From Phycisphaerae bacterium (GTDB lineage: Bacteria > Planctomycetota > Phycisphaerae > UBA1845 > UTPLA1), in contig JAHBXN010000009.1 in assembly GCA_019636475.1 (NCBI GenBank), positions 1-64,000 on the forward strand: a stretch of DNA of 64,000 nt. The letters are read 5' to 3'. Under the pieces are notes generated by a model. The model was not told the origin of the DNA and made no database searches. It saw only the letters and a list, made by a program, of their open reading frames with translations. Below are positions 1-64,000 of this stretch, in pieces. Numbering within the stretch: position 1 is the stretch's first letter; every line of letters begins with the position of its first letter. Made by a program: the position numbers and the translations under genes.

Positions 1-459
1 GAGAGCTATGAAGAAGTCGTCAGCGCACTTGGAATGGCAGCATGTACCTATCCATTTCCGGAAATTTACGACCACCTGCCCTCGGATCAGCGGGAACGGC
101 TGCTTTGGACGCATGGCTGGCTTCTCGAAAAACGTCGTTGCGGAGACGCTCGACAGGCGAGAATCCGCGCCGATCGCTTCAGAGACAATGCCGTAACGCT
201 TCAAGCTAATCGCGTGTGCCACGAGCCGACTGGGTTAGAGTTGATTGAGGAAGGCGAAGAATTCTCCATCGTTGAAGAGGAAATTACTCGCCTTGAACCT
301 TGGGAAGCCCAGATTGTAAACATGCGAATCTGCGAGGAACACTCATTCCGCTTTATCGGCAAGGTGCTTGGCGTAGCCCCGCCTACTGCACAAAGGCGAT
401 TCACAGTCGCGTTCGAAAAACTACGTATCGCTGTTCATCGACGCCTCGGCTTTGCATGA
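1..459 (+). CDS. Sigma-70 region 4-like HTH protein (5' end outside window)
   Basis: The frame is open from the first base, so the first ATG (34) may be internal and the gene is probably cut by the window edge. The C-terminal half (from about base 265) reads as a sigma-70 region 4-type helix-turn-helix: a helix starting RLEPWEAQIVNMR, a turn with FIGKVLGV, and a recognition helix before FEKLRIAVHRR. No region 2 is visible in the part present. It may be an element-borne transcription regulator or sigma-like factor. The family assignment rests on the pattern only. It converges on the small gene at 471-848. Confidence 0.55.
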   Translation, partial: ESYEEVVSALGMAACTYPFPEIYDHLPSDQRERLLWTHGWLLEKRRCGDARQARIRADRFRDNAVTLQANRVCHEPTGLELIEEGEEFSIVEEEITRLEPWEAQIVNMRICEEHSFRFIGKVLGVAPPTAQRRFTVAFEKLRIAVHRRLGFA

Positions 460-470
460 GCTAGCGACTT

Positions 471-848
471 TTAGCGTTCGCGGGGACCCTGTTCTGGCGA
501 TAACTTCGCTGACTCCACCGCTTTGGCGTATGCAATTGCGATTTCATGCGGCGCTTCTGGAGAGCGAAGCTCTTGGATAAGCCTCTCACGAATGGCTTCA
601 AGCTCTGCTCGCGCAGAGTCTAGCGACAAGCCGTCAAGATGTCGGTGTCCCACTTTAATTGTGCGCCCTTTGCAATCTCTAAGAGCACTTCGAACTTCGG
701 GCGGCAGCGGTAGCGACAGCTGGGGCATGTGTTTTTCGAGCCCGAATGAAAAAAACGTCTTGATGACGGCTTGACCAAATATCCGCTCTTGAAGCTTCCG
801 GAATTCGTCAATGCGTTTCAGCGCATCATGATCTGGCCTCTCTGTCAT
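471..848 (-). CDS. Hypothetical protein, 125 aa
   Basis: An intact frame on the minus strand, convergent with the sigma-like gene 11 bases away and divergent from the triad operon. The product is charged and predicted mostly helical, with a long amphipathic stretch near residues 75-115 (SARAELEAIRERLIQELR). No signal peptide, membrane segment or cysteine motif is seen. I do not recognise a family. Its divergent position upstream of the vWA gene would suit a regulator or accessory component of the triad, but nothing in the sequence proves that. Confidence 0.45.
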   Translation of the reverse strand: MTERPDHDALKRIDEFRKLQERIFGQAVIKTFFSFGLEKHMPQLSLPLPPEVRSALRDCKGRTIKVGHRHLDGLSLDSARAELEAIRERLIQELRSPEAPHEIAIAYAKAVESAKLSPEQGPRER

Positions 849-942
849 CCTCCACAGCTAGCATAGAACAAGCCAAACGGCAATAAAAAAGCCGCACTTT
901 GTTCTCACAATTGAATCTTGCAGCGTTATGGATGTAAGCCCT

Positions 943-990
943 GTGAGACATGTGACTCACGCAATAGACAATACTTTTTCTCAAAGGAGA
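943..990 (+). promoter_or_regulatory. Leader of the triad operon: small dyad and strong ribosome site
   Basis: A short inverted repeat GTGAG-N8-CTCAC lies at 943-960. An AAAGGAGA ribosome-binding site at 983-990 sits four bases before the vWA start codon. The ribosome site is clear; the dyad is short and could be chance. No convincing -35/-10 pair was identified. Confidence 0.4.
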
Positions 991-994
991 ACCC

Positions 995-1666
995 ATGATT
1001 GAAGAATATGTCAAAACAAATGATCCAGATGTAAACCGTGATCCGCGAGTGCCGCTCGTTCTTCTCCTTGATACATCAAGCTCGATGGAAGGCGAGAAGA
1101 TTGCGCAATTGAACGCGGGACTTCATGTGCTTCGCGACGCGTTGATGGAAGATCCGTACGCGCAACGGCGTGTGGACCTCGCGATTGTCACGTTTGGTGG
1201 AACTGTTGCGACAGCCACTCCATTCACGATGGCTCCTGAGTTCGATCCGCCGATGCTTAGCGCGGCGGGGAACACACCAATGGGGACAGCAATTCTCCAG
1301 GGCATCGACATCGCATTAGGGCGGCTTGCCTACTATCAGAACCACAAATTGCCGAAAGCCTTCGTTCCGTGGGTGTTCCTGATCACGGACGGGGAGCCGA
1401 CAGACTCGTACGAAAGAGCCGCGGCGCGCGTGAGACAACTCGACTCCGGTGAGCGGCCCCAGCTTCAATTCTTCGCTGTCGGCGTCGATGGCGCCAACAT
1501 GCGGAAGCTCGCAGAAATCTCCCGCCGCCCGCCAGTTATGCTGAACGGCGTTAACTTTCGCGATTTTTTTCTGTGGCTCACGATCAGCTTGAGTCGAGTG
1601 TCGCAGACGCAGACCGGCGTCAGCATTCAGACCCCAGCCGTCACTTTTGGAACGGTGTATGCATGA
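995..1666 (+). CDS. vWA-domain protein, TerY-like
   Basis: A 223-residue protein that is almost entirely a von Willebrand factor A domain. The metal-ion-dependent adhesion site is complete: D26-x-S28-x-S30 in LLLDTSSSM, the threonine in the NTPMG loop, and the aspartate in FLITDGEPTD. No signal peptide or membrane segment is seen, so it should be cytoplasmic. Length and composition match TerY-type proteins, which occur with a PP2C phosphatase and a kinase in TerY-P triads. The stop overlaps the next start by ATGA (1663-1666), so the triad is translationally coupled. In such systems the vWA protein is thought to be a metal-dependent scaffold or substrate for the kinase/phosphatase pair. The start is set by the strong ribosome site. 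Confidence 0.85.
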   Translation: MIEEYVKTNDPDVNRDPRVPLVLLLDTSSSMEGEKIAQLNAGLHVLRDALMEDPYAQRRVDLAIVTFGGTVATATPFTMAPEFDPPMLSAAGNTPMGTAILQGIDIALGRLAYYQNHKLPKAFVPWVFLITDGEPTDSYERAAARVRQLDSGERPQLQFFAVGVDGANMRKLAEISRRPPVMLNGVNFRDFFLWLTISLSRVSQTQTGVSIQTPAVTFGTVYA

Positions 1667-2436
1667 CCCTGTGGAAGTTCATAGGACATTCGGTCGCGGG
1701 CGTGTCACACGAGCGCCATGACATCGCGTGTCAAGACGCCGCGATAATGCGAAGCAGGACTCTTCCCACGGGCGAGCGTTATCTGCTGCTGGCCTGCGCC
1801 GATGGGATGGGTTCGGCACGGATGGCTGCTCATGGGTCGAAGATAGCTTGCTCCGCACTGGTTGAGGTGGTCGAACGCAGCACGGCCCGGTGCAGCAGTT
1901 GCGATGAACTGATGACGGAGACCTATGCGCGAACATGGTTCGACGAGGTTCACCGGGCTCTTGAGGACGAAGCGGAATTGCTGGGATGTCCGATTCGCGA
2001 TCTTGCCTGCACGCTACTGTTTGCCTTGTGCGGGCCGAAGGGCTCGGTCTTCGGGCAGCTAGGCGACGGTGTAATCGTCGCGCGAGCGAATGACGGAATC
2101 CGGCAGGTGTTCTGGCCGATGCAGGGAGAATTCGCAAACGTCACCTATACCATGACCAACCGCGAACAAATCGAATCAGCCTGCATATGCTCGCTCGAAA
2201 ACGTGGACGGCGTGATTCTCAGCACCGATGGGATGCAGTATTTCCTGCTCGATTATCCAAAGGAATCCGTTGATGCCGCGTTTGCATCGGGGCTGTTTCG
2301 ATGGCTTCGGGAAACGGAATGCCCGGAACAGCGGAAAACGGAGATCGACGCATTCCTGCGGTCGGCGAGAGTTACGCAGCGAACGGATGATGACACGACG
2401 CTCGTGATAGCAGTTAGAGCTTCCGATGCCGCTTGA
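1663..2436 (+). CDS. PP2C-family serine/threonine phosphatase of the triad
   Basis: A 257-residue PP2C-type phosphatase. Metal-binding motifs appear in order: QD near residue 25, ADGMG at 46-50, GQLGDG near the middle, STDGM near 190, and DDDTT close to the C-terminus. It should dephosphorylate targets of the kinase encoded next. The start at 1663 overlaps the vWA stop by four bases, and the end overlaps the kinase start by 11 bases, giving a tight three-gene unit. No membrane segment or receptor domain is present. The order vWA-PP2C-kinase is the diagnostic TerY-P arrangement. Confidence 0.87.
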   Translation: MTLWKFIGHSVAGVSHERHDIACQDAAIMRSRTLPTGERYLLLACADGMGSARMAAHGSKIACSALVEVVERSTARCSSCDELMTETYARTWFDEVHRALEDEAELLGCPIRDLACTLLFALCGPKGSVFGQLGDGVIVARANDGIRQVFWPMQGEFANVTYTMTNREQIESACICSLENVDGVILSTDGMQYFLLDYPKESVDAAFASGLFRWLRETECPEQRKTEIDAFLRSARVTQRTDDDTTLVIAVRASDAA

Positions 2437-4525
2437 CCGGGTCATCATTGAACGCGGAGACGTGCTCACGTTCACCGGTGAAGCGATGGTGGGAGGGCAG
2501 GGGGAGGTCCGGCGAGTAGCCAATGATCACACGAATGTAGTCAAAATCTACAAGCCGGGCCTTCGCACTGCCGATCAAATCTCGAAACTTCGGGCCATGA
2601 TCGCCGTTGGCACGCATAACCTTCAAGCGGTGACGGCGTGGCCAACGGCGATTGTGCTTGAACCGCGCCGCCGAATGCCGATCGGATTCGTCATGCCCTT
2701 CTTCGGCGGCTCGGTGACGATCGGCGAAATATACAATCCAATTTGCGTCCCTCCAAACTTCTCTCGCCCGACATGGAAGACACTCTGCACCATCGCGCGA
2801 TCGATGTACTTCATCGCCGAGTCGGTTCATAGGGCGGGCTGCGTGATCGGCGACGTCAACCAAAAGAACTTCATGCTGCGTCCCGATGGCCGAATCCGCC
2901 TGATCGATTGTGACTCTTTTCAGATACAGCATAACGGCCGAATCTTCCGGGCGCAGGGCCATGTGCCGGAGTATTGTCCGCCGGAGGTGCAGTGCGGCGC
3001 TCATACCGGTCCGATTACGCCCAACCAGGATGCGTTCGGTCTCGCAGTCCTCTGCTATCAGCTTCTTCGCGTCAGCGACAATCCTGGGCTTGGTCTTACT
3101 GAACTGAACGGCCCGGCCGAATTATGGAAAAAAATAACGACCGGGCGCGGCAAGGAAATCGTTCCCCGCATTTTCTCTGACCATGTGCCCGCGCGCGCGT
3201 TAGGCGAGGCGAAGGTACTCTTCGAGCGGGCCTTTACGGAAGCTAAGAGGCCGTCTACGCAGGAATGGATCGCCTGCCTTTCATCCATCATCCAACGGAC
3301 TGTCGAATGCAAACGCCGTAAGCAGCATCTGTATTGGCAGCCATATGGACGCTGCCCATGGTGTGAAAAGGCGGCGAAAACCGGAAAGGATATTTTCTCC
3401 ATCAAGGTACGGCCCCGTTTGCGACGCCGCCCTGTGCCGCGACGGTCTGTCAATCGACCGCGACGGCCATTTCTTCAGCCCATACCGTTTCAACGGGCGG
3501 TTGCGCAGCCGCTGAATAGAGCAGGACAGCCAGCGCCAATTAGACAAAGGCGCGTCGCCGTGCTGCCGGCACCGCGACCCTCTCCCGGTACAAAGTTCCT
3601 ACGCCGCGTAGTTCTATGCTGCATGTTTCTCTTGTTTGCATCTCTGGGCTGCTACAAGGCAACCAAGTTCGCTTTCGCAAAGGCTAAGGAGGCATGGAAC
3701 CAGGTAACGAATGGACCGGATGAGAATGCCGTGTGGACTTTCGGTGATGATGAGAACCGCTCTATTGAAGTTGAACGTGTTTCGATGAAGGGCAGCCGAT
3801 ACCTGCATCGGCTCAGCACATATGAGCTGGTCGGTGATGGAACGTTCACTCTGGAAGTCGCTGAGGGCACGTCGTCTGAACGATTTCCACTTGGTTTGAT
3901 CGGCGAACGTGAGTGGATTGGCCAACAATACACACTCTCATCAATTGAGATTTCGGTCGCGCGCGGCCGTTGGGTCCGGCTGGGCGGCAATGACGAGTTC
4001 GATTGTTATGAATTCACGGCGGTAAATGGCGCGCGATGGAAGGAACTCGTTCCCTTTCTTGATTCGGCGCAGCTCCAAACGCGACTTGGGGCGCATCGCG
4101 TAGAAACCTGGGCTGCCCTGGAACGGGCCCTGACGGAGGGGCGCTGGGTGCAGGGACGCGACGAAGGACGAACACGGGATCGATATTTGTTTCGTGCTGC
4201 TCTCATGCATTTCGATCCGACGGGATCATTCATCGAACACCAAAAGTTGTACAGCTCCAATCTGCCAGCCAGTGAACTTAGACGTGTCGATGTTCAGCGC
4301 AAGCAGCTCGGAGCGTTAGTTCAAGAGGATGACGGCTGGAAGGAAGTTGTTACCGGGAACTGGACTCTTGGCTTGATTGACGGCGTGCCTCTTCTGTTGC
4401 GTTCTTATGACGATGGAAGTGTCTGCGAAAGCGCCCTTATGGACTGGCGGACAAATGAATGGAGAGAAGCGCTGGCGACAGACCGCAAAGCATTCTGTCG
4501 AACAAGCTACGCCGTCAACAATTGA
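2426..4525 (+). CDS. Membrane-anchored Ser/Thr protein kinase with zinc knuckle (TerY-P kinase)
   Basis: A 699-residue protein. Residues about 15-290 form a kinase fold: glycine loop GGQGEV at 23-28, lysine in VVKIYKP (K40), catalytic loop GDVNQKN at 142-148 in place of HRD-x4-N, and DCD at 161-163 in place of DFG. Next come C295, H301 and the C310-PW-C313 pair, a likely zinc knuckle as known in TerY-P kinases. A basic proline-rich linker (about 325-390) leads to one membrane helix (about 391-409), then roughly 290 residues of unrecognised C-terminal domain that would lie outside if the kinase is inside. The membrane anchor and ectodomain look unusual for a TerY-P kinase and suggest an envelope-sensing role. 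The start overlaps the phosphatase gene. Confidence 0.8.
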   Translation: MPLDRVIIERGDVLTFTGEAMVGGQGEVRRVANDHTNVVKIYKPGLRTADQISKLRAMIAVGTHNLQAVTAWPTAIVLEPRRRMPIGFVMPFFGGSVTIGEIYNPICVPPNFSRPTWKTLCTIARSMYFIAESVHRAGCVIGDVNQKNFMLRPDGRIRLIDCDSFQIQHNGRIFRAQGHVPEYCPPEVQCGAHTGPITPNQDAFGLAVLCYQLLRVSDNPGLGLTELNGPAELWKKITTGRGKEIVPRIFSDHVPARALGEAKVLFERAFTEAKRPSTQEWIACLSSIIQRTVECKRRKQHLYWQPYGRCPWCEKAAKTGKDIFSIKVRPRLRRRPVPRRSVNRPRRPFLQPIPFQRAVAQPLNRAGQPAPIRQRRVAVLPAPRPSPGTKFLRRVVLCCMFLLFASLGCYKATKFAFAKAKEAWNQVTNGPDENAVWTFGDDENRSIEVERVSMKGSRYLHRLSTYELVGDGTFTLEVAEGTSSERFPLGLIGEREWIGQQYTLSSIEISVARGRWVRLGGNDEFDCYEFTAVNGARWKELVPFLDSAQLQTRLGAHRVETWAALERALTEGRWVQGRDEGRTRDRYLFRAALMHFDPTGSFIEHQKLYSSNLPASELRRVDVQRKQLGALVQEDDGWKEVVTGNWTLGLIDGVPLLLRSYDDGSVCESALMDWRTNEWREALATDRKAFCRTSYAVNN

Positions 4526-4564
4526 GGCCGACGGGATTCCTATTCACAAATGAAAGGTGAGACA

Positions 4565-6139
4565 ATGCTCCGCAAAATGTTGAAGCGATTTCAAGGTGCG
4601 ACTCGGCCATCTCCGACGGCGAGTCGCGCGATCGGACCTGACGATTTCGACTATCCAATCCTCGACTTCGGAAATGACAATGTCTGGAGATTGCGGGATG
4701 CTTATGAGGGACTGCAAATTTTTGGAGCCACCGGCGCGGGCAAGTCCACATCGAGCGGAAAAGCCGCTCTCCATGCTTTTCTAAAAATGGGGATTGGCGG
4801 GCTCATTCTAACAACCAAAACGGATGACGCTTCAGTTTACCTCAAGGCGTGCCTGGATGCTGGCCGTCTGGGGGACGTGCGAGTCATCACAACGGGTGAA
4901 CGCGACTATGTTTTCTATCGTTCCAAGGTTGAGCGGTTTAATTTTCTCAATCGTGAATTGACTCGCGCCGGACCGGGCGGCGGGCTCACACATAACCTCG
5001 TCTATATGTTAGGAACGGTCGCGGAGGTGGGGTCCGGCCGGAGCAGCCGGGGAAAAGCTGATCCTTTCTGGGATTTCGCCCGCGACGAAATGCTGGTGCA
5101 GGCTATAGAAATTTTGACGTTTGCGCGCGGCCGGCTGACGTTGCCGGAATTGTACGAATTTGTCAGCACCGCTCCCAGCACGCCTGCGATGCTGGAGGCT
5201 GAAGTTAGACGCGCTGAAAGCAAACAGCCGGGCAAGTTGTCGTTCGCTTACGAGTGTCTGCGAGATGCTCAAACGAAACTGATGCAACGACAAGTGCCGG
5301 ATGCAAAATATCGCGATCTGCTTCAAGCCGCGATTTACTGGCAGCGACGTTTTCCCACAATGGGAGCGCGGACCCAGTCGTCGATCATCGCGCACTTCAC
5401 CGGCATTGCGATGGCGCTGTTGTCGTCTCCGATACGCGAGATCTTCTGTAGCGATCAGCCCGATACGATTCAGCCGTCCGACACATTCACGGATGATACG
5501 ATCATAATCATTGATTTGCCCGTGAAGGAGTTTCACCACGTCGGCCGCTATACACAGGCCGTGTTCAAATATGCCTGGCAAATGGATTTGGAGCGAAGAG
5601 ATATTTCCGTACATCCCAAGCCAACTTTCCTATTTGCCGATGAGTCTCAGAATTTCGTAACCAGTTTTGACGCACAATTCCAAAGTACGGCGAGAAGCAA
5701 ACGCGCGTGTACGGTCTATCTCACGCAAAATCTATGCAGCTATATCGACGAAATGGGTGGTCCCAGCGCCGAGCCGGCCGTGATGAGTCTGCTCGGTAAT
5801 CTCAACACGAGAGTCTTCCACAGTCAGGGTGATTCTCAAACGAATGATTATGCGTCGCGCTTAGCTGGTCGTGCCTGGCGAATCAGGCGTAATCGCTCTT
5901 ATACCCAAGGCTCCGATGGGATTGCCAAGTCCATTTTCCAGCCGAGCAGTCCGTCGCATACACGCGGCATGAACGAAGAAGTTATAGATAAGGTGCTATC
6001 AGAGACGTTCACACGCTTTCGAACCGGCGGTCGAGCCAATGACTTCAAAGTCGATGCGATGATCTTTCAAAGCGGGCGTACGTGGAACGGACCGCTGGCC
6101 GAAAACTACCTCATGCACACTTTCGAGCAAATGCTATGA
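4565..6139 (+). CDS. VirD4/TraG-like P-loop ATPase
   Basis: A 524-residue ATPase of the FtsK/HerA superfamily, closest in pattern to type IV coupling proteins (TraD/TraG/VirD4). The Walker A motif GATGAGKST is at residues 54-62 and the Walker B FLFADESQ near 355-362. ILTTKTDD follows Walker A where such proteins read a similar strand. No N-terminal membrane helices are visible, so it would be cytosolic or recruited by the membrane protein encoded next. The start at 4565 is chosen because AAAGGTGAGACA precedes it; an ATG at 4550 has no ribosome site. It lies 39 bases after the kinase, same strand, and overlaps the next gene by ATGA. Without a relaxase or pilus genes nearby, a role as effector or translocase of the triad is as likely as conjugation. 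Confidence 0.75.
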   Translation: MLRKMLKRFQGATRPSPTASRAIGPDDFDYPILDFGNDNVWRLRDAYEGLQIFGATGAGKSTSSGKAALHAFLKMGIGGLILTTKTDDASVYLKACLDAGRLGDVRVITTGERDYVFYRSKVERFNFLNRELTRAGPGGGLTHNLVYMLGTVAEVGSGRSSRGKADPFWDFARDEMLVQAIEILTFARGRLTLPELYEFVSTAPSTPAMLEAEVRRAESKQPGKLSFAYECLRDAQTKLMQRQVPDAKYRDLLQAAIYWQRRFPTMGARTQSSIIAHFTGIAMALLSSPIREIFCSDQPDTIQPSDTFTDDTIIIIDLPVKEFHHVGRYTQAVFKYAWQMDLERRDISVHPKPTFLFADESQNFVTSFDAQFQSTARSKRACTVYLTQNLCSYIDEMGGPSAEPAVMSLLGNLNTRVFHSQGDSQTNDYASRLAGRAWRIRRNRSYTQGSDGIAKSIFQPSSPSHTRGMNEEVIDKVLSETFTRFRTGGRANDFKVDAMIFQSGRTWNGPLAENYLMHTFEQML

Positions 6140-6774
6140 ACAACATTATTCCCGATCCGCGACAATTGGTGCCAAGTCTGGCGACGATTCAGTTTGCCTA
6201 CACGGTGACGTCAAAACTCGTGGCCGCGCTGATTAACCTCCCGGTGCCGGTGGCCGAAGTTTTTCTAAGACGAGAATTCGGAGCGGCGCGCCTGGGAAAC
6301 TTCTCATGGCTCAATGCACCGTTCCTGTTCTTGATCGGATGGTTGCTTTCGGGGATTGTGGCGCTGCTGCATCCGCATCAGGCCGCAACGCAAGCGACTT
6401 TAGGATTTCTTATCGCGGCCTCGATTCTCTGCGTCTGGCATGAATATGTCATTCAGCGTGCGATGAAAGCTCGCGGTCCCTTGATCGCGGCCGAACCGCA
6501 CGTCAAGTACGAAGGCGTGCCGTGGCTCGCGTGGCTGTTTCGCAAGCCTCAGTTGGCAGCGCCCTCGATGCTGTTGCTTGAGCCGGCGCTTCTTGTGTTT
6601 GCGATACCGTGGCTGATTGAGAGTTTTGATCCTGTATTCGCGGGACTGATGCGATGGCTGGGAATTGCGACGTTTGTCGCCGGACTCCGAGCCTTCAGCG
6701 AGCGGCATAAAAACGGTGAATCAGTGGCCGATTGGGCGAAAGAGGTAATGCAGGGAAGGGGCAGAATGCCGTAA
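6136..6774 (+). CDS. Multi-pass membrane protein, partner of the TraG-like ATPase
   Basis: A 212-residue protein starting inside the ATPase stop codon (ATGA overlap), so the two are made together. Hydrophobic segments lie near residues 60-78, 86-104, 143-161 and 167-185, giving about four membrane helices with a loop of 40 residues between pairs. No known domain is recognised. By position it could anchor the ATPase to the membrane, replacing the transmembrane part usually found at the N-terminus of VirD4 proteins. It ends five bases before the stop of the convergent gene at 6780. Confidence 0.65.
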   Translation: MNNIIPDPRQLVPSLATIQFAYTVTSKLVAALINLPVPVAEVFLRREFGAARLGNFSWLNAPFLFLIGWLLSGIVALLHPHQAATQATLGFLIAASILCVWHEYVIQRAMKARGPLIAAEPHVKYEGVPWLAWLFRKPQLAAPSMLLLEPALLVFAIPWLIESFDPVFAGLMRWLGIATFVAGLRAFSERHKNGESVADWAKEVMQGRGRMP

Positions 6775-6779
6775 GGATT

Positions 6780-7577
6780 TCAATCGCCGCCATCTCCTCC
6801 ATCGCCATCACCGAATCCGCCGATCTCATGCTCAAATTCGATGTCGTCGATGAGGAATTGGGCCGAAGCATCCGGCGTGTTGGATCGATAGTAATGGCCC
6901 GAGAGAGTAAAGGAGTCTAGCAATATGTCCTGCGCGCGATCGTCGGCGCGAGGTTCGTGGCCTGAAGGTCGGGATTCTTCCGCCTGACGAAACATCGAAT
7001 CGCTTTCGATGATTCGCAATCCTGTTGGATTTACTGGGTGGCTTTCAGGGTCCGCAGAGGTTGGCGAAGACGATTGATCTTGTTGTGCTGCAAGCGCTTC
7101 GGAGCCGAGCATAGCAGAGCCAATCCCAAGAGCGGGAGCGACGCCACGAGAAATGGAGTCGTCGCCCACGTCCTGTTCGATTCGTTGCTGCCAGGGGAAT
7201 CTCCCTTGCTCACGCGGGCCTTGGTCGCCATTCCATTCCGATTCGGAGACTCGCTCCGCCCAAGTGCCTTGTGATGCGGATTCAGAAGTGGCGCTCATCG
7301 AATCGGCGGTAGCCTCGGGCCCAATGTTCGAGGGGGATTCGATCCCCTCGACGCGGACCTGTAACGACTCCATGTCCGTCAATTGAGAGGGAGTTTCGAT
7401 AGCCACTTCCGAAGCGATTTCTGGCGTTGCCGAGGCAGCTTCTGTCGGGGAGTTCATCAGTAGATTCCGAATGCCCGTGAGTGAAGCACCGCCGCCACCT
7501 CCGCCTCCGACAGGTGAGTTTTCCTCGAATGGCTTGTCGGGAAGTTTTTGCTTTGGGGGTTTCATCTGATTACCCAT
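6780..7577 (-). CDS. Acidic, low-complexity protein of unknown function, 265 aa
   Basis: An intact frame convergent with the triad operon. The product is rich in Ser, Glu, Asp, Ala and Pro, has a run of seven glycines near residue 25, and ends in GGFGDGDGGDGGD. It is predicted to be largely disordered; no membrane segment or enzyme motif is seen. The ATG at 7577 is chosen because composition becomes anomalous upstream; an ATG four codons later is possible. A 12-base element CGTTATTTCTAT sits just upstream and is shared with the DUF1580 gene. Disordered acidic proteins on mobile elements can be inhibitors or DNA mimics, but that is speculation here. Confidence 0.5.
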   Translation of the reverse strand: MGNQMKPPKQKLPDKPFEENSPVGGGGGGGASLTGIRNLLMNSPTEAASATPEIASEVAIETPSQLTDMESLQVRVEGIESPSNIGPEATADSMSATSESASQGTWAERVSESEWNGDQGPREQGRFPWQQRIEQDVGDDSISRGVAPALGIGSAMLGSEALAAQQDQSSSPTSADPESHPVNPTGLRIIESDSMFRQAEESRPSGHEPRADDRAQDILLDSFTLSGHYYRSNTPDASAQFLIDDIEFEHEIGGFGDGDGGDGGD

Positions 7578-7585
7578 GCTCGTCA

Positions 7586-7597
7586 ATAGAAATAACG
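7586..7597 (-). repeat. 12-base element CGTTATTTCTAT, copy 1
   Basis: Read on the minus strand, CGTTATTTCTAT lies eight bases before the ATG at 7577. An identical copy lies on the plus strand at 8010-8021, three bases before the DUF1580 start. Same orientation relative to each gene, so a shared promoter element or operator is likely. Confidence 0.4.
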
Positions 7598-7657
7598 CTT
7601 GGAATGTTGCTCTGCGAAACATAAAACAGATGCAATTTGTTGCAAGGAATGCTATGT

Positions 7658-7957
7658 ATGGAAATGGCCTCGAACGACAATCAATCCCGATGCAGACCAG
7701 TGCGCGAATCGCTTGCCAAGTGCGCGGCATGGGTTCTCGACATGGATCGGAGACTTGCCTCGCCTCACCTATGCGCCGAGAAACGGACGGAAATCGAGAA
7801 ACTGAAGAGCGACATAATCTCGCATCATGATGCGCTATGGCGGTATCATTATGACCGCGAGACTCTTGCGCAGCGGACGCAATGGAAACAACAGCAAATT
7901 GAGTGCATCAAGAGCGGCCTGCAGCAATTGATCGTTTCAGGGACCGTGCCGCGCTGA
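7658..7957 (+). CDS. Small helical protein, about 99 aa
   Basis: A short frame between the divergent acidic gene and the DUF1580 gene. Several ATGs compete (7637, 7649, 7658, 7664); 7658 is preferred because AAGGA lies about ten bases upstream. The product is charged and almost wholly helical, with a likely coiled coil from about residue 45 to 90 (EKRTEIEKLK, ETLAQRTQWKQQQIECIK). No family is recognised. Small helical genes near planctomycete integrases are often element-maintenance genes, but function is unknown. Confidence 0.45.
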   Translation: MEMASNDNQSRCRPVRESLAKCAAWVLDMDRRLASPHLCAEKRTEIEKLKSDIISHHDALWRYHYDRETLAQRTQWKQQQIECIKSGLQQLIVSGTVPR

Positions 7958-8009
7958 TAGGTGCGCGGAAGTCCAATCAAGTTTTGCTTTCCATTTCCCA
8001 TCATCACGT

Positions 8010-8021
8010 CGTTATTTCTAT
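8010..8021 (+). repeat. 12-base element CGTTATTTCTAT, copy 2
   Basis: Identical to the minus-strand copy at 7586-7597. It ends three bases before the ATG of the DUF1580 gene, too close for a normal ribosome site, so it could be a -10-like or operator sequence with a leaderless or very short leader transcript. Confidence 0.4.
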
Positions 8022-8024
8022 GAA

Positions 8025-8309
8025 ATGATCGACGTAAATCTTGAAACAATGATTCCGCTTTCCAAGGCGTGCCGAGTCGTCAATCCAGGACGGCCGGTAC
8101 ACACGGCAACTATTTGGCGGTGGATAAAGAAAGGTGTCGCTGGAGCTAGACTCGAAGCGATCCGGATCGGTGGCGTGCATTACACGTCGCACGAGGCGAT
8201 CGCGCGGTTTCTCAAGAGTCTCAACGCCGATAAGCCGAGCGCGGTGCCGGAACCGCCGGATCGACAAGCCGAAAAGGCAATGGAACAACTTGCCGCGCTC
8301 GGTTGCTGA
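8025..8309 (+). CDS. DUF1580-type DNA-binding protein
   Basis: A 94-residue protein matching the DUF1580 family of planctomycetes: it opens with a leucine-rich MIPLSKACRVV segment, then a winged-helix/excisionase-like helix-turn-helix with TIWRWIKKGV and IGGVHYTSHEAIARFL. Such proteins resemble MerR/Xis-type DNA binders and are typically found beside integrases, where they may act as recombination directionality factor or repressor. It is convergent with the integrase. No standard ribosome site is visible before the ATG. Confidence 0.75.
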   Translation: MIDVNLETMIPLSKACRVVNPGRPVHTATIWRWIKKGVAGARLEAIRIGGVHYTSHEAIARFLKSLNADKPSAVPEPPDRQAEKAMEQLAALGC

Positions 8310-8312
8310 ACT

Positions 8313-8339
8313 ATGACTCGTGAGCAAACGGCGAGTCAT
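8313..8339 (+). terminator. Hairpin after the DUF1580 gene
   Basis: A perfect 8-base inverted repeat, ATGACTCG (8313-8320) and CGAGTCAT (8332-8339), with an 11-base loop, begins three bases after the DUF1580 stop. The following tract is T-rich but broken (TCCTTCTC). Likely an intrinsic terminator between convergent genes. Confidence 0.5.
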
Positions 8340-8419
8340 TCCTTCTCAAATTGCGCAGAACGGCTACTTGATTCCCTTTCATATCCCGACAGGTTTCAAG
8401 TGGTTCCAAGACAATAGGC

Positions 8420-9688
8420 TTACCCAATTTTCTGCATAACGGTGTGCGCTATTGCCGTATCCCGTTCGGCGTAGCGCTCGGTCACGCTAAGGTTTCCCAA
8501 TTGATGTCCTAGCAACAGTCGGGCTGTCTCGATGCCGTGCTCGCGACGGACTTGCGTGGCGAAGTTATGCCGTAGGGCATGGAGCGACCACCGGGGGATC
8601 AGCCGTCCCTCAGGGATTTCCTTTCCGGCGGCCGCAAGCCGTCGCTTTGTTTCTACATCGGCCTTATCGCACGCGCTGTGGACCGAACGTCGATAGGAAT
8701 GCACGTCGTAATGATCCCCGGGCTTCCGTTTCGGCTGCTCGCGTCGATTTGAGCCGGGACGGTTGCCGTACTTTAGCGGCGTGCGGCGCTTGGCGCTCAA
8801 CTCGGCCCTTCGCACTGCCTCATCCTCATCAGGTCGAAAGATATACTCGGACAGATTCGAGCGAAGCCACGGTCGTAGTATCTCCTGCCCGGTTGGCCCG
8901 ATGAAGACTTCGCGGATGATGCCGCGATGCTCGGTCTTGTGCAGGGGCGGTCGATAGACCCACACCTTGCCAGTCGTATCAAGGTCGGCCGTTCGCATGA
9001 TGCAAAGCTCGCCGGGCCGAGCACCGCAGAGCAACTGCAATCGCACCATCGCTTGAACCGGCGGACGCATGAAGGGTAGGACCGCGTCAATAAAATCGGC
9101 CGGAACGGGTTTGACTCGCTTTGGTTCCTTCGCCACGGAATCGCCGGCTCGCAGTCCGTCCAGTGAAGACAACCCATGCCACACTGACGGCGGGATGAAC
9201 TCTTCGGCAACCGCCCATTTGAACGCGGCTTTAGCGATTCGTATTCGATCATTAATCGTGCTTCGCGTCAGCCCCGAGCCGATCATCCGATGCCGCACAG
9301 TTGACAGTGATTTTGGTCCGAAGCTTGCTGCGAGCGACAGGCCGTACAACTCGCGGACGACTTTTACGGACGCTTTGATGCGCTCCATGATTTCATGGAA
9401 GCGTCGTCGTGGAGCGTATCGTTGCTCACAATGCTCGACGTACTTCAACAGGACTTCGGCAACGCTCAACCCGCCACGAGGAGTGTCGTCGGACAGCGTT
9501 CGGCCGTTCGCGAGCCAGCGGCCGACGATCTCCTGGTACAGCTCACGCGACTCCACGGACCCGTGAGTGCCGAGGTAGTGGTCGCGGCCGCTCAGCGTAA
9601 CGACAGCTTTGCCGCTGGCCTTATGGAGCCGGTAGAGAGGGACTTTTGTTTGTGACGGGGACGCGGTTTTGACAGAATTTCGTGGCAT
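8420..9688 (-). CDS. Tyrosine recombinase/integrase
   Basis: A 422-residue site-specific recombinase. The N-terminus (PLYRLHKASGKAVVTLSGRDHYLG) is the arm-like segment typical of planctomycete integrases, followed by a SAM-like core-binding domain and a C-terminal catalytic domain. Catalytic residues are in place: Arg in LCGARPGEL, His and Arg in SLHALRHNF, His in LLLGHQ and the nucleophile Tyr in VTERYAERD. The ATG at 9688 is preferred over one 69 bases upstream because GGAG precedes it and family members start MPR. The gene lies 115 bases from the tRNA-Val 3' end, its presumed target. It should integrate and excise the element. Confidence 0.9.
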   Translation of the reverse strand: MPRNSVKTASPSQTKVPLYRLHKASGKAVVTLSGRDHYLGTHGSVESRELYQEIVGRWLANGRTLSDDTPRGGLSVAEVLLKYVEHCEQRYAPRRRFHEIMERIKASVKVVRELYGLSLAASFGPKSLSTVRHRMIGSGLTRSTINDRIRIAKAAFKWAVAEEFIPPSVWHGLSSLDGLRAGDSVAKEPKRVKPVPADFIDAVLPFMRPPVQAMVRLQLLCGARPGELCIMRTADLDTTGKVWVYRPPLHKTEHRGIIREVFIGPTGQEILRPWLRSNLSEYIFRPDEDEAVRRAELSAKRRTPLKYGNRPGSNRREQPKRKPGDHYDVHSYRRSVHSACDKADVETKRRLAAAGKEIPEGRLIPRWSLHALRHNFATQVRREHGIETARLLLGHQLGNLSVTERYAERDTAIAHTVMQKIG

Positions 9689-9803
9689 CGGTGCGGTCTC
9701 CGGAAGCACGGGACGGTATGTACCGTCCGAATCAAGCTTCAGGCCGCACGACTCCACGCGGAGCCGGTACGCTAAATCAAGCGTTCGGCAGATGTTGTGT
9801 CAT

Positions 9804-9850
9804 TGGGCGATGAGGGACTCGAACCCCCGACCCCCTCGGTGTAAACGAGG
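9804..9850. other. Probable attachment site (tRNA-Val 3' half)
   Basis: Tyrosine integrases commonly recombine within the tRNA T-arm or anticodon region and leave a 3' tRNA duplicate at the other end. The integrase lies on the tRNA's 3' side, consistent with attR/attL here. The partner repeat would be outside the window, so the exact core is not seen. Confidence 0.5.
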
Positions 9851-9876
9851 TGCTCTGCCAATTGAGCTAATCGCCC
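9804..9876 (-). tRNA. tRNA-Val (anticodon TAC)
   Basis: Minus-strand cloverleaf: acceptor GGGCGAT/ATCGCCC with A discriminator at 9804, D-arm GCTC...GAGC, anticodon arm CTCGT/ACGAG region with TAC, and T-arm GGGGGTTCGAGTCCC-like. CCA is not encoded. Its 3' end faces the integrase and is the probable attachment site of the element to the left. Confidence 0.93.
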
Positions 9877-10000
9877 GCATGATCGACCGGGTTGAACTCG
9901 TTCGTATCCTAATCAGCGCGGTCCGGTTTCACAATCCGGGCGGGGCGGGGCATCGCGGGTGAAGGCGATCGGAATTCGAATCTTATCGTGGCGAGCCCAC

Positions 10001-10483
10001 TCAGCGGAGTGGGCCGGCGCCGAGGTCTTCCTCGGTCATCACCGTGAACTGACGATTCAGCAACAGCCTGATGGCCGTTTCGATCTCGTCGGTGTGAATC
10101 GCGAGTGCGGCCCGCCCTGTCGGACGGGTGAGCAGAGGATAGGCGTAGTCGATATTGACTTCTCCGGCGAGCAGGGCGGAGCAGATGGACCTCAGTCCAT
10201 GGCCGGCGGGGACCTCGACCACGACCAATTCGGTCTCGCTGGTGGGAAATCCGCGGCTCTTGAGCGCCTTGACGGCGGTATCATTGTCATCGCAGATGAT
10301 TCGGACGATGGCACAATCGATGGCATGGACGACGGACATTCCGACGACACGGACGTCCGACCCATCGAATGCCTGGAAGAGTCTGGAGAGGGCACCGACA
10401 CGGTCATCAAGAAAGACCGATATCTGCCGCACGGTGGGAGATCGAAACTTTCCGGCTGTCTCAAAATCGTATTTTGCTGGCAT
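10001..10483 (-). CDS. Tandem ACT-domain protein
   Basis: A 160-residue protein with two ACT-like modules, about residues 18-85 (starting RQISVFLDDRVGALSRLFQAF) and 88-150 (ending near AIRLLLNRQF). ACT domains bind amino acids and regulate metabolism; short two-ACT proteins without a catalytic domain occur widely as putative amino-acid sensors. It is divergent from trpB, about 140 bases away, so a link to amino-acid biosynthesis is plausible. A TAGAAT sequence lies six bases before the ATG, which would give a nearly leaderless message if it is a -10 box. Confidence 0.8.
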   Translation of the reverse strand: MPAKYDFETAGKFRSPTVRQISVFLDDRVGALSRLFQAFDGSDVRVVGMSVVHAIDCAIVRIICDDNDTAVKALKSRGFPTSETELVVVEVPAGHGLRSICSALLAGEVNIDYAYPLLTRPTGRAALAIHTDEIETAIRLLLNRQFTVMTEEDLGAGPLR

Positions 10484-10623
10484 GACAGTATTCTATCGGG
10501 TGTCCGGCGACCCTAAAACAGTAATGTTTGTCCGCCCGACGCGGGTGGGTCCGGCCTGTCACGATTCCGGCCGGGGCCACCACCGGCCATGTGGGGCTTA
10601 TTTGGCTCGACATCGAGGCGTTG

Positions 10624-11868
10624 ATGCCCGCAGGCTACCCTGAAGAAACGGACCTGATGACCCAGCCGAAGACGATCGACGGAACCCCCGACCGCTACGG
10701 CCGATTCGGCCGCTATGGTGGGCAGTTCGTCCCTGAGACGCTGATGGCTGCGGTGAACCAGCTTGACTTCGCCTACCAAGCGGTTCGATCTGATCCGGCA
10801 TTTCAGAGGGAACTCGACGGCTACCTTGCCAACTACGCCGGGCGTCCGAGTCCGATCTATTTCGCGAAGCGACTGACGGGCCGCCTTGGTGGGGGACGGA
10901 TCTATCTGAAACGGGAGGATCTGAACCACACGGGCTCCCACAAGATCAACAATACGCTGGGACAGGCGCTTCTTGCGCGCCGAATGGGCAAGTCGCGGGT
11001 GATTGCCGAGACCGGCGCGGGCCAGCACGGTGTCGCGACGGCCACGGCGGCGGCGCTGCTCGGCCTGGAGTGCGTGGTGTACATGGGTTCGGAGGACATT
11101 CGGCGGCAGCGTCTGAACGCGTATCGGATGGAACTGCTCGGCGCGCGGCTGTCGCCGGTTGAAAGCGGTCAGCGCACGCTCAAGGACGCCATCAACGAAG
11201 CGATGCGGGACTGGATCTCGAGCGTTGAATCGACACATTACATCATCGGGTCGGTCATGGGCCCTCATCCGTTCCCGATGATGGTACGGGATTTTCAGCG
11301 TGTCATCGGGCGTGAAGCACGGCGACAAATGGTCGAGCAGACCGGCCGTCTGCCCGACGTTATTTGCGCGTGCGTGGGCGGCGGGAGCAATGCGGCGGGC
11401 ATTTTTCATCCGTTCGTGGATGATGCCGGAGTGCGGTTGATCGGCGTTGAGGCGGCGGGGGAGGGACTGGACCGGCGTCACAGCGCGACGATCTCCCGCG
11501 GCAAACCGGGCGTGCTGCATGGCATGCAGACCCTTGTCCTGCAGGATGAGGACGGGCAGACGTTGCCGGTTCACTCGGTGTCGGCAGGGCTCGACTATCC
11601 CGGTGTGGGACCCGAACACGCGCACTGGGCAGACATCGGCCGTGTCGAGTATGTATCGGCGACGGATGATGAAGCGCTGGACGCGTTTGAACAGGTGTCC
11701 CGGAGCGAGGGCATCATCCCCGCGCTGGAGAGCGCGCACGCCATCGCCCACGCCATGAAGCTGGCGCCGATGCTCAGCGCCGAACAGACGCTGCTCGTGA
11801 ACCTCTCCGGGCGAGGCGACAAGGACTGCGTCGAAGTCGCCCGGCTGCGGGGACGCGCACTGGAGTGA
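10624..11868 (+). CDS. trpB: Tryptophan synthase beta chain
   Basis: PLP enzyme that joins indole and serine to make tryptophan. The protein (414 residues from this start) has the PLP lysine in HTGSHKINN, the phosphate-binding GGGSNA, and the typical [13 protein letters not shown] opening. The start at 10624 is chosen for GAGG five bases upstream; an ATG at 10657 gives a protein that starts nearer the usual family N-terminus and cannot be excluded. trpA follows after four bases. trpC, trpD, trpE and trpF are not in this window, so the trp genes are split. Confidence 0.95.
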
Positions 11869-11872
11869 CTCC

Positions 11873-12682
11873 ATGACGACACCTCGCGGCGATGGCAGCC
11901 GGATTGATCAGGCGATGCGTTCGCAAGCGCCCGGGTTGTGGCCGTTCGTCGTGGGTGGATATCCGACGCCGGCGGGGACGACCGGCCTGTTGGCGGCGCT
12001 GGCGAGCGCTCCGATCCGCGGCATCGAGATCGGCATTCCATTTTCGGATCCGATCGCGGACGGGCCGGTGATTCAGTCCGCGTTCGCGGAGAGCCTCGCG
12101 AACGGCACTCGCGTGGCGGACGTCCTGTCGGCCATCTCAGCAGCGCGCCGGTCGGTGGAAGTGCCGATCATCGCGATGGTTTCGGCATCCATTGTGTATC
12201 GCCTCGGAGTGCGGGCATTCGTTGAGCGTGCGGCGGCGTCCGGCGTCGATGGGCTGATCGTTCCGGATATTTCACTGGAAGAAGCCTCCGGCCTGGCGGC
12301 TGCCACGGGCGACGCGGGGCTCCGGCTGCCGATGCTGGTGGCACCGACGACGCCTGATGAGCGCCGGGAGCGAATCGCCGGGATCGCTTCCGGGTTTCTC
12401 TATTATGTCTCGGTGCAGGGTACGACCGGCGCGAGAATGGAGCTGCCGGCCGACCTGGAGGCGAACATCCGGCGTGTTCGGGACGCGTGTGCCATGCCGG
12501 TGATGGTCGGCTTCGGCATCAGTCAGCGCGAGCATGTGCGGCGAGTGTGCGCATATGCGGATGGGGCGATCGTCGGCAGCGCGATCGTTCGGGAGATGCA
12601 GACGTCGTATCGCGCTGGCGCCGGCGATGATGCGGCAGTTGAATCGGTTGTATCGTTTGTTCGTGGACTGTGCGATGACTAG
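11873..12682 (+). CDS. trpA: Tryptophan synthase alpha chain
   Basis: TIM-barrel subunit that cleaves indole-3-glycerol phosphate and channels indole to TrpB. The 269-residue protein shows the catalytic Glu and Asp in EIGIPFSDPIADGP and the phosphate-binding VGFGIS and GAIVGSAIV strands. It starts four bases after trpB stops, in one operon. Full length; nothing unusual. Confidence 0.95.
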   Translation: MTTPRGDGSRIDQAMRSQAPGLWPFVVGGYPTPAGTTGLLAALASAPIRGIEIGIPFSDPIADGPVIQSAFAESLANGTRVADVLSAISAARRSVEVPIIAMVSASIVYRLGVRAFVERAAASGVDGLIVPDISLEEASGLAAATGDAGLRLPMLVAPTTPDERRERIAGIASGFLYYVSVQGTTGARMELPADLEANIRRVRDACAMPVMVGFGISQREHVRRVCAYADGAIVGSAIVREMQTSYRAGAGDDAAVESVVSFVRGLCDD

Positions 12683-13776
12683 TCAGTGGCCGCGTGAGCA
12701 AAATGGGGTCGTGGCGGCCCCCCCACATTGAAGGAATAACCCCGCAGCTCCGCCACGACGACCCATCCACGATTGCTTCTTTCCCGCCCCGACCACCCCT
12801 GCCTCCCCTTGTCCCCCACGGAAAGCCTCGAGAGCTTCGTGCCCCGCGTATTTGAAATATGTCGTCGCCACTGCGACACGCGCGCCCCCCCCGGCGCGCG
12901 GTCGCTCCCACTCCCCTCCCGCGTCACGATTCGACATTCGCCGCGTCCGTCCGCGATCTCGCAGCGTGTACGCCCCTGTCGGGCGTGCGATGCGATTCGG
13001 ATGCATGACGCGCGGCGGCGTCCTTGCAGGCGCATCGGACGGCATCCTGAATCAGCAGAAAGTCGCTCGACGGCGCGTCATGCGGATGCGTACCCACCCT
13101 CCGGTACACGATTGATTGCGATGCGCACACCATCTCGCGACTCCCTGCTGGAAGTTCGTTTACTCTCGCGCGGACCGCCCCGATCCCGGCCGGTCTGGCC
13201 GCCGGGATGGCGCGGGAATCGCGCGATAGAACGCCTCTTTCCACAAGTTGTTCGTTTCGTTGCGCGACGGCCGCCAGAGTACTTGGCGACAATCGACGGG
13301 GGCGATGGGAGACGTGCGAGGTCGTTCGCCCCTCTCGCGAGCCGCGCTCGAGCATACGACCCGCGCTCGATACGGCCGAGAGCATGAGAAATCCACTTCG
13401 CGTTGCATGGCGCCGGGGGCTTCACGCTGGGTGTCGTCGCCCGACCGCGCTGCTTATGGGCCTCTTGAAGTATTGTTCCTCCCCGTGTGTCAAAGGCAAG
13501 TCGTGCGCCATTTTTTTTACGATGCGCGCAGAGCCACAGAGGCGTTTTCCGAGAATTGCGGCTTGTCGCCGTCGCGGGCGAATTCCGCGACCAGTCGGCT
13601 GTTTTCGCCGATAAGGCAGTAAGGATTCGCGTGGAATCGCGCCGCGAATCGGAATACACTACATTAACAGTCGATCGCGACAAAGCGGCAATCGATCTGT
13701 GTGCGAGAACAAACACCGTCGCCCGGCCGGCGGCCTCAGCGGCCCAGTGGCGAGCGACGAACGGAAGCAGCGTACG
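12683..13776. other. About 1.1 kb without a recognisable gene
   Basis: Several frames are open on both strands but their translations are Arg/Pro/Ser-rich and look like random GC-rich sequence. An inverted repeat GTCGTGGCGG (12708-12717) with CCGCCACGAC (12750-12759) lies 26 bases after the trpA stop; it has a 32-base loop and no T-run, so it is at best a weak terminator. A T8 run lies near 13511-13518. I see no tmRNA, RNase P or SRP signature. It may hold a decayed gene or an unrecognised RNA. Confidence 0.5.
13624..13650. promoter_or_regulatory. Dyad GATTCGCG-N11-CGCGAATC upstream of the aminotransferase
   Basis: A perfect 8-base inverted repeat about 130 bases before the aminotransferase start, just before a TACACT that could be a -10 box. 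Possible operator; no known regulator motif is recognised. Confidence 0.3.
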
Positions 13777-14904
13777 ATGGAACTCGACGCCATTCGCGCC
13801 GAAATGCCGGTCACACGGCACTACAACTTCTTGAATCACGCGGCGGTCTGCCCGATCTCCGGCCGCGCCGCGGCGGCCTTGCGGCGATACGCGGACGAAG
13901 CCGAGCATCACGGCCACACGCGCGGCGAGCTGTACCCGGTCACGAAGCGCACGCGTCTGGTCGCGGGAAAGCTGCTCAATTGTCACGCCGAGGAAGTCAC
14001 GTTCATTCCGAGCACGAGTCACGGGATTTCGCTGGTCGCCAACGGGCTGCAATTCTCCCGAGGTGACAATATTGTGACATCCGGCGTGGAATTTCCGGCG
14101 AATATCTATCCGTGGATGAATCTGCGTGCACAGGGCGTGACGCTGAAGATGGTGCCGGAGGACAAGGGTCGCATTCCGCTGGAGCGGCTTGTCGAGCTGA
14201 TCGACGACCGAACGCGCATTGTCACCATTTCCTCCGTACAGTTCGGCAGCGGGTTTCGCACCGATCTGGCAAAACTGGGCACGATCTGCCAGGAGCGCGG
14301 CGTGCTCTTTTTCGTTGATGCCATTCAGTCGCTCGGCGTCATGCCTGTCGATGTCCGCGCCATGAAGATCGACTTCCTGGCGGCCGACGGGCACAAGTGG
14401 CTCCTCGGTCCGGAGGGCGCGGGACTGTTCTACTGCCGCCATGAATTGCTCGGTCTCTTGCGGCCGACGACCGTCGGATGGCTCAGCGTGAAGAACTCCA
14501 TGACTTTCGGCCAATATGACATGGACTTTCGCGATGACGCCCGGCGGTTCGACTGCGGCAGCTACAACCTCGCAGGCATCGCGGCGCTGGGGGCGTCCAT
14601 CGAGTGGATTCTGGCGCTTGGCATCGACAAGGTCTGGGAGCGCGTTCGATCGCTGACGGACCGCGTGGTTGCCGGCGTTCGGAACAAGGGCTATCGCGTG
14701 GTCAGTTCGCGTGAGCCGACTGAAGCGAGCGGCATCGTCGCCTTCGTGTCGGATCAGCACGACCACACGCGCATCGTGAACCACCTGCTCCAGGAATATC
14801 GCACCGTGGTTGCGGCTCGCCTCGGCCGCATCCGCGTGAGTCCCCATTTCTACAATTCCGAAGACGAAATCGATCAACTGATTGAGCATCTGCCGAGCCA
14901 TTGA
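13777..14904 (+). CDS. Class V aminotransferase (cysteine desulfurase-like fold)
   Basis: A 375-residue PLP-dependent enzyme. The PLP lysine is in AADGHKWLLGPEG, preceded by the Asp in FFVDAIQSLG and by a Ser/Thr-rich phosphate loop STSHGIS. The N-terminus FLNHAAVCPIS is typical of the isopenicillin-N epimerase/CsdA-like branch. No catalytic Cys loop of SufS type is visible at the C-terminus, so it is probably not a desulfurase; substrate unknown. The start is the ATG at 13777; upstream frame continues but loses similarity. It converges on the gene at 14913. Confidence 0.85.
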   Translation: MELDAIRAEMPVTRHYNFLNHAAVCPISGRAAAALRRYADEAEHHGHTRGELYPVTKRTRLVAGKLLNCHAEEVTFIPSTSHGISLVANGLQFSRGDNIVTSGVEFPANIYPWMNLRAQGVTLKMVPEDKGRIPLERLVELIDDRTRIVTISSVQFGSGFRTDLAKLGTICQERGVLFFVDAIQSLGVMPVDVRAMKIDFLAADGHKWLLGPEGAGLFYCRHELLGLLRPTTVGWLSVKNSMTFGQYDMDFRDDARRFDCGSYNLAGIAALGASIEWILALGIDKVWERVRSLTDRVVAGVRNKGYRVVSSREPTEASGIVAFVSDQHDHTRIVNHLLQEYRTVVAARLGRIRVSPHFYNSEDEIDQLIEHLPSH

Positions 14905-14912
14905 GCGGGCGT

Positions 14913-15395
14913 TCAATTCCCGCGCGGCAGACGATAGGGAGCGAGTCGCCGCAGCCGAGACGGCATCGCCGTAAGCGGTGGGGCTTCCGCCGCGCCGTAG
15001 CTGGTCAGGATGGGGCGATCGGGCCGATAGCCGTGCAGGTAGAAAGCAACCCGCACGTCGTTGCCCGGCACCTGATCCAGATAATTCGCGATGCGGTGCT
15101 CGCCGTCGGGTGACAGGTACACCTCTTCGTAGGCGACCGGATCATCCGGCCCGATCAGATCGCCGGTGGAAGACTGACCGAAATCGCCGATGTACATCGT
15201 CCTGTCACGGCCGCGAATGAGCATCTCCACCAGCACGATGCTTCGGAGGTTGCGCCGGGTCGCGTAGTCGGCGAATTCTCGCGCCGTCCGATTGGGATTG
15301 AGCGCGATCAGCCCGTGATCGCGCGTCACTGCCTCGTCGAACAGCTCGTCCGAGTAATCGAGGGGATGAATGCCGATGACTTTCACTTCAGGCAT
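14913..15395 (-). CDS. Hypothetical protein, 160 aa
   Basis: Intact frame with host-like codon use, converging on the aminotransferase with an eight-base gap. The product has mixed alpha/beta character (VKVIGIHPLDYSDELFDEAV, RSIVLVEMLIRG, VRVAFYLHGYRPDRPI) and no signal or membrane segment. No family recognised. It is likely co-transcribed with the DUF4265 gene upstream (80-base gap). Confidence 0.6.
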   Translation of the reverse strand: MPEVKVIGIHPLDYSDELFDEAVTRDHGLIALNPNRTAREFADYATRRNLRSIVLVEMLIRGRDRTMYIGDFGQSSTGDLIGPDDPVAYEEVYLSPDGEHRIANYLDQVPGNDVRVAFYLHGYRPDRPILTSYGAAEAPPLTAMPSRLRRLAPYRLPRGN

Positions 15396-15475
15396 GACGA
15401 GCGATTATATCCGCACGAGGCCGGAGAGGATCACCCGGGGGTTCATGTCCGCGGAGCTTCGCTGACGATTCGCGA

Positions 15476-15928
15476 TCATCGGAAGACGCAGGCATGATCG
15501 ACCGACCACCAGCCGTTCTCTTCTCCGACGCTCAGGTAGGTGACCACCGCCCGCAGATCCGACGACAGGGGGATGTCGAACGCATAGACCTTGTCCGCGG
15601 CATGGAATTCGCGAAAACAACCCATGCGTTCCATATCGGACAACATGCCGGTGATTCGGCTGACGTCCTCGAAGGTGACACGAATCGTGCTTCGGCCGGA
15701 CGGTCGAATGAGGCGTTTGAAGATCAGGCGGCCGTCAAGCTCCGTCGCCTCGATCACATCCAGCCTGGCGTAACCGCTGACGAAGAACGGCGTGTTCCGC
15801 AGGCTATAGGTTCCATCGTCGTTTCGGGAGGCCCAGAGCGGTTCGAAGTTTGAAACCGCTGCCCCATCATCTTCTCGATCGATCGGGAAATGAATTTCAA
15901 AGAGGCCGGGCTCCGGAGGCTGGTGCAT
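15476..15928 (-). CDS. DUF4265-like protein
   Basis: A 150-residue protein matching the pattern of DUF4265: an N-terminal IHFPI strand, a Trp-containing LWASRNDDGTYSLRNTPFFVSGYARLDVIEA block, then SGRSTIRVTF and a C-terminal helix. The family has no established function. It is followed by the 160-residue gene on the same strand. Confidence 0.65.
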   Translation of the reverse strand: MHQPPEPGLFEIHFPIDREDDGAAVSNFEPLWASRNDDGTYSLRNTPFFVSGYARLDVIEATELDGRLIFKRLIRPSGRSTIRVTFEDVSRITGMLSDMERMGCFREFHAADKVYAFDIPLSSDLRAVVTYLSVGEENGWWSVDHACVFR

Positions 15929-16090
15929 TCGATCATCTGCTCCCGTGTTTGCAGCCCGTTTCGGCTGTCAAGCGGAGATGTTATCGGCGGCCAATTATGG
16001 ATCCAATAGTCGGAGGCCCCACTTCAGGAAAAATCCTACGAATCGTGCGAATAGTCACATGGGCCATGCAACGGGAGGGTGTGTGGGCTG

Positions 16091-17971
16091 CTAAGCGCTC
16101 TGTTTGCGAATCGTCATGTCAAAGGACTGCACCATATTCTTGTGCAGTGACGCGCCGATCAGCAAGTAGGTGCCTGCGACAACGACAGACATGATCGAGG
16201 CAATGGCGCGGTACTTGTCCAGTTCAGCGGCGCTGATCGTACGGCCGCTGAATGCAGCGTTCACCGGATCGAGAACGATGCCGAAGGCGGTGACGGGTGT
16301 GATCGTCATGAATGCGGCAATCAACCCGCCATCGGCATTGGCGCTCAAGGTGCTGAAGGGGCATATCGAGGCCCCGCCGAAGACCATCAGGACAACAGCC
16401 ATCGCGGTGAAGACCGCATTGATGGTCTTCTTCTGCCGAATGGATGCGCGCAGGCCGATCATGCAGGCAAAGAGCGTGAAGGCGACGAGCAACAGGGGCA
16501 CGGTAATCAGCGCCTCCCAGTGAACCACCGGCTCACTCGACGCTCCGAACAACCTCCCGGCGAACAGATCCCGCAGAATGAACATCACGACCGACGCATA
16601 CGGGACGAAAAGCAGCGGACCCGCGGCAACGACGAGCCCGCGAATCTTTCCATGGATGATCTGAGAACTGGTCAGCGGCGTCGCAAGCACCAGCTCCAGC
16701 GTGTTCGACTCTTTCTCGCGGGTCATGGAGGTCGCGGCCGTGGTGGTTGCGATGAAGAAAGCGATTCCCACCTCAATCATGACGAGGGTGTAAAGCCAGG
16801 CCTTCACCTCGATCAAGGACATTGCGCCATTGGCGTACAGCACAACCAACAGCAGTGCCGAGGCCATGCCAACAGCCAGCAGCGTGATTCGCGTCAAACT
16901 GCCGCCCCCCTGCGCCGCACCGGTCACGGATTCGCGCCAGGCGATGGGATTGCGCAGGACGTGGCGTGGTTTGCGTCCCCGGTTGGGGGCATTCTCCTCC
17001 GCGGGCTGCCGCTCGTTCGGCGTAATGCTCTCCGGCGGTTCCCGGCGAAACAGCTTCGAGAAGAAAGAGGGTTCTCCTTCCTTCAGACCGCGCCGAACGA
17101 AGCACAGACTCGCCGCCAACAGAAACACGGAGGCGATTGCCGAGAGCGTCATGAACGCGTACTGCGGATAAGCGAGCAGTTGCTTGATCGGAAAGCCATA
17201 ATGCGAAACGGCGCCGATATCTGGCGCGGGCGTTTCACCCAGCACCACGCGCATCGCGAGAAACGGATGAAATGCGGCAAGCCAGCTCATTCGGCTGAAC
17301 TGTCCCGGAGCAGGCGTCGACTCCGGGGGAATGAACCAGTCCTGTATCCCGAGGGCGTAGACGCAAATCAAATAGGTGGCGATTGCGAGATAAAAAGAAA
17401 AAATCGTACGGCCCGTTCCGATCTTGATGACGCTGATGGCGATTGCAAGCGTGCTGGTGATGAGCGCCGTCGCGGCAGAGAGGAAGATGGACTGCGCGAT
17501 CTTGTCGCCGGTGACGCCGCCATAGACCATCAGGATGCAGAAGAGCGGGATGCCTGCTATCAACAGTACCAGCACGAAATAAAGCCGGCTGAGCAATGAG
17601 CCCAGAACGATCTGGGCATTGGACAGCGGGGTGGACAGCAGCACGTTGAATGTCTGGGAGTCCTTCTCCTGCGTGATTGCCGCGGCCGCAAAAACGGGAG
17701 CAATGACGCAGATCATGAAGAGCTGCATCAACGAGACCCATTTGAAGACGGATGTCGCACTCTTGGCCAGCACGGCGAGCGACGCATTGGCGCCGGGATG
17801 GGTCAGCAAAACACCCAGGATCGTGACGGCCCCGAGAACGAACAGATAGCCCGTGCGGATCCAGAAATGCCGATCTCGCCGACCTCCGGCGAGCACGACG
17901 CGCAGGAAGATCGGATTTGCGGGAACGAGCCGCCAGAACCATCGGCCAAAGTCTGAGAGTGCACCGGCCAT
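16091..17971 (-). CDS. Double ABC-2 permease (two permease units fused)
   Basis: A 626-residue integral membrane protein built from two ABC-2-type permease halves. Each half has the signature ITQEKDSQTFNVLLSTPLS (first) and MTREKESNTLELVLATPLT (second) followed by a hydrophobic helix bundle, with about twelve membrane helices overall. A charged linker near residues 305-340 separates them. In planctomycetes such permeases normally sit beside an ATP-binding subunit; none is encoded in this window, so the ATPase must be elsewhere. Substrate unknown. Confidence 0.8.
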   Translation of the reverse strand: MAGALSDFGRWFWRLVPANPIFLRVVLAGGRRDRHFWIRTGYLFVLGAVTILGVLLTHPGANASLAVLAKSATSVFKWVSLMQLFMICVIAPVFAAAAITQEKDSQTFNVLLSTPLSNAQIVLGSLLSRLYFVLVLLIAGIPLFCILMVYGGVTGDKIAQSIFLSAATALITSTLAIAISVIKIGTGRTIFSFYLAIATYLICVYALGIQDWFIPPESTPAPGQFSRMSWLAAFHPFLAMRVVLGETPAPDIGAVSHYGFPIKQLLAYPQYAFMTLSAIASVFLLAASLCFVRRGLKEGEPSFFSKLFRREPPESITPNERQPAEENAPNRGRKPRHVLRNPIAWRESVTGAAQGGGSLTRITLLAVGMASALLLVVLYANGAMSLIEVKAWLYTLVMIEVGIAFFIATTTAATSMTREKESNTLELVLATPLTSSQIIHGKIRGLVVAAGPLLFVPYASVVMFILRDLFAGRLFGASSEPVVHWEALITVPLLLVAFTLFACMIGLRASIRQKKTINAVFTAMAVVLMVFGGASICPFSTLSANADGGLIAAFMTITPVTAFGIVLDPVNAAFSGRTISAAELDKYRAIASIMSVVVAGTYLLIGASLHKNMVQSFDMTIRKQSA

Positions 17972-18130
17972 TGAATGAAGCGCAGTTGCAAAAAGTAGTC
18001 CGCCCGTTCCCCCTTCGATCAGGCTGGTGAAGCCGCAGGTCGTTCGGCCGGGCAGGCACGGTCAAAGTTCCGGATACGATGTTAGCCCCGCCAATCGCCT
18101 CGAACAAGCCGAACGAAGTGTGGCCGGCCG

Positions 18131-19423
18131 TCAGGGGCCTTTTTGCCCGGCCAGCCAGTTTCGCCAGGCAGAGGCGTCGAAGCCGAAGTTCTGCCCAGTG
18201 ATGGCGATGAGCGCCTCCTGCACCTCGGTCCGGTGAACCATGAGTGTCTGCGTCTCAACGGTCTGGATCGTCCCGATCAGAGTGCCTGGACCAAGACACC
18301 CGATCGTCGCCGGCTGATATCGAAGCAGCCTCGTGCCTGAGTGATAGCGAATGATTCCGCCAAACTCGCAGCGCACGCCGTCAAGGAACACGGGCCGCGC
18401 AACGGACACCTTCTGACGGGTCTCCTTTGACAGAACATTGATCAGATCCTCAACAGCCGAACCGGCCTTGAGCACGCCTAACGCGACGGCCGCATGGCGG
18501 ATCATCGCTTCTTCGTCGCTGTACAGGGCATTCACCAGCCGGTGCACCACGCGGTCGTCATCACGCGGGCGGAGCGCTGCCGCGGCGCTGCTTCGTACCG
18601 TCGCCGCGGGATCGAGGAGCGACGCAACCAGCAGATTCATCGTGGCCTCGTCCTCGGGAAACCGTGAGAGCGATTCCACCATCAGCAACCGCGTCTCGAC
18701 CTGGCCGGTGCTGAGGACGCCCGCCAGCGCCGGAATTGCCAGGGGATCGCGAATGGCGAGTATCTGTTCGCGCCCGTCCTTGAACAGATCCGCTTGATGG
18801 GTACCGCCGGCACCGCCGAGCCGGCCTTTGTGAAGCGCCTTGATTTTCACGAACCAGCTCGTGACCAGTTTTCGGACGAGCCGGTCTTCTTCGGCCGCCT
18901 GCCGACGCTCGCGGCGTTCCTGTTCGGAAGGCGCGCGTGCCGACCCGGGCTTTTTCCAGCGGCCCTTGTCATCCCGGACATAGCCGAGCTTTTCGCGCGC
19001 GGCGGCATGATTCGGGTCGAGCTGAATCACACGCTCCAACTCATCGCGAGCTTCGGTACCCAGATCGTGCCGATCGCACCATTGGGCCAGCTTGAAATGA
19101 GCGTCCGCGGTGCTGGCACATTTCTTGCGTCGCTGCTCATACATGGCCCACGGCGAGCGCTTCGCGATGATCTTCGTCACGCGGTCTTTTTCGAGATCGA
19201 CAATGCCCAGCCGCGTGCGAAGCCGGTACGCCTCCGGAAGATCCTCGAGAAGCTCCGCTTCGATTTCGTCGCCGGAGGTTGTCACGAAAATGTCGGCCCG
19301 GGACGCGGACGCGGCCCACATTGAGACGAGACCGGCGACAAGCAGTGTCGTCGCACGAATCACATTGCCCGACCGCCGATTCGATCCGGAGAAAGCGCTG
19401 CACGGTATGATTTGGTCGATCAT
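18131..19423 (-). CDS. Secreted HEAT-repeat protein
   Basis: A protein of about 430 residues. A hydrophobic segment (TTLLVAGLVSMWAASASRADI) looks like a signal peptide, cleaved near SRA-D. Residues following carry a short beta domain (FVTTSGDEIEAELLED) and a TPR-like helix pair, then HEAT-type repeats (IPALAGVLSTGQVETRLLMVES; LLDPAATVRSSAAAAL; LYSDEEAMIRHAAVALGVL). A GTG at 19363 would place the start right at the signal peptide and is an alternative to the ATG at 19423. Probable periplasmic scaffold; partner unknown. Confidence 0.7.
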   Translation of the reverse strand: MIDQIIPCSAFSGSNRRSGNVIRATTLLVAGLVSMWAASASRADIFVTTSGDEIEAELLEDLPEAYRLRTRLGIVDLEKDRVTKIIAKRSPWAMYEQRRKKCASTADAHFKLAQWCDRHDLGTEARDELERVIQLDPNHAAAREKLGYVRDDKGRWKKPGSARAPSEQERRERRQAAEEDRLVRKLVTSWFVKIKALHKGRLGGAGGTHQADLFKDGREQILAIRDPLAIPALAGVLSTGQVETRLLMVESLSRFPEDEATMNLLVASLLDPAATVRSSAAAALRPRDDDRVVHRLVNALYSDEEAMIRHAAVALGVLKAGSAVEDLINVLSKETRQKVSVARPVFLDGVRCEFGGIIRYHSGTRLLRYQPATIGCLGPGTLIGTIQTVETQTLMVHRTEVQEALIAITGQNFGFDASAWRNWLAGQKGP

Positions 19424-19618
19424 CCGAATTCGCTCCGCGACGATGGCGAACCGGCAATGGGTGATACAGTGCATCAAAGTCCACCTCCCGGCTTAATCAT
19501 CAATTATACTCTCAAGGCAGGTCAGGTGCGGACCCGGACGAAGTCGCCAGGCCCCACCCGTCGCCGACGTATCAACCCGCTGCGCCGAATTCGAGCGTCG
19601 CATGGAGAACCTGTCCGC

Positions 19619-20662
19619 ATGCCGATGCTTCCACTGATCGTCGATCCGGGGCGATATCGCCCGTGCATTCAGGACCTGCTGACCGACGGTGATCGCGTGC
19701 GAGAGTACTGGCTTTCGCTCTTTGAACGGCACATCGACACGCTTGCGGCGCTGCCGGTCAACGGCAGTCGGCTGGATCAATGCCCCGCATGGCATGCGTT
19801 TCGCGAAGCCTATCTGGACGGAATCAATCGGCTTCGCGCGCAGCCCGACGCGCGCGGCTGTCTCACCGTACTGGAATTGACACGATACCGCGACGAGAAG
19901 TTGGCGGAATTCTCGTTCGGCGACCCGTTTCACGAATTGAAGCTGCGTGAGAACGAGATCGCCATTCGCCAGTATCCGAAGGTGGTGGCCGACCTGGATG
20001 CGATGGTCCCCGGACAGCGTCACATCGAGTTGATCCGGGGATTGTTCGCCGGGAATCTGTTCGACATGGGCTCGAAGGCGGCGGTTGCCGCATTCGCGCG
20101 AGACGGCGGCGTTGATTTTGCGACGGCGCGGTCGCGTGTCCGTTCCAGACCGTGGGCCGTGGACGATCTGGACGCATGGTTGCATCGCATCGAATCGAAT
20201 CGATATCGGCAGTGCCTTTTTTTCGTCGACAACGCGGGGCCGGACATCGTGCTGGGCGTCATGCCGTTCGTTCGCGAGCTATGCCGGCGCGGAACGCAAG
20301 TTGTCCTTGCCGCCAACAGCGCACCGGCGCTGAACGACGTGACGGCCGCGGAGTTGTCGGTGCTGCTCGATCGCCTGCGAGGAATCGATGCGTCACTGAT
20401 TCACGGCGTTCGCGTGGTGGCGTCGGGCTGCATGTCGCCGCTGATCGATCTCGGGCAACTCAGCCGGGCGTGCTGTGATGCGGCAGCGGAGAGTGATCTG
20501 CTCGTGCTTGAAGGCATGGGCCGGGCGATCGAAAGTAACTACGATGCGCGGTTTTCAATCGATACGCTGAAGATCGCGCTGGTCAAGGATTCGATGGTGG
20601 CCGAGATTCTCGGTGTCGAGTTGTTCGAACCCGTCTTTCGGTTCGAGGCGCCAAAGAAATGA
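19619..20662 (+). CDS. DUF89 family protein (metal-dependent phosphatase-like)
   Basis: A 347-residue protein of the DUF89/ARMT1-like fold. The metal-binding DNAGPD motif follows the strand CLFFV, then VLAANSAPALNDVTAAE, matching family members such as damage-control phosphatases. Start at ATG 19619 with GGAG eleven bases upstream; the longer upstream frame is rejected because it is Arg/Pro-rich. Likely a cytosolic phosphatase acting on damaged phospho-metabolites, by family inference. Divergent from the HEAT gene. Confidence 0.8.
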   Translation: MPMLPLIVDPGRYRPCIQDLLTDGDRVREYWLSLFERHIDTLAALPVNGSRLDQCPAWHAFREAYLDGINRLRAQPDARGCLTVLELTRYRDEKLAEFSFGDPFHELKLRENEIAIRQYPKVVADLDAMVPGQRHIELIRGLFAGNLFDMGSKAAVAAFARDGGVDFATARSRVRSRPWAVDDLDAWLHRIESNRYRQCLFFVDNAGPDIVLGVMPFVRELCRRGTQVVLAANSAPALNDVTAAELSVLLDRLRGIDASLIHGVRVVASGCMSPLIDLGQLSRACCDAAAESDLLVLEGMGRAIESNYDARFSIDTLKIALVKDSMVAEILGVELFEPVFRFEAPKK

Positions 20663-20764
20663 CAGATGGCGAGACTCGTGTCTGCGCGGTTCATCGCCGA
20701 GCGGACCGGTGTCCACATCGGGGAGACCGTTGAAAATCGCCGGAGGGATGTGTTCTTCGAAGAC

Positions 20765-20838
20765 CGCGCCCGGAGGGACTCGAACCCCCAACCCCCGGTT
20801 CCGAAGACCGGTGCTCTGTCCAATTGAGCTACAGGCGC
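20765..20838 (-). tRNA. tRNA-Arg (anticodon TCG)
   Basis: Minus-strand cloverleaf: acceptor GCGCCTG/CGGGCGC with a T-G pair and G discriminator, D-arm GCTC/GAGC, anticodon arm CCGGT-CTTCGGA-ACCGG, T-arm with GGTTCGAGTCC. CCA not encoded. No integrase lies beside it. Confidence 0.92.
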
Positions 20839-20988
20839 ATTCAGCGGGCGGATCACGATCTGATGAGTTCCAATGCCGCCCGGCATTTGTCCCCGACGAC
20901 CGCGATGCAGTCCCAATCTGAAGATTCTAACGTAGCCGATATCGTCCCGATCGACAAGCGGCCGCCAACGTCGACGCACCTGCGGCGA

Positions 20989-23415
20989 TCACGAGCGTAG
21001 ATTCGCCAGCCGCTCCGTCGCCGCTGCATTTCCGGGATCAGCACGCAGGACGGCCTCGAAGTGAGGGACCGCGTCATTCGGACGCCCGGCATCAAGCAAC
21101 GCATCACCGAGCCGCAGGCGTATTTCGATATCGTCGCCGTATTGGGTGAGCCAATCGGAGAGTATCGCAACTCGCTCGTCGTGCCTTCCGAGCCGCCCGA
21201 GTACATAGGCCAGATTCAGTCTGGCCTCGCGCGAGCCGGGATTGACACCCACGGCGGATCGAAACGCGGAAGCCGCTTCGTCCAGTCGATTCAATCGCAC
21301 CTGCGCGGCGGCAAGGTTGTTATACGCCTCGAAGAATGCGGGTTTCAGTGCGATCGCGGCTCGATAGGAATCGACGGATTCCTCCGTTCGGCCCGCATCC
21401 GACAAGATTGATCCGAGGTTGTATCTGAGATCCGCATCGTCCGGACGCAGGGCCACCAACCGGCGATAGCAGGCCGCCGCATCATCCCAGCGATGCTGGT
21501 CCATTCGAACGGCGGCGAGCATCAGGACCGAATCGGCATCGTCCGGCACGGCGGCCGCGAGCGATTCGAGCAGCGCGGCCGCATCATCAAGACGGCCGGC
21601 CTGGTACAGGATGCGGGCCTGCTGCCGCTGGGATTCGAGCTGGTACTGTCCGGTCGCGGCGACGGCGTCGAAATGCGCCGCCGCGAGGGCCAGATCGCCG
21701 CGCGCCTGCATCAGCAGTCCCAGATTGTAGTGTGCCTTTGCGTTGGCACTGTCGGCACGAATCGCCGCCTCATACTCCTTCACGGCGACTTCCGGCCTAT
21801 TCGTTCGAGACAGACACAGACCGCGCGCGTAATGCCAGTTCGATACATCCGGCTCATGCCGGAACGGCCAAAGCACCATCGCCAGACAGGCGGCCGCACA
21901 GACGCCGACGACGCCGAACGCCGCAGCGCGGCGCCGCGTCGCGAATTCCATGACACTCGCTGCGCCAATCGCGGAGAAAAATAGCAGAAAAGGAATAATC
22001 GGAACTCGGTATCGTCCGGCATTGAAAAACGGCAGTATGGATAGAAAGAACGAGACAATATAAAGCAGCATCAGACCCGCAATCGCCCGCGGCAGCGGCA
22101 GTTGCAGAGCCGCTCCGATCTCCGTAGGTCCGCTCGTGTCATCCTTGATGCTCCGCGATGATCGAACAGTCTCGACACCCCGGATCCTCCGCAGCGCTTC
22201 CTTCGATCCCCGCCTGCCAATCACGAATACGGCCACACCGGCCACCGCCGTCGCAAACACGAATCCGAACCCTATCGGCACGACATGCAGCGCCGTGTAA
22301 TGTCGACGCTCCAGTTCGTCCTCCTTGTTATGCGAAACCTCAGACGGCCCCCAGAACATGAGGGCCTTGCGGAGAGTCAGCCGGACGAACTCGGCGGGGT
22401 GCTCACGGATAAACCGCATGGCCTCATCCCGAAAGTACCGATCCACATCGGGATCGGACAGGGGCCGACCGAGCTTTGCGGTGAGGCGCCGCACGAGCGC
22501 GGGATAGTCGAAGCAGGTTTCAAACCTGCCCAGCTCGGGAATCTCCACGAGGCAATACCCCTCGGCTCCATCGTGATTGCCGATGTAGAGATTGATCCCG
22601 GCATTCGTGGTAATTGGAATGAACTGACCACAGACGCGGTAGTTACGAATTGTTGCCGGCGAGATCGCAGCCGCAGCCGCGACCGAAAACACGATGGCGT
22701 GCAGCAGTCCCCGGAGAAAGGGGGAGACCGGCACATCCTCTCGACAAGCCGTACGGCCGTGATCGTTCAAAATCGCTGTCGGCGGCGCCGCGGCACGACG
22801 GCGGGTGACGAAGAGCATCCACCCGAAGGCAAAGGGTCCGAACAACAGCACATTCGGAAGCACGAGTGCAGAGAGGCCGAACAACACGCCGCTCAGGGCG
22901 GCTCGGCCCGGTGAGGGTTTTTCGGCCCAGCGACCCATTGCGAAAGTCAACGTCAGCGTCAGAAAAATCATCAGGACCGGGGCGTGGAACTCGGCCTCGA
23001 AGTAGATGAACGCCCAATAGACCGCCATCAATGCCGCCCATACGGCACCTGTCACACGGCCGAACCACCGCCGACCCACAATGAAAGCCAGCGCCGCGCC
23101 GGCCAGGCCGAGCGCCATCTGCACGACACGCGGCATGAGATAGCCTGTGCCGAAGCAGCGGTAGATCGCGGCGAGAAAGTAGGGATAGCCCGGGGGGCGA
23201 AGAAAAGGAGTGCCCTGAATATTCGGATTTTCATAGTCCGCCGGCGGTGTCCAGTCGCCGGTCGCCATGCCGCGTGCCCAGTAGTCGTGAAACTCCGCGT
23301 CCACACCGGGCGACGCAAAATCTGGTCCGCGCGCAAATTCGGCCAGATACCCGATGCGCAGGGCCGCGCCAACGATCAGAACTCCGATCAGCAGATATCC
23401 GTCGGTCCTCCGCAT
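20989..23415 (-). CDS. GT39-type membrane glycosyltransferase fused to TPR repeats
   Basis: An 808-residue protein. The first 530 or so residues are a multi-pass membrane protein with the pattern of ArnT/PMT-like glycosyltransferases: an early acidic loop with D and E residues (PGVDAEFHDYW), RPPGYPYFLA, and about ten further hydrophobic segments. The C-terminal 270 residues are tetratricopeptide repeats (YNLGSILSDAGRTEESVDSY, YNNLAAAQVRLNRLDEAASAF and others). GT39 enzymes move sugars from polyprenyl donors outside the membrane; the TPR part may recruit a protein partner. It follows dapB on the same strand. Confidence 0.8.
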   Translation of the reverse strand: MRRTDGYLLIGVLIVGAALRIGYLAEFARGPDFASPGVDAEFHDYWARGMATGDWTPPADYENPNIQGTPFLRPPGYPYFLAAIYRCFGTGYLMPRVVQMALGLAGAALAFIVGRRWFGRVTGAVWAALMAVYWAFIYFEAEFHAPVLMIFLTLTLTFAMGRWAEKPSPGRAALSGVLFGLSALVLPNVLLFGPFAFGWMLFVTRRRAAAPPTAILNDHGRTACREDVPVSPFLRGLLHAIVFSVAAAAAISPATIRNYRVCGQFIPITTNAGINLYIGNHDGAEGYCLVEIPELGRFETCFDYPALVRRLTAKLGRPLSDPDVDRYFRDEAMRFIREHPAEFVRLTLRKALMFWGPSEVSHNKEDELERRHYTALHVVPIGFGFVFATAVAGVAVFVIGRRGSKEALRRIRGVETVRSSRSIKDDTSGPTEIGAALQLPLPRAIAGLMLLYIVSFFLSILPFFNAGRYRVPIIPFLLFFSAIGAASVMEFATRRRAAAFGVVGVCAAACLAMVLWPFRHEPDVSNWHYARGLCLSRTNRPEVAVKEYEAAIRADSANAKAHYNLGLLMQARGDLALAAAHFDAVAATGQYQLESQRQQARILYQAGRLDDAAALLESLAAAVPDDADSVLMLAAVRMDQHRWDDAAACYRRLVALRPDDADLRYNLGSILSDAGRTEESVDSYRAAIALKPAFFEAYNNLAAAQVRLNRLDEAASAFRSAVGVNPGSREARLNLAYVLGRLGRHDERVAILSDWLTQYGDDIEIRLRLGDALLDAGRPNDAVPHFEAVLRADPGNAAATERLANLRS

Positions 23416-23497
23416 CAGTTCACCGATGATTCTTGCGTGCGATCATCGCTCGGGAGATTGGTTGCCAGAAATCCCAACGCGGCCGCAGCGGTTGCCG

Positions 23498-24310
23498 TCA
23501 TTGTTCGCCGCCGAACAGTACGTCCTGCATGTTGTAGAGTCCGGGTGGCCGACCGACGATCCACTTCGAAGCGCGCAGCGCGCCGATAGCGAAGGTGTCG
23601 CGTGAATGCGCCGAGTGGCTCAGCGTGATGGTCTCGCCGAGATTGCCGAATGCGACGGTGTGCTCGCCCACGGTGTCGCCGATGCGCAGGGCGTGAATTC
23701 CGATCTCGCCCGCCGGTCGCTCGGTGGCATGACCATGGCGGCCGTACACAATGGGCGAGGCCTCATTCCCGGCATCGCGCCTGCCATCGAGCACGGCATC
23801 GCGCAGCGCCAGCGCCGTGCCGCTCGGTGCATCGGCCTTAAAGCGATGGTGCGACTCGACGATCTCCACATCGTATGACAGGTCGAGCGTCTGGGAGAGC
23901 ATTCGAACGGCGCGCAACAGCACATTCACTCCGACGCTCATGTTGGCGGCTTTGATGATTGCGATCCTGGATGCGGACTGCTTGATTCGCGCAAGCTGAT
24001 CCGTCGAATGGCCCGTTGTGCCGATCACAATCGGCATTCCGCGTGCAACGCAGAGATCGAGCCAATGAAGCGTCCCGGACGGTGATGTGAATTCGATGAG
24101 AACGTCGGCCGGTGAAGCGTCCAGCGTTTGTGAAATGGGCACACCCGAGGATCGGCCGCAAGCCAGCCCGCCGGCATCCTCGCCGAGCGCCGGGCTACCG
24201 GCACCTTCCAGCGCGGCAACCAATCGGACAGTCGCATCGTCCGCCGCAAGGGCGATGATACGGCGACCCATTCGACCGGCCGCGCCGGCCATTGCGATCC
24301 TGGTGACCAT
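23498..24310 (-). CDS. dapB: 4-hydroxy-tetrahydrodipicolinate reductase
   Basis: Reduces 4-hydroxy-tetrahydrodipicolinate in lysine and diaminopimelate synthesis. The 270-residue protein has the N-terminal nucleotide loop AGAAGRMGRRI, the STDQ-containing GTTGHS loop, and the substrate-binding ESHHRFKADAPSGTAL motif. The start at 24310 is preferred (VTRIAMAGAAGRMG is where the family begins); in-frame ATGs at 24319 and 24355 exist. It lies 41 bases after the sufSE gene and may be read from the suf operon. Confidence 0.92.
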   Translation of the reverse strand: MVTRIAMAGAAGRMGRRIIALAADDATVRLVAALEGAGSPALGEDAGGLACGRSSGVPISQTLDASPADVLIEFTSPSGTLHWLDLCVARGMPIVIGTTGHSTDQLARIKQSASRIAIIKAANMSVGVNVLLRAVRMLSQTLDLSYDVEIVESHHRFKADAPSGTALALRDAVLDGRRDAGNEASPIVYGRHGHATERPAGEIGIHALRIGDTVGEHTVAFGNLGETITLSHSAHSRDTFAIGALRASKWIVGRPPGLYNMQDVLFGGEQ

Positions 24311-24351
24311 GTCCGGCATTCTAAGGCGACGGGCGGACCCGGGCGAGCGCG

Positions 24352-26103
24352 TCACGCCTTCTTTCGAAGCGCCATGAATTGCTTGAGAGCGACGGCGTAG
24401 TTCCTGATATCGCGAACCATCGCGGCAAGACCATTCGATCGTACCTGCGACAGATTCTCCGCCAGCCCGATGTCCGCGATGAAATGCGGCTCGGTTCCGA
24501 TGATCTCTTCCGGCGTTCGATTGGAGTACACGCGAAGCAGCAACGCGACCAGACCGTTGACGATCAGAGAGTCGCTCTCCGCCGCAAACACGACCTTGTC
24601 ATTCTCGGGTTTCGCATGCAGCCAGACGGTTGACTGGCAGCCTTTCACCTTCAAACGATCCTGCTTGAGCTCCTCGGGAATGTGCGGATGCGATCGACCG
24701 ATGTCGATGATGCGCTGATACTTCGCCTCCCAGTCCCCGCAGTTCTCAAACTCCTTCAGGATTCGCGACTGGGTCTGCTCGATTGTTTCGGCGGACGGCC
24801 GCACTTCGACCTTCTGCACGGCGCAGGACCCACGAGCCACATTCACCGCCTTGCGCACCGCCGCGACTAATGCCGCCACCTCGTCGCGCGTGTTGTAAAC
24901 CGCGAAGGACACCCGAGCGGTCGCCGACAGGCCAAATCGCTTCATCAAGGGTTCGGCGCAGTGATGCCCCACACGAATTGCGACGCCCTCACGATCGAGC
25001 ATGCGGCCGATATCGTCAGCATGAATGCCTTCGACAACGAACGAGATGATGCTCGTCTTCTCAGCGGCCGTACCGATGATGCGAAGCCCTTCGACGCCGC
25101 CGAGTTGAGCGTGCGCGAGTTCGAGCAGCTCGTGCTCATGCTGCGCGGCGCGTTCAACGCCGATTGACTGAAGATAGCGCGCGCCTTCCGCCATGCCGAC
25201 CACGCCGGCGATATTCGGGGTGCCACCCTCAAATCGGAGCGGCGGATCGAGGAATGTCGTTTTCTCAAAACTGACACTGCGAATCATTGAACCGCCACCC
25301 TGATACGGCGGCATCCGGTTCAGCAGGTCGTACTTGCCGTATAACACGCCGATGCCGGTGGGGCCATACAGCTTATGTGCCGAAAGGACATAGAAATCCG
25401 CATCGAGGGCCTGCACGTCCACCTTCGAATGCGCCACGGCCTGCGCTCCGTCCACAAGGACCACCGCGCCGACGGCGTGCGCCGCCGTAATGATCGAGCG
25501 TATCGGATTGATCGTTCCGAGCGCGTTGGACACATGCGTGACGGCAACAATCTTCGTGCGGGCCGACAGCCGCTTCTCGAATTCCTCGAAGATCAGCTCG
25601 CCGCGATCGTTGATCGGGGCCGCGACGATGCGCGCGCCCGTCTGCTCGCAGATGAGCTGCCACGGCACAATGTTGGAATGGTGCTCCATCTGCGTGAGCA
25701 GGACTTCATCGCCCGGACCGAGTTCGAGCCGGCCGTAGCTCGCCGCGACCAGATTGATGCCGTCGGTGGTTCCGCGCGTGAAGACGATTTCTTCTTCGCG
25801 GGCGGCATTCAGAAACGCCTGCATTGTTCGCCGGGCGGCTTCGTAGGCATCGGTCGCCCGGACCGCCAGGGAGTGCGCGCCGCGATGGATGTTGGAATTG
25901 TATTCCTCGTAGTATCGCGTTGTGGCATCGATGACGGCTCGCGGCTTTTGTGTGGTCGCGGCGTTGTCGAGATAGACCAGCCTCCTGCCCTGCACGGATT
26001 GTGCAAGGATCGGGAAGTCCGCGCGAATACGCTGGACGTCAGGAAGTGTGGCGTCGTCGATCCGCGTTTCGGACGAGTTCGACGAAGTCGTCGCTGTACT
26101 CAT
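24352..26103 (-). CDS. sufS-sufE: SufS-SufE fusion: cysteine desulfurase with its sulfur acceptor
   Basis: A 583-residue fusion. The first 410 residues are a group II cysteine desulfurase: N-terminal YLDNAATTQKP, PLP lysine in VLSAHKLYGPTG, and the catalytic Cys in RVGHHCAEPLMKRFG. A short linker leads to a SufE domain of about 150 residues with its acceptor Cys in LKVKGCQSTVWL. The enzyme takes sulfur from cysteine and passes it, within one polypeptide, to the SufBCD scaffold. The ATG at 26103 lies 65 bases inside sufD in another frame; no later in-frame ATG precedes the conserved part. The fusion is complete in both domains. Confidence 0.93.
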   Translation of the reverse strand: MSTATTSSNSSETRIDDATLPDVQRIRADFPILAQSVQGRRLVYLDNAATTQKPRAVIDATTRYYEEYNSNIHRGAHSLAVRATDAYEAARRTMQAFLNAAREEEIVFTRGTTDGINLVAASYGRLELGPGDEVLLTQMEHHSNIVPWQLICEQTGARIVAAPINDRGELIFEEFEKRLSARTKIVAVTHVSNALGTINPIRSIITAAHAVGAVVLVDGAQAVAHSKVDVQALDADFYVLSAHKLYGPTGIGVLYGKYDLLNRMPPYQGGGSMIRSVSFEKTTFLDPPLRFEGGTPNIAGVVGMAEGARYLQSIGVERAAQHEHELLELAHAQLGGVEGLRIIGTAAEKTSIISFVVEGIHADDIGRMLDREGVAIRVGHHCAEPLMKRFGLSATARVSFAVYNTRDEVAALVAAVRKAVNVARGSCAVQKVEVRPSAETIEQTQSRILKEFENCGDWEAKYQRIIDIGRSHPHIPEELKQDRLKVKGCQSTVWLHAKPENDKVVFAAESDSLIVNGLVALLLRVYSNRTPEEIIGTEPHFIADIGLAENLSQVRSNGLAAMVRDIRNYAVALKQFMALRKKA

Positions 26104-27436
26104 ATGGCCGTCCAAAAGTCAGTGACTCGCCGTGCGCGAGCCGCGCAGCCAGCAGATTCTGAAGCCTGTCCCGCAGCGCCGGCACGCGAACCTGACCGAT
26201 ACTCTCGCCTGCGAACGCGTAGATCAGCAGACTCCTGGCGGCATCGATGTTCACGCCACGGGTGCGAAGATAGAAGATCGCCTCATCGTCCAACTGACCG
26301 ACCGTCGCACCGTGGGTGCACTTTACGTCGTCCGCCAGAATCTCCAACTGGGGCTTTGTGTCGACCGAAGCCTCCCGCGAAAGCAGCAGGCTCGCGTTGG
26401 ACTGCTTCGCATCGGTCTTCTGCGCTCCCGGGTGGACAATGATTCGCCCGGTGAAGACGCTGCGCGACTGATCGCTGAGGATGCCCTTGTAATATTCCCA
26501 GCTGTTGCAATGGGGGCTGGCGTGCTCGACTCGCAGATGGTTGTCCACATGCTGACTGCCGCGGAGAACGGACAGGCCATTGAACATGCAGTTCGAGCCT
26601 TCACCGCCGAGATGGGCATGGACATTGTTGCGAACGAGGCCGCCGCCGAACGACAGCGTGTGTGACGACATATTCGCGCTGCGGTCGAGCTGCACATGAC
26701 GCGTCGCGACGTGATAGGCGCTGTCACTCTCGCGCTCCACCTTGTAGTGGTCGATGATCGCATTCTCGGCGAGCACGAACTCCGCCACGCTGTTGGTAAG
26801 ATACGTCGCATCGGACAGGCCCGCGTGCGTCTCGACGATCGTCGCCTGGCTGTGATCGTCCGCCACAACCAGCAGGCGTGGATGCGTCACGGCCGGCTGC
26901 GCTCCGGGAACCGTCACGAACATCAGGTGAATCGGCGTTTTTGAAACCGCGCCGCGCGGCACATGAACAAAGATGCCGTCGTCAAGGAAGGCGGTGTTCA
27001 GCGCCGAGAAGGCCTCGGTCCGCCCGTCGATGTGCCGCGCCAGGTGCGAATCAATGAGCGATCGATGCGACGTGACGGCCGCGGCGAGACTACATACGAC
27101 GATTCCGCCCTCGATCGGCTTCCGCGACGAGAGCGCCGGCTCAAATCGACCGTTGACGACAACGAACAGCTGATCCTCCGGCTCACCGAAGCGATAATCA
27201 CGCAACTCACCCGGTTCGACCGGCGATGCCGGCGGTGCGGCACGCTCGAATGCGGTCCGGGCGATCGGGGAGACATTGGTAAATCGCCATTCCTCGTCGC
27301 GCAGCGTCGGAAAACCGAGCTTCCCAAATGCGGTGAATGCGGCCTTTCGAACCGCGCGAAACGCATCCGATGCGTTCGCCTCGGCCTGCTCGAAGTCGAC
27401 AAGCCATGCGTCTGTACCTGTGCGGGTTTCGATCAT
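26039..27436 (-). CDS. sufD: Fe-S assembly scaffold protein SufD
   Basis: A 465-residue SufB/SufD-family protein. The N-terminus has FPTLRDEEWRFTNVSPI, and the C-terminal half contains the beta-helix core with VKCTHGATVGQLDDEAIFYLRTRG, including the conserved Cys and His region of SufD. It works with SufB and SufC to build clusters. Its last 65 bases overlap the sufSE start in a different frame, a long overlap for neighbouring suf genes. Upstream is sufC (74-base gap). Confidence 0.93.
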   Translation of the reverse strand: MIETRTGTDAWLVDFEQAEANASDAFRAVRKAAFTAFGKLGFPTLRDEEWRFTNVSPIARTAFERAAPPASPVEPGELRDYRFGEPEDQLFVVVNGRFEPALSSRKPIEGGIVVCSLAAAVTSHRSLIDSHLARHIDGRTEAFSALNTAFLDDGIFVHVPRGAVSKTPIHLMFVTVPGAQPAVTHPRLLVVADDHSQATIVETHAGLSDATYLTNSVAEFVLAENAIIDHYKVERESDSAYHVATRHVQLDRSANMSSHTLSFGGGLVRNNVHAHLGGEGSNCMFNGLSVLRGSQHVDNHLRVEHASPHCNSWEYYKGILSDQSRSVFTGRIIVHPGAQKTDAKQSNASLLLSREASVDTKPQLEILADDVKCTHGATVGQLDDEAIFYLRTRGVNIDAARSLLIYAFAGESIGQVRVPALRDRLQNLLAARLAHGESLTFGRPYEYSDDFVELVRNADRRRHTS

Positions 27437-27510
27437 TCAATGCCTCTTCACGTCGATTCGTTCTCGAGCCGCCGACCATCGCAGGCGGTATGCAGTCTTC
27501 CGCTCAGCCA

Positions 27511-28272
27511 TCAGCCAACGGGCTGGGCGACATCCTTCACCATGCCGACATATCCGCTCTTTTCCAGCTCGAACGCCAATTCCTTGTCGCCGCTCCTGAC
27601 GATTCGGCCGTCCACGAGCACGTGCACAAAATCCGGCACGATGTACTGCAACAGCCGCTGATAGTGGGTCACGACAATAAATGAGCGATCCGGGCCGCGC
27701 AGACCGTTGACGCCCTTGGCGACGATCTTCAGCGCGTCGATATCGAGTCCGGAGTCGGTCTCGTCGAGGATCGCGAGCTTCGGCTCCAGCATGGCCATCT
27801 GGAAGACCTCGTTTCGTTTTTTCTCGCCGCCGGAAAATCCCTCATTGATCGCGCGAGTCATGAGCTTGTCATCGAGATCCACCAGCTTCATCTTCTGGCG
27901 TGCCAGATTTAGAAACTCGTTGGCGTCGATTTCCGGCTGCCCCTTACTCTTGCGCATCGCATTGATCGCGGCCTTGAGGAAATACGTCGTGCTGACGCCA
28001 GGAATCTCGACCGGATACTGAAACGCGAGAAACACGCCGAGCCACGCGCGCTCCTCCGGCGGCATCGCGAGAAGGTCGTGCCCGTTGAAAATCACCTGCC
28101 CTTCGGTGACTTCGTACTGTTCGTTTCCCGCGAGCACCGACGCCAGCGTGCTTTTTCCGCTGCCATTCGGCCCCATGATCGAATGCACCTCGCCGGGCTT
28201 AACGACAAGGTCGATGCCCTTGAGGATTTCATGATCGTCAATCGTTGCGTGCAGATTCTTGATTTCCAGCAT
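27511..28272 (-). CDS. sufC: Fe-S assembly ATPase SufC
   Basis: ABC-type ATPase of the SufBCD complex, 253 residues. Walker A GPNGSGKST, signature FSGGEKKRNE, Walker B LAILDETDSGLDID and the H-loop VVTHYQR are all present. The start at ATG 28272 (MLEIKNL) matches the family; ATGs at 28284 and 28296 are in frame. It powers conformational change of SufB/SufD. Confidence 0.95.
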   Translation of the reverse strand: MLEIKNLHATIDDHEILKGIDLVVKPGEVHSIMGPNGSGKSTLASVLAGNEQYEVTEGQVIFNGHDLLAMPPEERAWLGVFLAFQYPVEIPGVSTTYFLKAAINAMRKSKGQPEIDANEFLNLARQKMKLVDLDDKLMTRAINEGFSGGEKKRNEVFQMAMLEPKLAILDETDSGLDIDALKIVAKGVNGLRGPDRSFIVVTHYQRLLQYIVPDFVHVLVDGRIVRSGDKELAFELEKSGYVGMVKDVAQPVG

Positions 28273-28408
28273 GTCAGATCCCATCGCCGCGATCATAAAT
28301 CGCCGCGGTCCTCAGAGGCCCGTCTCAGGCATCCCGATTGCGCCGGGCGCACAGGCCTGTTTTCCATTCGATTTAAATCCCACCGGGTTCCACGCGGGGC
28401 AAACGTCC

Positions 28409-29860
28409 TCAGCCGACACTTCCTTCGAGCGACACTTCGAGCAGCTTCTGCGCCTCGACGGCGAACTCCATCGGCAACTCACGAAACACTTCCTTGCAGA
28501 ATCCGTTCACGATCAGCCCCACCGCGGCTTCTGTCGGGATGCCGCGCTGATTGCAGTAGAACAGCTGATCCTCGCCGATCTTCGACGTGGTGGCTTCGTG
28601 CTCCATGTGAGCCGTGCTGTTCTTGACCTCGATGTAAGGGAAGGTATGCGCTCCGCACTCGCTGCCGATCAGCATCGAGTCGCACTGGGTGAAGTTGCGC
28701 GCGTTATCCGCGCCGCGATTGATCTTCACCCCGCCACGATAGGTGTTCTGGCCGCGCTGCGCCGAAATACCCTTGCTGATGATGTAGCTTTTCGTGTTCC
28801 TGCCGATGTGGATCATCTTCGTGCCGGTGTCGGCCTGCTGCCGGCGGCTGGTCAGCGCGACGGAGTAAAACTCACCCACCGAATCATCGCCCTGCAGAAT
28901 GCAGCTCGGATATTTCCAGGTGATGGCCGATCCCGTTTCAACCTGCGTCCACGAGATATGCGATCGCCGGCCCTGGCACTTGCCCCGCTTCGTGACGAAA
29001 TTGTAAATTCCGCCCTTGCCATCCTTATCACCCTGGTACCAGTTCTGAATGGTGGAGTATTTGATCGATGCGTCATCGAGCGCAACGAGTTCCACGACGG
29101 CCGCATGCAGCTGGTTTTCATCGCGAATCGGCGCTGTGCAGCCCTCCAGGTAGCTGACGCTTGCGCCTTGCTCGGCGATGATCAGCGTCCGCTCGAACTG
29201 CCCCGTGCTCTGGGCATTGATTCGAAAGTAGGTCGACAAGTCCATCGGGCACTTCACGCCTTTGGGCACGAAGACGAAAGAGCCGTCGCTGAAAACAGCG
29301 GAATTCAATGTAGCGAAGAAATTGTCCGTGATCGGCACCACCGATCCGAGGTACTTCTGAACCAGTTCGGGATGATTGTGAACCGCCTCGGTGAATGAGC
29401 AGAAGATAATGCCCAGCTCGGCCAGCTTCTCCTTGAACGTCGTACCGACTGACACGCTGTCGAAAACGACGTCGACCGCGACTCCCGCCAGCGCCGCCCG
29501 CTCGTTCAGTGGAATGCCGAGCTTCTCATACGTCTCAAGCAGCCGCGGATCGACCTCGTCCAGACTCTTCGGGCGGTCTTTCTGCTGCTTCGGCGCTGAA
29601 TAGTAAATGATGTCCTGGTAGTCAATCTTCGGGTATTTCAGATTCGCCCAATTCGGCTCGTTCATCGTCAGCCAATGGCGATACGCCTTCAGCCGCCAGT
29701 CGAGGAGCCACTGCGGCTCTTCTTTCTTCGCGGAGATGAAGCGAACGATGTCCTCGTTGAGGCCCTTGGGAGCAGCATCGGCTTCGATGTCGGTCACGAA
29801 GCCGTACTTGTACTCCTGCGAGGCCCATTTATTCAGTGTCTCGGTGGAACCGCTGCTCAT
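28409..29860 (-). CDS. sufB: Fe-S assembly scaffold protein SufB
   Basis: Core scaffold on which the cluster forms, 483 residues. Conserved blocks are visible: [55 protein letters not shown], and the terminal [16 protein letters not shown] and LFYCNQRGI. Same-strand order is rrf2, A-type carrier, sufB, sufC, sufD, sufSE. Length and residues are standard. Confidence 0.95.
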
Positions 29861-29952
29861 TAAGCCGATACTCCCAATCTCGCCGCTCGCCGGTGTGGTT
29901 AATCAGGTCCGCGCGGCATCAGTCGCCGACCCGATCCGGTCACGGCCGATGT

Positions 29953-30285
29953 CTAGGCGCTGAAGCTGCTGCCGCATCCACAGGTGTGCGTCGCGTTGGG
30001 ATTGTTGAACACAAAGCCCCGACCCATCACCTCATCCTTGAAATCCACGGCGACGCCATCCAGGTAGATCTGACTCTTGGGATCGCAGATCACCTTTACG
30101 CCGTGAACGTCCCATTCCTCATCGTTCTCGTTCCGTGCCTCGGTCAGATCGAGCGTATATGAAAATCCGCTGCAGCCTCCGCCTTTGACTCCGACACGCA
30201 AGTAGGTCTTTTCATTGTCCAGCTTCTGGTCCGCAATGATCGTCTTGACTTCGGCAGCCGCTCGTTCGGTCAGTGCAATCGGCAT
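29953..30285 (-). CDS. A-type Fe-S carrier (HesB/IscA/SufA/ErpA family)
   Basis: A 110-residue HesB-family protein with the three conserved cysteines, one in KGGGCSGF and two in HTCGCGSSF at the C-terminus. It takes clusters from SufBCD to apo-proteins. It lies between the regulator and sufB on the same strand. SufA against ErpA cannot be decided from the sequence alone. Confidence 0.9.
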   Translation of the reverse strand: MPIALTERAAAEVKTIIADQKLDNEKTYLRVGVKGGGCSGFSYTLDLTEARNENDEEWDVHGVKVICDPKSQIYLDGVAVDFKDEVMGRGFVFNNPNATHTCGCGSSFSA

Positions 30286-30372
30286 CGTCGATTTCTCCTC
30301 GCGTCACGCCGCCTGCTGGGCGGCGACGACATCCACTCAGGGCCCGCGCCAACGCGAGCCCGCTGCTTTCAT

Positions 30373-30891
30373 TCACACCTCAACGGCCGCGCCGCCGGTC
30401 ACCTCGCTGGTTCGACATGCGGCCGACCTGCACTCGCTGCCGTGAACCGTCAGTGTCGCGGCGGATTGGGGATCCTTCGCATCACGGACGATCTCAGCCA
30501 GCGTGACTTGCAGGAGGAAATTCTCCAGCCGGGCCTGGATGCGCTGAATCGGCAACTTCACGGGGCACAGCTCGGAAAGCTCACACACCGGATCAGGCAT
30601 CGGCGAATGATTTGAGCACTGCACGAAGCGGATCGGCCCCTCAATCGCCTGGATGATTGCCGATAGCGTGACAGCGTCGGGACTTTTCGCCAGCGAATAG
30701 CCGCCTTTGGCACCACGAATCGATCGAACCAACTCGCTCTGGCTCAACGTCTTAAGCACGTTCATCAACAGAGCGGTCGGAACGCGGAATTTCTCAGCAA
30801 TCTCCCGCGCCGTGCACAGCCGGTCACGATTCTGCGCCAAATGGGCCAGCGCAATGATCGCGTAATCCGTCTTTCGGGTTAGCGCAAACAC
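30373..30891 (-). CDS. Rrf2-family transcription regulator, Fe-S-sensing type
   Basis: A 172-residue Rrf2-family protein starting with GTG at 30891. A winged helix-turn-helix is at the N-terminus (DYAIIALAHLAQN ... TAREIAEKF ... LLMNVLKTLSQSELVRSIRGAKGGY). Three cysteines in VQC, VCELSELC lie where IscR/SufR-type proteins hold a cluster. It heads the suf operon and probably senses its product, repressing the promoter at 30963-30991. The C-terminal tail has two further cysteines (SECRSAAC) of unknown role. Confidence 0.87.
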   Translation of the reverse strand: MFALTRKTDYAIIALAHLAQNRDRLCTAREIAEKFRVPTALLMNVLKTLSQSELVRSIRGAKGGYSLAKSPDAVTLSAIIQAIEGPIRFVQCSNHSPMPDPVCELSELCPVKLPIQRIQARLENFLLQVTLAEIVRDAKDPQSAATLTVHGSECRSAACRTSEVTGGAAVEV

Positions 30892-30962
30892 GTCAAACCC
30901 ATTTCAGGAACCCTCGGATCAGCGGCCGACAACCGGCCATCCCAAAACCCAAGAGCTGAGAC

Positions 30963-30991
30963 AATATAGTACCGAACCGGTACGCATTCAA
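30963..30991 (-). promoter_or_regulatory. suf operon promoter with dyad operator in the spacer
   Basis: On the minus strand TTGAAT (30991-30986) and TATATT (30968-30963) are separated by exactly 17 bases, a near-consensus sigma-70 promoter. The spacer contains the perfect dyad GTACCG-N3-CGGTAC (30969-30983). A protein bound there would block RNA polymerase; the Rrf2 protein encoded 70 bases downstream is the obvious candidate. Confidence 0.75.
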
Positions 30992-31147
30992 GGCGCGGTT
31001 TGATCAACGGCTGGACATGATTTGAAAGCGGCTGAATTGGTTCAGCGGCAGCCCGGTTCAGACGCTGGCGAGGCAGTCGGCAGATTCCGACAGCCGGTGC
31101 CCGAGGGCTCCACCGCGACCGTCGTTGCTGAAGTGCTCGTCTGGTCG

Positions 31148-34100
31148 TCAGTTGCGCAATTCCGACCAGGACATCACGCGCTTCTTCGGGTTCGGCTCGG
31201 TGATTGTGATCATCTGGGGGATGACGCGAGCGCCGATCGTCGTGCTCGCGGCAGAGGGCGTCACGCTCACCACATATGGATCGGTTACAGACCGGCTATC
31301 GAAGTAAATCTTCAGCTTGTACGAGGTGTTCGGATTCACACCGCCGAAATGGGCCCAAAGTGGCTCAGTGCCAGAGAAGCCTCGGGCCGTGCCGATATCC
31401 CGGCGCCCGAGATAGGTCTTTCCGCTCGCGCTCCACAATTCCACTCGCACGCCCACAGCCGCGCAGTTCGTCGCACCCTCTCCGCGGCCAATCAATCGGA
31501 CCTTCAAGTAGTCCGCATTGTTGGTCTGATTTTGAAAGAGCATCGCGGACGCACCGACGCGCGTGACGGAGAGATCCAGATCGCCGTCGTTGTCATAATC
31601 CACAAAGACGACATCCATGATATCGCCTGTTGCCCGAAGACCAGCTCCGATGCGTTTGAACGTGCCGTCACCCTGGTTCTCATGGACAAGCAGCTTGCCT
31701 TCGGGGCCGGCAATGACCAGATCAAGATCACCATCGTTATCAAGGTCACCCCAGGCGCACGTCCTCATGCCGGTTGCGCCATTGGAACCCACACCGGGAT
31801 TGAGATTGACTCCGGAGCTGCCGTTGATGTTCGCAAATGTCCCGCTCAGCGTGGCCCAGTTCACATTGTTTCGCCACAGATATCCGCTGTATCCTTTCTC
31901 AAAGCGCGGCACATAGAGATCCAGATCACCATCATTGTCATAGTCCGCCCAGGCCGAACCGATCTTTTTGTCATTCCCGGTCACGACGGAGATGCCATAG
32001 TTGTTGCGAGCGTAGGTGCCTTCGCCCTTGGACACGAACAGCTTGCCGCCGGAGTAATGATAGAAGAGGTCCACATACCCGTCGTTGTTGACATCTCCGG
32101 CGCTGATGAAATCTCCATTGCCGAAATTGCCCGAGGTATGAAGTCCGTACCCGGACCCGTTCGTACCGACCAGTGACACCGATGTGCCACCCTGATTGAG
32201 TCCGATGTAGTTGCCGTTCTCCGAACACTGCACGATATCGATCCAGCCGTCGCGGTTCACGTCGATGGCCGCGACGCCTTCGTTGTTCGTCGGCGCGGAG
32301 AATCCGGCGTTTCCTGCGCTGGACAGGCCGCCGGAGCCGTTATTGGTATACAGCCGTTCCGTGTCATAGCCGGAGTTCGCACACGAGATCCAGAAATCAA
32401 GGTGACCGTCATTGCTGATATCGAGCAGCGCGCCCTGGCGATAATTGTTGCCGCCGCCGAACGTGGCACTTGTAAAGCCGACTCCGGCGTTGTTATTGGT
32501 CAGAAATTTCGCGGTGTTGCCGGTCAGAATCACGTCCAAGTCACCGTCGCCGTCGAAGTCGCCCCAGTGAGCGGCCGCGGCGAAGGTGTCGGCATTTGAC
32601 GAGGACGACACCGCGAAGCCCGTAGCGGATGACACATCGATGAACCGGGCGCTTTTCACGCTGACGTTGTCGATTCCCCAGGATTCGTCAGCCATCCCGC
32701 CACCGGATTCGTCCGTCAACGCCCCCATGAACGCCAGCGTCGTGACACTGGATGACGCCGTGAACACGACTTCCACCGTGCGGAAGATGCCGTCCTTCCA
32801 ATTGCTGCTGAAGCCGTAATGCCCGCTCTGGTCCGGAGGGTATGGATAGGAGTAGCCATCGTTAATCCAGCCGGAATCGTGGATGAACGTATGATTGAAG
32901 ATTATCGTTCCATCCATGCTGACCTGAAATGCGTCGGGACCATAAGGCCCCGGCGTTCCGTCCCATGAATCAATCGCGTAGAGATCGAATGTCAGTGAGT
33001 AAACCGTGCCCGGCGTCGTATTCAATGCCAGCTTCACCGAGTTGTTCCGGTGCTGACCGAGGAATTTCGTGAACGTGGCGTTATTCGTCACCGTCGTATT
33101 CGACCACTCCGGCCCCACGCTGCCCTCGAAGTCGTTGACATAGGGTGTATTCGCGGGAATCAGACATGATGCAGTCGGCGCCGCGATCATGTACCGTTCG
33201 GTCGCGTTTGAGCCTCCGAGGCTGGTCTCCAACTGTGAGAAAGAGCCGAGCGATCCGCCCGACCATCGCGCCATGTTCAGGTTGTTCGTCTCGTCAGAGA
33301 TCGCGACGATGATCTCTCCGGCAGCCGAATTCGGCACCAACTGAACGACCTGGAGATTATCGGCCAGATCGGATCCTGAACCCCCGTCCCACTGCCATGA
33401 GCTCCCGTTCCAGGTGGCAGTGCGCGCCCGACGGGAGTTTGCGCCGGCATCCTTGCAATACACATACAGACCGGTGCTCCCACAGGGCTCGAACGCGACA
33501 TCGAAGGCCCGGCGATCATTAAACGGCGCCTTCGACTCGATCTCAGTCGCGGAACCCCATGCGCTGCCGCTCCACGCGTTCGCCCAATATTCGGAGCCGC
33601 CAGTCAAAATGCCGCAAATGACCTTGTTGGAGGTCGGGTCGGCTGCCAGCCGAATCCATCGAGGCTGCGAGCCGACCGAGGGCATGTTCGTAACCGACGA
33701 CCATGTGCTGCCATTCCACTTGATCGAACGCGGCTGATTGCTCGACGCATTGGAATAGGCGATCAGACAGTTTGAGGATTTGGACTCGTACACCGCGGCG
33801 AAACTCTCGTAATCCTTGACGGAGTTCGTCTCAATCGTGGTGACCGACCCGAAACTCGCGCCATTCCAGATGGCGGCGTACAACTTGCCGTTTGAATTAC
33901 CTGCGAGCAGCATGATTTCGTTGCTATCCGGCTGCGGCGTCAGGCTGATGAACCAAACCTGATTGCTTTCCGGCAGCGTGAGAAATGACTCGGACGAAAC
34001 CGAAGCGCCGGAATAGGTGCGATAGCCAACCTTCTTCTTGCCTGCGTCCTCTGCCCAGTAGGCGGCCAGTAAATCCCCGGACGCCTGTTCGTAAGCGAGA

Positions 34101-34459
34101 TCAAACGCGCGCTTGGCGAACTGGCCCGTATTCGAACAGACTTCGATTGGCGAGCTCCATGTCGAGCCGTTGAAGAAGAGCAGATTGACGTCCTCGTCGT
34201 AATCGAGCGAACCGAACGCGATTTCGTTGCGGGTCGGGCAGTTTCTTGCGACCACCCACGCCGGCTCGCGACCGACGCTTGGCATCGCGGCGGAGGAACT
34301 CCAGTTCGAACCACTCAGCGTACTATATCGAGGACTCGTCGCGGACTTTCTGCTGAAGGTGGCGACCACCGGTGTCAGGTCGTTGCCCGTCGCCTCGCGC
34401 GGTACGACCAACGCTGTGAGCAGAAGCCAGAGCAGCAGAAGTAATCGGTTGATTTTCAC
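31148..34459 (-). CDS. Large secreted FG-GAP/ASPIC repeat protein
   Basis: A protein of 1103 residues from GTG 34459, chosen because GAGCGAGAAAGG precedes it and KINRLLLLLWLLLTALVVPREATG follows as a signal peptide. The first half has propeller-like repeats of the pattern WNGSTWSS...MPSVGSQPRWI. The second half has FG-GAP/VCBS repeats with Ca-binding DxDxDGxxD (DGDGDLDVIL, NNDGYVDLFY, NDGDLDLYVPR, NDGDLDLVIAG, NDGDLDLSVTR), then an ASPIC/UnbV-like domain (VGVRVELWSASGKTYLGRRD). The last residues KKRVMSWSELRN match the tail of the neighbouring protein. Probably an extracellular or surface protein; function unknown. Confidence 0.8.
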   Translation of the reverse strand: MKINRLLLLLWLLLTALVVPREATGNDLTPVVATFSRKSATSPRYSTLSGSNWSSSAAMPSVGREPAWVVARNCPTRNEIAFGSLDYDEDVNLLFFNGSTWSSPIEVCSNTGQFAKRAFDLAYEQASGDLLAAYWAEDAGKKKVGYRTYSGASVSSESFLTLPESNQVWFISLTPQPDSNEIMLLAGNSNGKLYAAIWNGASFGSVTTIETNSVKDYESFAAVYESKSSNCLIAYSNASSNQPRSIKWNGSTWSSVTNMPSVGSQPRWIRLAADPTSNKVICGILTGGSEYWANAWSGSAWGSATEIESKAPFNDRRAFDVAFEPCGSTGLYVYCKDAGANSRRARTATWNGSSWQWDGGSGSDLADNLQVVQLVPNSAAGEIIVAISDETNNLNMARWSGGSLGSFSQLETSLGGSNATERYMIAAPTASCLIPANTPYVNDFEGSVGPEWSNTTVTNNATFTKFLGQHRNNSVKLALNTTPGTVYSLTFDLYAIDSWDGTPGPYGPDAFQVSMDGTIIFNHTFIHDSGWINDGYSYPYPPDQSGHYGFSSNWKDGIFRTVEVVFTASSSVTTLAFMGALTDESGGGMADESWGIDNVSVKSARFIDVSSATGFAVSSSSNADTFAAAAHWGDFDGDGDLDVILTGNTAKFLTNNNAGVGFTSATFGGGNNYRQGALLDISNDGHLDFWISCANSGYDTERLYTNNGSGGLSSAGNAGFSAPTNNEGVAAIDVNRDGWIDIVQCSENGNYIGLNQGGTSVSLVGTNGSGYGLHTSGNFGNGDFISAGDVNNDGYVDLFYHYSGGKLFVSKGEGTYARNNYGISVVTGNDKKIGSAWADYDNDGDLDLYVPRFEKGYSGYLWRNNVNWATLSGTFANINGSSGVNLNPGVGSNGATGMRTCAWGDLDNDGDLDLVIAGPEGKLLVHENQGDGTFKRIGAGLRATGDIMDVVFVDYDNDGDLDLSVTRVGASAMLFQNQTNNADYLKVRLIGRGEGATNCAAVGVRVELWSASGKTYLGRRDIGTARGFSGTEPLWAHFGGVNPNTSYKLKIYFDSRSVTDPYVVSVTPSAASTTIGARVIPQMITITEPNPKKRVMSWSELRN

Positions 34460-34676
34460 GCCTTTCTCGCTCCACGGGCATCGTCCGAGCGACGCCCATA
34501 CCTCCAGATGAACATCGACCAACTAAAGAATCACATTCAGGTCGCGTAATGGCCAATATGCCTCGCAACACGACCGAAAACCAGACGTGATTGACAGTGG
34601 GCTGGAAGTCGCCGTTGCCGGCGGCGCTGCATCGGAATGTCGCGGAATGAGACGTGCCCTGATCGGCCCACGCCCG

Positions 34677-34712
34677 AAAAACCACTCCGGCGAAGAAAAG
34701 AGGTATGCCGGA
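34677..34712 (-). terminator. Hairpin plus T-run after the beta-helix gene
   Basis: On the minus strand TCCGGC (34712-34707) pairs with GCCGGA (34691-34686), then GTGG and five T's. It is 53 bases after the gene ending at 34765. The rest of the 305-base gap (34460-34764) shows nothing further. Confidence 0.4.
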
Positions 34713-34764
34713 AAATCAGGATATCACGACTCAATCGGCCGGAAAGGACTCAATCGACGGCGTG

Positions 34765-36786
34765 TTATCGCTTGACCTCGCGCCAGGACACGACGCGCGG
34801 CCGCGTTGAAGTCGCCGTGCAGGCAACGGGTGTCGTGCTTGCGGCACACCCCACCGAGGCGAACCAGCTCGAATTACCACATGTGCCGCCGAGGTCCGAC
34901 ACCGTGTTTCCAGGAAAGGCATAGCTGGTCACATCCGTGACAACGACCATGCTTCCGCACTGAAGCTCAGGATAGGAGAGATTCGTCGCGATCGTGGCGC
35001 CTGACTCGCATTCCAGAATGCCGCCATCCTGAATCACAAACTTGCCGGAGGAACCCTTCACCACAAGTGAAAACCCCTTCAGATCCAATCGGCCCTCGAC
35101 GACGGTCAGATTCTGCCCACTTTGATTGAGCCGAAGATCCGATGCCAAGCGTGCCGCACCGCCGGTGCATCGCGTCTTGTTAATGGTGATGCTCTTCGGA
35201 AACACGGCATTCACACCGGCCGTGATGAGTTGATCGCCTTCGCCGTCCAGAACGATCGTCACGGCCTGGTAGCTCTGAATCGCCGTATCATTGCTCGTCA
35301 AATTTCCCGCGACGAAAATCGTTCCGCCCTGAAAATAGTTGACGGAGGTCAGAAGAAAATCCCCCCCGACCCGCATCGAACCCACGACGATCACGCTGTT
35401 GCCGCCCGTCGCGATCTCGACATTGTTGAACGCCATCCCCTGAGCGTCGATGGTCTTGTCGAATGCCACAAAACGCACGATCGACCCCGAGGCGTCAACA
35501 TCTCCCGTCGTGTGCTTCCAGTCCTTGTGCACGCCGATCTGGTCGCTAATCGTCAGCTTGCCGCTCGACTTGTCGATGTCGATGCTCGGAACCATGCCAT
35601 AGGCTCCACCCGCCGAGAGCGATTGATCACCGATGCCGTCGAATCGTATCGTGGCCGCGGGATAGCCATTCACGCTTGTGTCGGTCGTCAGGACGTTTCC
35701 AGCCACAGTGATGACACCACCGCTGAGATAGTTCACGCTCTGAATTGTCAAATCACCGTTCACGTCCATCATGCCGCTGATTGTGATGCTGTTTCCGCCG
35801 GTACTGAACAAGACACTGCCGTAGTTCATCGTCCCAGCCGTGATGGTCTTGTCGTATCCCACGAACTTCAGCGGCTGGGCGCCACAGTCGACCGCTCCCG
35901 ATATATGCGACCAATGATTAAAGACGCCGATCGGCCCCTGGATCGTCAGCGTCCCGCTCGGCTTATTGATGGTGACACTGGGCACCAGCGCGTCGGCCGC
36001 ACCCGCAATCAGGCTCTGGTCACCCGCTTGATCGAACATCAGAATGGTTCCGGGGTAGCCGATGATCGCCGTGTCGTTCGACGTCACGTTTCCTCGCACG
36101 CGAATCGTGCCGCCGTTCATGTAGTTGACCGACTGAATCGTCAGATTCCCGTCAAGAACGATCGTACCGCTGACGGTGACGCTATTGCCGCCAACGTCAT
36201 AGATCAGATCATTCAGGACCGCGCCACCAACATTGACGGTCTTGTCCCAGCCATTGAGCGTGACGCTGCCGCCGTGGTGCGCAAACGACCCGCCGGAGAT
36301 CGTCAGGTTCTTGTATACGTAGAACGTCCCGGAGGTCGCGCGAAACGACCCGCCCGTCATGGTAAACGCGCCGTTGCAATCGATCGGCGCATCGCTGCCA
36401 TGAAATGTGCCGCCCATGATCGAGATACCGCTGCCGCCGACGGTCAGCGTCGCACCCGAGCCCTGCGAGAGATTTCCGCCATAATCCGAGGCAATGATCA
36501 ACCCGGCGATTGAGACATTGGCTTTGAATGCGCAATCGCTAGAGGACGTCGCATCAAACTGCGCAGTGTCTCCGCTGCCCGGAATGGCGTTCCCGCTCCA
36601 GTTCCCCGCCACATTCCAATTCGAACTACCAGCGCCGCCGGTCCACGTTCGAACGGCGGCAGACACCGGAACGGCCGTCGCGAAAATCCACGCGCAGCAA
36701 AACCCGCTGCACGTCAGTGATCGCCTTGAAATGTCCAAGAGATCCTTCCCTCTATTCCGGTCGAGCACCCGCCCAACCCAGCCCAT
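34765..36786 (-). CDS. Secreted beta-helix protein with three long repeats and a shared C-terminal tail
   Basis: A protein of about 673 residues. After a long N-terminus with a signal-like segment (CCAWIFATAVPVSAAV), the mature start has GGAGSSNWNVAGNW, a pattern common in autotransporter-type beta-helix proteins. Three repeats of about 131 residues begin at GGNSVTVSG, GGNSITISG and GGNSVIVVG (near bases 36195, 35803 and 35407); each contains QSVNY or TSVNY and a GDQSL/GDQLI block. The protein ends RPRVVSWREVKR, like the FG-GAP protein. It is predicted to be an adhesin or surface structural protein. The start is uncertain; an ATG at 36843 is in frame. Confidence 0.65.
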   Translation of the reverse strand: MGWVGRVLDRNRGKDLLDISRRSLTCSGFCCAWIFATAVPVSAAVRTWTGGAGSSNWNVAGNWSGNAIPGSGDTAQFDATSSSDCAFKANVSIAGLIIASDYGGNLSQGSGATLTVGGSGISIMGGTFHGSDAPIDCNGAFTMTGGSFRATSGTFYVYKNLTISGGSFAHHGGSVTLNGWDKTVNVGGAVLNDLIYDVGGNSVTVSGTIVLDGNLTIQSVNYMNGGTIRVRGNVTSNDTAIIGYPGTILMFDQAGDQSLIAGAADALVPSVTINKPSGTLTIQGPIGVFNHWSHISGAVDCGAQPLKFVGYDKTITAGTMNYGSVLFSTGGNSITISGMMDVNGDLTIQSVNYLSGGVITVAGNVLTTDTSVNGYPAATIRFDGIGDQSLSAGGAYGMVPSIDIDKSSGKLTISDQIGVHKDWKHTTGDVDASGSIVRFVAFDKTIDAQGMAFNNVEIATGGNSVIVVGSMRVGGDFLLTSVNYFQGGTIFVAGNLTSNDTAIQSYQAVTIVLDGEGDQLITAGVNAVFPKSITINKTRCTGGAARLASDLRLNQSGQNLTVVEGRLDLKGFSLVVKGSSGKFVIQDGGILECESGATIATNLSYPELQCGSMVVVTDVTSYAFPGNTVSDLGGTCGNSSWFASVGCAASTTPVACTATSTRPRVVSWREVKR

Positions 36787-37405
36787 CGACCCTCGCCTCG
36801 AATCAAACCGCTCCCAGCAAATATCAAACTCGGATCGCCACAATGCAACTTGAGATCACTTCTCATGTCCGCTATCCCGATTCCTCCCAGCCAAACCGGA
36901 CCACGCCCCAATCAGAAATAAAGGAGCCCCCATCCGAAGGCGGAAAGCGGAATTTCGTTGACACAACACACCACTCGACGTTATAAAGTAGGGCTCGCGA
37001 TCGGCTTGGCCGGGCGATGTTTGCCTTAACTCCTTAGCCTACAAATGCTTAGGATGGGGTTAAGCCGCAGGCGGCGTCGCGATGAACGGGATTTCATCCG
37101 GCTGATCGAGGGTCCGCCACTCATCTGTTTCCGGCAAATCCTCACTGAGAATTGATCTGTTCGTAACGGTCAAGGACCGATACGAACGGCACGATATAGG
37201 TCGTGCGCGACGGAACACGCCGACGCGGTTCGGTGTACGGTCGCGAACGACAAGCCGGGCCCCGCAAGGGGACGGTGATTCGGCCGGCCTTCTATTTGTA
37301 AATGGCCGAAAATCGGACGTGACCGGCAGGTTTGCCGGCGTCGTCGGGAGTTGTAGTAAGATGTCGGTGACGACGAAACTGCAGTTGAAGGAAAAGAGCA
37401 TCGAT
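36787..37405. other. 619-base divergent region between the beta-helix gene and fusA
   Basis: It contains a strong plus-strand promoter (36958-36987) and two dyads in the would-be fusA leader: a 9-base stem CTTAACTCC (37025-37033) with GGGGTTAAG (37056-37064, one G-U pair), and GCACGA-N6-TCGTGC (37189-37206). No protein-coding gene is convincing. The structured leader of roughly 410 bases could be regulatory. Confidence 0.5.
36958..36987 (+). promoter_or_regulatory. Consensus-like promoter upstream of fusA
   Basis: TTGACA (36958-36963) and TATAAA (36982-36987), spacer 18 bases. Transcription would run toward fusA, with a leader of about 410 bases. Confidence 0.65.
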
Positions 37406-39493
37406 ATGAGCGATTCACCCCTGAGCCGCCTTCGAAACGTCGGCATTTCCGCCCACATTGACTCCGGCAAGACCACGCTGACCGAGCGAATCTTGTTCTA
37501 TGCGGGCCGCATTCACTCCATCAAGGAAGTGAAGGGTGAAGGCGCGACCATGGACCATATGGAACTCGAGAAGGAACGCGGCATCACCATCACCTCCGCG
37601 GCCACCCAGGTCGAGTGGAACGAAACGAAAATCAACATCATCGACACCCCCGGGCACGTCGATTTCACCGTTGAGGTCGAGCGATCTCTCCGCGTGCTCG
37701 ACGGCGCGATCATGGTGCTTTGCGGCGTGGCCGGCGTGCAGTCACAGTCCATCACCGTTGACCGCCAGATGAAGCGCTACGGTGTTCCCCGAATCAGCTT
37801 CATCAACAAGCTCGACCGAGCCGGCGCGGATCCGGTCAACGTCATCAAGGGGATAGAGCAGAAGCTCGGACTCACCACGATCCAGATCCAGCTCCCGATC
37901 GGACTGGGCGATCAGTTGGAGGGCGTCGTCGATCTCATCAAGATGAAGGCCGCCTACTTCGACGGCGAGAAGGGCGAACGCGTGCGCTGGGAAGAGATTC
38001 CCGCGAACATGGCGGACGAAGCCCGGAACGCTCGAACCGGCATGCTCGATGCCCTCTCGCTCTATGACGACGAACTCCTCGCCATGATGCTTGAGGAGAA
38101 GCCCGTCCCCGACGATTTCATTCACAACATCCTCCGGCGGGGCACCATCGCAAACGAATTTACGCCGGTCCTGATGGGCTCGGCCTATCGCAACAAGGGC
38201 ATCCAACTCCTGCTCGATGCGATGGTTCGGTACCTCCCCTCGCCGCTGGACCGCGAGGTGTACGCCCTCGACCTGTCGAACGGCGAGGCTGAAACCGTGC
38301 TCGAATCCAATCCGGATGCCGCCACCGTCGCGCTGGCATTCAAGCTGGTTGACGAGTCATTCGGCCAGTTGACCTACATGCGAATCTACCAGGGCAGGAT
38401 CACGCGCGGCGACAAATACGTGAACACCCGCACGACGAAAAATGCCCGATTCGGGCGAATTCTGCGAATGCATGCGAACGATCGCGAGGATGTCGACTCG
38501 GCATCCACGGGTGACATCGTGGCCGTCGTCGGCATCGACTGCATCTCGGGCGACACGTTCTGCTCCGAGGGAACGAATCTCTCGATGGAATCCATGCACA
38601 TCATGGATCCCGTGATCTCATTGGCCGTCGCACCGAAGAAGACGGCGGACCGCGACAAGCTCTCCAAAGCGCTTTCGCGGTTTTCGAAGGAAGACCCGAC
38701 CTTCCACGTTTCGACCGATCATGAAACGGGACAGACGATCATCTCAGGCATGGGCGAGCTTCACCTCGACGTCTATTGCGAGCGCATTCGCCGCGAATAC
38801 AAGGTCGAACTCGAAGTCGGACAGCCGCGCGTCAGCTACCGCGAGGCGCCTTCCAAGGTTGTCGAATACAACTACAAGCACAAGAAGCAGACCGGCGGTT
38901 CGGGCCAGTTCGCCCACATCGTCGGAAAACTCGAGCCGCTCCCCGAGGGCAGCGAAAAGAACTACGAATTCGAAAACAAGGTCTTCGGCGGCCGCATCCC
39001 GACTGAATACATCCCGTCGGTCGACAAGGGCTTCCAGTCCGTGCTTGCGAAGGGACCGGTCGCCGGTTACGAGATCATCGGCGTCAAGATGATCCTGGAA
39101 GACGGATCGAGCCACGCGGTGGACTCCTCCGACATGGCGTTCCAGATCTGTGCGCGGGACGCCTTCAAGGAAACGTTCCTGCGAAGCAGCCCGATCATTC
39201 TTGAACCGATCATGAAGGTCGTCGTCGAAACGCCCAACGAATTTCAGGGCTCCATCATCGGCGACCTGTCGTCGCGCCGCGGACTCGTCCAGAACACCGA
39301 GACCATGGGGCCGATCACGGTCGTCACCGCGCTCGTCCCGCTGGCGAAGATGTTCGGCTATGCGACGGACGTGCGATCCATGTCGCAAGGCAAGGCTGGC
39401 TTCAGCATGGAATTCGATTCATACAAGCGAACTCCCAAAGTCGTACAGGACGAGATCATCGCGGCGGCGAAAGAGGCTGCCCAGAAGAAGTGA
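37406..39493 (+). CDS. fusA: Elongation factor G (spdEFG1-like)
   Basis: Ribosomal translocation GTPase, 695 residues. G1 is AHIDSGKTTLTER (Ser where most bacterial EF-Gs have Ala), G3 is DTPGHVDFT, G4 is NKLDRAGADP, and domains II to V follow (ISGMGELHLDVYCERI; GRIPTEYIPSVDKGF). The Ser in G1 is characteristic of the EF-G1 type shared by spirochaetes, planctomycetes, some deltaproteobacteria and mitochondria. The start at 37406 is preferred, with AAGAG about eight bases upstream; an ATG at 37361 is in frame. It has a partner paralogue at 47422-49452. Confidence 0.95.
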   Translation: MSDSPLSRLRNVGISAHIDSGKTTLTERILFYAGRIHSIKEVKGEGATMDHMELEKERGITITSAATQVEWNETKINIIDTPGHVDFTVEVERSLRVLDGAIMVLCGVAGVQSQSITVDRQMKRYGVPRISFINKLDRAGADPVNVIKGIEQKLGLTTIQIQLPIGLGDQLEGVVDLIKMKAAYFDGEKGERVRWEEIPANMADEARNARTGMLDALSLYDDELLAMMLEEKPVPDDFIHNILRRGTIANEFTPVLMGSAYRNKGIQLLLDAMVRYLPSPLDREVYALDLSNGEAETVLESNPDAATVALAFKLVDESFGQLTYMRIYQGRITRGDKYVNTRTTKNARFGRILRMHANDREDVDSASTGDIVAVVGIDCISGDTFCSEGTNLSMESMHIMDPVISLAVAPKKTADRDKLSKALSRFSKEDPTFHVSTDHETGQTIISGMGELHLDVYCERIRREYKVELEVGQPRVSYREAPSKVVEYNYKHKKQTGGSGQFAHIVGKLEPLPEGSEKNYEFENKVFGGRIPTEYIPSVDKGFQSVLAKGPVAGYEIIGVKMILEDGSSHAVDSSDMAFQICARDAFKETFLRSSPIILEPIMKVVVETPNEFQGSIIGDLSSRRGLVQNTETMGPITVVTALVPLAKMFGYATDVRSMSQGKAGFSMEFDSYKRTPKVVQDEIIAAAKEAAQKK

Positions 39494-39628
39494 TCGATCG
39501 GGGCTTTGCGGTTAGGATGACCCCGCGGCCCGATCGTGCCGACGCGCACGCCGACCCTGTTCGTCGGCGGGTGCATATGACGGATGGCTGGTGAAAGTTG
39601 TCTTCAAAGTAGATTGAGAGGATACGCC

Positions 39629-40345
39629 GTGCACGAAAGATTCAGCGACCGAGCAAGACGGGCGATGGCCATCGCCAACCAGGAGGCCGTCAAACTACAT
39701 CACGATTATCTCGCCCCGGTCCATATCATGCTGGGATTGCTTGCATCGGGGTCGAACGTCGCGACGCTCGTCCTGCGCAACCTGGACATCGACATCGAGG
39801 CTCTCCGAAACGACATCAACAAGCAGATCGAGCCGGGCACCCGTGAAATGAACCAAACAAAGCTCGCCCAGCGCGCCGACACGCGCGAGGCCATTCATTT
39901 CGCCATCGATGAAGCCCGGAAGTTCGGTCATAAGTACGTCGGCACCGAGCACCTGCTGCTCGGTCTTATTCGCGAGGGTGACGGAATCGCTGCAAAGGCT
40001 GTCGCGGACCGCGGCCTGAAAATCGAGCGGGTCAGAGACGAAATCCTCACCATTCTCCGCTCGAGCACGACGGATGATCACAGCGGCACCGCCGTCGGTC
40101 ACGATCCGCACGAGTGGCTGCACCAGCAGGAACTGGCCAAGGCGTTTCGCTCTTCAAGGTTCTGGCATCGGCTGGTCCTCGCGGTCGATTCGGCCAACCG
40201 GCTGGGGCACGGCGAGATCGAAGACGAACATCTCCTCCTCGCACTGGTTCGCGAACCCGATTCGTTCGTTGCTCAGATGCTCGCGGAGAAGGGCGTCACC
40301 CTCGACTGGGTGCGTGACCGCGTTACCCGTTCCGCCACGATTTGA
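39629..40345 (+). CDS. Free-standing Clp N-domain protein (no ATPase domain)
   Basis: A 238-residue protein starting with GTG at 39629 (AGAGGA seven bases upstream), giving VHERFSDRARRAM as in ClpC. It holds two consecutive Clp-N repeats (LAPVHIMLGLLASGSNVATLVL; VGTEHLLLGLIREGDGIAAKAV) and a third half-repeat (IEDEHLLLALVREPDSFVAQML). There is no AAA+ module before the stop and the next gene is a tRNA, so it is not an obviously truncated ClpC. Such proteins may compete for or deliver adaptor-bound substrates to ClpC; inference only. Confidence 0.85.
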   Translation: MHERFSDRARRAMAIANQEAVKLHHDYLAPVHIMLGLLASGSNVATLVLRNLDIDIEALRNDINKQIEPGTREMNQTKLAQRADTREAIHFAIDEARKFGHKYVGTEHLLLGLIREGDGIAAKAVADRGLKIERVRDEILTILRSSTTDDHSGTAVGHDPHEWLHQQELAKAFRSSRFWHRLVLAVDSANRLGHGEIEDEHLLLALVREPDSFVAQMLAEKGVTLDWVRDRVTRSATI

Positions 40346-40480
40346 GCCATGGACTCATGGCCGCTCGCGATCGGCGGGGGCGGCCTTTCACCCGCATCAG
40401 TCACCACCGGGCGTCGAAGCCTGCTCAAAAAAAGCAAGGGAAATTCCCCCGCGCTTTCGCTACACTCTCCACCATCAGGA

Positions 40481-40575
40481 GGGAGCGTCCGGGTTCCTGG
40501 TGGGCTCCGCGGTCTTCAAAGCCGTCGAGACGCTGCTTTGCAGTGTCTGGTGGGTTCGATTCCCATCCGCTCCCG
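40481..40575 (+). tRNA. selC: Selenocysteine tRNA (anticodon TCA)
   Basis: The stretch folds as a tRNA-Sec: a long acceptor GGGAGCG(T)/CCGCTCCC, the extended D-arm with TGGT loop, anticodon arm GCGGT-CTTCAAA-GCCGT with UCA, a long variable arm AGACGCTGC-TTT-GCAGTGTCT (9-base stem with one G-T), a T-arm GTGGG-TTCGATT-CCCAT, and the diagnostic G discriminator at 40575. The total of 95 bases matches bacterial tRNA-Sec. The eighth acceptor pair (T-C) is a mismatch. CCA is not encoded. A TACACT lies 15 bases upstream as a possible -10 box. Confidence 0.9.
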
Positions 40576-40703
40576 TGACATTCGCGCGCTTCGCGGTCCA
40601 CACACGAAGCGCTTCCGCGGCCGTTAAGCGATCCGCGAGACGACTGGACTGATCTGAGTTCATCGAGACTTCCGCGACGGCCTCGCATCGGTGAAGGTCA
40701 CAC

Positions 40704-41993
40704 ATGGCCCGAAGTTTCACCTGGCTCCCAGGAAAACGACACCTCTCCCCCATCGGCATTCGCCCGACGCTCGGAGGCATCTGGTTCATTTTCGGCATCA
40801 GCGTCATTGGTCTGGCCGCCATGGATGCCGACGTCAATCTCCTGCTCGCCATCTTCGGCTGCTGCATCGGCGCGCTCATCATCAACATTCTCCACGGCTG
40901 GCGGACTCTGCCGATGCTCACCGTCCGGCGAATCGTCCCGGAGACGGCCGTTGCCGGGCAACCGTTCGTCATTCGATATGCCGTCACAAATCGGAGCCGA
41001 CTGGCCGTCGCGAGAAACATTCACTTAACGGACGTGCTCCCGCGGCGCAGTCCGCTGTCTCAACCCGAGGTCTTTATCGAGTCGCTACCGCCCGGCGAGA
41101 CCGTCACGCTTTCGACAACCGTCGCCGCCGTCAGCCGGGGACGCCTCACCTTCAACGCGATGATCGTTTCATCCCGTTTTCCGATGCATCTCTTCGTCAA
41201 GTGGGTCCGGCGGGAAATGGCGCAGGAGGTCATTGTCTTTCCGCCGCTCGGACAAATGACCGGCGAAATCAAAATCGCCGCCCGCGCAACCGAAAACGCC
41301 GGACTCGGTGGCAACTATGGCTGGTCTCAAGGCGATGAGGAATTCTACGGCGTTCGCGAATATCGCGAAGGCGACAATCCCCGCCGCATCCATTGGCGTC
41401 GCAGCGCCCGCACGGGCCAACTGATGATTCGCGAGATGGCGCAGCCCCGCAGCTTTCAACTCTGGTGCGTCGTCAACAGTCTCACCCGTCCCCACGATGC
41501 GGACCAGGCGATGCGCCTCGACTGCGCGATCAGCGCCGCGGCCACATTCGTGTGTGAAACTCTCGAACGCGGTGCCCGCATCGGACTGATATGCAACGGC
41601 GACCCCTTCGTCGTTCTTCCACCCGGAACAGGTCGCGCTTTTCGGCCCCGCCTGCTGACCGAGCTGGCGATCCGCGGCCTTAACACGGAAGACGAACTGG
41701 CATCCCAGATTCACCGGCTCAGTTGGCCGGCCCGATGGCACTGCCCGTGCTTTGTCTTCGGGGCCAATCACGATGAAGACATGCGGGCGGCGGCCCGGGC
41801 CCTGACACGCACAATCGGCCCGGCGACCATCTTCGTTCCCGGCACGCCTGCCTTCGACAATCTCTTTGAGTGGCCCTATCGGCCCGATTACAACGCACTT
41901 CGATCGCTCAACCTTCAGAAGAGCCCGGCCGAAGTTCGAAAAGGCGTCGGTCGGCGAGTGCGGCGCACTCCGCTGGAAGGAGTCGCGCGATGA
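40704..41993 (+). CDS. DUF58 domain protein
   Basis: A 429-residue protein. Two membrane helices at the N-terminus (near residues 22-62) are followed by a beta domain and the DUF58 core with EEFYGVREYREGDNPRRIHWRRSARTGQLMIREM, the family hallmark. DUF58 proteins usually act with a MoxR ATPase and a transglutaminase-like protein in cell-envelope systems; here the transglutaminase follows with an ATGA overlap, but no MoxR gene is adjacent. Start at 40704 precedes the first membrane helix. Confidence 0.9.
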   Translation: MARSFTWLPGKRHLSPIGIRPTLGGIWFIFGISVIGLAAMDADVNLLLAIFGCCIGALIINILHGWRTLPMLTVRRIVPETAVAGQPFVIRYAVTNRSRLAVARNIHLTDVLPRRSPLSQPEVFIESLPPGETVTLSTTVAAVSRGRLTFNAMIVSSRFPMHLFVKWVRREMAQEVIVFPPLGQMTGEIKIAARATENAGLGGNYGWSQGDEEFYGVREYREGDNPRRIHWRRSARTGQLMIREMAQPRSFQLWCVVNSLTRPHDADQAMRLDCAISAAATFVCETLERGARIGLICNGDPFVVLPPGTGRAFRPRLLTELAIRGLNTEDELASQIHRLSWPARWHCPCFVFGANHDEDMRAAARALTRTIGPATIFVPGTPAFDNLFEWPYRPDYNALRSLNLQKSPAEVRKGVGRRVRRTPLEGVAR

Positions 41994-44266
41994 AGCCGCT
42001 CAGCCGTATGCATCTGGCGCTGCTCGCCCTCGTCATGATCAACATTCTGCCCGCCGTCGAGGCCGAGGATTCGTGGGGCGTCTTCGCCATCGCCTTCGCA
42101 TCGGCCGTGCTCAGTTGCATCTGGTTTCGATTCAGCCGCAAGGCGCCGGCGCCGAAGCCCGTCATCATCCTTGGCGTCACCGCGGCAACCGTCTATCTCA
42201 TCTACGAAATGTTCTATCAGGACCAGGAGCAGACGGTCCACATCATTGATCTTGCACACTTCATCATCTTCCTCGGTTGCTGCAAATTCTTCGATTTCCA
42301 GAACTATCGCGACGCGGGACTCCTCGCGATGATCTCGTTTCTCCTCATGGTCATCAGTGCCTTCGTCACGGCCAGCCCGCTCTTCGCGATGGCCGCAATC
42401 ATTGACATCACATTCGGACTGTCCTGGCTGCTCCACTTTCACACGCGACGCGAGGCCGATGCGGTCAATCGCCGGCAGGCGCTCGCGCTGAGTCGCGCGC
42501 TGGGCCGGCTTCCTGATCGGCTTCCCGCGGAGACCGCGCCGCAGCATCCGGAGTTGATTGAACAACCTGCGGAGTTTCGCGGCGTGGGTATCAAGCGGGC
42601 CGTTGCACTCTCATCCGCCTTCATCGCACTAAGCGCGGCGTGCCTTTTCATCGTCGTGCCCCGGGGTTGGCGCGGCGGAATCTTCAGCCGCATGCACGGA
42701 CTTGTACCCGCATCCGTAACCGGCTTCAGCGACGCCGTCGAGCTTCACAATAACCTCATCACCGAAGACGAAACCACCGTCATGCGCGCCCGGTTCTTCA
42801 TCGGCAGCGAACCGATCACCGATGTTGACTTTCAACCATATCTCCGCGGACTCACGTTTGATCGGTACTTTCGGGGAAAGTGGCAACGGACGCCGTCGGT
42901 CTATCCGCGCGTCCTGGCCGAGGCCACGCGCGACGCGCCGCTGCCCATCATCGAGTTGCGTCGCGATGCGGATATGTCGAGACTCATCAGGCAGGAAATC
43001 TGGCTCGAATCCCTTGGAAGCGGCGTGCTCTTCGGAATCTACCCGCCTCTGGTCTTCGGATCGGACGACGTCGGCCGAATTCGCGTCGACCGAAAAGACC
43101 TCGTCATCGAGGCGAATTCCAGCTCGCGCAAGGCGGCGTACTACACGATCTGGTCGTCGGACGAGCCGATCTTCCGGCTGCTCAATACGACGCTCCGCCG
43201 GCCGCAATCGCCGCGCGACGGTCAATCCACCATCCCACGCCGTGTCGAGGAGTTGGCCCGGACCTTCGTGCCTTCCGGCGTCGATACCAATGATCCGCAG
43301 ACGCACGAATCGATCGCTCGCGCCATTCGGGACTACCTCAGCGAAAAACCCTTCGAGTACACGCTCGACCGGCGCGACGCCACGCGATCCGCCGAACCGA
43401 TCATCGATTTTCTATTTGAGACCCGCCGCGGCCACTGCGAGTACTTCGCTTCCGCCATGACGCTCATGTGCCAGGCGCTCGGCATGCAGGCCCGGCTTGT
43501 CACCGGCTATCACGGTGGCGAACTCAACGAAGTCGGAGGCTTCTATCAGTTCCGCCGGCGAGACGCCCACGCCTGGGTCGAAGTGTGGCTGCCCGAGCAA
43601 AGCTGGACCGCATTCGATCCGACCCCGCCCTCCACTGACGGCGCCCGGCGGGATCGCACAACGCTTTGGGCGGATATCAATCGGTTCCTTGAGTTTCTGG
43701 AATTCAAATGGTCCACCACCATCGTTTCCTTCGATGAACGAAGTCGCGCCGAACTGGCTGACGGCATCGCCGCGTGGCTCGATGCCCTTCTGCACGGCCA
43801 TGACGGAAACCGCAGCGTCGCTGACCTCTTTGCCGGCCTGCTCTGGGGGCCGGAGTTTCTCGCCGTGTGGCAGCGCACGCTCTACTGGCTGCTTCTTCTG
43901 CTGTGCATCGCACTCATCGTCGTGGCGTTGCGCGTGCTGTGGATCGTCTCGCTCATGCTGCGGGAATATCTGCCGAAGGGAAAGCTGCGCCCGCGAGCAA
44001 TCATCCGCAAGGCGGACGCCCGATTCTACGATCGACTCATTGTCCTGCTTGAGAACAAAGGCCATGTCAAGCCGGCCACCGCGACGCCACGCGAGTTCGC
44101 CGAACGGCTATCGCGATCCAACCATGATCTCGCCATGGTGCCGGAAATCGTCGACTGGTTCTACGAAGTGCAATATGGCGGACACACCCTGGGGCGCTCC
44201 CGGCTCGAGCGCGTTCGTGAATTTCTGAGACGTCTGCGCGAGGATCCGTCGTTCGGCGCCGCCTGA
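41990..44266 (+). CDS. TgpA-type membrane transglutaminase-like protein
   Basis: A 758-residue membrane protein starting inside the DUF58 stop (ATGA overlap) with AAGGAG upstream. About six membrane helices at the N-terminus are followed by a periplasmic transglutaminase core whose triad is visible: Cys in RRGHCEYFASAM, His in RDAHAWVEVW and Asp in FDPTPP. A final membrane helix (LYWLLLLLCIALIVVALRVLWIV-like) and a DUF4129-like tail end the protein. It is predicted to modify or process envelope peptides. Confidence 0.9.
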   Translation: MKPLSRMHLALLALVMINILPAVEAEDSWGVFAIAFASAVLSCIWFRFSRKAPAPKPVIILGVTAATVYLIYEMFYQDQEQTVHIIDLAHFIIFLGCCKFFDFQNYRDAGLLAMISFLLMVISAFVTASPLFAMAAIIDITFGLSWLLHFHTRREADAVNRRQALALSRALGRLPDRLPAETAPQHPELIEQPAEFRGVGIKRAVALSSAFIALSAACLFIVVPRGWRGGIFSRMHGLVPASVTGFSDAVELHNNLITEDETTVMRARFFIGSEPITDVDFQPYLRGLTFDRYFRGKWQRTPSVYPRVLAEATRDAPLPIIELRRDADMSRLIRQEIWLESLGSGVLFGIYPPLVFGSDDVGRIRVDRKDLVIEANSSSRKAAYYTIWSSDEPIFRLLNTTLRRPQSPRDGQSTIPRRVEELARTFVPSGVDTNDPQTHESIARAIRDYLSEKPFEYTLDRRDATRSAEPIIDFLFETRRGHCEYFASAMTLMCQALGMQARLVTGYHGGELNEVGGFYQFRRRDAHAWVEVWLPEQSWTAFDPTPPSTDGARRDRTTLWADINRFLEFLEFKWSTTIVSFDERSRAELADGIAAWLDALLHGHDGNRSVADLFAGLLWGPEFLAVWQRTLYWLLLLLCIALIVVALRVLWIVSLMLREYLPKGKLRPRAIIRKADARFYDRLIVLLENKGHVKPATATPREFAERLSRSNHDLAMVPEIVDWFYEVQYGGHTLGRSRLERVREFLRRLREDPSFGAA

Positions 44267-44400
44267 TTCCTGACTCAATCCGCTGCGCTCTGCCGAGACT
44301 TCCGGCGATCGCCGTTTCACGCTAATCTAAGGTCCACCGCAACGGAATCGGCCAGGCGCAATCGATGACATTCGCCAACCCGATATTGGAGGCCATGCTC

Positions 44401-45228
44401 ATGACACGCATCCAAAAACCCTTCAACGGCCTGCTCATCCTTTCCATGCTCGCCGGATGCTCCAGCCCGCCGCAGAGCACGACCGCGCCGTCAAAGCCGT
44501 CAACGCCGACCGCATCAAATGCCAATGACTCGGCATCTACTCCGGCAGGCAACGATGCGGACAGTCCGGCATCGGCCGAGCTGTTCGGCACGGCCGCCAT
44601 TCGCGGCAAAGTTCACTTCGAGGGCACGCGGCCGGTGCCCAAGCCCCTGCCCATGTCGGGCGACGCAGTCTGTTCACGCGCTGCGGCCGTTCTCGATCCG
44701 AGCAAGATCGTCAATCCTGACGGAACCGTTCCGAACGTTTTCGTGTACATCAAGCAGGGCATATCGCAGCGATATCCCGCCCCGGCCGAGCCGGTTCTGC
44801 TCGACCAGGTCGGGTGTATGTACGTGCCGCACGTTTTCGGGATTCAGGTCGGACAAACCCTCACCATACGCAACAGCGACCCGACCGCGCACAACGTTCA
44901 CAGCCTCGCGACGAAGAACAACAAGTTCAATTTCGCACAGCCCACCGCCGGAATGACCCGCAACGAAAAATTCACCCGAGAAGAAATCATGGTGAAGGTG
45001 AAATGCGACGTTCACGGCTGGATGTCCACATACGCCGGTGTCCTCAATCACCCGTTCTTCGCCGTCACCAGCGATACCGGTGAATTCGAGATCACCCGCC
45101 TGCCCGCCGGACAATACACCGTCGAAATCTGGCACGAAACTTTCCAAAAGCAGCAGTCACAGATCACGCTCAAGGCCGGCGAAACGGCAGATCTGAATTT
45201 CACCTACGGCAAAGTGTCGCAGCCGTAG
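44401..45228 (+). CDS. Cupredoxin-like lipoprotein
   Basis: A 275-residue lipoprotein: lipobox LAGC within LSMLAGCSS, then a long Ser/Thr/Pro/Ala linker and a beta-sandwich. Copper-ligand candidates are His in AHNVHSL and the C-x2-H-x2-M motif in KCDVHGWMST, plus a further FGIQVGQTLTIRNSD strand. The last 60 residues resemble a carboxypeptidase regulatory-type beta domain (GEFEITRLPAGQYTVEIWH). GGAGG eight bases upstream sets the start. Likely an envelope copper protein of electron transfer or methylamine-type systems. Confidence 0.8.
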   Translation: MTRIQKPFNGLLILSMLAGCSSPPQSTTAPSKPSTPTASNANDSASTPAGNDADSPASAELFGTAAIRGKVHFEGTRPVPKPLPMSGDAVCSRAAAVLDPSKIVNPDGTVPNVFVYIKQGISQRYPAPAEPVLLDQVGCMYVPHVFGIQVGQTLTIRNSDPTAHNVHSLATKNNKFNFAQPTAGMTRNEKFTREEIMVKVKCDVHGWMSTYAGVLNHPFFAVTSDTGEFEITRLPAGQYTVEIWHETFQKQQSQITLKAGETADLNFTYGKVSQP

Positions 45229-45361
45229 GCAGACAAGCCGCGCGGCACGATCATCGCCGAACGCGCTGGGCGGTTTGGGCGGACTCCAACGGAAAATCCG
45301 GATTGATCGTGACCGTCCGCGATGTCCGCCGCGCCGTCATTCAGCGGCCAGCTCGCGTTCG

Positions 45362-46228
45362 TCAACTCGCGTCGCCCTGATCACTCGCACGCGGCAGCGT
45401 CACCGTGAAGGTTGTCCCCTCGCCCGGCCTGCTGCGCACATCGATCGTTCCGCCCTGCTCATTGATCAACTGACGGCACACGTGCAGTCCCAGCCCGGAA
45501 CCACGGAGAAACGATTTCGACGCACTGCCCTTGGTCGTGAAGAACGGCTCGAACACGCGCGGCAGATGCTCCGGCGAAATGCCGGTTCCCGTGTCTGACA
45601 CCTCGATCGACACCCGATCCTCATCGATCGAAAAGGCGGTTAGTGTCAACCTACCGGCACGATCCGCCATCGCCTGCCACGCGTTTATCACCAGGTTGAA
45701 CAGCACCTGCTCGATCGCGCCGGCATCGCACTGCACCCGCAGTTCATCCGGCGCATCAATCGTGAGCGCGATCTGATCCTTGGACAGGTCGCGCCCGACC
45801 GTCTCTACGGCCTCGACGAGCAGCGATCGGACCGGCAGCGCCGACGCAGCACAACCGGGTCCGCCGCCCGAATAGCCCAGCATCCGCCGACACAATGCCG
45901 CCAGCTTGGCCGCGTTCTTGTTCGATTTTTCAACGGCGGTACGCAGCAGCCCCACATCATCCTTCGACATGGCATACTTCGTGTATGTGATTATCGGCGT
46001 AAGCAGATTATTGATCTCGTGCGCGAGCACGGCCGTCATCGTGCCGACCGAAGCCATTCGCTGAAGCTGCTGCACTTGTCGCTGAAGGTCACCGAATTGA
46101 CTTTCCAGCGAAGCGAGATGTCGCTCGAACAGTTCGCTGGCGGCGGCCGGTTCCTTGCGCGCGGCCGGCTCGGTCGCGGAGACCGGTGACATCGCCAGAC
46201 CTCGCTCCAACCCATTCTCCATTGCCAT
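45362..46228 (-). CDS. Cytoplasmic sensor histidine kinase
   Basis: A 288-residue kinase without membrane helices. After a coiled coil (ASLESQFGDLQRQVQQLQRM) come the H-box VLAHEINNLLTPI, the N-box LFNLVINAWQAMAD, G1 VSDTGTGI, F-box FEPFFTTKG and G2 GSGLGLHVCRQL. No sensor domain is present, so it is probably a signalling hub that is driven by a partner. No response regulator is adjacent. Confidence 0.88.
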   Translation of the reverse strand: MAMENGLERGLAMSPVSATEPAARKEPAAASELFERHLASLESQFGDLQRQVQQLQRMASVGTMTAVLAHEINNLLTPIITYTKYAMSKDDVGLLRTAVEKSNKNAAKLAALCRRMLGYSGGGPGCAASALPVRSLLVEAVETVGRDLSKDQIALTIDAPDELRVQCDAGAIEQVLFNLVINAWQAMADRAGRLTLTAFSIDEDRVSIEVSDTGTGISPEHLPRVFEPFFTTKGSASKSFLRGSGLGLHVCRQLINEQGGTIDVRSRPGEGTTFTVTLPRASDQGDAS

Positions 46229-46360
46229 GAATCGCCACCCAATTCCGCGTCGCGAGTCGCATCAGGAAGGCGGTCACCGTCGCGGTCAGCGACTTTCGAT
46301 ACGCGCGCGGAACCCTCACTGAAGATATCGGCAAACTCCGGCAAGCCCCGTCAGCGCGCC

Positions 46361-47425
46361 TTAGATGTTCATGATGTGATGCGGATATTTCCGGGCGAAT
46401 TTCTCGACCTGCACCGCATAGCGCTGCGCCGCCTGCCGTATCGAATCATCGTCGTCCCGCTCCGTCCCCGGCTCCACCAGCGGCGGCTTGACGATCAGTT
46501 GGTAATAGAAGTTCTTTCGCGATACCACGAAGCCCTGCAACGTGGTCGCCCCGCACCGAAACGCGATCTGCAAAGGACCCGCCAGCAATTCCCGTTCCGC
46601 TCCGAACATGGTCACGGTGGTCCATTTGGCGTTTTCGCTTCGCTTCCTGTCAGGGTCAATCAGGCTCGCCACCAACGTGTTGTTCTGCAATCGCCGATAG
46701 ACTTGACGCGGAAACGAATTCGCGGGAAAAACCGCCATCGTTGCAACTTCCGGAAATGTCTCGCGATACTTCTGCTGGATGTAGCGACGTACCGCACTTT
46801 CCTTCGGATCGCGCAAGCCCGACACCGTGTAGCCGAGAAGCGACATCATCAGGCCGGCGATGTAATGCGATCCGAAATGACACAACGCCACATACACGCC
46901 CTTGCCCCGAGCCAGACCCTCATCGATCAGGTGGCCGTCAATCAACTTGATGCGATTCATCAGTTTCGCGCGGGGGATTCGATCCATGATGGTGTAGAAC
47001 ATCTTGTCGCAGCGAATCCGCATGAAGTAACGCCGCGCGTGGGCGAGCCGGCGTCCAGGAGTGAGTTCATCACCGAGCAGCTCGGTCAGCTTCCGCACGA
47101 CGCGCCGGCGACGGTTGTAATCAACAAGAAACTCGCACGTGCCGAAGAACCGGCCCAGCATGTACAGACCTGACAAGCCGAACAACCGCGACCAGAGCAC
47201 CAGAAACCCGCGAACCGTCGCAATCCGGAACGCCGTAAACCACGGCACCGGCTTCGCATCCGGATCCAGCGTCGCAGATGGTGCCGCAGACTCGGCACCG
47301 CGCAGTTCCCGCCCCCCGGGGCCGCCCCCCGCATCGCTTGAGGACAGGGTTCCGGCCGCACCCTCGTCCGGCGGGCGTTTATCGCGAGTGGCCTGCTCCA
47401 TTGTTGCCGCCGTTTCCCGACTCAC
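46361..47425 (-). CDS. LpxL/HtrB-like acyltransferase with altered catalytic motif
   Basis: A 354-residue protein of the LpxL/lysophospholipid acyltransferase superfamily, with an N-terminal membrane helix (near residues 66-90) and a core containing GVYVALCHFGSHY. The usual HFGxxE motif reads HFGSHY, so the acidic partner of the catalytic His is missing. It also has NTLVASLIDPDRKRSEN. A disordered N-terminus of about 55 residues precedes it. The start overlaps the EF-G-like stop by ATGA, so the two are co-translated, an odd pairing of envelope enzyme with translation factor. Confidence 0.75.
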   Translation of the reverse strand: MSRETAATMEQATRDKRPPDEGAAGTLSSSDAGGGPGGRELRGAESAAPSATLDPDAKPVPWFTAFRIATVRGFLVLWSRLFGLSGLYMLGRFFGTCEFLVDYNRRRRVVRKLTELLGDELTPGRRLAHARRYFMRIRCDKMFYTIMDRIPRAKLMNRIKLIDGHLIDEGLARGKGVYVALCHFGSHYIAGLMMSLLGYTVSGLRDPKESAVRRYIQQKYRETFPEVATMAVFPANSFPRQVYRRLQNNTLVASLIDPDRKRSENAKWTTVTMFGAERELLAGPLQIAFRCGATTLQGFVVSRKNFYYQLIVKPPLVEPGTERDDDDSIRQAAQRYAVQVEKFARKYPHHIMNI

Positions 47426-49452
47426 TCTTCTTCCGTTTGCTTCGGTTGATACTTCGAGATGACGGCCTGCGCCTCCATCGACGGTACGTTTTCGTAATGC
47501 GAGAACTCCATCGAGTAGCTGCCCTTGCCCCCCGTGATCGAGCTGAGACGAGAGTGGTAATCCGACAGCTTCGCCAGCGGCACCTCCGCAGAAATCAACG
47601 CCAGATCACCGGGCAGCATCTCCTGGCCGGTCGGCCGGCCGCGCCGCTGGGCCAGATCGCCGGTGATATCTCCAACGTTTGACGCCGGGACTGTCACTTC
47701 CACGTTCACGATGGGCTCGAGCAACACCGGCTTCGCCTTGAGGATGGCGTCCTTGAACGCGAGCTTGCCGGCGATCTTGAAGGCCACTTCCTTCGAATCC
47801 ACCGGATGATGCTTGCCGTCGGTGATCGACACCTTAATGTCCTGAAGCGGAAAGCCCGCCAGCGCGCCTTCGGTAAGCAACTCCATCACGCCTTTCTTCA
47901 CCGCGGGCTCGAAGTTGATCGGAATCGTTCCACCGAAGATGTCCCAGTTCCAGCTGAGAGTCGGTTCACTCCCGCGCGACAGCGGCTCGACCGACAGATA
48001 CACCTCGCCAAACTGCCCCGCGCCGCCCGTCTGCTTCTTGTGACGATAATGGCCGTCAGCCTTCGCAGTGATCGTCTCGCGATAGGGAATCTTCGGCGGC
48101 TTGGTCTCGACATCCAGTTTGAATTGCTTGTGCATCTTCGTAAGAATCATTCGAAGATGCTGATCGCCCGTGCCGCTGATGACCATCTCGTGAGTCTGCG
48201 GATCGTGTACCACTTTGAAGCACGGATCGGTGTCCGTGAACCGGCGAACGGCATCGCCGATCTTCGCCTCGTCGCCGCGTGACTTCGCATTGACAGCCAG
48301 CGAATACATCGGCGTCGGCATCTTCGGGAGCGGCACGAGGCCGTCACCCGCATCCGCGTACACGGTCTGGCCCACGTGCAGTTCCAGCTTGGCCACGGCG
48401 AAGATATCACCGGCGATCGCCGCATCGATGTCCTTGTGGTCGCCGCCTTGGAACTTCATGATGTGACCGGGACGATTACCCTTGCGATCTCCGGCGACGA
48501 CCAGTTGCCCGTCCGGCTTCAGCGTGCCGCCCAATGCGCGGACAAACGGATACTTGATATGCGTCTTGTGGTCGATCGCCACCTTGAAAACCTGCCCGAC
48601 AAATGGACCATTCACCGAAATCGGCGTTTCCTTGTCGCCGTTTACAATCACGCGCTGCTTACCTTCCAGCGGCGAAGGACAGCACTCCGCAAGAAACGCC
48701 AGCAATTCCTTTATGCCGACATCCTTCAGTGCATTCGTGAACAGGATCGGCACGATCGTGCCGGCCGCAAGGGCCCGTACGAAATTCGCTCGAACCTCTT
48801 CGACCGAAAGCGTGCCCTCTTCCAGATACTTCGACATCAACGCCTCGTCACACTCCGACACCCGCTCGATGATGTTGGTGTGAGCTTCGGACACGCTCAG
48901 AAAGTCTGTCTCGCCGCCTTCATTGGCCAGACAATCCACCACGGCCTTGCCGCCCCCGGACGGCAGATTCACCGGCGACAGGACATCGCCGAAGCTCTTC
49001 CGCAGCATGTTCACCAGTCCCGGAAGATCCGCATTCTCCGCGTCGATATGGTTCACGACGATCACACGCGCAAGACCGAACTGCTTCGCGTTGTCCCGCA
49101 TGCGGCGCGTGTTAACCTGAATGCCGCCCGCCGCGTTCACAACAACCAGCGCCGTCTCCACCGCCGCCAGCGCCGCCACGGCCGGACCGATGAAGTCCGG
49201 CGCGCCGGGAGTGTCGATGATGTTCAACAAGCGGTTGTTCGCGTTGACATGAATCACGTGCGAATCAATCGAATGCCCGGACTCCTTCTCTTCTTCGTCG
49301 AGGTCAAGATAGCTCGACTTCGCCGACACGCTGCCAAGCCGGTTTGTCACTCCCGTCGAGTGCAGAAATGCCTCGCACAACGAGGTCTTGCCCGCGCCAC
49401 CGTGACCGACGACAGCGATGTTACGGATGTCCTGCGTGGTATAACTGGGCAT
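47422..49452 (-). CDS. Second EF-G-like GTPase (spdEFG2-like)
   Basis: A 676-residue EF-G paralogue with AGGAGG six bases before the start. G1 is VVGHGGAGKTS, G3 DTPGAPDFIGP, and G4 is NHID where canonical EF-G has NKxD. The later domains are complete (KQTGGAGQFGEVYLSVEPL; FGGTIPINFEPAVKKG; GKGSYSMEFSHYENVP). It corresponds to the second member of the EF-G1/EF-G2 pair known from spirochaetes and planctomycetes, where one factor translocates and the other recycles ribosomes; the division here is inferred. fusA is 8 kb away. Confidence 0.9.
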   Translation of the reverse strand: MPSYTTQDIRNIAVVGHGGAGKTSLCEAFLHSTGVTNRLGSVSAKSSYLDLDEEEKESGHSIDSHVIHVNANNRLLNIIDTPGAPDFIGPAVAALAAVETALVVVNAAGGIQVNTRRMRDNAKQFGLARVIVVNHIDAENADLPGLVNMLRKSFGDVLSPVNLPSGGGKAVVDCLANEGGETDFLSVSEAHTNIIERVSECDEALMSKYLEEGTLSVEEVRANFVRALAAGTIVPILFTNALKDVGIKELLAFLAECCPSPLEGKQRVIVNGDKETPISVNGPFVGQVFKVAIDHKTHIKYPFVRALGGTLKPDGQLVVAGDRKGNRPGHIMKFQGGDHKDIDAAIAGDIFAVAKLELHVGQTVYADAGDGLVPLPKMPTPMYSLAVNAKSRGDEAKIGDAVRRFTDTDPCFKVVHDPQTHEMVISGTGDQHLRMILTKMHKQFKLDVETKPPKIPYRETITAKADGHYRHKKQTGGAGQFGEVYLSVEPLSRGSEPTLSWNWDIFGGTIPINFEPAVKKGVMELLTEGALAGFPLQDIKVSITDGKHHPVDSKEVAFKIAGKLAFKDAILKAKPVLLEPIVNVEVTVPASNVGDITGDLAQRRGRPTGQEMLPGDLALISAEVPLAKLSDYHSRLSSITGGKGSYSMEFSHYENVPSMEAQAVISKYQPKQTEEE

Positions 49453-49652
49453 GCACGCCTCCTGTAGAGAAGGATGGACCACACGGACGGAGGCTCACGC
49501 TCGAACAGCGAAACCCCTCTTCAACAACGGCGGGTCCGTGTCGACTGCAAGATCAGGTATGCTAACGATCGATGAAGTTCGGGACAAGAAGTAGGACAGG
49601 TCGAATCCGACACGACGGCCCAGGCACCACAGCCGGAACGTCCATACAAATG

Positions 49653-49683
49653 AAAACCCCGGCCGCAAAGGGACCGGGGCCTT
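49653..49683 (-). terminator. Intrinsic terminator after the VOC gene
   Basis: On the minus strand CCCCGG (49679-49674) pairs with CCGGGG (49662-49657), followed by TTTTC. It lies about 90 bases after the stop at 49776. Two smaller GC hairpins (49740-49778) lie between. The remainder of the 323-base gap holds the EF-G-like leader. Confidence 0.65.
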
Positions 49684-49775
49684 CAGTGTGGAGTGGAATC
49701 AACCTGACTCAATCGCCGCCCGGACCAGCGACGAAAGATCCCGCCGCCGCTTGAGGCGGGAAAGCCCTCCGGGCG

Positions 49776-50267
49776 TCAGCTGCACGAACCGCCGCCCTGG
49801 GAAAACATCTCCTTCATCCGCCGCGCGCACTCCTCAGGCGGCACATCCTCGACATGCGTGGCAATCGACCAGACATGCCCCTCCGGGTCCTTCACCTGCG
49901 AATAGCGATCGCCCCAGAACATGTTCGTCGGCGGCATCACCACCGTCGCACCCGCCTGAACCGCCCGGTTGAATGCCGCGTCCACATCCGGAGAATAGAT
50001 CATGATCGCAGCCGTCGTACCCTTCAACGTCGTGGGAGACTGTGTCTGCGCCCCCGGCCATTCGCCCGCGAACATCACGACAGAATTGCCGATCCGAACT
50101 TCTCCATGCATCACGCTCTGCCCGTCAGGACCGGGCATCACCATGATCTCCTCCGCGCCGAACGCTTTCTTGAAAAACTCAAGTGCCGATCGCCCGTTCT
50201 TCACGACAATATGCGGCGTCACCGACTGGTACCCATCCGGAATCGCCTTCACACCACTGGACATCAT
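49776..50267 (-). CDS. VOC/PhnB-like glyoxalase-fold protein
   Basis: A 163-residue VOC-superfamily protein with one beta-alpha-beta repeat pair: GYQSVTPHIVVKNGRSALEFFKKAFGAEE at the N-terminus, MHGEVRIGNSVVMFAG, and the second repeat ending WGDRYSQVKDPEGHVWSIATH. Often of unknown substrate (PhnB-like). A short Ser/Cys tail SQGGGSCS ends it. It sits among DUF1579 and SRPBCC genes, families that commonly cluster together. Confidence 0.85.
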   Translation of the reverse strand: MMSSGVKAIPDGYQSVTPHIVVKNGRSALEFFKKAFGAEEIMVMPGPDGQSVMHGEVRIGNSVVMFAGEWPGAQTQSPTTLKGTTAAIMIYSPDVDAAFNRAVQAGATVVMPPTNMFWGDRYSQVKDPEGHVWSIATHVEDVPPEECARRMKEMFSQGGGSCS

Positions 50268-50334
50268 TGACTCTCCTGTTCAAAAAAACTCACTTACGAA
50301 ATGCTCGCCTTGAAACCTGTGCCTTTGATCCGGC

Positions 50335-50997
50335 TCACTTCCGATCGTAAACCACCTCGACAACCTTGTAGTCGTCGCCGGCGTGCAGATCGTAAATCGA
50401 GAACACGATCTGATCATTACTCACGAACTTCAGCACATACTTCACATACCGGCCGAAGACCTTCATGAACGGCTCATCCATCTCGCCATAGAACGTGATC
50501 GACTTGCCATCACGACTCGCGCTGCCTCGCATGTTGAGCAGCGCGGTGCCCGGACTGCTCGCCCAGGTTCCGACATACAGATTTCGGTCGTTGTCATAGC
50601 CGGTCAGCCCGATCCCTTCATGCGGAATCTCCGAAAACTCGCCTTTCTCGTTCGGCATCTTCATCACACCCTTGAATTCCTGCATCAGATACCGGCCGCC
50701 AAGCACCATCTTCATCTCGGCTGTCCCACCCGTGACCATGGGAGGGCCGCCCGCCTCCCCCATCATCCACATCTTCGTCGTCGTCTTCCATGTTCCGACG
50801 GACCGCTCCAGCAGCTTGTGATGCTCGCTCGGCGACATGTTCTTCATGCACTCCTGCATGTGGGCGAGCATGTCCGGCGTCATCTGCGGCATGCCGCCGG
50901 CCGGCACCGGCTTATCGTCGCCTGAAAATGCGCTGGCCGACACATATGCAAAAAGCCCCAGACCCAGACACATTCCTGCAAATACTCGAAACTTCAT
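50335..50997 (-). CDS. Secreted DUF1579 protein
   Basis: A 220-residue protein. Signal peptide VFAGMCLGLGLFAYVSASAFS, then the DUF1579 domain with SVGTWKTTTKMWM, GGRYLMQEFKGVM, GIGLTGYDNDRNLYVGTWASS and YKVVEVVYDR. Start at ATG 50997 (signal peptide follows); upstream frame is unrelated. Function of the family is unknown. Precedes the VOC gene on the same strand. Confidence 0.85.
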   Translation of the reverse strand: MKFRVFAGMCLGLGLFAYVSASAFSGDDKPVPAGGMPQMTPDMLAHMQECMKNMSPSEHHKLLERSVGTWKTTTKMWMMGEAGGPPMVTGGTAEMKMVLGGRYLMQEFKGVMKMPNEKGEFSEIPHEGIGLTGYDNDRNLYVGTWASSPGTALLNMRGSASRDGKSITFYGEMDEPFMKVFGRYVKYVLKFVSNDQIVFSIYDLHAGDDYKVVEVVYDRK

Positions 50998-51303
50998 CGC
51001 GCACCTGTTCCTTCCTGAAAAATCCATCACACCAGACGATCGCGGGAAAGCCGGGCAACAAACCCGCACACGCCCGCTGCGTCGATATCCGTGTTCCGTG
51101 CGTATTTCCTGCGAACCTTCGTCGATCCGGCTCAAACCGAAACCGTACTTTAACCAAACTTCAAGCGGAGAACAAGCGGTCAAAACAAAAATTTCCCGCC
51201 GGAGGAAATGGGCCACCTTCCAAGTCTCGCAACGCGCCCCATTTCCGCTCGCCCGATTCTGCCCGCCTTCCGGCAGGTCACCCCGTTGTCCCCAGCATCG
51301 AAA
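50998..51303. other. 306-base gap upstream of the DUF1579 gene
   Basis: Separates the SRPBCC gene from the DUF1579 gene, same strand. AT-richer patches occur near 51150-51190, but no convincing promoter pair or structured RNA was found. Confidence 0.4.
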
Positions 51304-52890
51304 CTAACGCCCCGCTGAATGCGTCTCCGCGAACTTCTCCTGAAGGCGCTGAAGCGTCCAACGATTGCCCCGCTCAAAGAAATCCATCATTTGTTGCGAC
51401 TCGCTATCGTCTCCGTAGCCCAATCCGACGCATCGAACCCGCGTCCCGCCGCCTTCCGCATCATCAAAGTACACCACGGTCCACGCATGCTTCGCCGCAC
51501 CCTTGAATGGAAAGTTCTCCGGCGGTTTCCCGATCTGCAACGAAAACATGCGCTCAGGCTCGTAGCTAAGAATGATGTTCTCGATCGTGTTCGGGTCGCC
51601 GATCTCGCCGTCCTTGGCGTAATGGGTTCGCCACTTTCCACCGATTCGCCAGTCAAGATCCGCCTTCGCAACCATCCAGGACTCGATACCTTCCTTCGTC
51701 GTGAAGGCCCTCCACACCGCCTCACGCGGAGCAGCCACCACGCACGACAAATCCATCGTTCGCGCCCGCCGATCCACCCGCACCGGATACGCCAGCGCGT
51801 CGTGGATCCACTCCATGAAGACCGCGTTGTTCTTAAGGAAATAATCAAACGCCCTGTCCCATTCCTCGCCCTCCTTCCAGCCCACCACGCTCAACCGCAA
51901 CCTCGTGCGGCCGCCATCGATCGGCTCCAGGAAGTAGACGCCCCAGTGCCCACCCTTTTGCACCTCCGGAAACTGCGACGGCGCGCTGCCGGTGCATGCA
52001 AGCAACTCCTTCGGCAGATAAACCTGCACACGCGTTGGCGAACCCTGCCAGAATTCCCACTTGCCGCCCGGCTTCAGTTCAACCTTCGCGCTACGACCCC
52101 CGATCCGCTCAAGCCCCTTCCCGGTCGACAGAATCTCCCAGACCTCATCGACGGATGACGGAACAATGACCTCAAAATCCTGACGGCGCTCCGGCCGGTC
52201 CCATGCCGTCACCGTGACATGCTTCTCGACGGTCGTGGTCGCGGGGGCCGACTTCGTCGCCGAAACCGATGTCCCCTGGACGCCGTCGAAATGCGACTTC
52301 AACAACTCCAGCACCTTCCCCCAGGCGGAGTCGAAATAGGCATACCCCGCGTCCCAGTCCTCGCCCTTGCCCCAACCGGCTTGTGACAACGTGACCTTGA
52401 CCCTGCCGCCGTCGACCTGTCGCAGGCGGATGACAACGTGCGTCTTTGCCCCGCTCTTGCGCAGCCTCATCACGGCCGGCGGAAAGTTCCATTCGAAGGC
52501 GAGCATCTCCCGGTCAAGATAACTCAGGATGCGGCAACTTTCTGAACCGCGCAGTCCGGACTCGTCCGGAGCATCCATACCCATGAAAAGTTCGAACGGC
52601 CCGCCGATTCGCAGATCAACATTCGAGTCAGGAACGAAGAAAGACCGGATGCCTTCGCTCGTCGTCCACGCATGCCACACCTCATCGATCGTCGCGTGAA
52701 TGACCACCTCTTTGCGAAGAATCCTGTCGCTGCCGTCACTCCATTCGATGAACGGCGTCTCCGAGAGACCTGGTTTGGCGGTCGGTGCCTGTGCCTCTGA
52801 TGCGGCACCCAGCGCCCTACCGGCCTCAACGGTCAACACGACGATTAAAATGCACCGGCCAATCACCTGGATGTACTGTTTCCCCGTCAT
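51304..52890 (-). CDS. Secreted protein with three SRPBCC (AHSA1-like) domains
   Basis: A 528-residue protein. A signal-like N-terminus (QVIGRCILIVVLTVEAGRALG) precedes three AHSA1-type SRPBCC modules: about residues 50-195 (VIHATIDEVWHAWTTSEGIRSFF), 225-370 (FEVIVPSSVDEVWEILSTGKGLERI) and 385-525 (DLSCVVAAPREAVWRAFTTKEGIESWM). Each has the GGKWE/GGPFE-type turn. SRPBCC folds bind hydrophobic ligands; three in one exported chain is unusual. Downstream of the TetR gene by 37 bases, so it is the probable controlled gene. Confidence 0.85.
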   Translation of the reverse strand: MTGKQYIQVIGRCILIVVLTVEAGRALGAASEAQAPTAKPGLSETPFIEWSDGSDRILRKEVVIHATIDEVWHAWTTSEGIRSFFVPDSNVDLRIGGPFELFMGMDAPDESGLRGSESCRILSYLDREMLAFEWNFPPAVMRLRKSGAKTHVVIRLRQVDGGRVKVTLSQAGWGKGEDWDAGYAYFDSAWGKVLELLKSHFDGVQGTSVSATKSAPATTTVEKHVTVTAWDRPERRQDFEVIVPSSVDEVWEILSTGKGLERIGGRSAKVELKPGGKWEFWQGSPTRVQVYLPKELLACTGSAPSQFPEVQKGGHWGVYFLEPIDGGRTRLRLSVVGWKEGEEWDRAFDYFLKNNAVFMEWIHDALAYPVRVDRRARTMDLSCVVAAPREAVWRAFTTKEGIESWMVAKADLDWRIGGKWRTHYAKDGEIGDPNTIENIILSYEPERMFSLQIGKPPENFPFKGAAKHAWTVVYFDDAEGGGTRVRCVGLGYGDDSESQQMMDFFERGNRWTLQRLQEKFAETHSAGR

Positions 52891-52927
52891 CGCAATCCAC
52901 CTTGAAAAAGTGACTCAAACCAATCAC

Positions 52928-53533
52928 TCAGGCGGCGCCGCCGCGCCGCTCCGCCAGCAGTTGCTTGAAGTACTCTCGCAAATGTGCCACGGAAGCGTCA
53001 TACGGATCCAACGATCGATGTGCCCGGGCCTGCATCATGCCGCCCTCCATCACCGTGAGAATAAAACGTGAAAGCGATTCGCGATCGACATGCGATGGCA
53101 GCCGATCCGCGGCCGCGTCCAGACAGGTCCGAATCCCGGCACACCACGCCTCGAACAGCCCTTTCACCTTCTCACGCACAATCGGATACGTGTCGCTCAA
53201 CTCCAGCGCCAGATTCCCGATCGGACAGCCCATTGTGCAATTCGTCATCACCAGCATCTGACGATATCCATCCAGCACCGCGAACACGCGCTCCACCGGA
53301 TCATCCGTCTTCGCAAAAGCCGGATTGAGAACCATCGGCCACAAAAGCTCCATGTATCGATTCAGCACGCCCTCAAGCAGCGCTTCCTTCGAAGGGAAGA
53401 AGTGGTACAGACTGCCGCTGTTGACGTCGGCCTCACGCAGAATCGTTGAAACCCCAGTCGCGGCGTATCCCTGTTCATGAAACAACCGCATCGCGACATC
53501 CAGCAATCGTTCTCGTGTCGACTTGTCCGTCAT
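52928..53533 (-). CDS. TetR-family repressor
   Basis: A 201-residue TetR protein. The helix-turn-helix is at residues about 10-55 (RLLDVAMRLFHEQGYAATGVSTIL ... SLYHFFPSKEALL). The effector domain contains NCTMGCPIGNLALEL with two Cys, a motif of the AcuR-like/ComR-like branch. It sits in front of the triple-SRPBCC gene, and a perfect palindrome overlaps its own promoter start, so it is probably autoregulated. Confidence 0.9.
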   Translation of the reverse strand: MTDKSTRERLLDVAMRLFHEQGYAATGVSTILREADVNSGSLYHFFPSKEALLEGVLNRYMELLWPMVLNPAFAKTDDPVERVFAVLDGYRQMLVMTNCTMGCPIGNLALELSDTYPIVREKVKGLFEAWCAGIRTCLDAAADRLPSHVDRESLSRFILTVMEGGMMQARAHRSLDPYDASVAHLREYFKQLLAERRGGAA

Positions 53534-53576
53534 GCGTCACACCGAAAACGCCAACCCGCCAGCCCCCAGGCTCCTA

Positions 53577-53590
53577 ATTGAACGTTCAAT
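53577..53590. promoter_or_regulatory. Probable TetR operator (ATTGAACGTTCAAT)
   Basis: A perfect 14-base palindrome between the -10 box and the TetR start codon, at the expected transcription start. Ideal place for self-repression by the protein encoded downstream. Confidence 0.75.
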
Positions 53591-53595
53591 CAAGT

Positions 53596-53624
53596 AGCGT
53601 AACAACAACGACACGCCGAGTCAA
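53596..53624 (-). promoter_or_regulatory. Promoter of the TetR-SRPBCC operon
   Basis: On the minus strand TTGACT (53624-53619), 17-base spacer, TACGCT (53601-53596). The operator follows four bases downstream. Confidence 0.6.
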
Positions 53625-53647
53625 TTTGCCACCATTTGAATTAGTGC

Positions 53648-53686
53648 GCGCAAAAGATTTTGTCATTTTGCGCATAGATTTTGTCA
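53648..53686. repeat. Tandem AGATTTTGTCA repeats with an overlapping dyad
   Basis: AGATTTTGTCA occurs at 53655-53665 and 53676-53686, 21 bases (two helical turns) apart. GCGCAAAA (53648-53655) and TTTTGCGC (53666-53673) form a dyad around the first. The site lies just upstream of the TetR promoter, at the boundary of the phage module. Possible regulator site or a junction scar. Confidence 0.45.
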
Positions 53687-53778
53687 CAAAAAACCGGCGC
53701 AGAAAGCGAGCGGCCAGCCTTTCGGTGCTCGCTCTGTGAGTTCCACATCCTATCCCGGCTGCCTCTTGCGGGGCCGTC

Positions 53779-53811
53779 GAGCCGCCTTCGACCGGGTCTC
53801 GAAAGCGGCTC
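53779..53811 (-). terminator. Hairpin after the last tail gene
   Basis: GAGCCGC-C-TTCGA pairs with TCGAA-A-GCGGCTC (12 pairs, one mismatch) around a 7-base loop, starting 12 bases after the stop at 53824. No T-run follows, so it may be a weak or factor-assisted terminator. Confidence 0.45.
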
Positions 53812-53823
53812 AATGGTCCTGCT

Positions 53824-54492
53824 CTAAGAGACCGACATCTCGGCCGCAACCGTGGCGGGCGCGGCCGCATCAGCCAGGACAACCACGTCTGACACATGTG
53901 GTTCGAACTTACCGTCGCGGCGCGAAAGAACCCTTAGATATAATTGAAACTCCACATCGAACGGCGACGGGTCCAGCTGCACTTGCAACGCATACCTTCT
54001 TCGCGGTTGTAAGTGAGGAACGATCTCTTGAATTTCCCAAAGTCCAGCCTCGAAGGGTTGAATTACCGGCAGCGGTTCTAGCGAACCAATAATCCAGAAA
54101 TCGTCCGCAACAACGCCAACCGCATTGACTTCCCAATAGTCCCACTCCAATTCGATGACACCGCCGGCCAACGCTGTAGCGCGCAGATTCGTAATCGGTG
54201 ATGGCACCAGCATCGGCCTGCCTGTCTCATCCGTGCGGAATTCGAAATGAGCGATCGCGTCCGACTCACCGAATGCATTGAACGCCGTCACGATTCCAAA
54301 GTAATCCGAATCCGCAACTGTTGGCAGCAACGCGAGCATTACGTCCTGCAGGTTCACCAAATCTGTCGTTGTGATGAGCGGAGAATCGACGCCCAAGATC
54401 GGAGCCGCGCTTTTGCGCAGGTAAATGCGATAGCCTTCGGCCTGCTCGCCGTACAGCCCGCCGCCATAAACGAATTCCCCAAACTGCGGCAT
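53824..54492 (-). CDS. Phage tail-module protein, 222 aa
   Basis: Last gene of the module; starts two bases after the previous stop at ATG 54492. The product has a Gly/Tyr-rich start (FGEFVYGGGLYGEQ) and alternating beta-strand pattern (VIELEWDYWEVNAVGVV; RRYALQVQLDPSPFDVEFQLYLRVL), reminiscent of a fibronectin-like fold. No family recognised; its position suggests a fibre or tip accessory. Confidence 0.6.
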   Translation of the reverse strand: MPQFGEFVYGGGLYGEQAEGYRIYLRKSAAPILGVDSPLITTTDLVNLQDVMLALLPTVADSDYFGIVTAFNAFGESDAIAHFEFRTDETGRPMLVPSPITNLRATALAGGVIELEWDYWEVNAVGVVADDFWIIGSLEPLPVIQPFEAGLWEIQEIVPHLQPRRRYALQVQLDPSPFDVEFQLYLRVLSRRDGKFEPHVSDVVVLADAAAPATVAAEMSVS

Positions 54493-54493
54493 G

Positions 54494-54736
54494 CTATCGC
54501 TGAGCCTCCTCTTGTACTTCCCCGCCGCGCGGGCCAGGCGCGGGCTTGACAGGCTCGGGGTCTGCGCCCAGGTCTGTCGCATACTGCTCCCGGCTGTATT
54601 GCGGGTCAGTGCGAAGCCGCTGCTTTAGTGCGATCACTCGAAGCCTCCGCGCTTCGACGGCCGTTTCATGTGATGCGATCGCGTCTGCGGCCGCGACATG
54701 GTCTTTTACCCATTGCTCTTCACGCGGGGTCAACAT
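54494..54736 (-). CDS. Small tail-module protein, 80 aa
   Basis: Starts at ATG 54736 with a TAATG overlap with the upstream stop. Helical and charged (PREEQWVKDHVAAADAIASHETAVEARRLRVIALKQRL), ending in a Pro/Glu-rich tail. Unknown role; possibly a small adaptor. Confidence 0.6.
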   Translation of the reverse strand: MLTPREEQWVKDHVAAADAIASHETAVEARRLRVIALKQRLRTDPQYSREQYATDLGADPEPVKPAPGPRGGEVQEEAQR

Positions 54737-55467
54737 TATGCGTACTTTCTCCTTCCCCTCAGAAATGCGCTGGTGCTTATGCGGCATGTCCCGCTCGCGC
54801 CACCAGCCGTGTCATAGGTGTCGGAGGCATGGCTTCCGTCCCGAAATATTGCAAACGAGATGTGATCGCCGACAGCAAACGTGCCACCGGGGAAGGTGCC
54901 GAACAATTGTTGCTGCTGGCGATAACTAACAGTTTGAGCACTGGAGAGATTGACAAGGCTCGAATTCTCGGCGATTGGCGTCGAGTCGCCCTCGCGCACA
55001 CGATCGTAGCGACAACCGAATACAATGACGGCGCTGGCCACAACCACCTGAGGCTGAAACCAGCCGCGAACTTCGATTGTGTCGCTCACATCCATCCACC
55101 ACGGAATGGTTATAGCCCGCGTTCGAAATCCGCGCAGATTCGCAGCATCAATTCCAACTGCGGCCTCAACGAAGCTCGCAGCTTCCGAACCGCCGCCATC
55201 AAATGAAGATGATGAGGTTGACGCGAGTAGGTTTTGATAGACAAGTTCAACGTGATCGACTGGCCGGCATGTGCCGGTATATTGAATGCGACTGTTCGCG
55301 GGGTCGACGATGATCTGATTCGGCGCGGTTCCGAAAGCGCGAGGAGCAATCGAAAGCGCTTCGATGAGTCTTCGAAGCGTATTCACGTGCGCTGCATTGA
55401 CCAGGTTAACGCCATCGACGACAGACCCGAGCTCGTTCTCTGCGGTTGGAAGTGCGGGAAGCGCCAT
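54736..55467 (-). CDS. Tail-module protein, 243 aa
   Basis: Starts at ATG 55467 (TGATG overlap). An N-terminal helical part (SVVDGVNLVNAAHVNTLRRLIEAL) precedes a beta-rich body (SDTIEVRGWFQPQVVVASAVIVFGCRY; GTFAVGDHISFAIFRDGSHASDTYDTAGG). No known domain; likely part of a fibre or baseplate. Confidence 0.6.
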   Translation of the reverse strand: MALPALPTAENELGSVVDGVNLVNAAHVNTLRRLIEALSIAPRAFGTAPNQIIVDPANSRIQYTGTCRPVDHVELVYQNLLASTSSSSFDGGGSEAASFVEAAVGIDAANLRGFRTRAITIPWWMDVSDTIEVRGWFQPQVVVASAVIVFGCRYDRVREGDSTPIAENSSLVNLSSAQTVSYRQQQQLFGTFPGGTFAVGDHISFAIFRDGSHASDTYDTAGGASGTCRISTSAFLRGRRKYA

Positions 55468-56291
55468 CAGAACCAATACTCCATCAGAATGTAAAGCTCG
55501 CCGGCGGACGGGCTTCCGCCGATCGACAGCGTCGACCGGAGCGTCGTTAAAGCCGTGAATTGGTATGGCCGCGTGGCGGTATAGAGGCCCGGTGTCGCCA
55601 GCGTGAAGTCGCCGGTTTCGCCAAGCCGATCATCATCGACGGCATCGCCGATCTTGAGTGTCGGTGTTGCGCCGTTGAACGCTGTCTTAACAAAAACTTT
55701 GGCCTGCGCAACGATCGCGTTCGCCGGCACGCGGCCGATGTCGAGAGCGCCGGTGTCGGTGTGCAGAAGCTTCTTGAAAAACTTGGTAGTTCCACTCGGT
55801 GTGATGTGCCTGTCGGCGGCGGGCAGCAGATCATCCGGCAGCCAGTGACCCGACGCCGGCATGTCGATATAGCCCAACCGCAGGTGCGGGATGCTCGGCC
55901 AAGCCGTACCAACGCCGATTGTAATCGTACCGGTCGTGTTCGATATCACGGCCCATATATTGTTGACGCCAGTCGCAAGCGGTCCCAGATTGACGGACCC
56001 GGCGTGGGAGTAATCGAGCCCGCGATGCGTGACGCAGAATGGCTTCACGCTGAATTCATTGGCTGCATCAGCACTGTTCTTGTAGATGTATCCTCGGAAC
56101 GTGTTCGACACACGGCGCATCAGCGAATCGAATAGATTCACGAGCGACATGTGATGATTTCCGTTGGACTGTTCCGCCTTGGCCGGCATGTACAGATTTT
56201 CCAGCGCGGCAATAAACCCGCCGAAGTAACCGGCCGTGTTGAGCGCTGTCCCGCCCAAGAGTTGATGCTGTTCTCGCGTCTGTTCTGGCAT
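55467..56291 (-). CDS. Tail-module protein, 274 aa, fibre-like
   Basis: Starts with a helical segment (REQHQLLGGTALNTAGYFGGFIAALENLY) and continues with many beta strands (VNNIWAVISNTTGTITIGVGTAWPS; DFTLATPGLYTATRPYQFTALT). Composition suits a phage fibre or receptor-binding protein. No family recognised. Confidence 0.6.
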   Translation of the reverse strand: MPEQTREQHQLLGGTALNTAGYFGGFIAALENLYMPAKAEQSNGNHHMSLVNLFDSLMRRVSNTFRGYIYKNSADAANEFSVKPFCVTHRGLDYSHAGSVNLGPLATGVNNIWAVISNTTGTITIGVGTAWPSIPHLRLGYIDMPASGHWLPDDLLPAADRHITPSGTTKFFKKLLHTDTGALDIGRVPANAIVAQAKVFVKTAFNGATPTLKIGDAVDDDRLGETGDFTLATPGLYTATRPYQFTALTTLRSTLSIGGSPSAGELYILMEYWF

Positions 56292-56297
56292 ATTTTT

Positions 56298-56843
56298 TCA
56301 CGCCGGCTCAAAGTCCGGAGAGTGCCTCCAAGCAATAGTCACCTTTGTTGATGTACTCGAAACAATCCACGCCGATGGCACGGGTCTCGGCGGCGCTGCC
56401 ACCTCAATCGTGATGTCTGCCATCGCCGCCGCCTGCTCATTTCCGATGGCGTCTCTCAGGCGCGCGACAATTCGATAGATTCCATTGCGCCAGTTGTTTG
56501 CAGGCCGCCATGTCCAAAATCCTCCATTAACACCGAACGCGCCGACGCCAAACGGTCCCATGCCGAAGCCGTGCCCGTCGAAAAAGTCGCATCCGGGCTC
56601 GCCAAATCCACCAAGGCCGAAGCCGCCGCCGAACAAAAACGGATGACCCTTGAGCCACATCGGGGACGGCCCAAACAGCGGCCGCGAGAAGTTGACGTCT
56701 GCGCCGCCCGCCGGCACATAGCCATCACCATTGCGAGCGGTCGAACCGTTCCAATACAGCGAGATCATCGCGCCGGGTTCTACGCCGGAAATGCGAGGAA
56801 TCTGAACAAGAGGCTGGCGATGTGCGACGGTGTAGTCAGCCAT
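56298..56843 (-). CDS. Tail-module protein with Gly/Phe-rich insert, 181 aa
   Basis: ATG 56843 overlaps the previous stop by eight bases. N-terminal strands (VQIPRISGVEPGAMISLYWNG) lead to a low-complexity insert rich in G and F (FLFGGGFGLGGFGEPG, FGMGPFGVGAFGVNGGF), then an Ig-like region (GIYRIVARLRDAIGN; STKVTIAWRHSPDFEPA). Glycine-rich motifs are known at phage receptor-binding tips, so a tip role is plausible. Confidence 0.55.
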   Translation of the reverse strand: MADYTVAHRQPLVQIPRISGVEPGAMISLYWNGSTARNGDGYVPAGGADVNFSRPLFGPSPMWLKGHPFLFGGGFGLGGFGEPGCDFFDGHGFGMGPFGVGAFGVNGGFWTWRPANNWRNGIYRIVARLRDAIGNEQAAAMADITIEVAAPPRPVPSAWIVSSTSTKVTIAWRHSPDFEPA

Positions 56844-57327
56844 GACCGCATCCTCCGCACTTGCTGCCACAGCCGTCGATTTTCACGGCCGCCCATCGCC
56901 GCTTGGGACATCGCTCCGTCGCGATCGCCGTCTTAGCGCGAGTCAGACAGCCGCACAGTCGACAGCCACTGACCGTCGCAATCGATCGCCGGGCATCGCA
57001 CGTCGCGCATTGCCGCCGCCGAAACTCGACGATCGCGTTCGACGGCCTGCACCGCCGAATGGCATATTCCAACAGCCTCGCCGCTCCATGCACGATCCGC
57101 CTGGCGAACGGCCATCGAATCGGCTTCGATGCCGGCTCGACTTCCGCTGGCGAATCGGGATGCAGCCCCTTGGGACAAAGGCCTCGCTCGCTCTTTTTGA
57201 GCGCGGATGTCAGGCTGCCAATCACGCTGCACTGCCACTCGCCGAGATAATGTTCGCACGCAGTGTCTCTGCCCCGGCCCTTGCAGGCCCGCACGCGCGC
57301 TTGAATGATCGGTAGCGGCAGTCTCAT
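56836..57327 (-). CDS. Cys-rich zinc-ribbon-like tail-module protein, 163 aa
   Basis: ATGA overlap with the gene before. A basic N-terminal half with conserved Trp/Cys (EHYLGEWQCSVIG) and a C-terminal cluster CATCD, CRLCGC, RCPKRRW, CGSKCGGCGHG, consistent with one or two zinc sites. An unusual component for a tail operon; function unknown. Confidence 0.55.
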   Translation of the reverse strand: MRLPLPIIQARVRACKGRGRDTACEHYLGEWQCSVIGSLTSALKKSERGLCPKGLHPDSPAEVEPASKPIRWPFARRIVHGAARLLEYAIRRCRPSNAIVEFRRRQCATCDARRSIATVSGCRLCGCLTRAKTAIATERCPKRRWAAVKIDGCGSKCGGCGHG

Positions 57328-57968
57328 AGCGGGTTGATCGCGACCGACCCTCCATAGGCAATGTGCTGTGAACCGAGCGAGCAGGTGTATGGCGTTAATA
57401 CCTCATTGTTCTCATTCACCTCTTCTTCGCAGAAGAGTTGCGTGACTGAATTGAACTGCGCGAAGAACGCGACAAAATCACTGGTCGGGAAAAGAGGCGG
57501 ATCGCACTGCCCCTCGACGTAATCCAGGTAGCCAAGGTAGACGGCGAAGATTTGCTGCCCGCCCACAACGGCGAAGGGGTAAACGATCGCATAGAGTGGG
57601 AACCAATCAGGTGGGTCTGAAGGCGGCGCCGTCGCCAGACACTTATGCCGCGCATTTACGCCCGAGTTGCCGATCCAACAGCATGGAACGAAGTCCTCGC
57701 CATCGCAGCCTGGGCATCGCTGAACGATGACCGTCATGTCGAGCGAGTCATCGACTTCGTTGTAGTGACAGATCTTCGGCGGGAATGACGGAAACGGCGC
57801 GTAGGTGCACGCGGCCACCGTCACACCGCTGAATTCAAGGCTCAAGGTCTCAGGCGTCGGCGCATCGCCGCAGTGCTCGCAGGGCGGTCCGCAACAGCAG
57901 CCAGCGCGCATCTTCCCTGCCGCCGTGCGCCTGAGCTTACCCGTGGATGTCGGAACAATGATCGACAT
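57324..57968 (-). CDS. Cys-rich tail-module protein, 214 aa
   Basis: Opens with a CCCGPPCEHCG cluster near residue 25, then beta-rich sequence with QRCPGCDGEDFVPCCW near residues 82-97, and a tyrosine-rich end. Possibly metal-binding or disulfide-stabilised virion protein. No family recognised. Confidence 0.6.
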   Translation of the reverse strand: MSIIVPTSTGKLRRTAAGKMRAGCCCGPPCEHCGDAPTPETLSLEFSGVTVAACTYAPFPSFPPKICHYNEVDDSLDMTVIVQRCPGCDGEDFVPCCWIGNSGVNARHKCLATAPPSDPPDWFPLYAIVYPFAVVGGQQIFAVYLGYLDYVEGQCDPPLFPTSDFVAFFAQFNSVTQLFCEEEVNENNEVLTPYTCSLGSQHIAYGGSVAINPL

Positions 57969-57971
57969 TGT

Positions 57972-58838
57972 CTATACACACTCATCATCGCTGACCGGCA
58001 GCGTGAAGTGATTGAACACGAAGCCGTGATAGGGCTTGCCGTTGATTACGAGCCCGGTCCAGCCGCCACCGACCCATCGCACAAAGATCGGCGTATCGCC
58101 GGGAATCTCCTGGTAGCCGGCTGTGAACGTCGCGTCATAAGAAATCGATTCGAGTTGCAGCGCCGTGGGCAGCGTGAATTCTGGAATCGCACCATCCGCC
58201 GCGAATACCTTGCCGCTGTAATGGCTGTCGGCGTGCGATAAGCCGGTGCCAAGCTGATGCCACTGGTAGTACTTCCACGCCTCCTGCGGATCGCCGTCGA
58301 TGGCGGCGCTGTTGATGTAGGCCCAGAATCCGCGGTGCTCGCCGGCGACGGGAATGAAGATGGCCCCCTGGTACTGAATCTCGTTCTCTTCGCCGTAGAT
58401 GACAGCCTCGTGGCTCAGGATCGCCCAGATTCGGCAGCCGACGAAAAGCCCGGTCTCGCCTGGCACATTCATGACGAAGTAATCGTCGGTGTCATCATCC
58501 GGGTCTTTGCGCCATTTGTTGAAGGCCACGCCTGAGAATGGCGCTGGGTCCATCTCCATCCGCCGCGCCCGAAAATACTCGATTGGCACCGTCGCCTCGT
58601 CCGGATAGCCGGTCGCGTCCTCTCCGCAGACGACGTGCTCGGTGATGATGAGCGGCACGAGGTGATGCACATTCTGGAGCATCGCGTCGAGCGGCCCATC
58701 CGGCTGAATGCGCAGCGCGGCAATATCCGATCGCAGGCTGTTGATGTCGTCTTTGAGCTTCTTAAACTGCTTTCCTGCAAAATCTCGATGCCGAAAAAGA
58801 TCGGCGAAGCGATCGCGGATGAGGTAGAATACGTTCAT
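57972..58838 (-). CDS. Tail-module protein, 288 aa
   Basis: ATGA overlap with the preceding gene. Helical N-terminus (KQFKKLKDDINSLRSDIAALR) followed by a beta-rich domain (EMDPAPFSGVAFNKW; YFVMNVPGETGLFVGCRIWAILSHEAVIYGEENEIQYQGAIFIPV-type strands). Likely baseplate or tail-tip component by position. Confidence 0.6.
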   Translation of the reverse strand: MNVFYLIRDRFADLFRHRDFAGKQFKKLKDDINSLRSDIAALRIQPDGPLDAMLQNVHHLVPLIITEHVVCGEDATGYPDEATVPIEYFRARRMEMDPAPFSGVAFNKWRKDPDDDTDDYFVMNVPGETGLFVGCRIWAILSHEAVIYGEENEIQYQGAIFIPVAGEHRGFWAYINSAAIDGDPQEAWKYYQWHQLGTGLSHADSHYSGKVFAADGAIPEFTLPTALQLESISYDATFTAGYQEIPGDTPIFVRWVGGGWTGLVINGKPYHGFVFNHFTLPVSDDECV

Positions 58839-60418
58839 TCCCCGCCCTCCGGAAGCTGCTGCGAATCGTCGCGATTGAACTTGAGCGAAGACCGAACGGC
58901 CGGATCGAAAGCCAACGACACACCAAGAAGCGGCGCGCCCAAATCCTCAAAGCCGGTCGATCCGTGACTGGCCGTGCGAAGATTGATTCGTCGCGCCAGT
59001 GTGAAGAGCTCGGCGGGGAGATCGCCGTCCAGCGGCACCTCGCCAAGAATGGTCGGCTCGGATAGGGCGGCGTGCGCGGCGATGCAATACTGTTCGACGT
59101 TGACGCCGGCAGGCACCTTGATGATGAGCTCGTTTGCACAGCGTATCGGTGCCATTTGAAAGGCACGTCCCTGAAAGCCGGTTTCCGGAACACGGTGCGA
59201 GGCAATGTAAATCGGCGTGGCGGCCGTCCCTTCCGTGCGAACGCGGAGTTTCGCGGCCATCGCCACGGAGCGGCCGCGATGGCTATAATATCTGTAGGCG
59301 TGCGGGTTGCGCACAAGGCGCGTCGCGATGGCCGGGTTCTTCAGCCAGAGAACCCTGTTGGCGATGTCGATCGACTCAATGGGCCGGGCGACCCATCGGC
59401 TCGCATCCGGGTTGTCGTCATGCACTCGCTCGACGTGTGCTACACGAATCATGTCCTCGGTCAGGTCATTACGCTCCCAGGTGAATCGGCGATAAACCGC
59501 GGCCATGAATTCGTTGGCATATTCCCCGGTTTCTTTTGTGCGATCGAAGGCATCCTTCAGCGTCCAGTTCGATTCGTTGGTTGCATCTCGTCCCGGCGCG
59601 AGGTAATCAGGATCGGGGTCGGGTGGGTTGACCACAGCCCACGCTGGAATCAGCGGCACATCTTCCAGCACTTCCACATCGGCGCCAGCCTGCGTCTTTC
59701 CGCCGAGGGTCCGAACAGCACCGCCGCGCCCATCGAGCGACGGCGTTAAGGAGAGTTGCTCCACGCGCGTCGTGTCGATCGTCAAGTCGTAGGCGTTCGT
59801 CTGGTACAGCCGCACGAACCGGTATCTCGGCGCATCGCCCGCCGAGGCCGGCGGTGCCAGGAACACGCGCACGCCCGGTGCCGATGCCGCGATCTTCCGC
59901 ACGGCCTCATCGATCGACTCGCCGCCCAGCGACACCGGCAAACATTGCACTGTGTCCGCCCCAGCGACGAAGTCGGCGCTGGTCGACACGCCCTTGGCCG
60001 ACATGATCGCGGCGACATTCGTCATCGCGAAAAACGAGGCAATGACCGACGAAAGCGTTCCCGTCGCCAGGTTGATCTCCGGGAAGCCGTCATTGTTAAC
60101 GGCCGGGTCGAAGCGCAGCGCGTGCGACCGATCAAGAATCGAAAGTTTCACCGCCGGGAAGTCCTGCTGTGTCGCCACCGGAATCGGCAGATAGATAAGC
60201 CCCTCGAAGACAATCGTGCCATCGCGCTCCAGCCGCGCCGGCGTATCGCAGGCCCATGGCGCGCCGCGCCAGGTGCCATCCACGCGAATGACGAGTTCGG
60301 CCGGATCGTCGTAATTTCGCTCGAATGTGACCAACGACACCGGAATCGGCAATGCGCCTGCCGGCGCGTCACCGAGCACGATCGATCCATTGATGATCAG
60401 GCTGTAGGCCAAGGTCAC
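58835..60418 (-). CDS. Large distal-tail/hub-like protein, 527 aa
   Basis: GTG start at 60418, eight bases after the upstream stop, preceded by CGGAGT; the longer upstream frame is a shadow of that gene. The beta-rich N-terminus (AYSLIINGSIVLGDAPAGALPIPVSLVTFERNYDD) and mid-region resemble distal tail or hub proteins by position after the tape measure and small tail gene. No catalytic motif recognised. Confidence 0.65.
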   Translation of the reverse strand: MTLAYSLIINGSIVLGDAPAGALPIPVSLVTFERNYDDPAELVIRVDGTWRGAPWACDTPARLERDGTIVFEGLIYLPIPVATQQDFPAVKLSILDRSHALRFDPAVNNDGFPEINLATGTLSSVIASFFAMTNVAAIMSAKGVSTSADFVAGADTVQCLPVSLGGESIDEAVRKIAASAPGVRVFLAPPASAGDAPRYRFVRLYQTNAYDLTIDTTRVEQLSLTPSLDGRGGAVRTLGGKTQAGADVEVLEDVPLIPAWAVVNPPDPDPDYLAPGRDATNESNWTLKDAFDRTKETGEYANEFMAAVYRRFTWERNDLTEDMIRVAHVERVHDDNPDASRWVARPIESIDIANRVLWLKNPAIATRLVRNPHAYRYYSHRGRSVAMAAKLRVRTEGTAATPIYIASHRVPETGFQGRAFQMAPIRCANELIIKVPAGVNVEQYCIAAHAALSEPTILGEVPLDGDLPAELFTLARRINLRTASHGSTGFEDLGAPLLGVSLAFDPAVRSSLKFNRDDSQQLPEGGE

Positions 60419-60425
60419 ACTCCGA

Positions 60426-60839
60426 TCATGGCGGATAGACTGGCTGGCTTGGACCGACAGCCGTGATGATGAGTTCCTCGCAAAAGCGTCCACCGAATCC
60501 CGACGGCAGCGGCGGCTTCGACACCTCGTCGATGGTCCATTGCAGGCACACCATGCGCTCGACAACGCCGTCGATGACAACGATGTCGCCGACCAACCCC
60601 TGCAAATCCTGAATCGCGTCGATGGCCGCATTGAGGGCGATGTTGTCGTTCGCCCGCGCTGTCAGATAAAAGAACTTGGACCAGAGTAGGTTGCGGCTCT
60701 CCGAGTTGACGTCGGCCCGTGACTGAAAAAGGCCCGCGCGGCGCACTGGCGGCGTGATGAGGTGGCTGCCCGGCTCGACGCGAAGGAACACATCGCCAAC
60801 CTGCTGTCCGTTGAATAACAAAACCTGTGCCACGCACAA
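60426..60839 (-). CDS. Small tail protein, 137 aa
   Basis: Directly follows the tape measure gene. Beta-rich (AQVLLFNGQQVGDVFLRVEPGSHLI) with a helical middle (NIALNAAIDAIQDLQGLVGDI). In siphovirus order this place is often a distal tail or minor tail protein. Family not recognised. Confidence 0.65.
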   Translation of the reverse strand: MCVAQVLLFNGQQVGDVFLRVEPGSHLITPPVRRAGLFQSRADVNSESRNLLWSKFFYLTARANDNIALNAAIDAIQDLQGLVGDIVVIDGVVERMVCLQWTIDEVSKPPLPSGFGGRFCEELIITAVGPSQPVYPP

Positions 60840-60853
60840 AGCACTCCGTGTTA

Positions 60854-63208
60854 CTACGCCTTAGCGCCGCCGACGCCGGCAATCGCCTCTTCGCCCATGC
60901 CCAGCGACTTGAGCAGGGAATTGCCGATGCTCACCAGCGAGGCGATGAGCTCCTCCAGTTTCGGACTCTCAGTCACAACCGCTTTCTGCGGGTCCGCGCC
61001 CGCATTCGCGGGAGCAGCCGGATTCGAACTTATGCCGCCGCGAAGGTTGCGACGTTGCCGATTGCGGTTGGCCCGAATACGCGCATCCTCCTCCAGAATC
61101 TTCCGAATGCGATCGGCCTCTTCATCTAGTCCTTGCGTTCGCTCGCCTTTCACGTCGCGCAAGTGACGATCGAATATTCTGCGTCGATCGCGCGGCGTGA
61201 TGCGATAGCCTTCGCGGCGCAGCCGCTCCGTTTCCTCCGCCGCGCGCCGCCGGGCTTCTTGTCGGACGCCGCGATCGCCTCGCTCGACGGCCCTTTTTTC
61301 TTCCTCGATTTTTCGCTGGCGACGGTGAAACTCGTCACGCTTGGCATCGGTGAATTCGAGATCGCCTGGCCGAGACGCGGGGCGAACCTTGAGCACCTTC
61401 GCCGGCTCGCTGAACTGATTGATGAATCCGCCGATGGCCCCACTGATCCGGGTGTTGCCGCCTAGTACGCCGCCGGAGAGGAGCGACTTTGCATTGTCGC
61501 CGAACAAGTCCCATAGCGTTCGGCCGGCCTTCGATCCTGCAGCCACCGTAGCCGCAAAGAGCGATCCGGCGAGCATCCCCTGCATCGTTCCTGGAGCACC
61601 GCCGGCACGCGACTGAAGCGATTCTCTCGCCTTTTCGCCGCTGATTTTCGACTTCACTCCTGCCGCCATTTCACCGGACAAAAGGGCGTCGAAGGATAGT
61701 TTCAATCCGGCCAGCGCCGACTTGACGAGAAACCCAGCGAGTGCACCGGCCTTTCCGGCGCTGGTGCTCGACGCATCGCGATCCGCTTCATATGCGCGCC
61801 GCCGTTCCTCAGCGGCCTGCTCGCGCCTCTGCCTCGCCGCCTTAAAAGTAGGGTCCTCCGGGTCGGTTACGCCGAACATCTGTCCTAGTTGTGTTTGATT
61901 TCCGGCCTTGTCGACCATGAAGCCCGAAAACCACTGTGCCAGCCCCTCGACAATTTTGCTGTGAATCTCCCCGATCGCTGTAATGAGTTCGCCCATCTTG
62001 ACCGACAAGTCGTACAGTGCCTGTCCAATGACATCCGTGAGCGGCTTGATCGTGTTGCCCCATGCCGGCAGGAACTCGGACTTGAGCCAGTTAAATGCCG
62101 TTTTCAAGGCACGGGGAATCTCATCAACAACCCACCTGAACAGCGACTTGAGTTGATCCCAGGCATAGGAGAAGATGTCTGGCAACATCGAGAGGCCCTT
62201 GAGCAGCCCACCCAGAATGCCGCGCCCCAGCGCTTCGCCGAGGTCGACAACGGCAGCGCCCGCGAGATTAAGCAGGCCCGGACCCTGTCGCATCTCTCGC
62301 CCGCTCAAATCCTTTCGTACATTACCCTTCGCATCACGAACGAATTTTCCGAACATTAATTCGCCAATCGATCCACCTTTTTCGACGTGCTTTGTGACGC
62401 CACGGAGAATGTCAGCGAATCCTGCCAGTCCATCCTTGAGTGCCTTGCTCTTGGCAACCGCCAGCACCAGCTTGTCGACGCCGTCTCCGATCAAGTTCTG
62501 AATACCAGACCATAGAAAGAATGTCTCTTTGCCGCTCACGCCGAGCGACTTGGTCTGTGCTCGCATTTCCGCGAGCGCCTGGCGAATGGTCTCGGCCTTC
62601 TGTGCCGCCGGTCCAAGCTGCTCGAACGCGCCGGACCCCTTAATCGCATTAAACGATCGAGCCACACCCTCGGCACCATCGACAAGAATTCCGAAGTCGT
62701 CGAGGAAAAGCGTCGACCCGCGAACGAGCCCTGTGATGACTGTGTTGAGCGCCTCGCCGGGGTCCTTGCCGGTCGCGACCGACTTTTTCGAAATGAACTC
62801 GACGGCCGTGAGCAGATCATCGAAGCTCATCGACCCCAGCGCACGGTTGGCCAGTGCCATGCCTTCGGCCATGCGCATGGTGCCCGAAGCCGCGCGAACT
62901 ATCTGCCGGGCCATGACGTCCGCGTTCTTCGAAGACTGACCCGTCAAGTTCAGGAAGCCGCGGCGAATGACCTCCAGCCTCGATCCGCGATCAACAACGC
63001 CGTCGATGCCACGCACCAGCGGCATCAGCCCGAGGTTGACATCCCGCAGAATTCCGAGCCCGGCCTTCCCGACGTTGAGCGGAAGCGCGAACGCCTTGCC
63101 GGCGAGACCCCCAAGGAATTTTCTGAAGCGCGTCATCGCCGATTGAAGCCCGGCCTCGGTGCCGTCCTCCACGCCGATCCGCATGCTGAAATTCAGGTCT
63201 GCCGCCAT
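60854..63208 (-). CDS. Tape measure protein
   Basis: A 784-residue, mostly helical protein with hydrophobic helices in the middle (LGRGILGGLLKGLSMLPDIFSYAW; AGALAGFLVKSALAGLKLSFDALL) and a long charged coiled-coil C-terminal third (DEFHRRQRKIEEEKRAVERG). It opens NFSMRIGVEDGTEAGLQSA, typical of tape measure proteins. It sets tail length and lies just after the chaperone genes. Confidence 0.85.
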   Translation of the reverse strand: MAADLNFSMRIGVEDGTEAGLQSAMTRFRKFLGGLAGKAFALPLNVGKAGLGILRDVNLGLMPLVRGIDGVVDRGSRLEVIRRGFLNLTGQSSKNADVMARQIVRAASGTMRMAEGMALANRALGSMSFDDLLTAVEFISKKSVATGKDPGEALNTVITGLVRGSTLFLDDFGILVDGAEGVARSFNAIKGSGAFEQLGPAAQKAETIRQALAEMRAQTKSLGVSGKETFFLWSGIQNLIGDGVDKLVLAVAKSKALKDGLAGFADILRGVTKHVEKGGSIGELMFGKFVRDAKGNVRKDLSGREMRQGPGLLNLAGAAVVDLGEALGRGILGGLLKGLSMLPDIFSYAWDQLKSLFRWVVDEIPRALKTAFNWLKSEFLPAWGNTIKPLTDVIGQALYDLSVKMGELITAIGEIHSKIVEGLAQWFSGFMVDKAGNQTQLGQMFGVTDPEDPTFKAARQRREQAAEERRRAYEADRDASSTSAGKAGALAGFLVKSALAGLKLSFDALLSGEMAAGVKSKISGEKARESLQSRAGGAPGTMQGMLAGSLFAATVAAGSKAGRTLWDLFGDNAKSLLSGGVLGGNTRISGAIGGFINQFSEPAKVLKVRPASRPGDLEFTDAKRDEFHRRQRKIEEEKRAVERGDRGVRQEARRRAAEETERLRREGYRITPRDRRRIFDRHLRDVKGERTQGLDEEADRIRKILEEDARIRANRNRQRRNLRGGISSNPAAPANAGADPQKAVVTESPKLEELIASLVSIGNSLLKSLGMGEEAIAGVGGAKA

Positions 63209-63219
63209 AGTGCCGTTAC

Positions 63220-63441
63220 TCAGTCACATCGATCTTCGACAATCCACCGATCCTTCGATTCAAAAGCCAGTTCCGCCAGAGTCCTTCGTGCGCGAGCCGG
63301 AAGCGCCGCGACCATTTCGATCGGAAGCGCCGCTAGAGCCGCTAGGTCGCGGAGTCGGATGAGCTCGCGGAGGCACCTGTCTTCCCACGCTTCCCCGAGC
63401 TCGCAGTAGGGTCCGTTTTCACGCCTAGCGATCCTTCGCAT
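63220..63441 (-). CDS. Tail chaperone extension frame (T-like), read by frameshift or own start
   Basis: A 73-residue frame (if started at ATG 63441) in the -1 phase relative to the upstream chaperone gene and overlapping its end by about 100 bases. Content: AWEDRCLRELIRLRDLAALAAL and ALPARARRTLAELAFESKD. In lambda-type phages the second frame (T) is fused to the first (G) by -1 slippage. Here a run of six A's immediately precedes this frame. Confidence 0.6.
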   Translation of the reverse strand: MRRIARRENGPYCELGEAWEDRCLRELIRLRDLAALAALPIEMVAALPARARRTLAELAFESKDRWIVEDRCD

Positions 63442-63812
63442 CCCGCTTTTTTCAGATTGTCGATGATGTCTTCGACGCCCTTGGGGGGAATGCCGATGAA
63501 TGCGACCAGCCCGGCGCACACTTCAAACTGCGCGACGAGCGGCAACGCGCCGAGGAAGTTTCCGAGCCGGCTCTTCGTCTCGTTCTCATCCTCGTAGAAA
63601 TCGATTGCCGTGCCGTTCTTGTCCTCGACGCCCTTCCAGCCCTTGACCATCCGCTCCAACTGATACTGCATTGATTGCAGCGACTTGTCATTCACGGCGT
63701 CCAGTACGGCCGACCGGTCCGCCGATGTCGGCCGCTTCATGATCAGCGAAAACTTGTCATCGCCTTCGCCGAATTCCAGCGGCGGCGGTTCACTCAGGAA
63801 ATCCAGTTTCAT
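63342..63812 (-). CDS. Tail assembly chaperone (G-like)
   Basis: A 156-residue acidic protein starting at ATG 63812 with GAGGAG upstream. Sequence such as ADRSAVLDAVNDKSLQSMQYQLERMVKGWKGV suits the G-type chaperone that coats the tape measure protein. It ends in a Ser/Lys-rich tail; its final third overlaps the next frame. Confidence 0.7.
   Translation of the reverse strand: MKLDFLSEPPPLEFGEGDDKFSLIMKRPTSADRSAVLDAVNDKSLQSMQYQLERMVKGWKGVEDKNGTAIDFYEDENETKSRLGNFLGALPLVAQFEVCAGLVAFIGIPPKGVEDIIDNLKKAGCEGSLGVKTDPTASSGKRGKTGASASSSDSAT
63447..63453 (-). promoter_or_regulatory. Candidate -1 frameshift site
   Basis: On the minus strand the codons read CTG AAA AAA GCG; slippage by -1 on the A6 run enters the T-like frame at AGC. 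The heptamer G AAA AAA is not the textbook X XXY YYZ, so efficiency is uncertain. The fused product would be about 197 residues. Confidence 0.5.
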
Positions 63813-63854
63813 CTTTCGTTCTCCTCGGAAGGTCAACGCCGTCGGTCATTTGAA

Positions 63855-64000
63855 TTACAGTAACAACGTGTCGGCACCAATCAAGCTGCCATAGGTAATC
63901 ACATCCGGAATCGCTGCGCCTGTGTGATAGGGCTTTACGGCGATCTCGACGATGATCGTGCCGTCCTGCTCATTCAGCGTGTGATTGACGATTTGCGCCG
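63855..64000 (-). CDS. Phage tail protein, C-terminal fragment (gene continues beyond window)
   Basis: A frame open to the window edge, ending at 63855 (TAA). The last 47 residues include NEQDGTIIVEIAVKPYHTG and VITYGSLIGADTLLL. Placed directly upstream of the chaperone, where the major tail tube protein usually lies. Confidence 0.5.
   Translation of the reverse strand, partial: AQIVNHTLNEQDGTIIVEIAVKPYHTGAAIPDVITYGSLIGADTLLL

Follow-up and report, generated by a model that had tools for sequence, protein, structure and literature searches.

Two large exported proteins, encoded next to each other in the 64,000-nucleotide stretch of DNA analysed here (the window), end in a short common peptide that appears to be a small docking or sorting tag, as yet uncharacterised, of one family of Phycisphaerae-type planctomycetes. 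One genome of this family appears to be that of Phycisphaerae bacterium Co_bin.211, in which an identical contig and gene were met, and this would place the family in the Phycisphaerae. We give an approximately even chance to the reading that this tail is a family-specific, modular and uncleaved C-terminal docking tag, carried by few exported proteins and bound by an envelope partner that would exist only in this family. The features concerned are as follows.

31148..34522, minus strand: exported FG-GAP/ASPIC-type protein, 1124 aa (translation, Pfam, orthologues in 10 further family genomes)
31151..31186, minus strand: C-terminal tail of the FG-GAP protein, KKRVMSWSELRN (translation, kept in orthologues)
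34765..36843, minus strand: exported beta-helix-like protein, 692 aa when read as the longest ORF (translation, orthologues in G001 and G007)
34768..34803, minus strand: C-terminal tail of the beta-helix protein, RPRVVSWREVKR (translation, kept in orthologues)

Both translations end as the earlier note had read them, the FG-GAP protein in ...ITITEPNPKKRVMSWSELRN and the beta-helix protein in ...TATSTRPRVVSWREVKR. The signal peptides claimed for them were also recovered in the hydropathy scan as hydrophobic N-terminal stretches, INRLLLLLWLLLTALVVPREATG and LTCSGFCCAWIFATAVPVSA, respectively. The FG-GAP protein is composed, in order, of N-terminal repeats (residues ~60-450), a choice-of-anchor-like domain (~456-620), FG-GAP repeats (Pfam E 1.9e-32), an ASPIC/UnbV-like end, for which only a weak Pfam score was obtained in the G007 orthologue (E 0.02), and the tail. 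Its body matches known proteins with ASPIC/UnbV and FG-GAP domains, and the tail follows the point at which the ASPIC/UnbV domain usually ends, whereas the sister-family homologues continue there in another, unshared extension. The Pfam scan assigned no confident family to the beta-helix protein, which is named from its repeat pattern; its start was placed at the ATG at 36786 in the earlier note, and the longest ORF begins at 36843. Upstream of the tail, no similarity between the two bodies was detectable, in agreement with the claim that the proteins are otherwise unrelated. The structure models have mean pLDDT values of 36 and 42, a confidence too low to judge whether the tail is free.

In the 4.41 Mb of the source genome, the two window tails are the only matches to the DNA pattern R-V-x-[ST]-W-x-E-[hydrophobic], and its reversed control matches nothing. 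A looser DNA pattern gives 15 matches, among which only the window tails terminate large reading frames. In a sample of 0.86 Mb (40 stretches and the window), [IV]xxWxE[VIL] lies near the C-terminus of 2 of the 627 ORFs, again the two window proteins. On these counts a chance pair was rejected. The pair is far beyond chance, yet confined to two adjacent genes of the same strand, and the source genome alone cannot establish a tag, while the family genomes can. The earlier note had held that occurrence in only these two proteins would speak against a tag; this is what was found inside the source genome, but the tails in related genomes overturn the objection.

At E<1e-3, the tail profile, with the consensus [KR][IV]xxWxE[VIL]xN, detected 17 genes spread over 14 of the 17 family genomes, all with the match at the extreme C-terminus, and none in the 97 other genomes of the order at the same threshold. 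Among the 392 genomes of a phylum sample, the source genome was the sole match. No wider distribution was found in this sample, the best other matches inspected beyond the family being internal or lying in small frames; among the genomes searched, the tail is thus peculiar to this lineage, as had been supposed. When the C-terminal domain of the FG-GAP protein was used as the query, orthologues with complete ends were found in 10 further family genomes, all of them with the tail (for example KKRIKTWREIVNRS, RIIQWSEVRNRASGG and TIMKWKENVNKPAL). The beta-helix orthologues in G007 and G001 keep it as well (ends KKKVIQWTEVRNRAS and KTKIVKWREVRNSSS), and the sister-family homologues of the FG-GAP protein lack it and have different ends. 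The scan of related planctomycetes placed the tail on proteins of exported type, signal peptides being recognisable on nearly all 17 from hydropathy rather than with a trained predictor. Start positions are uncertain for the beta-helix protein of G007 and the FG-GAP protein of G006, and contig ends cut two orthologues. Most of the family genomes are draft assemblies, their genes were called mechanically, and the tail search would miss tails without W or E. Most family genomes have just one tailed protein and the others two, and a general genome-wide tag was rejected on this count.

The 17 tailed proteins fall into five architectures, which have only the tail in common or share pieces shuffled in different ways, and the tail is therefore modular. 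Three of these proteins were added by the tail profile. In a repeat-only protein (G011), the repeat domain of the FG-GAP protein joins the tail directly; in a protein with a beta-helix (G009), it is the anchor-like domain of the FG-GAP protein that does so, and the third protein (G006) is unrelated. Two types of beta-helix protein and an unrelated protein are thus among the carriers. That the tail is modular is our chief reason to regard it as a signal rather than as part of one fold. Moreover, W and E are invariant, and in a W-anchored listing the third residue ahead of W is I or V throughout. Conservation amounts to 64% in the tail core vs 43% in the K/P/S-rich linker immediately upstream. 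Synonymous codon positions diverge between tails while the residues are kept (for example in the two G007 tails, both KVIQWTEVR), which indicates selection on the protein. If the shared feature were a DNA or RNA element, with the peptide common to both proteins by chance, this would agree with the position of both window copies at gene ends; such an element is extremely improbable, as third codon positions are free to vary while all 14 genomes keep the residues, and the DNA element was rejected on this synonymous divergence. The tail may also be the inherited end of an ancestral FG-GAP protein, spread by recombination of gene ends and devoid of a sorting role, perhaps with a stabilising effect on the fold or the C-terminus. 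This explanation is possible, if somewhat doubtful. The G011 and G009 proteins resemble shortened FG-GAP relatives that kept their end, and the FG-GAP and beta-helix genes, which are neighbours in the window and overlap in G007, could exchange ends more easily. However, five different bodies precede the tail, the linker is free to vary while the core is kept, and there is no codon sign of recent copying.

The same gene pairs bear on the reading of the tail as an assembly tag for one complex, in which the tailed proteins would bind a common scaffold or one another in an extracellular structure, with no role in export. A beta-propeller and a beta-helix would be the partners in the two genomes with adjacent genes, and the tails are similar within a genome: in each two-tail genome the tail of the same genome ranks among the top 3 of 11 (n=3 genomes only). 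Most family genomes, however, have a single tailed protein, and the assembly tag is quite unlikely. The neighbourhoods of the tailed genes were read over 20 kb, and no common enzyme was recognised beside them, including the processing enzyme whose co-occurrence the earlier note had proposed to test. The common locus of these genes has EF-G, Rrf2 and Suf genes as neighbours, and elsewhere the neighbours are other genes. Tailed genes stand at the same place in several family genomes, near Rrf2/Suf genes, EF-G or both, at the following loci.

28409-36843 and 37319-39493: loci of shared placement in the window
L170, L171, L173, L178-L181: loci of shared placement in other stretches

A tRNA-Sec gene is predicted at 40481-40575 of the window, approximately 1 kb downstream of the EF-G gene.

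The C-terminal domains of type IX secretion, known as Por tags, are folded domains of approximately 70-100 residues. They occupy the C-terminus of large exported proteins, as the window tail does, but the latter has only approximately 10 residues, and no Pfam or NCBIfam match to such a domain was obtained in either window protein. The PEP-CTERM, GlyGly-CTERM and MYXO-CTERM tags are tripartite and consist of a motif, a transmembrane helix and a basic end (PMC11980579, PMC6219818). The CTERM tags of the exosortase, rhombosortase and myxosortase systems are likewise short, lineage-specific and C-terminal, and sit on signal-peptide proteins of differing architecture; unlike the window tail, which has no helix and occurs on one or two proteins, they include a helix and are often carried by many proteins. 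A cleaved, membrane-spanning tag of this kind would account for the terminal position, the lineage specificity and the exported carriers. However, the last 60 residues of all 17 tailed proteins contain no hydrophobic segment (19-residue hydropathy at most 1.2), no transmembrane helix and basic cluster follow the motif, the tail itself being the protein end, and the NCBIfam scan of both window proteins gave no match to a tag model. Moreover, PEP-CTERM-like ends occur separately in the family genomes, on other proteins. CTERM and sortase tags were therefore rejected for want of a preceding transmembrane segment and of a library model match, and the probability left to the cleaved kind is negligible. 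The proposal of the earlier note that the tail could be a secretion or surface-attachment tag accordingly stands as regards its terminal position, lineage restriction, exported carriers and five architectures, and falls short in that the tail is not built like a CTERM tag, marks one or two proteins per genome and has no processing enzyme recognised beside it. Points against the docking tag that we favour include this low number, which sets the tail apart from general sorting systems, and the lack of an adjacent partner enzyme.

For this docking tag, we infer that the tail is bound by a partner and not cleaved, and that the outcome is secretion or surface attachment. The tailed protein would be exported by Sec, after which its body would fold, and the linker, presumably flexible, would display the tail as a short strand-like peptide. 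An envelope partner present only in the family would bind this peptide and carry the protein across, or onto, the cell surface. The most likely candidate for such a partner is, tentatively, the type II/type IV pilus-like machine of the family, as suggested by a similar W-x-E end on the protein in the GspK/PilX position, which was found through whole-genome searches.

G000:C3:37972-39114 (L214; L232:9913-11118): pilin-like protein, GspK/PilX position, with C-terminal PxTxLxWxE

In G008, the tail profile has a borderline match (E 0.75) at the very end of this pilin-like protein. In 15 of the 17 family genomes, homologues of this protein have the common end P-x-T-[IVL]-L-x-W-x-E, with P, T, L, W and E invariant and the preceding residues variable. 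The protein has no confident Pfam or NCBIfam family of its own. Its gene has prepilin-motif genes on one side and PilM, PilN, PilO/GspM and a GspB-like gene on the other, which corresponds to the GspK/PilX position; in the source genome, the W-x-E protein is surrounded by these four genes and by three proteins with a prepilin motif, and in G014 a secretin falls within the same cluster. Only two full-length homologues were seen outside the family (G018, G133), and they lack the PxTxLxWxE end.

The exoprotein-tail and pilin-tail profiles align in register (hhalign P 1.5e-4), with few shared residues, and the agreement may be due to chance. The pilin-tail profile finds its own protein in 15 genomes and, beyond it, weakly, the FG-GAP tails of G002 and G013 (E 0.7-0.8); most tailed exoproteins are not picked out by this reverse search. 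It also speaks against the link that the pilin-like protein came from searches of whole genomes, in each of which, as roughly estimated from residue frequencies, chance would supply a few tenths of a protein end of the form hydrophobic-hydrophobic-x-W-x-E-x. G003 and G010 possess the pilin-like tail with no tailed exoprotein, which indicates that the two tails are not strictly coupled. The resemblance is treated as a lead, and a real functional link between the pilin-like end and the exoprotein tail would be rather doubtful. The same low probability is given to the more specific idea that the tail may be a linear signal for the type II/type IV pilus-like machine and imitate the W-x-E peptide at the C-terminus of the tip pilin, the protein in the GspK/PilX position; tailed exoproteins would then share its docking site or ride the filament tip.

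Two features of type II substrates are present: a hydrophobic stretch corresponding to an N-terminal Sec/Tat signal in both window proteins and in most other full-length tailed proteins, and genes of the type II/type IV pilus-like cluster in the source genome. Type II substrates are likewise exported folded proteins, and the family's protein with the similar W-x-E end takes the place of a component of the GspHIJK endopilus tip. These substrates are described as having no sequence in common, and a 2023 review regards their recognition as unresolved (PMC10128026). For them, a linear tag at the C-terminus would be a novelty, and the pilin resemblance, if real, would bear on cargo recognition by type II secretion machines.

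Short C-terminal tags have opened up whole sorting systems, as with exosortase, rhombosortase and myxosortase. The present tail differs in build, having no membrane helix, and is restricted to one family, and its partner should therefore be findable by phylogenetic profiling. Other ends were observed in sister families. Four FG-GAP homologues of the sister family f8 (L118, L123, L115, L119) have a different conserved end of approximately 45 residues (..RxxxGFxxPxxD...LDQN), which these four do not share with other proteins. Two large beta-helix homologues of sister families (L128, L129) have tails that resemble each other, both basic and with a tryptophan (..MWGALRG.. and ..MWGLLRG..), which are possibly another lineage tail.
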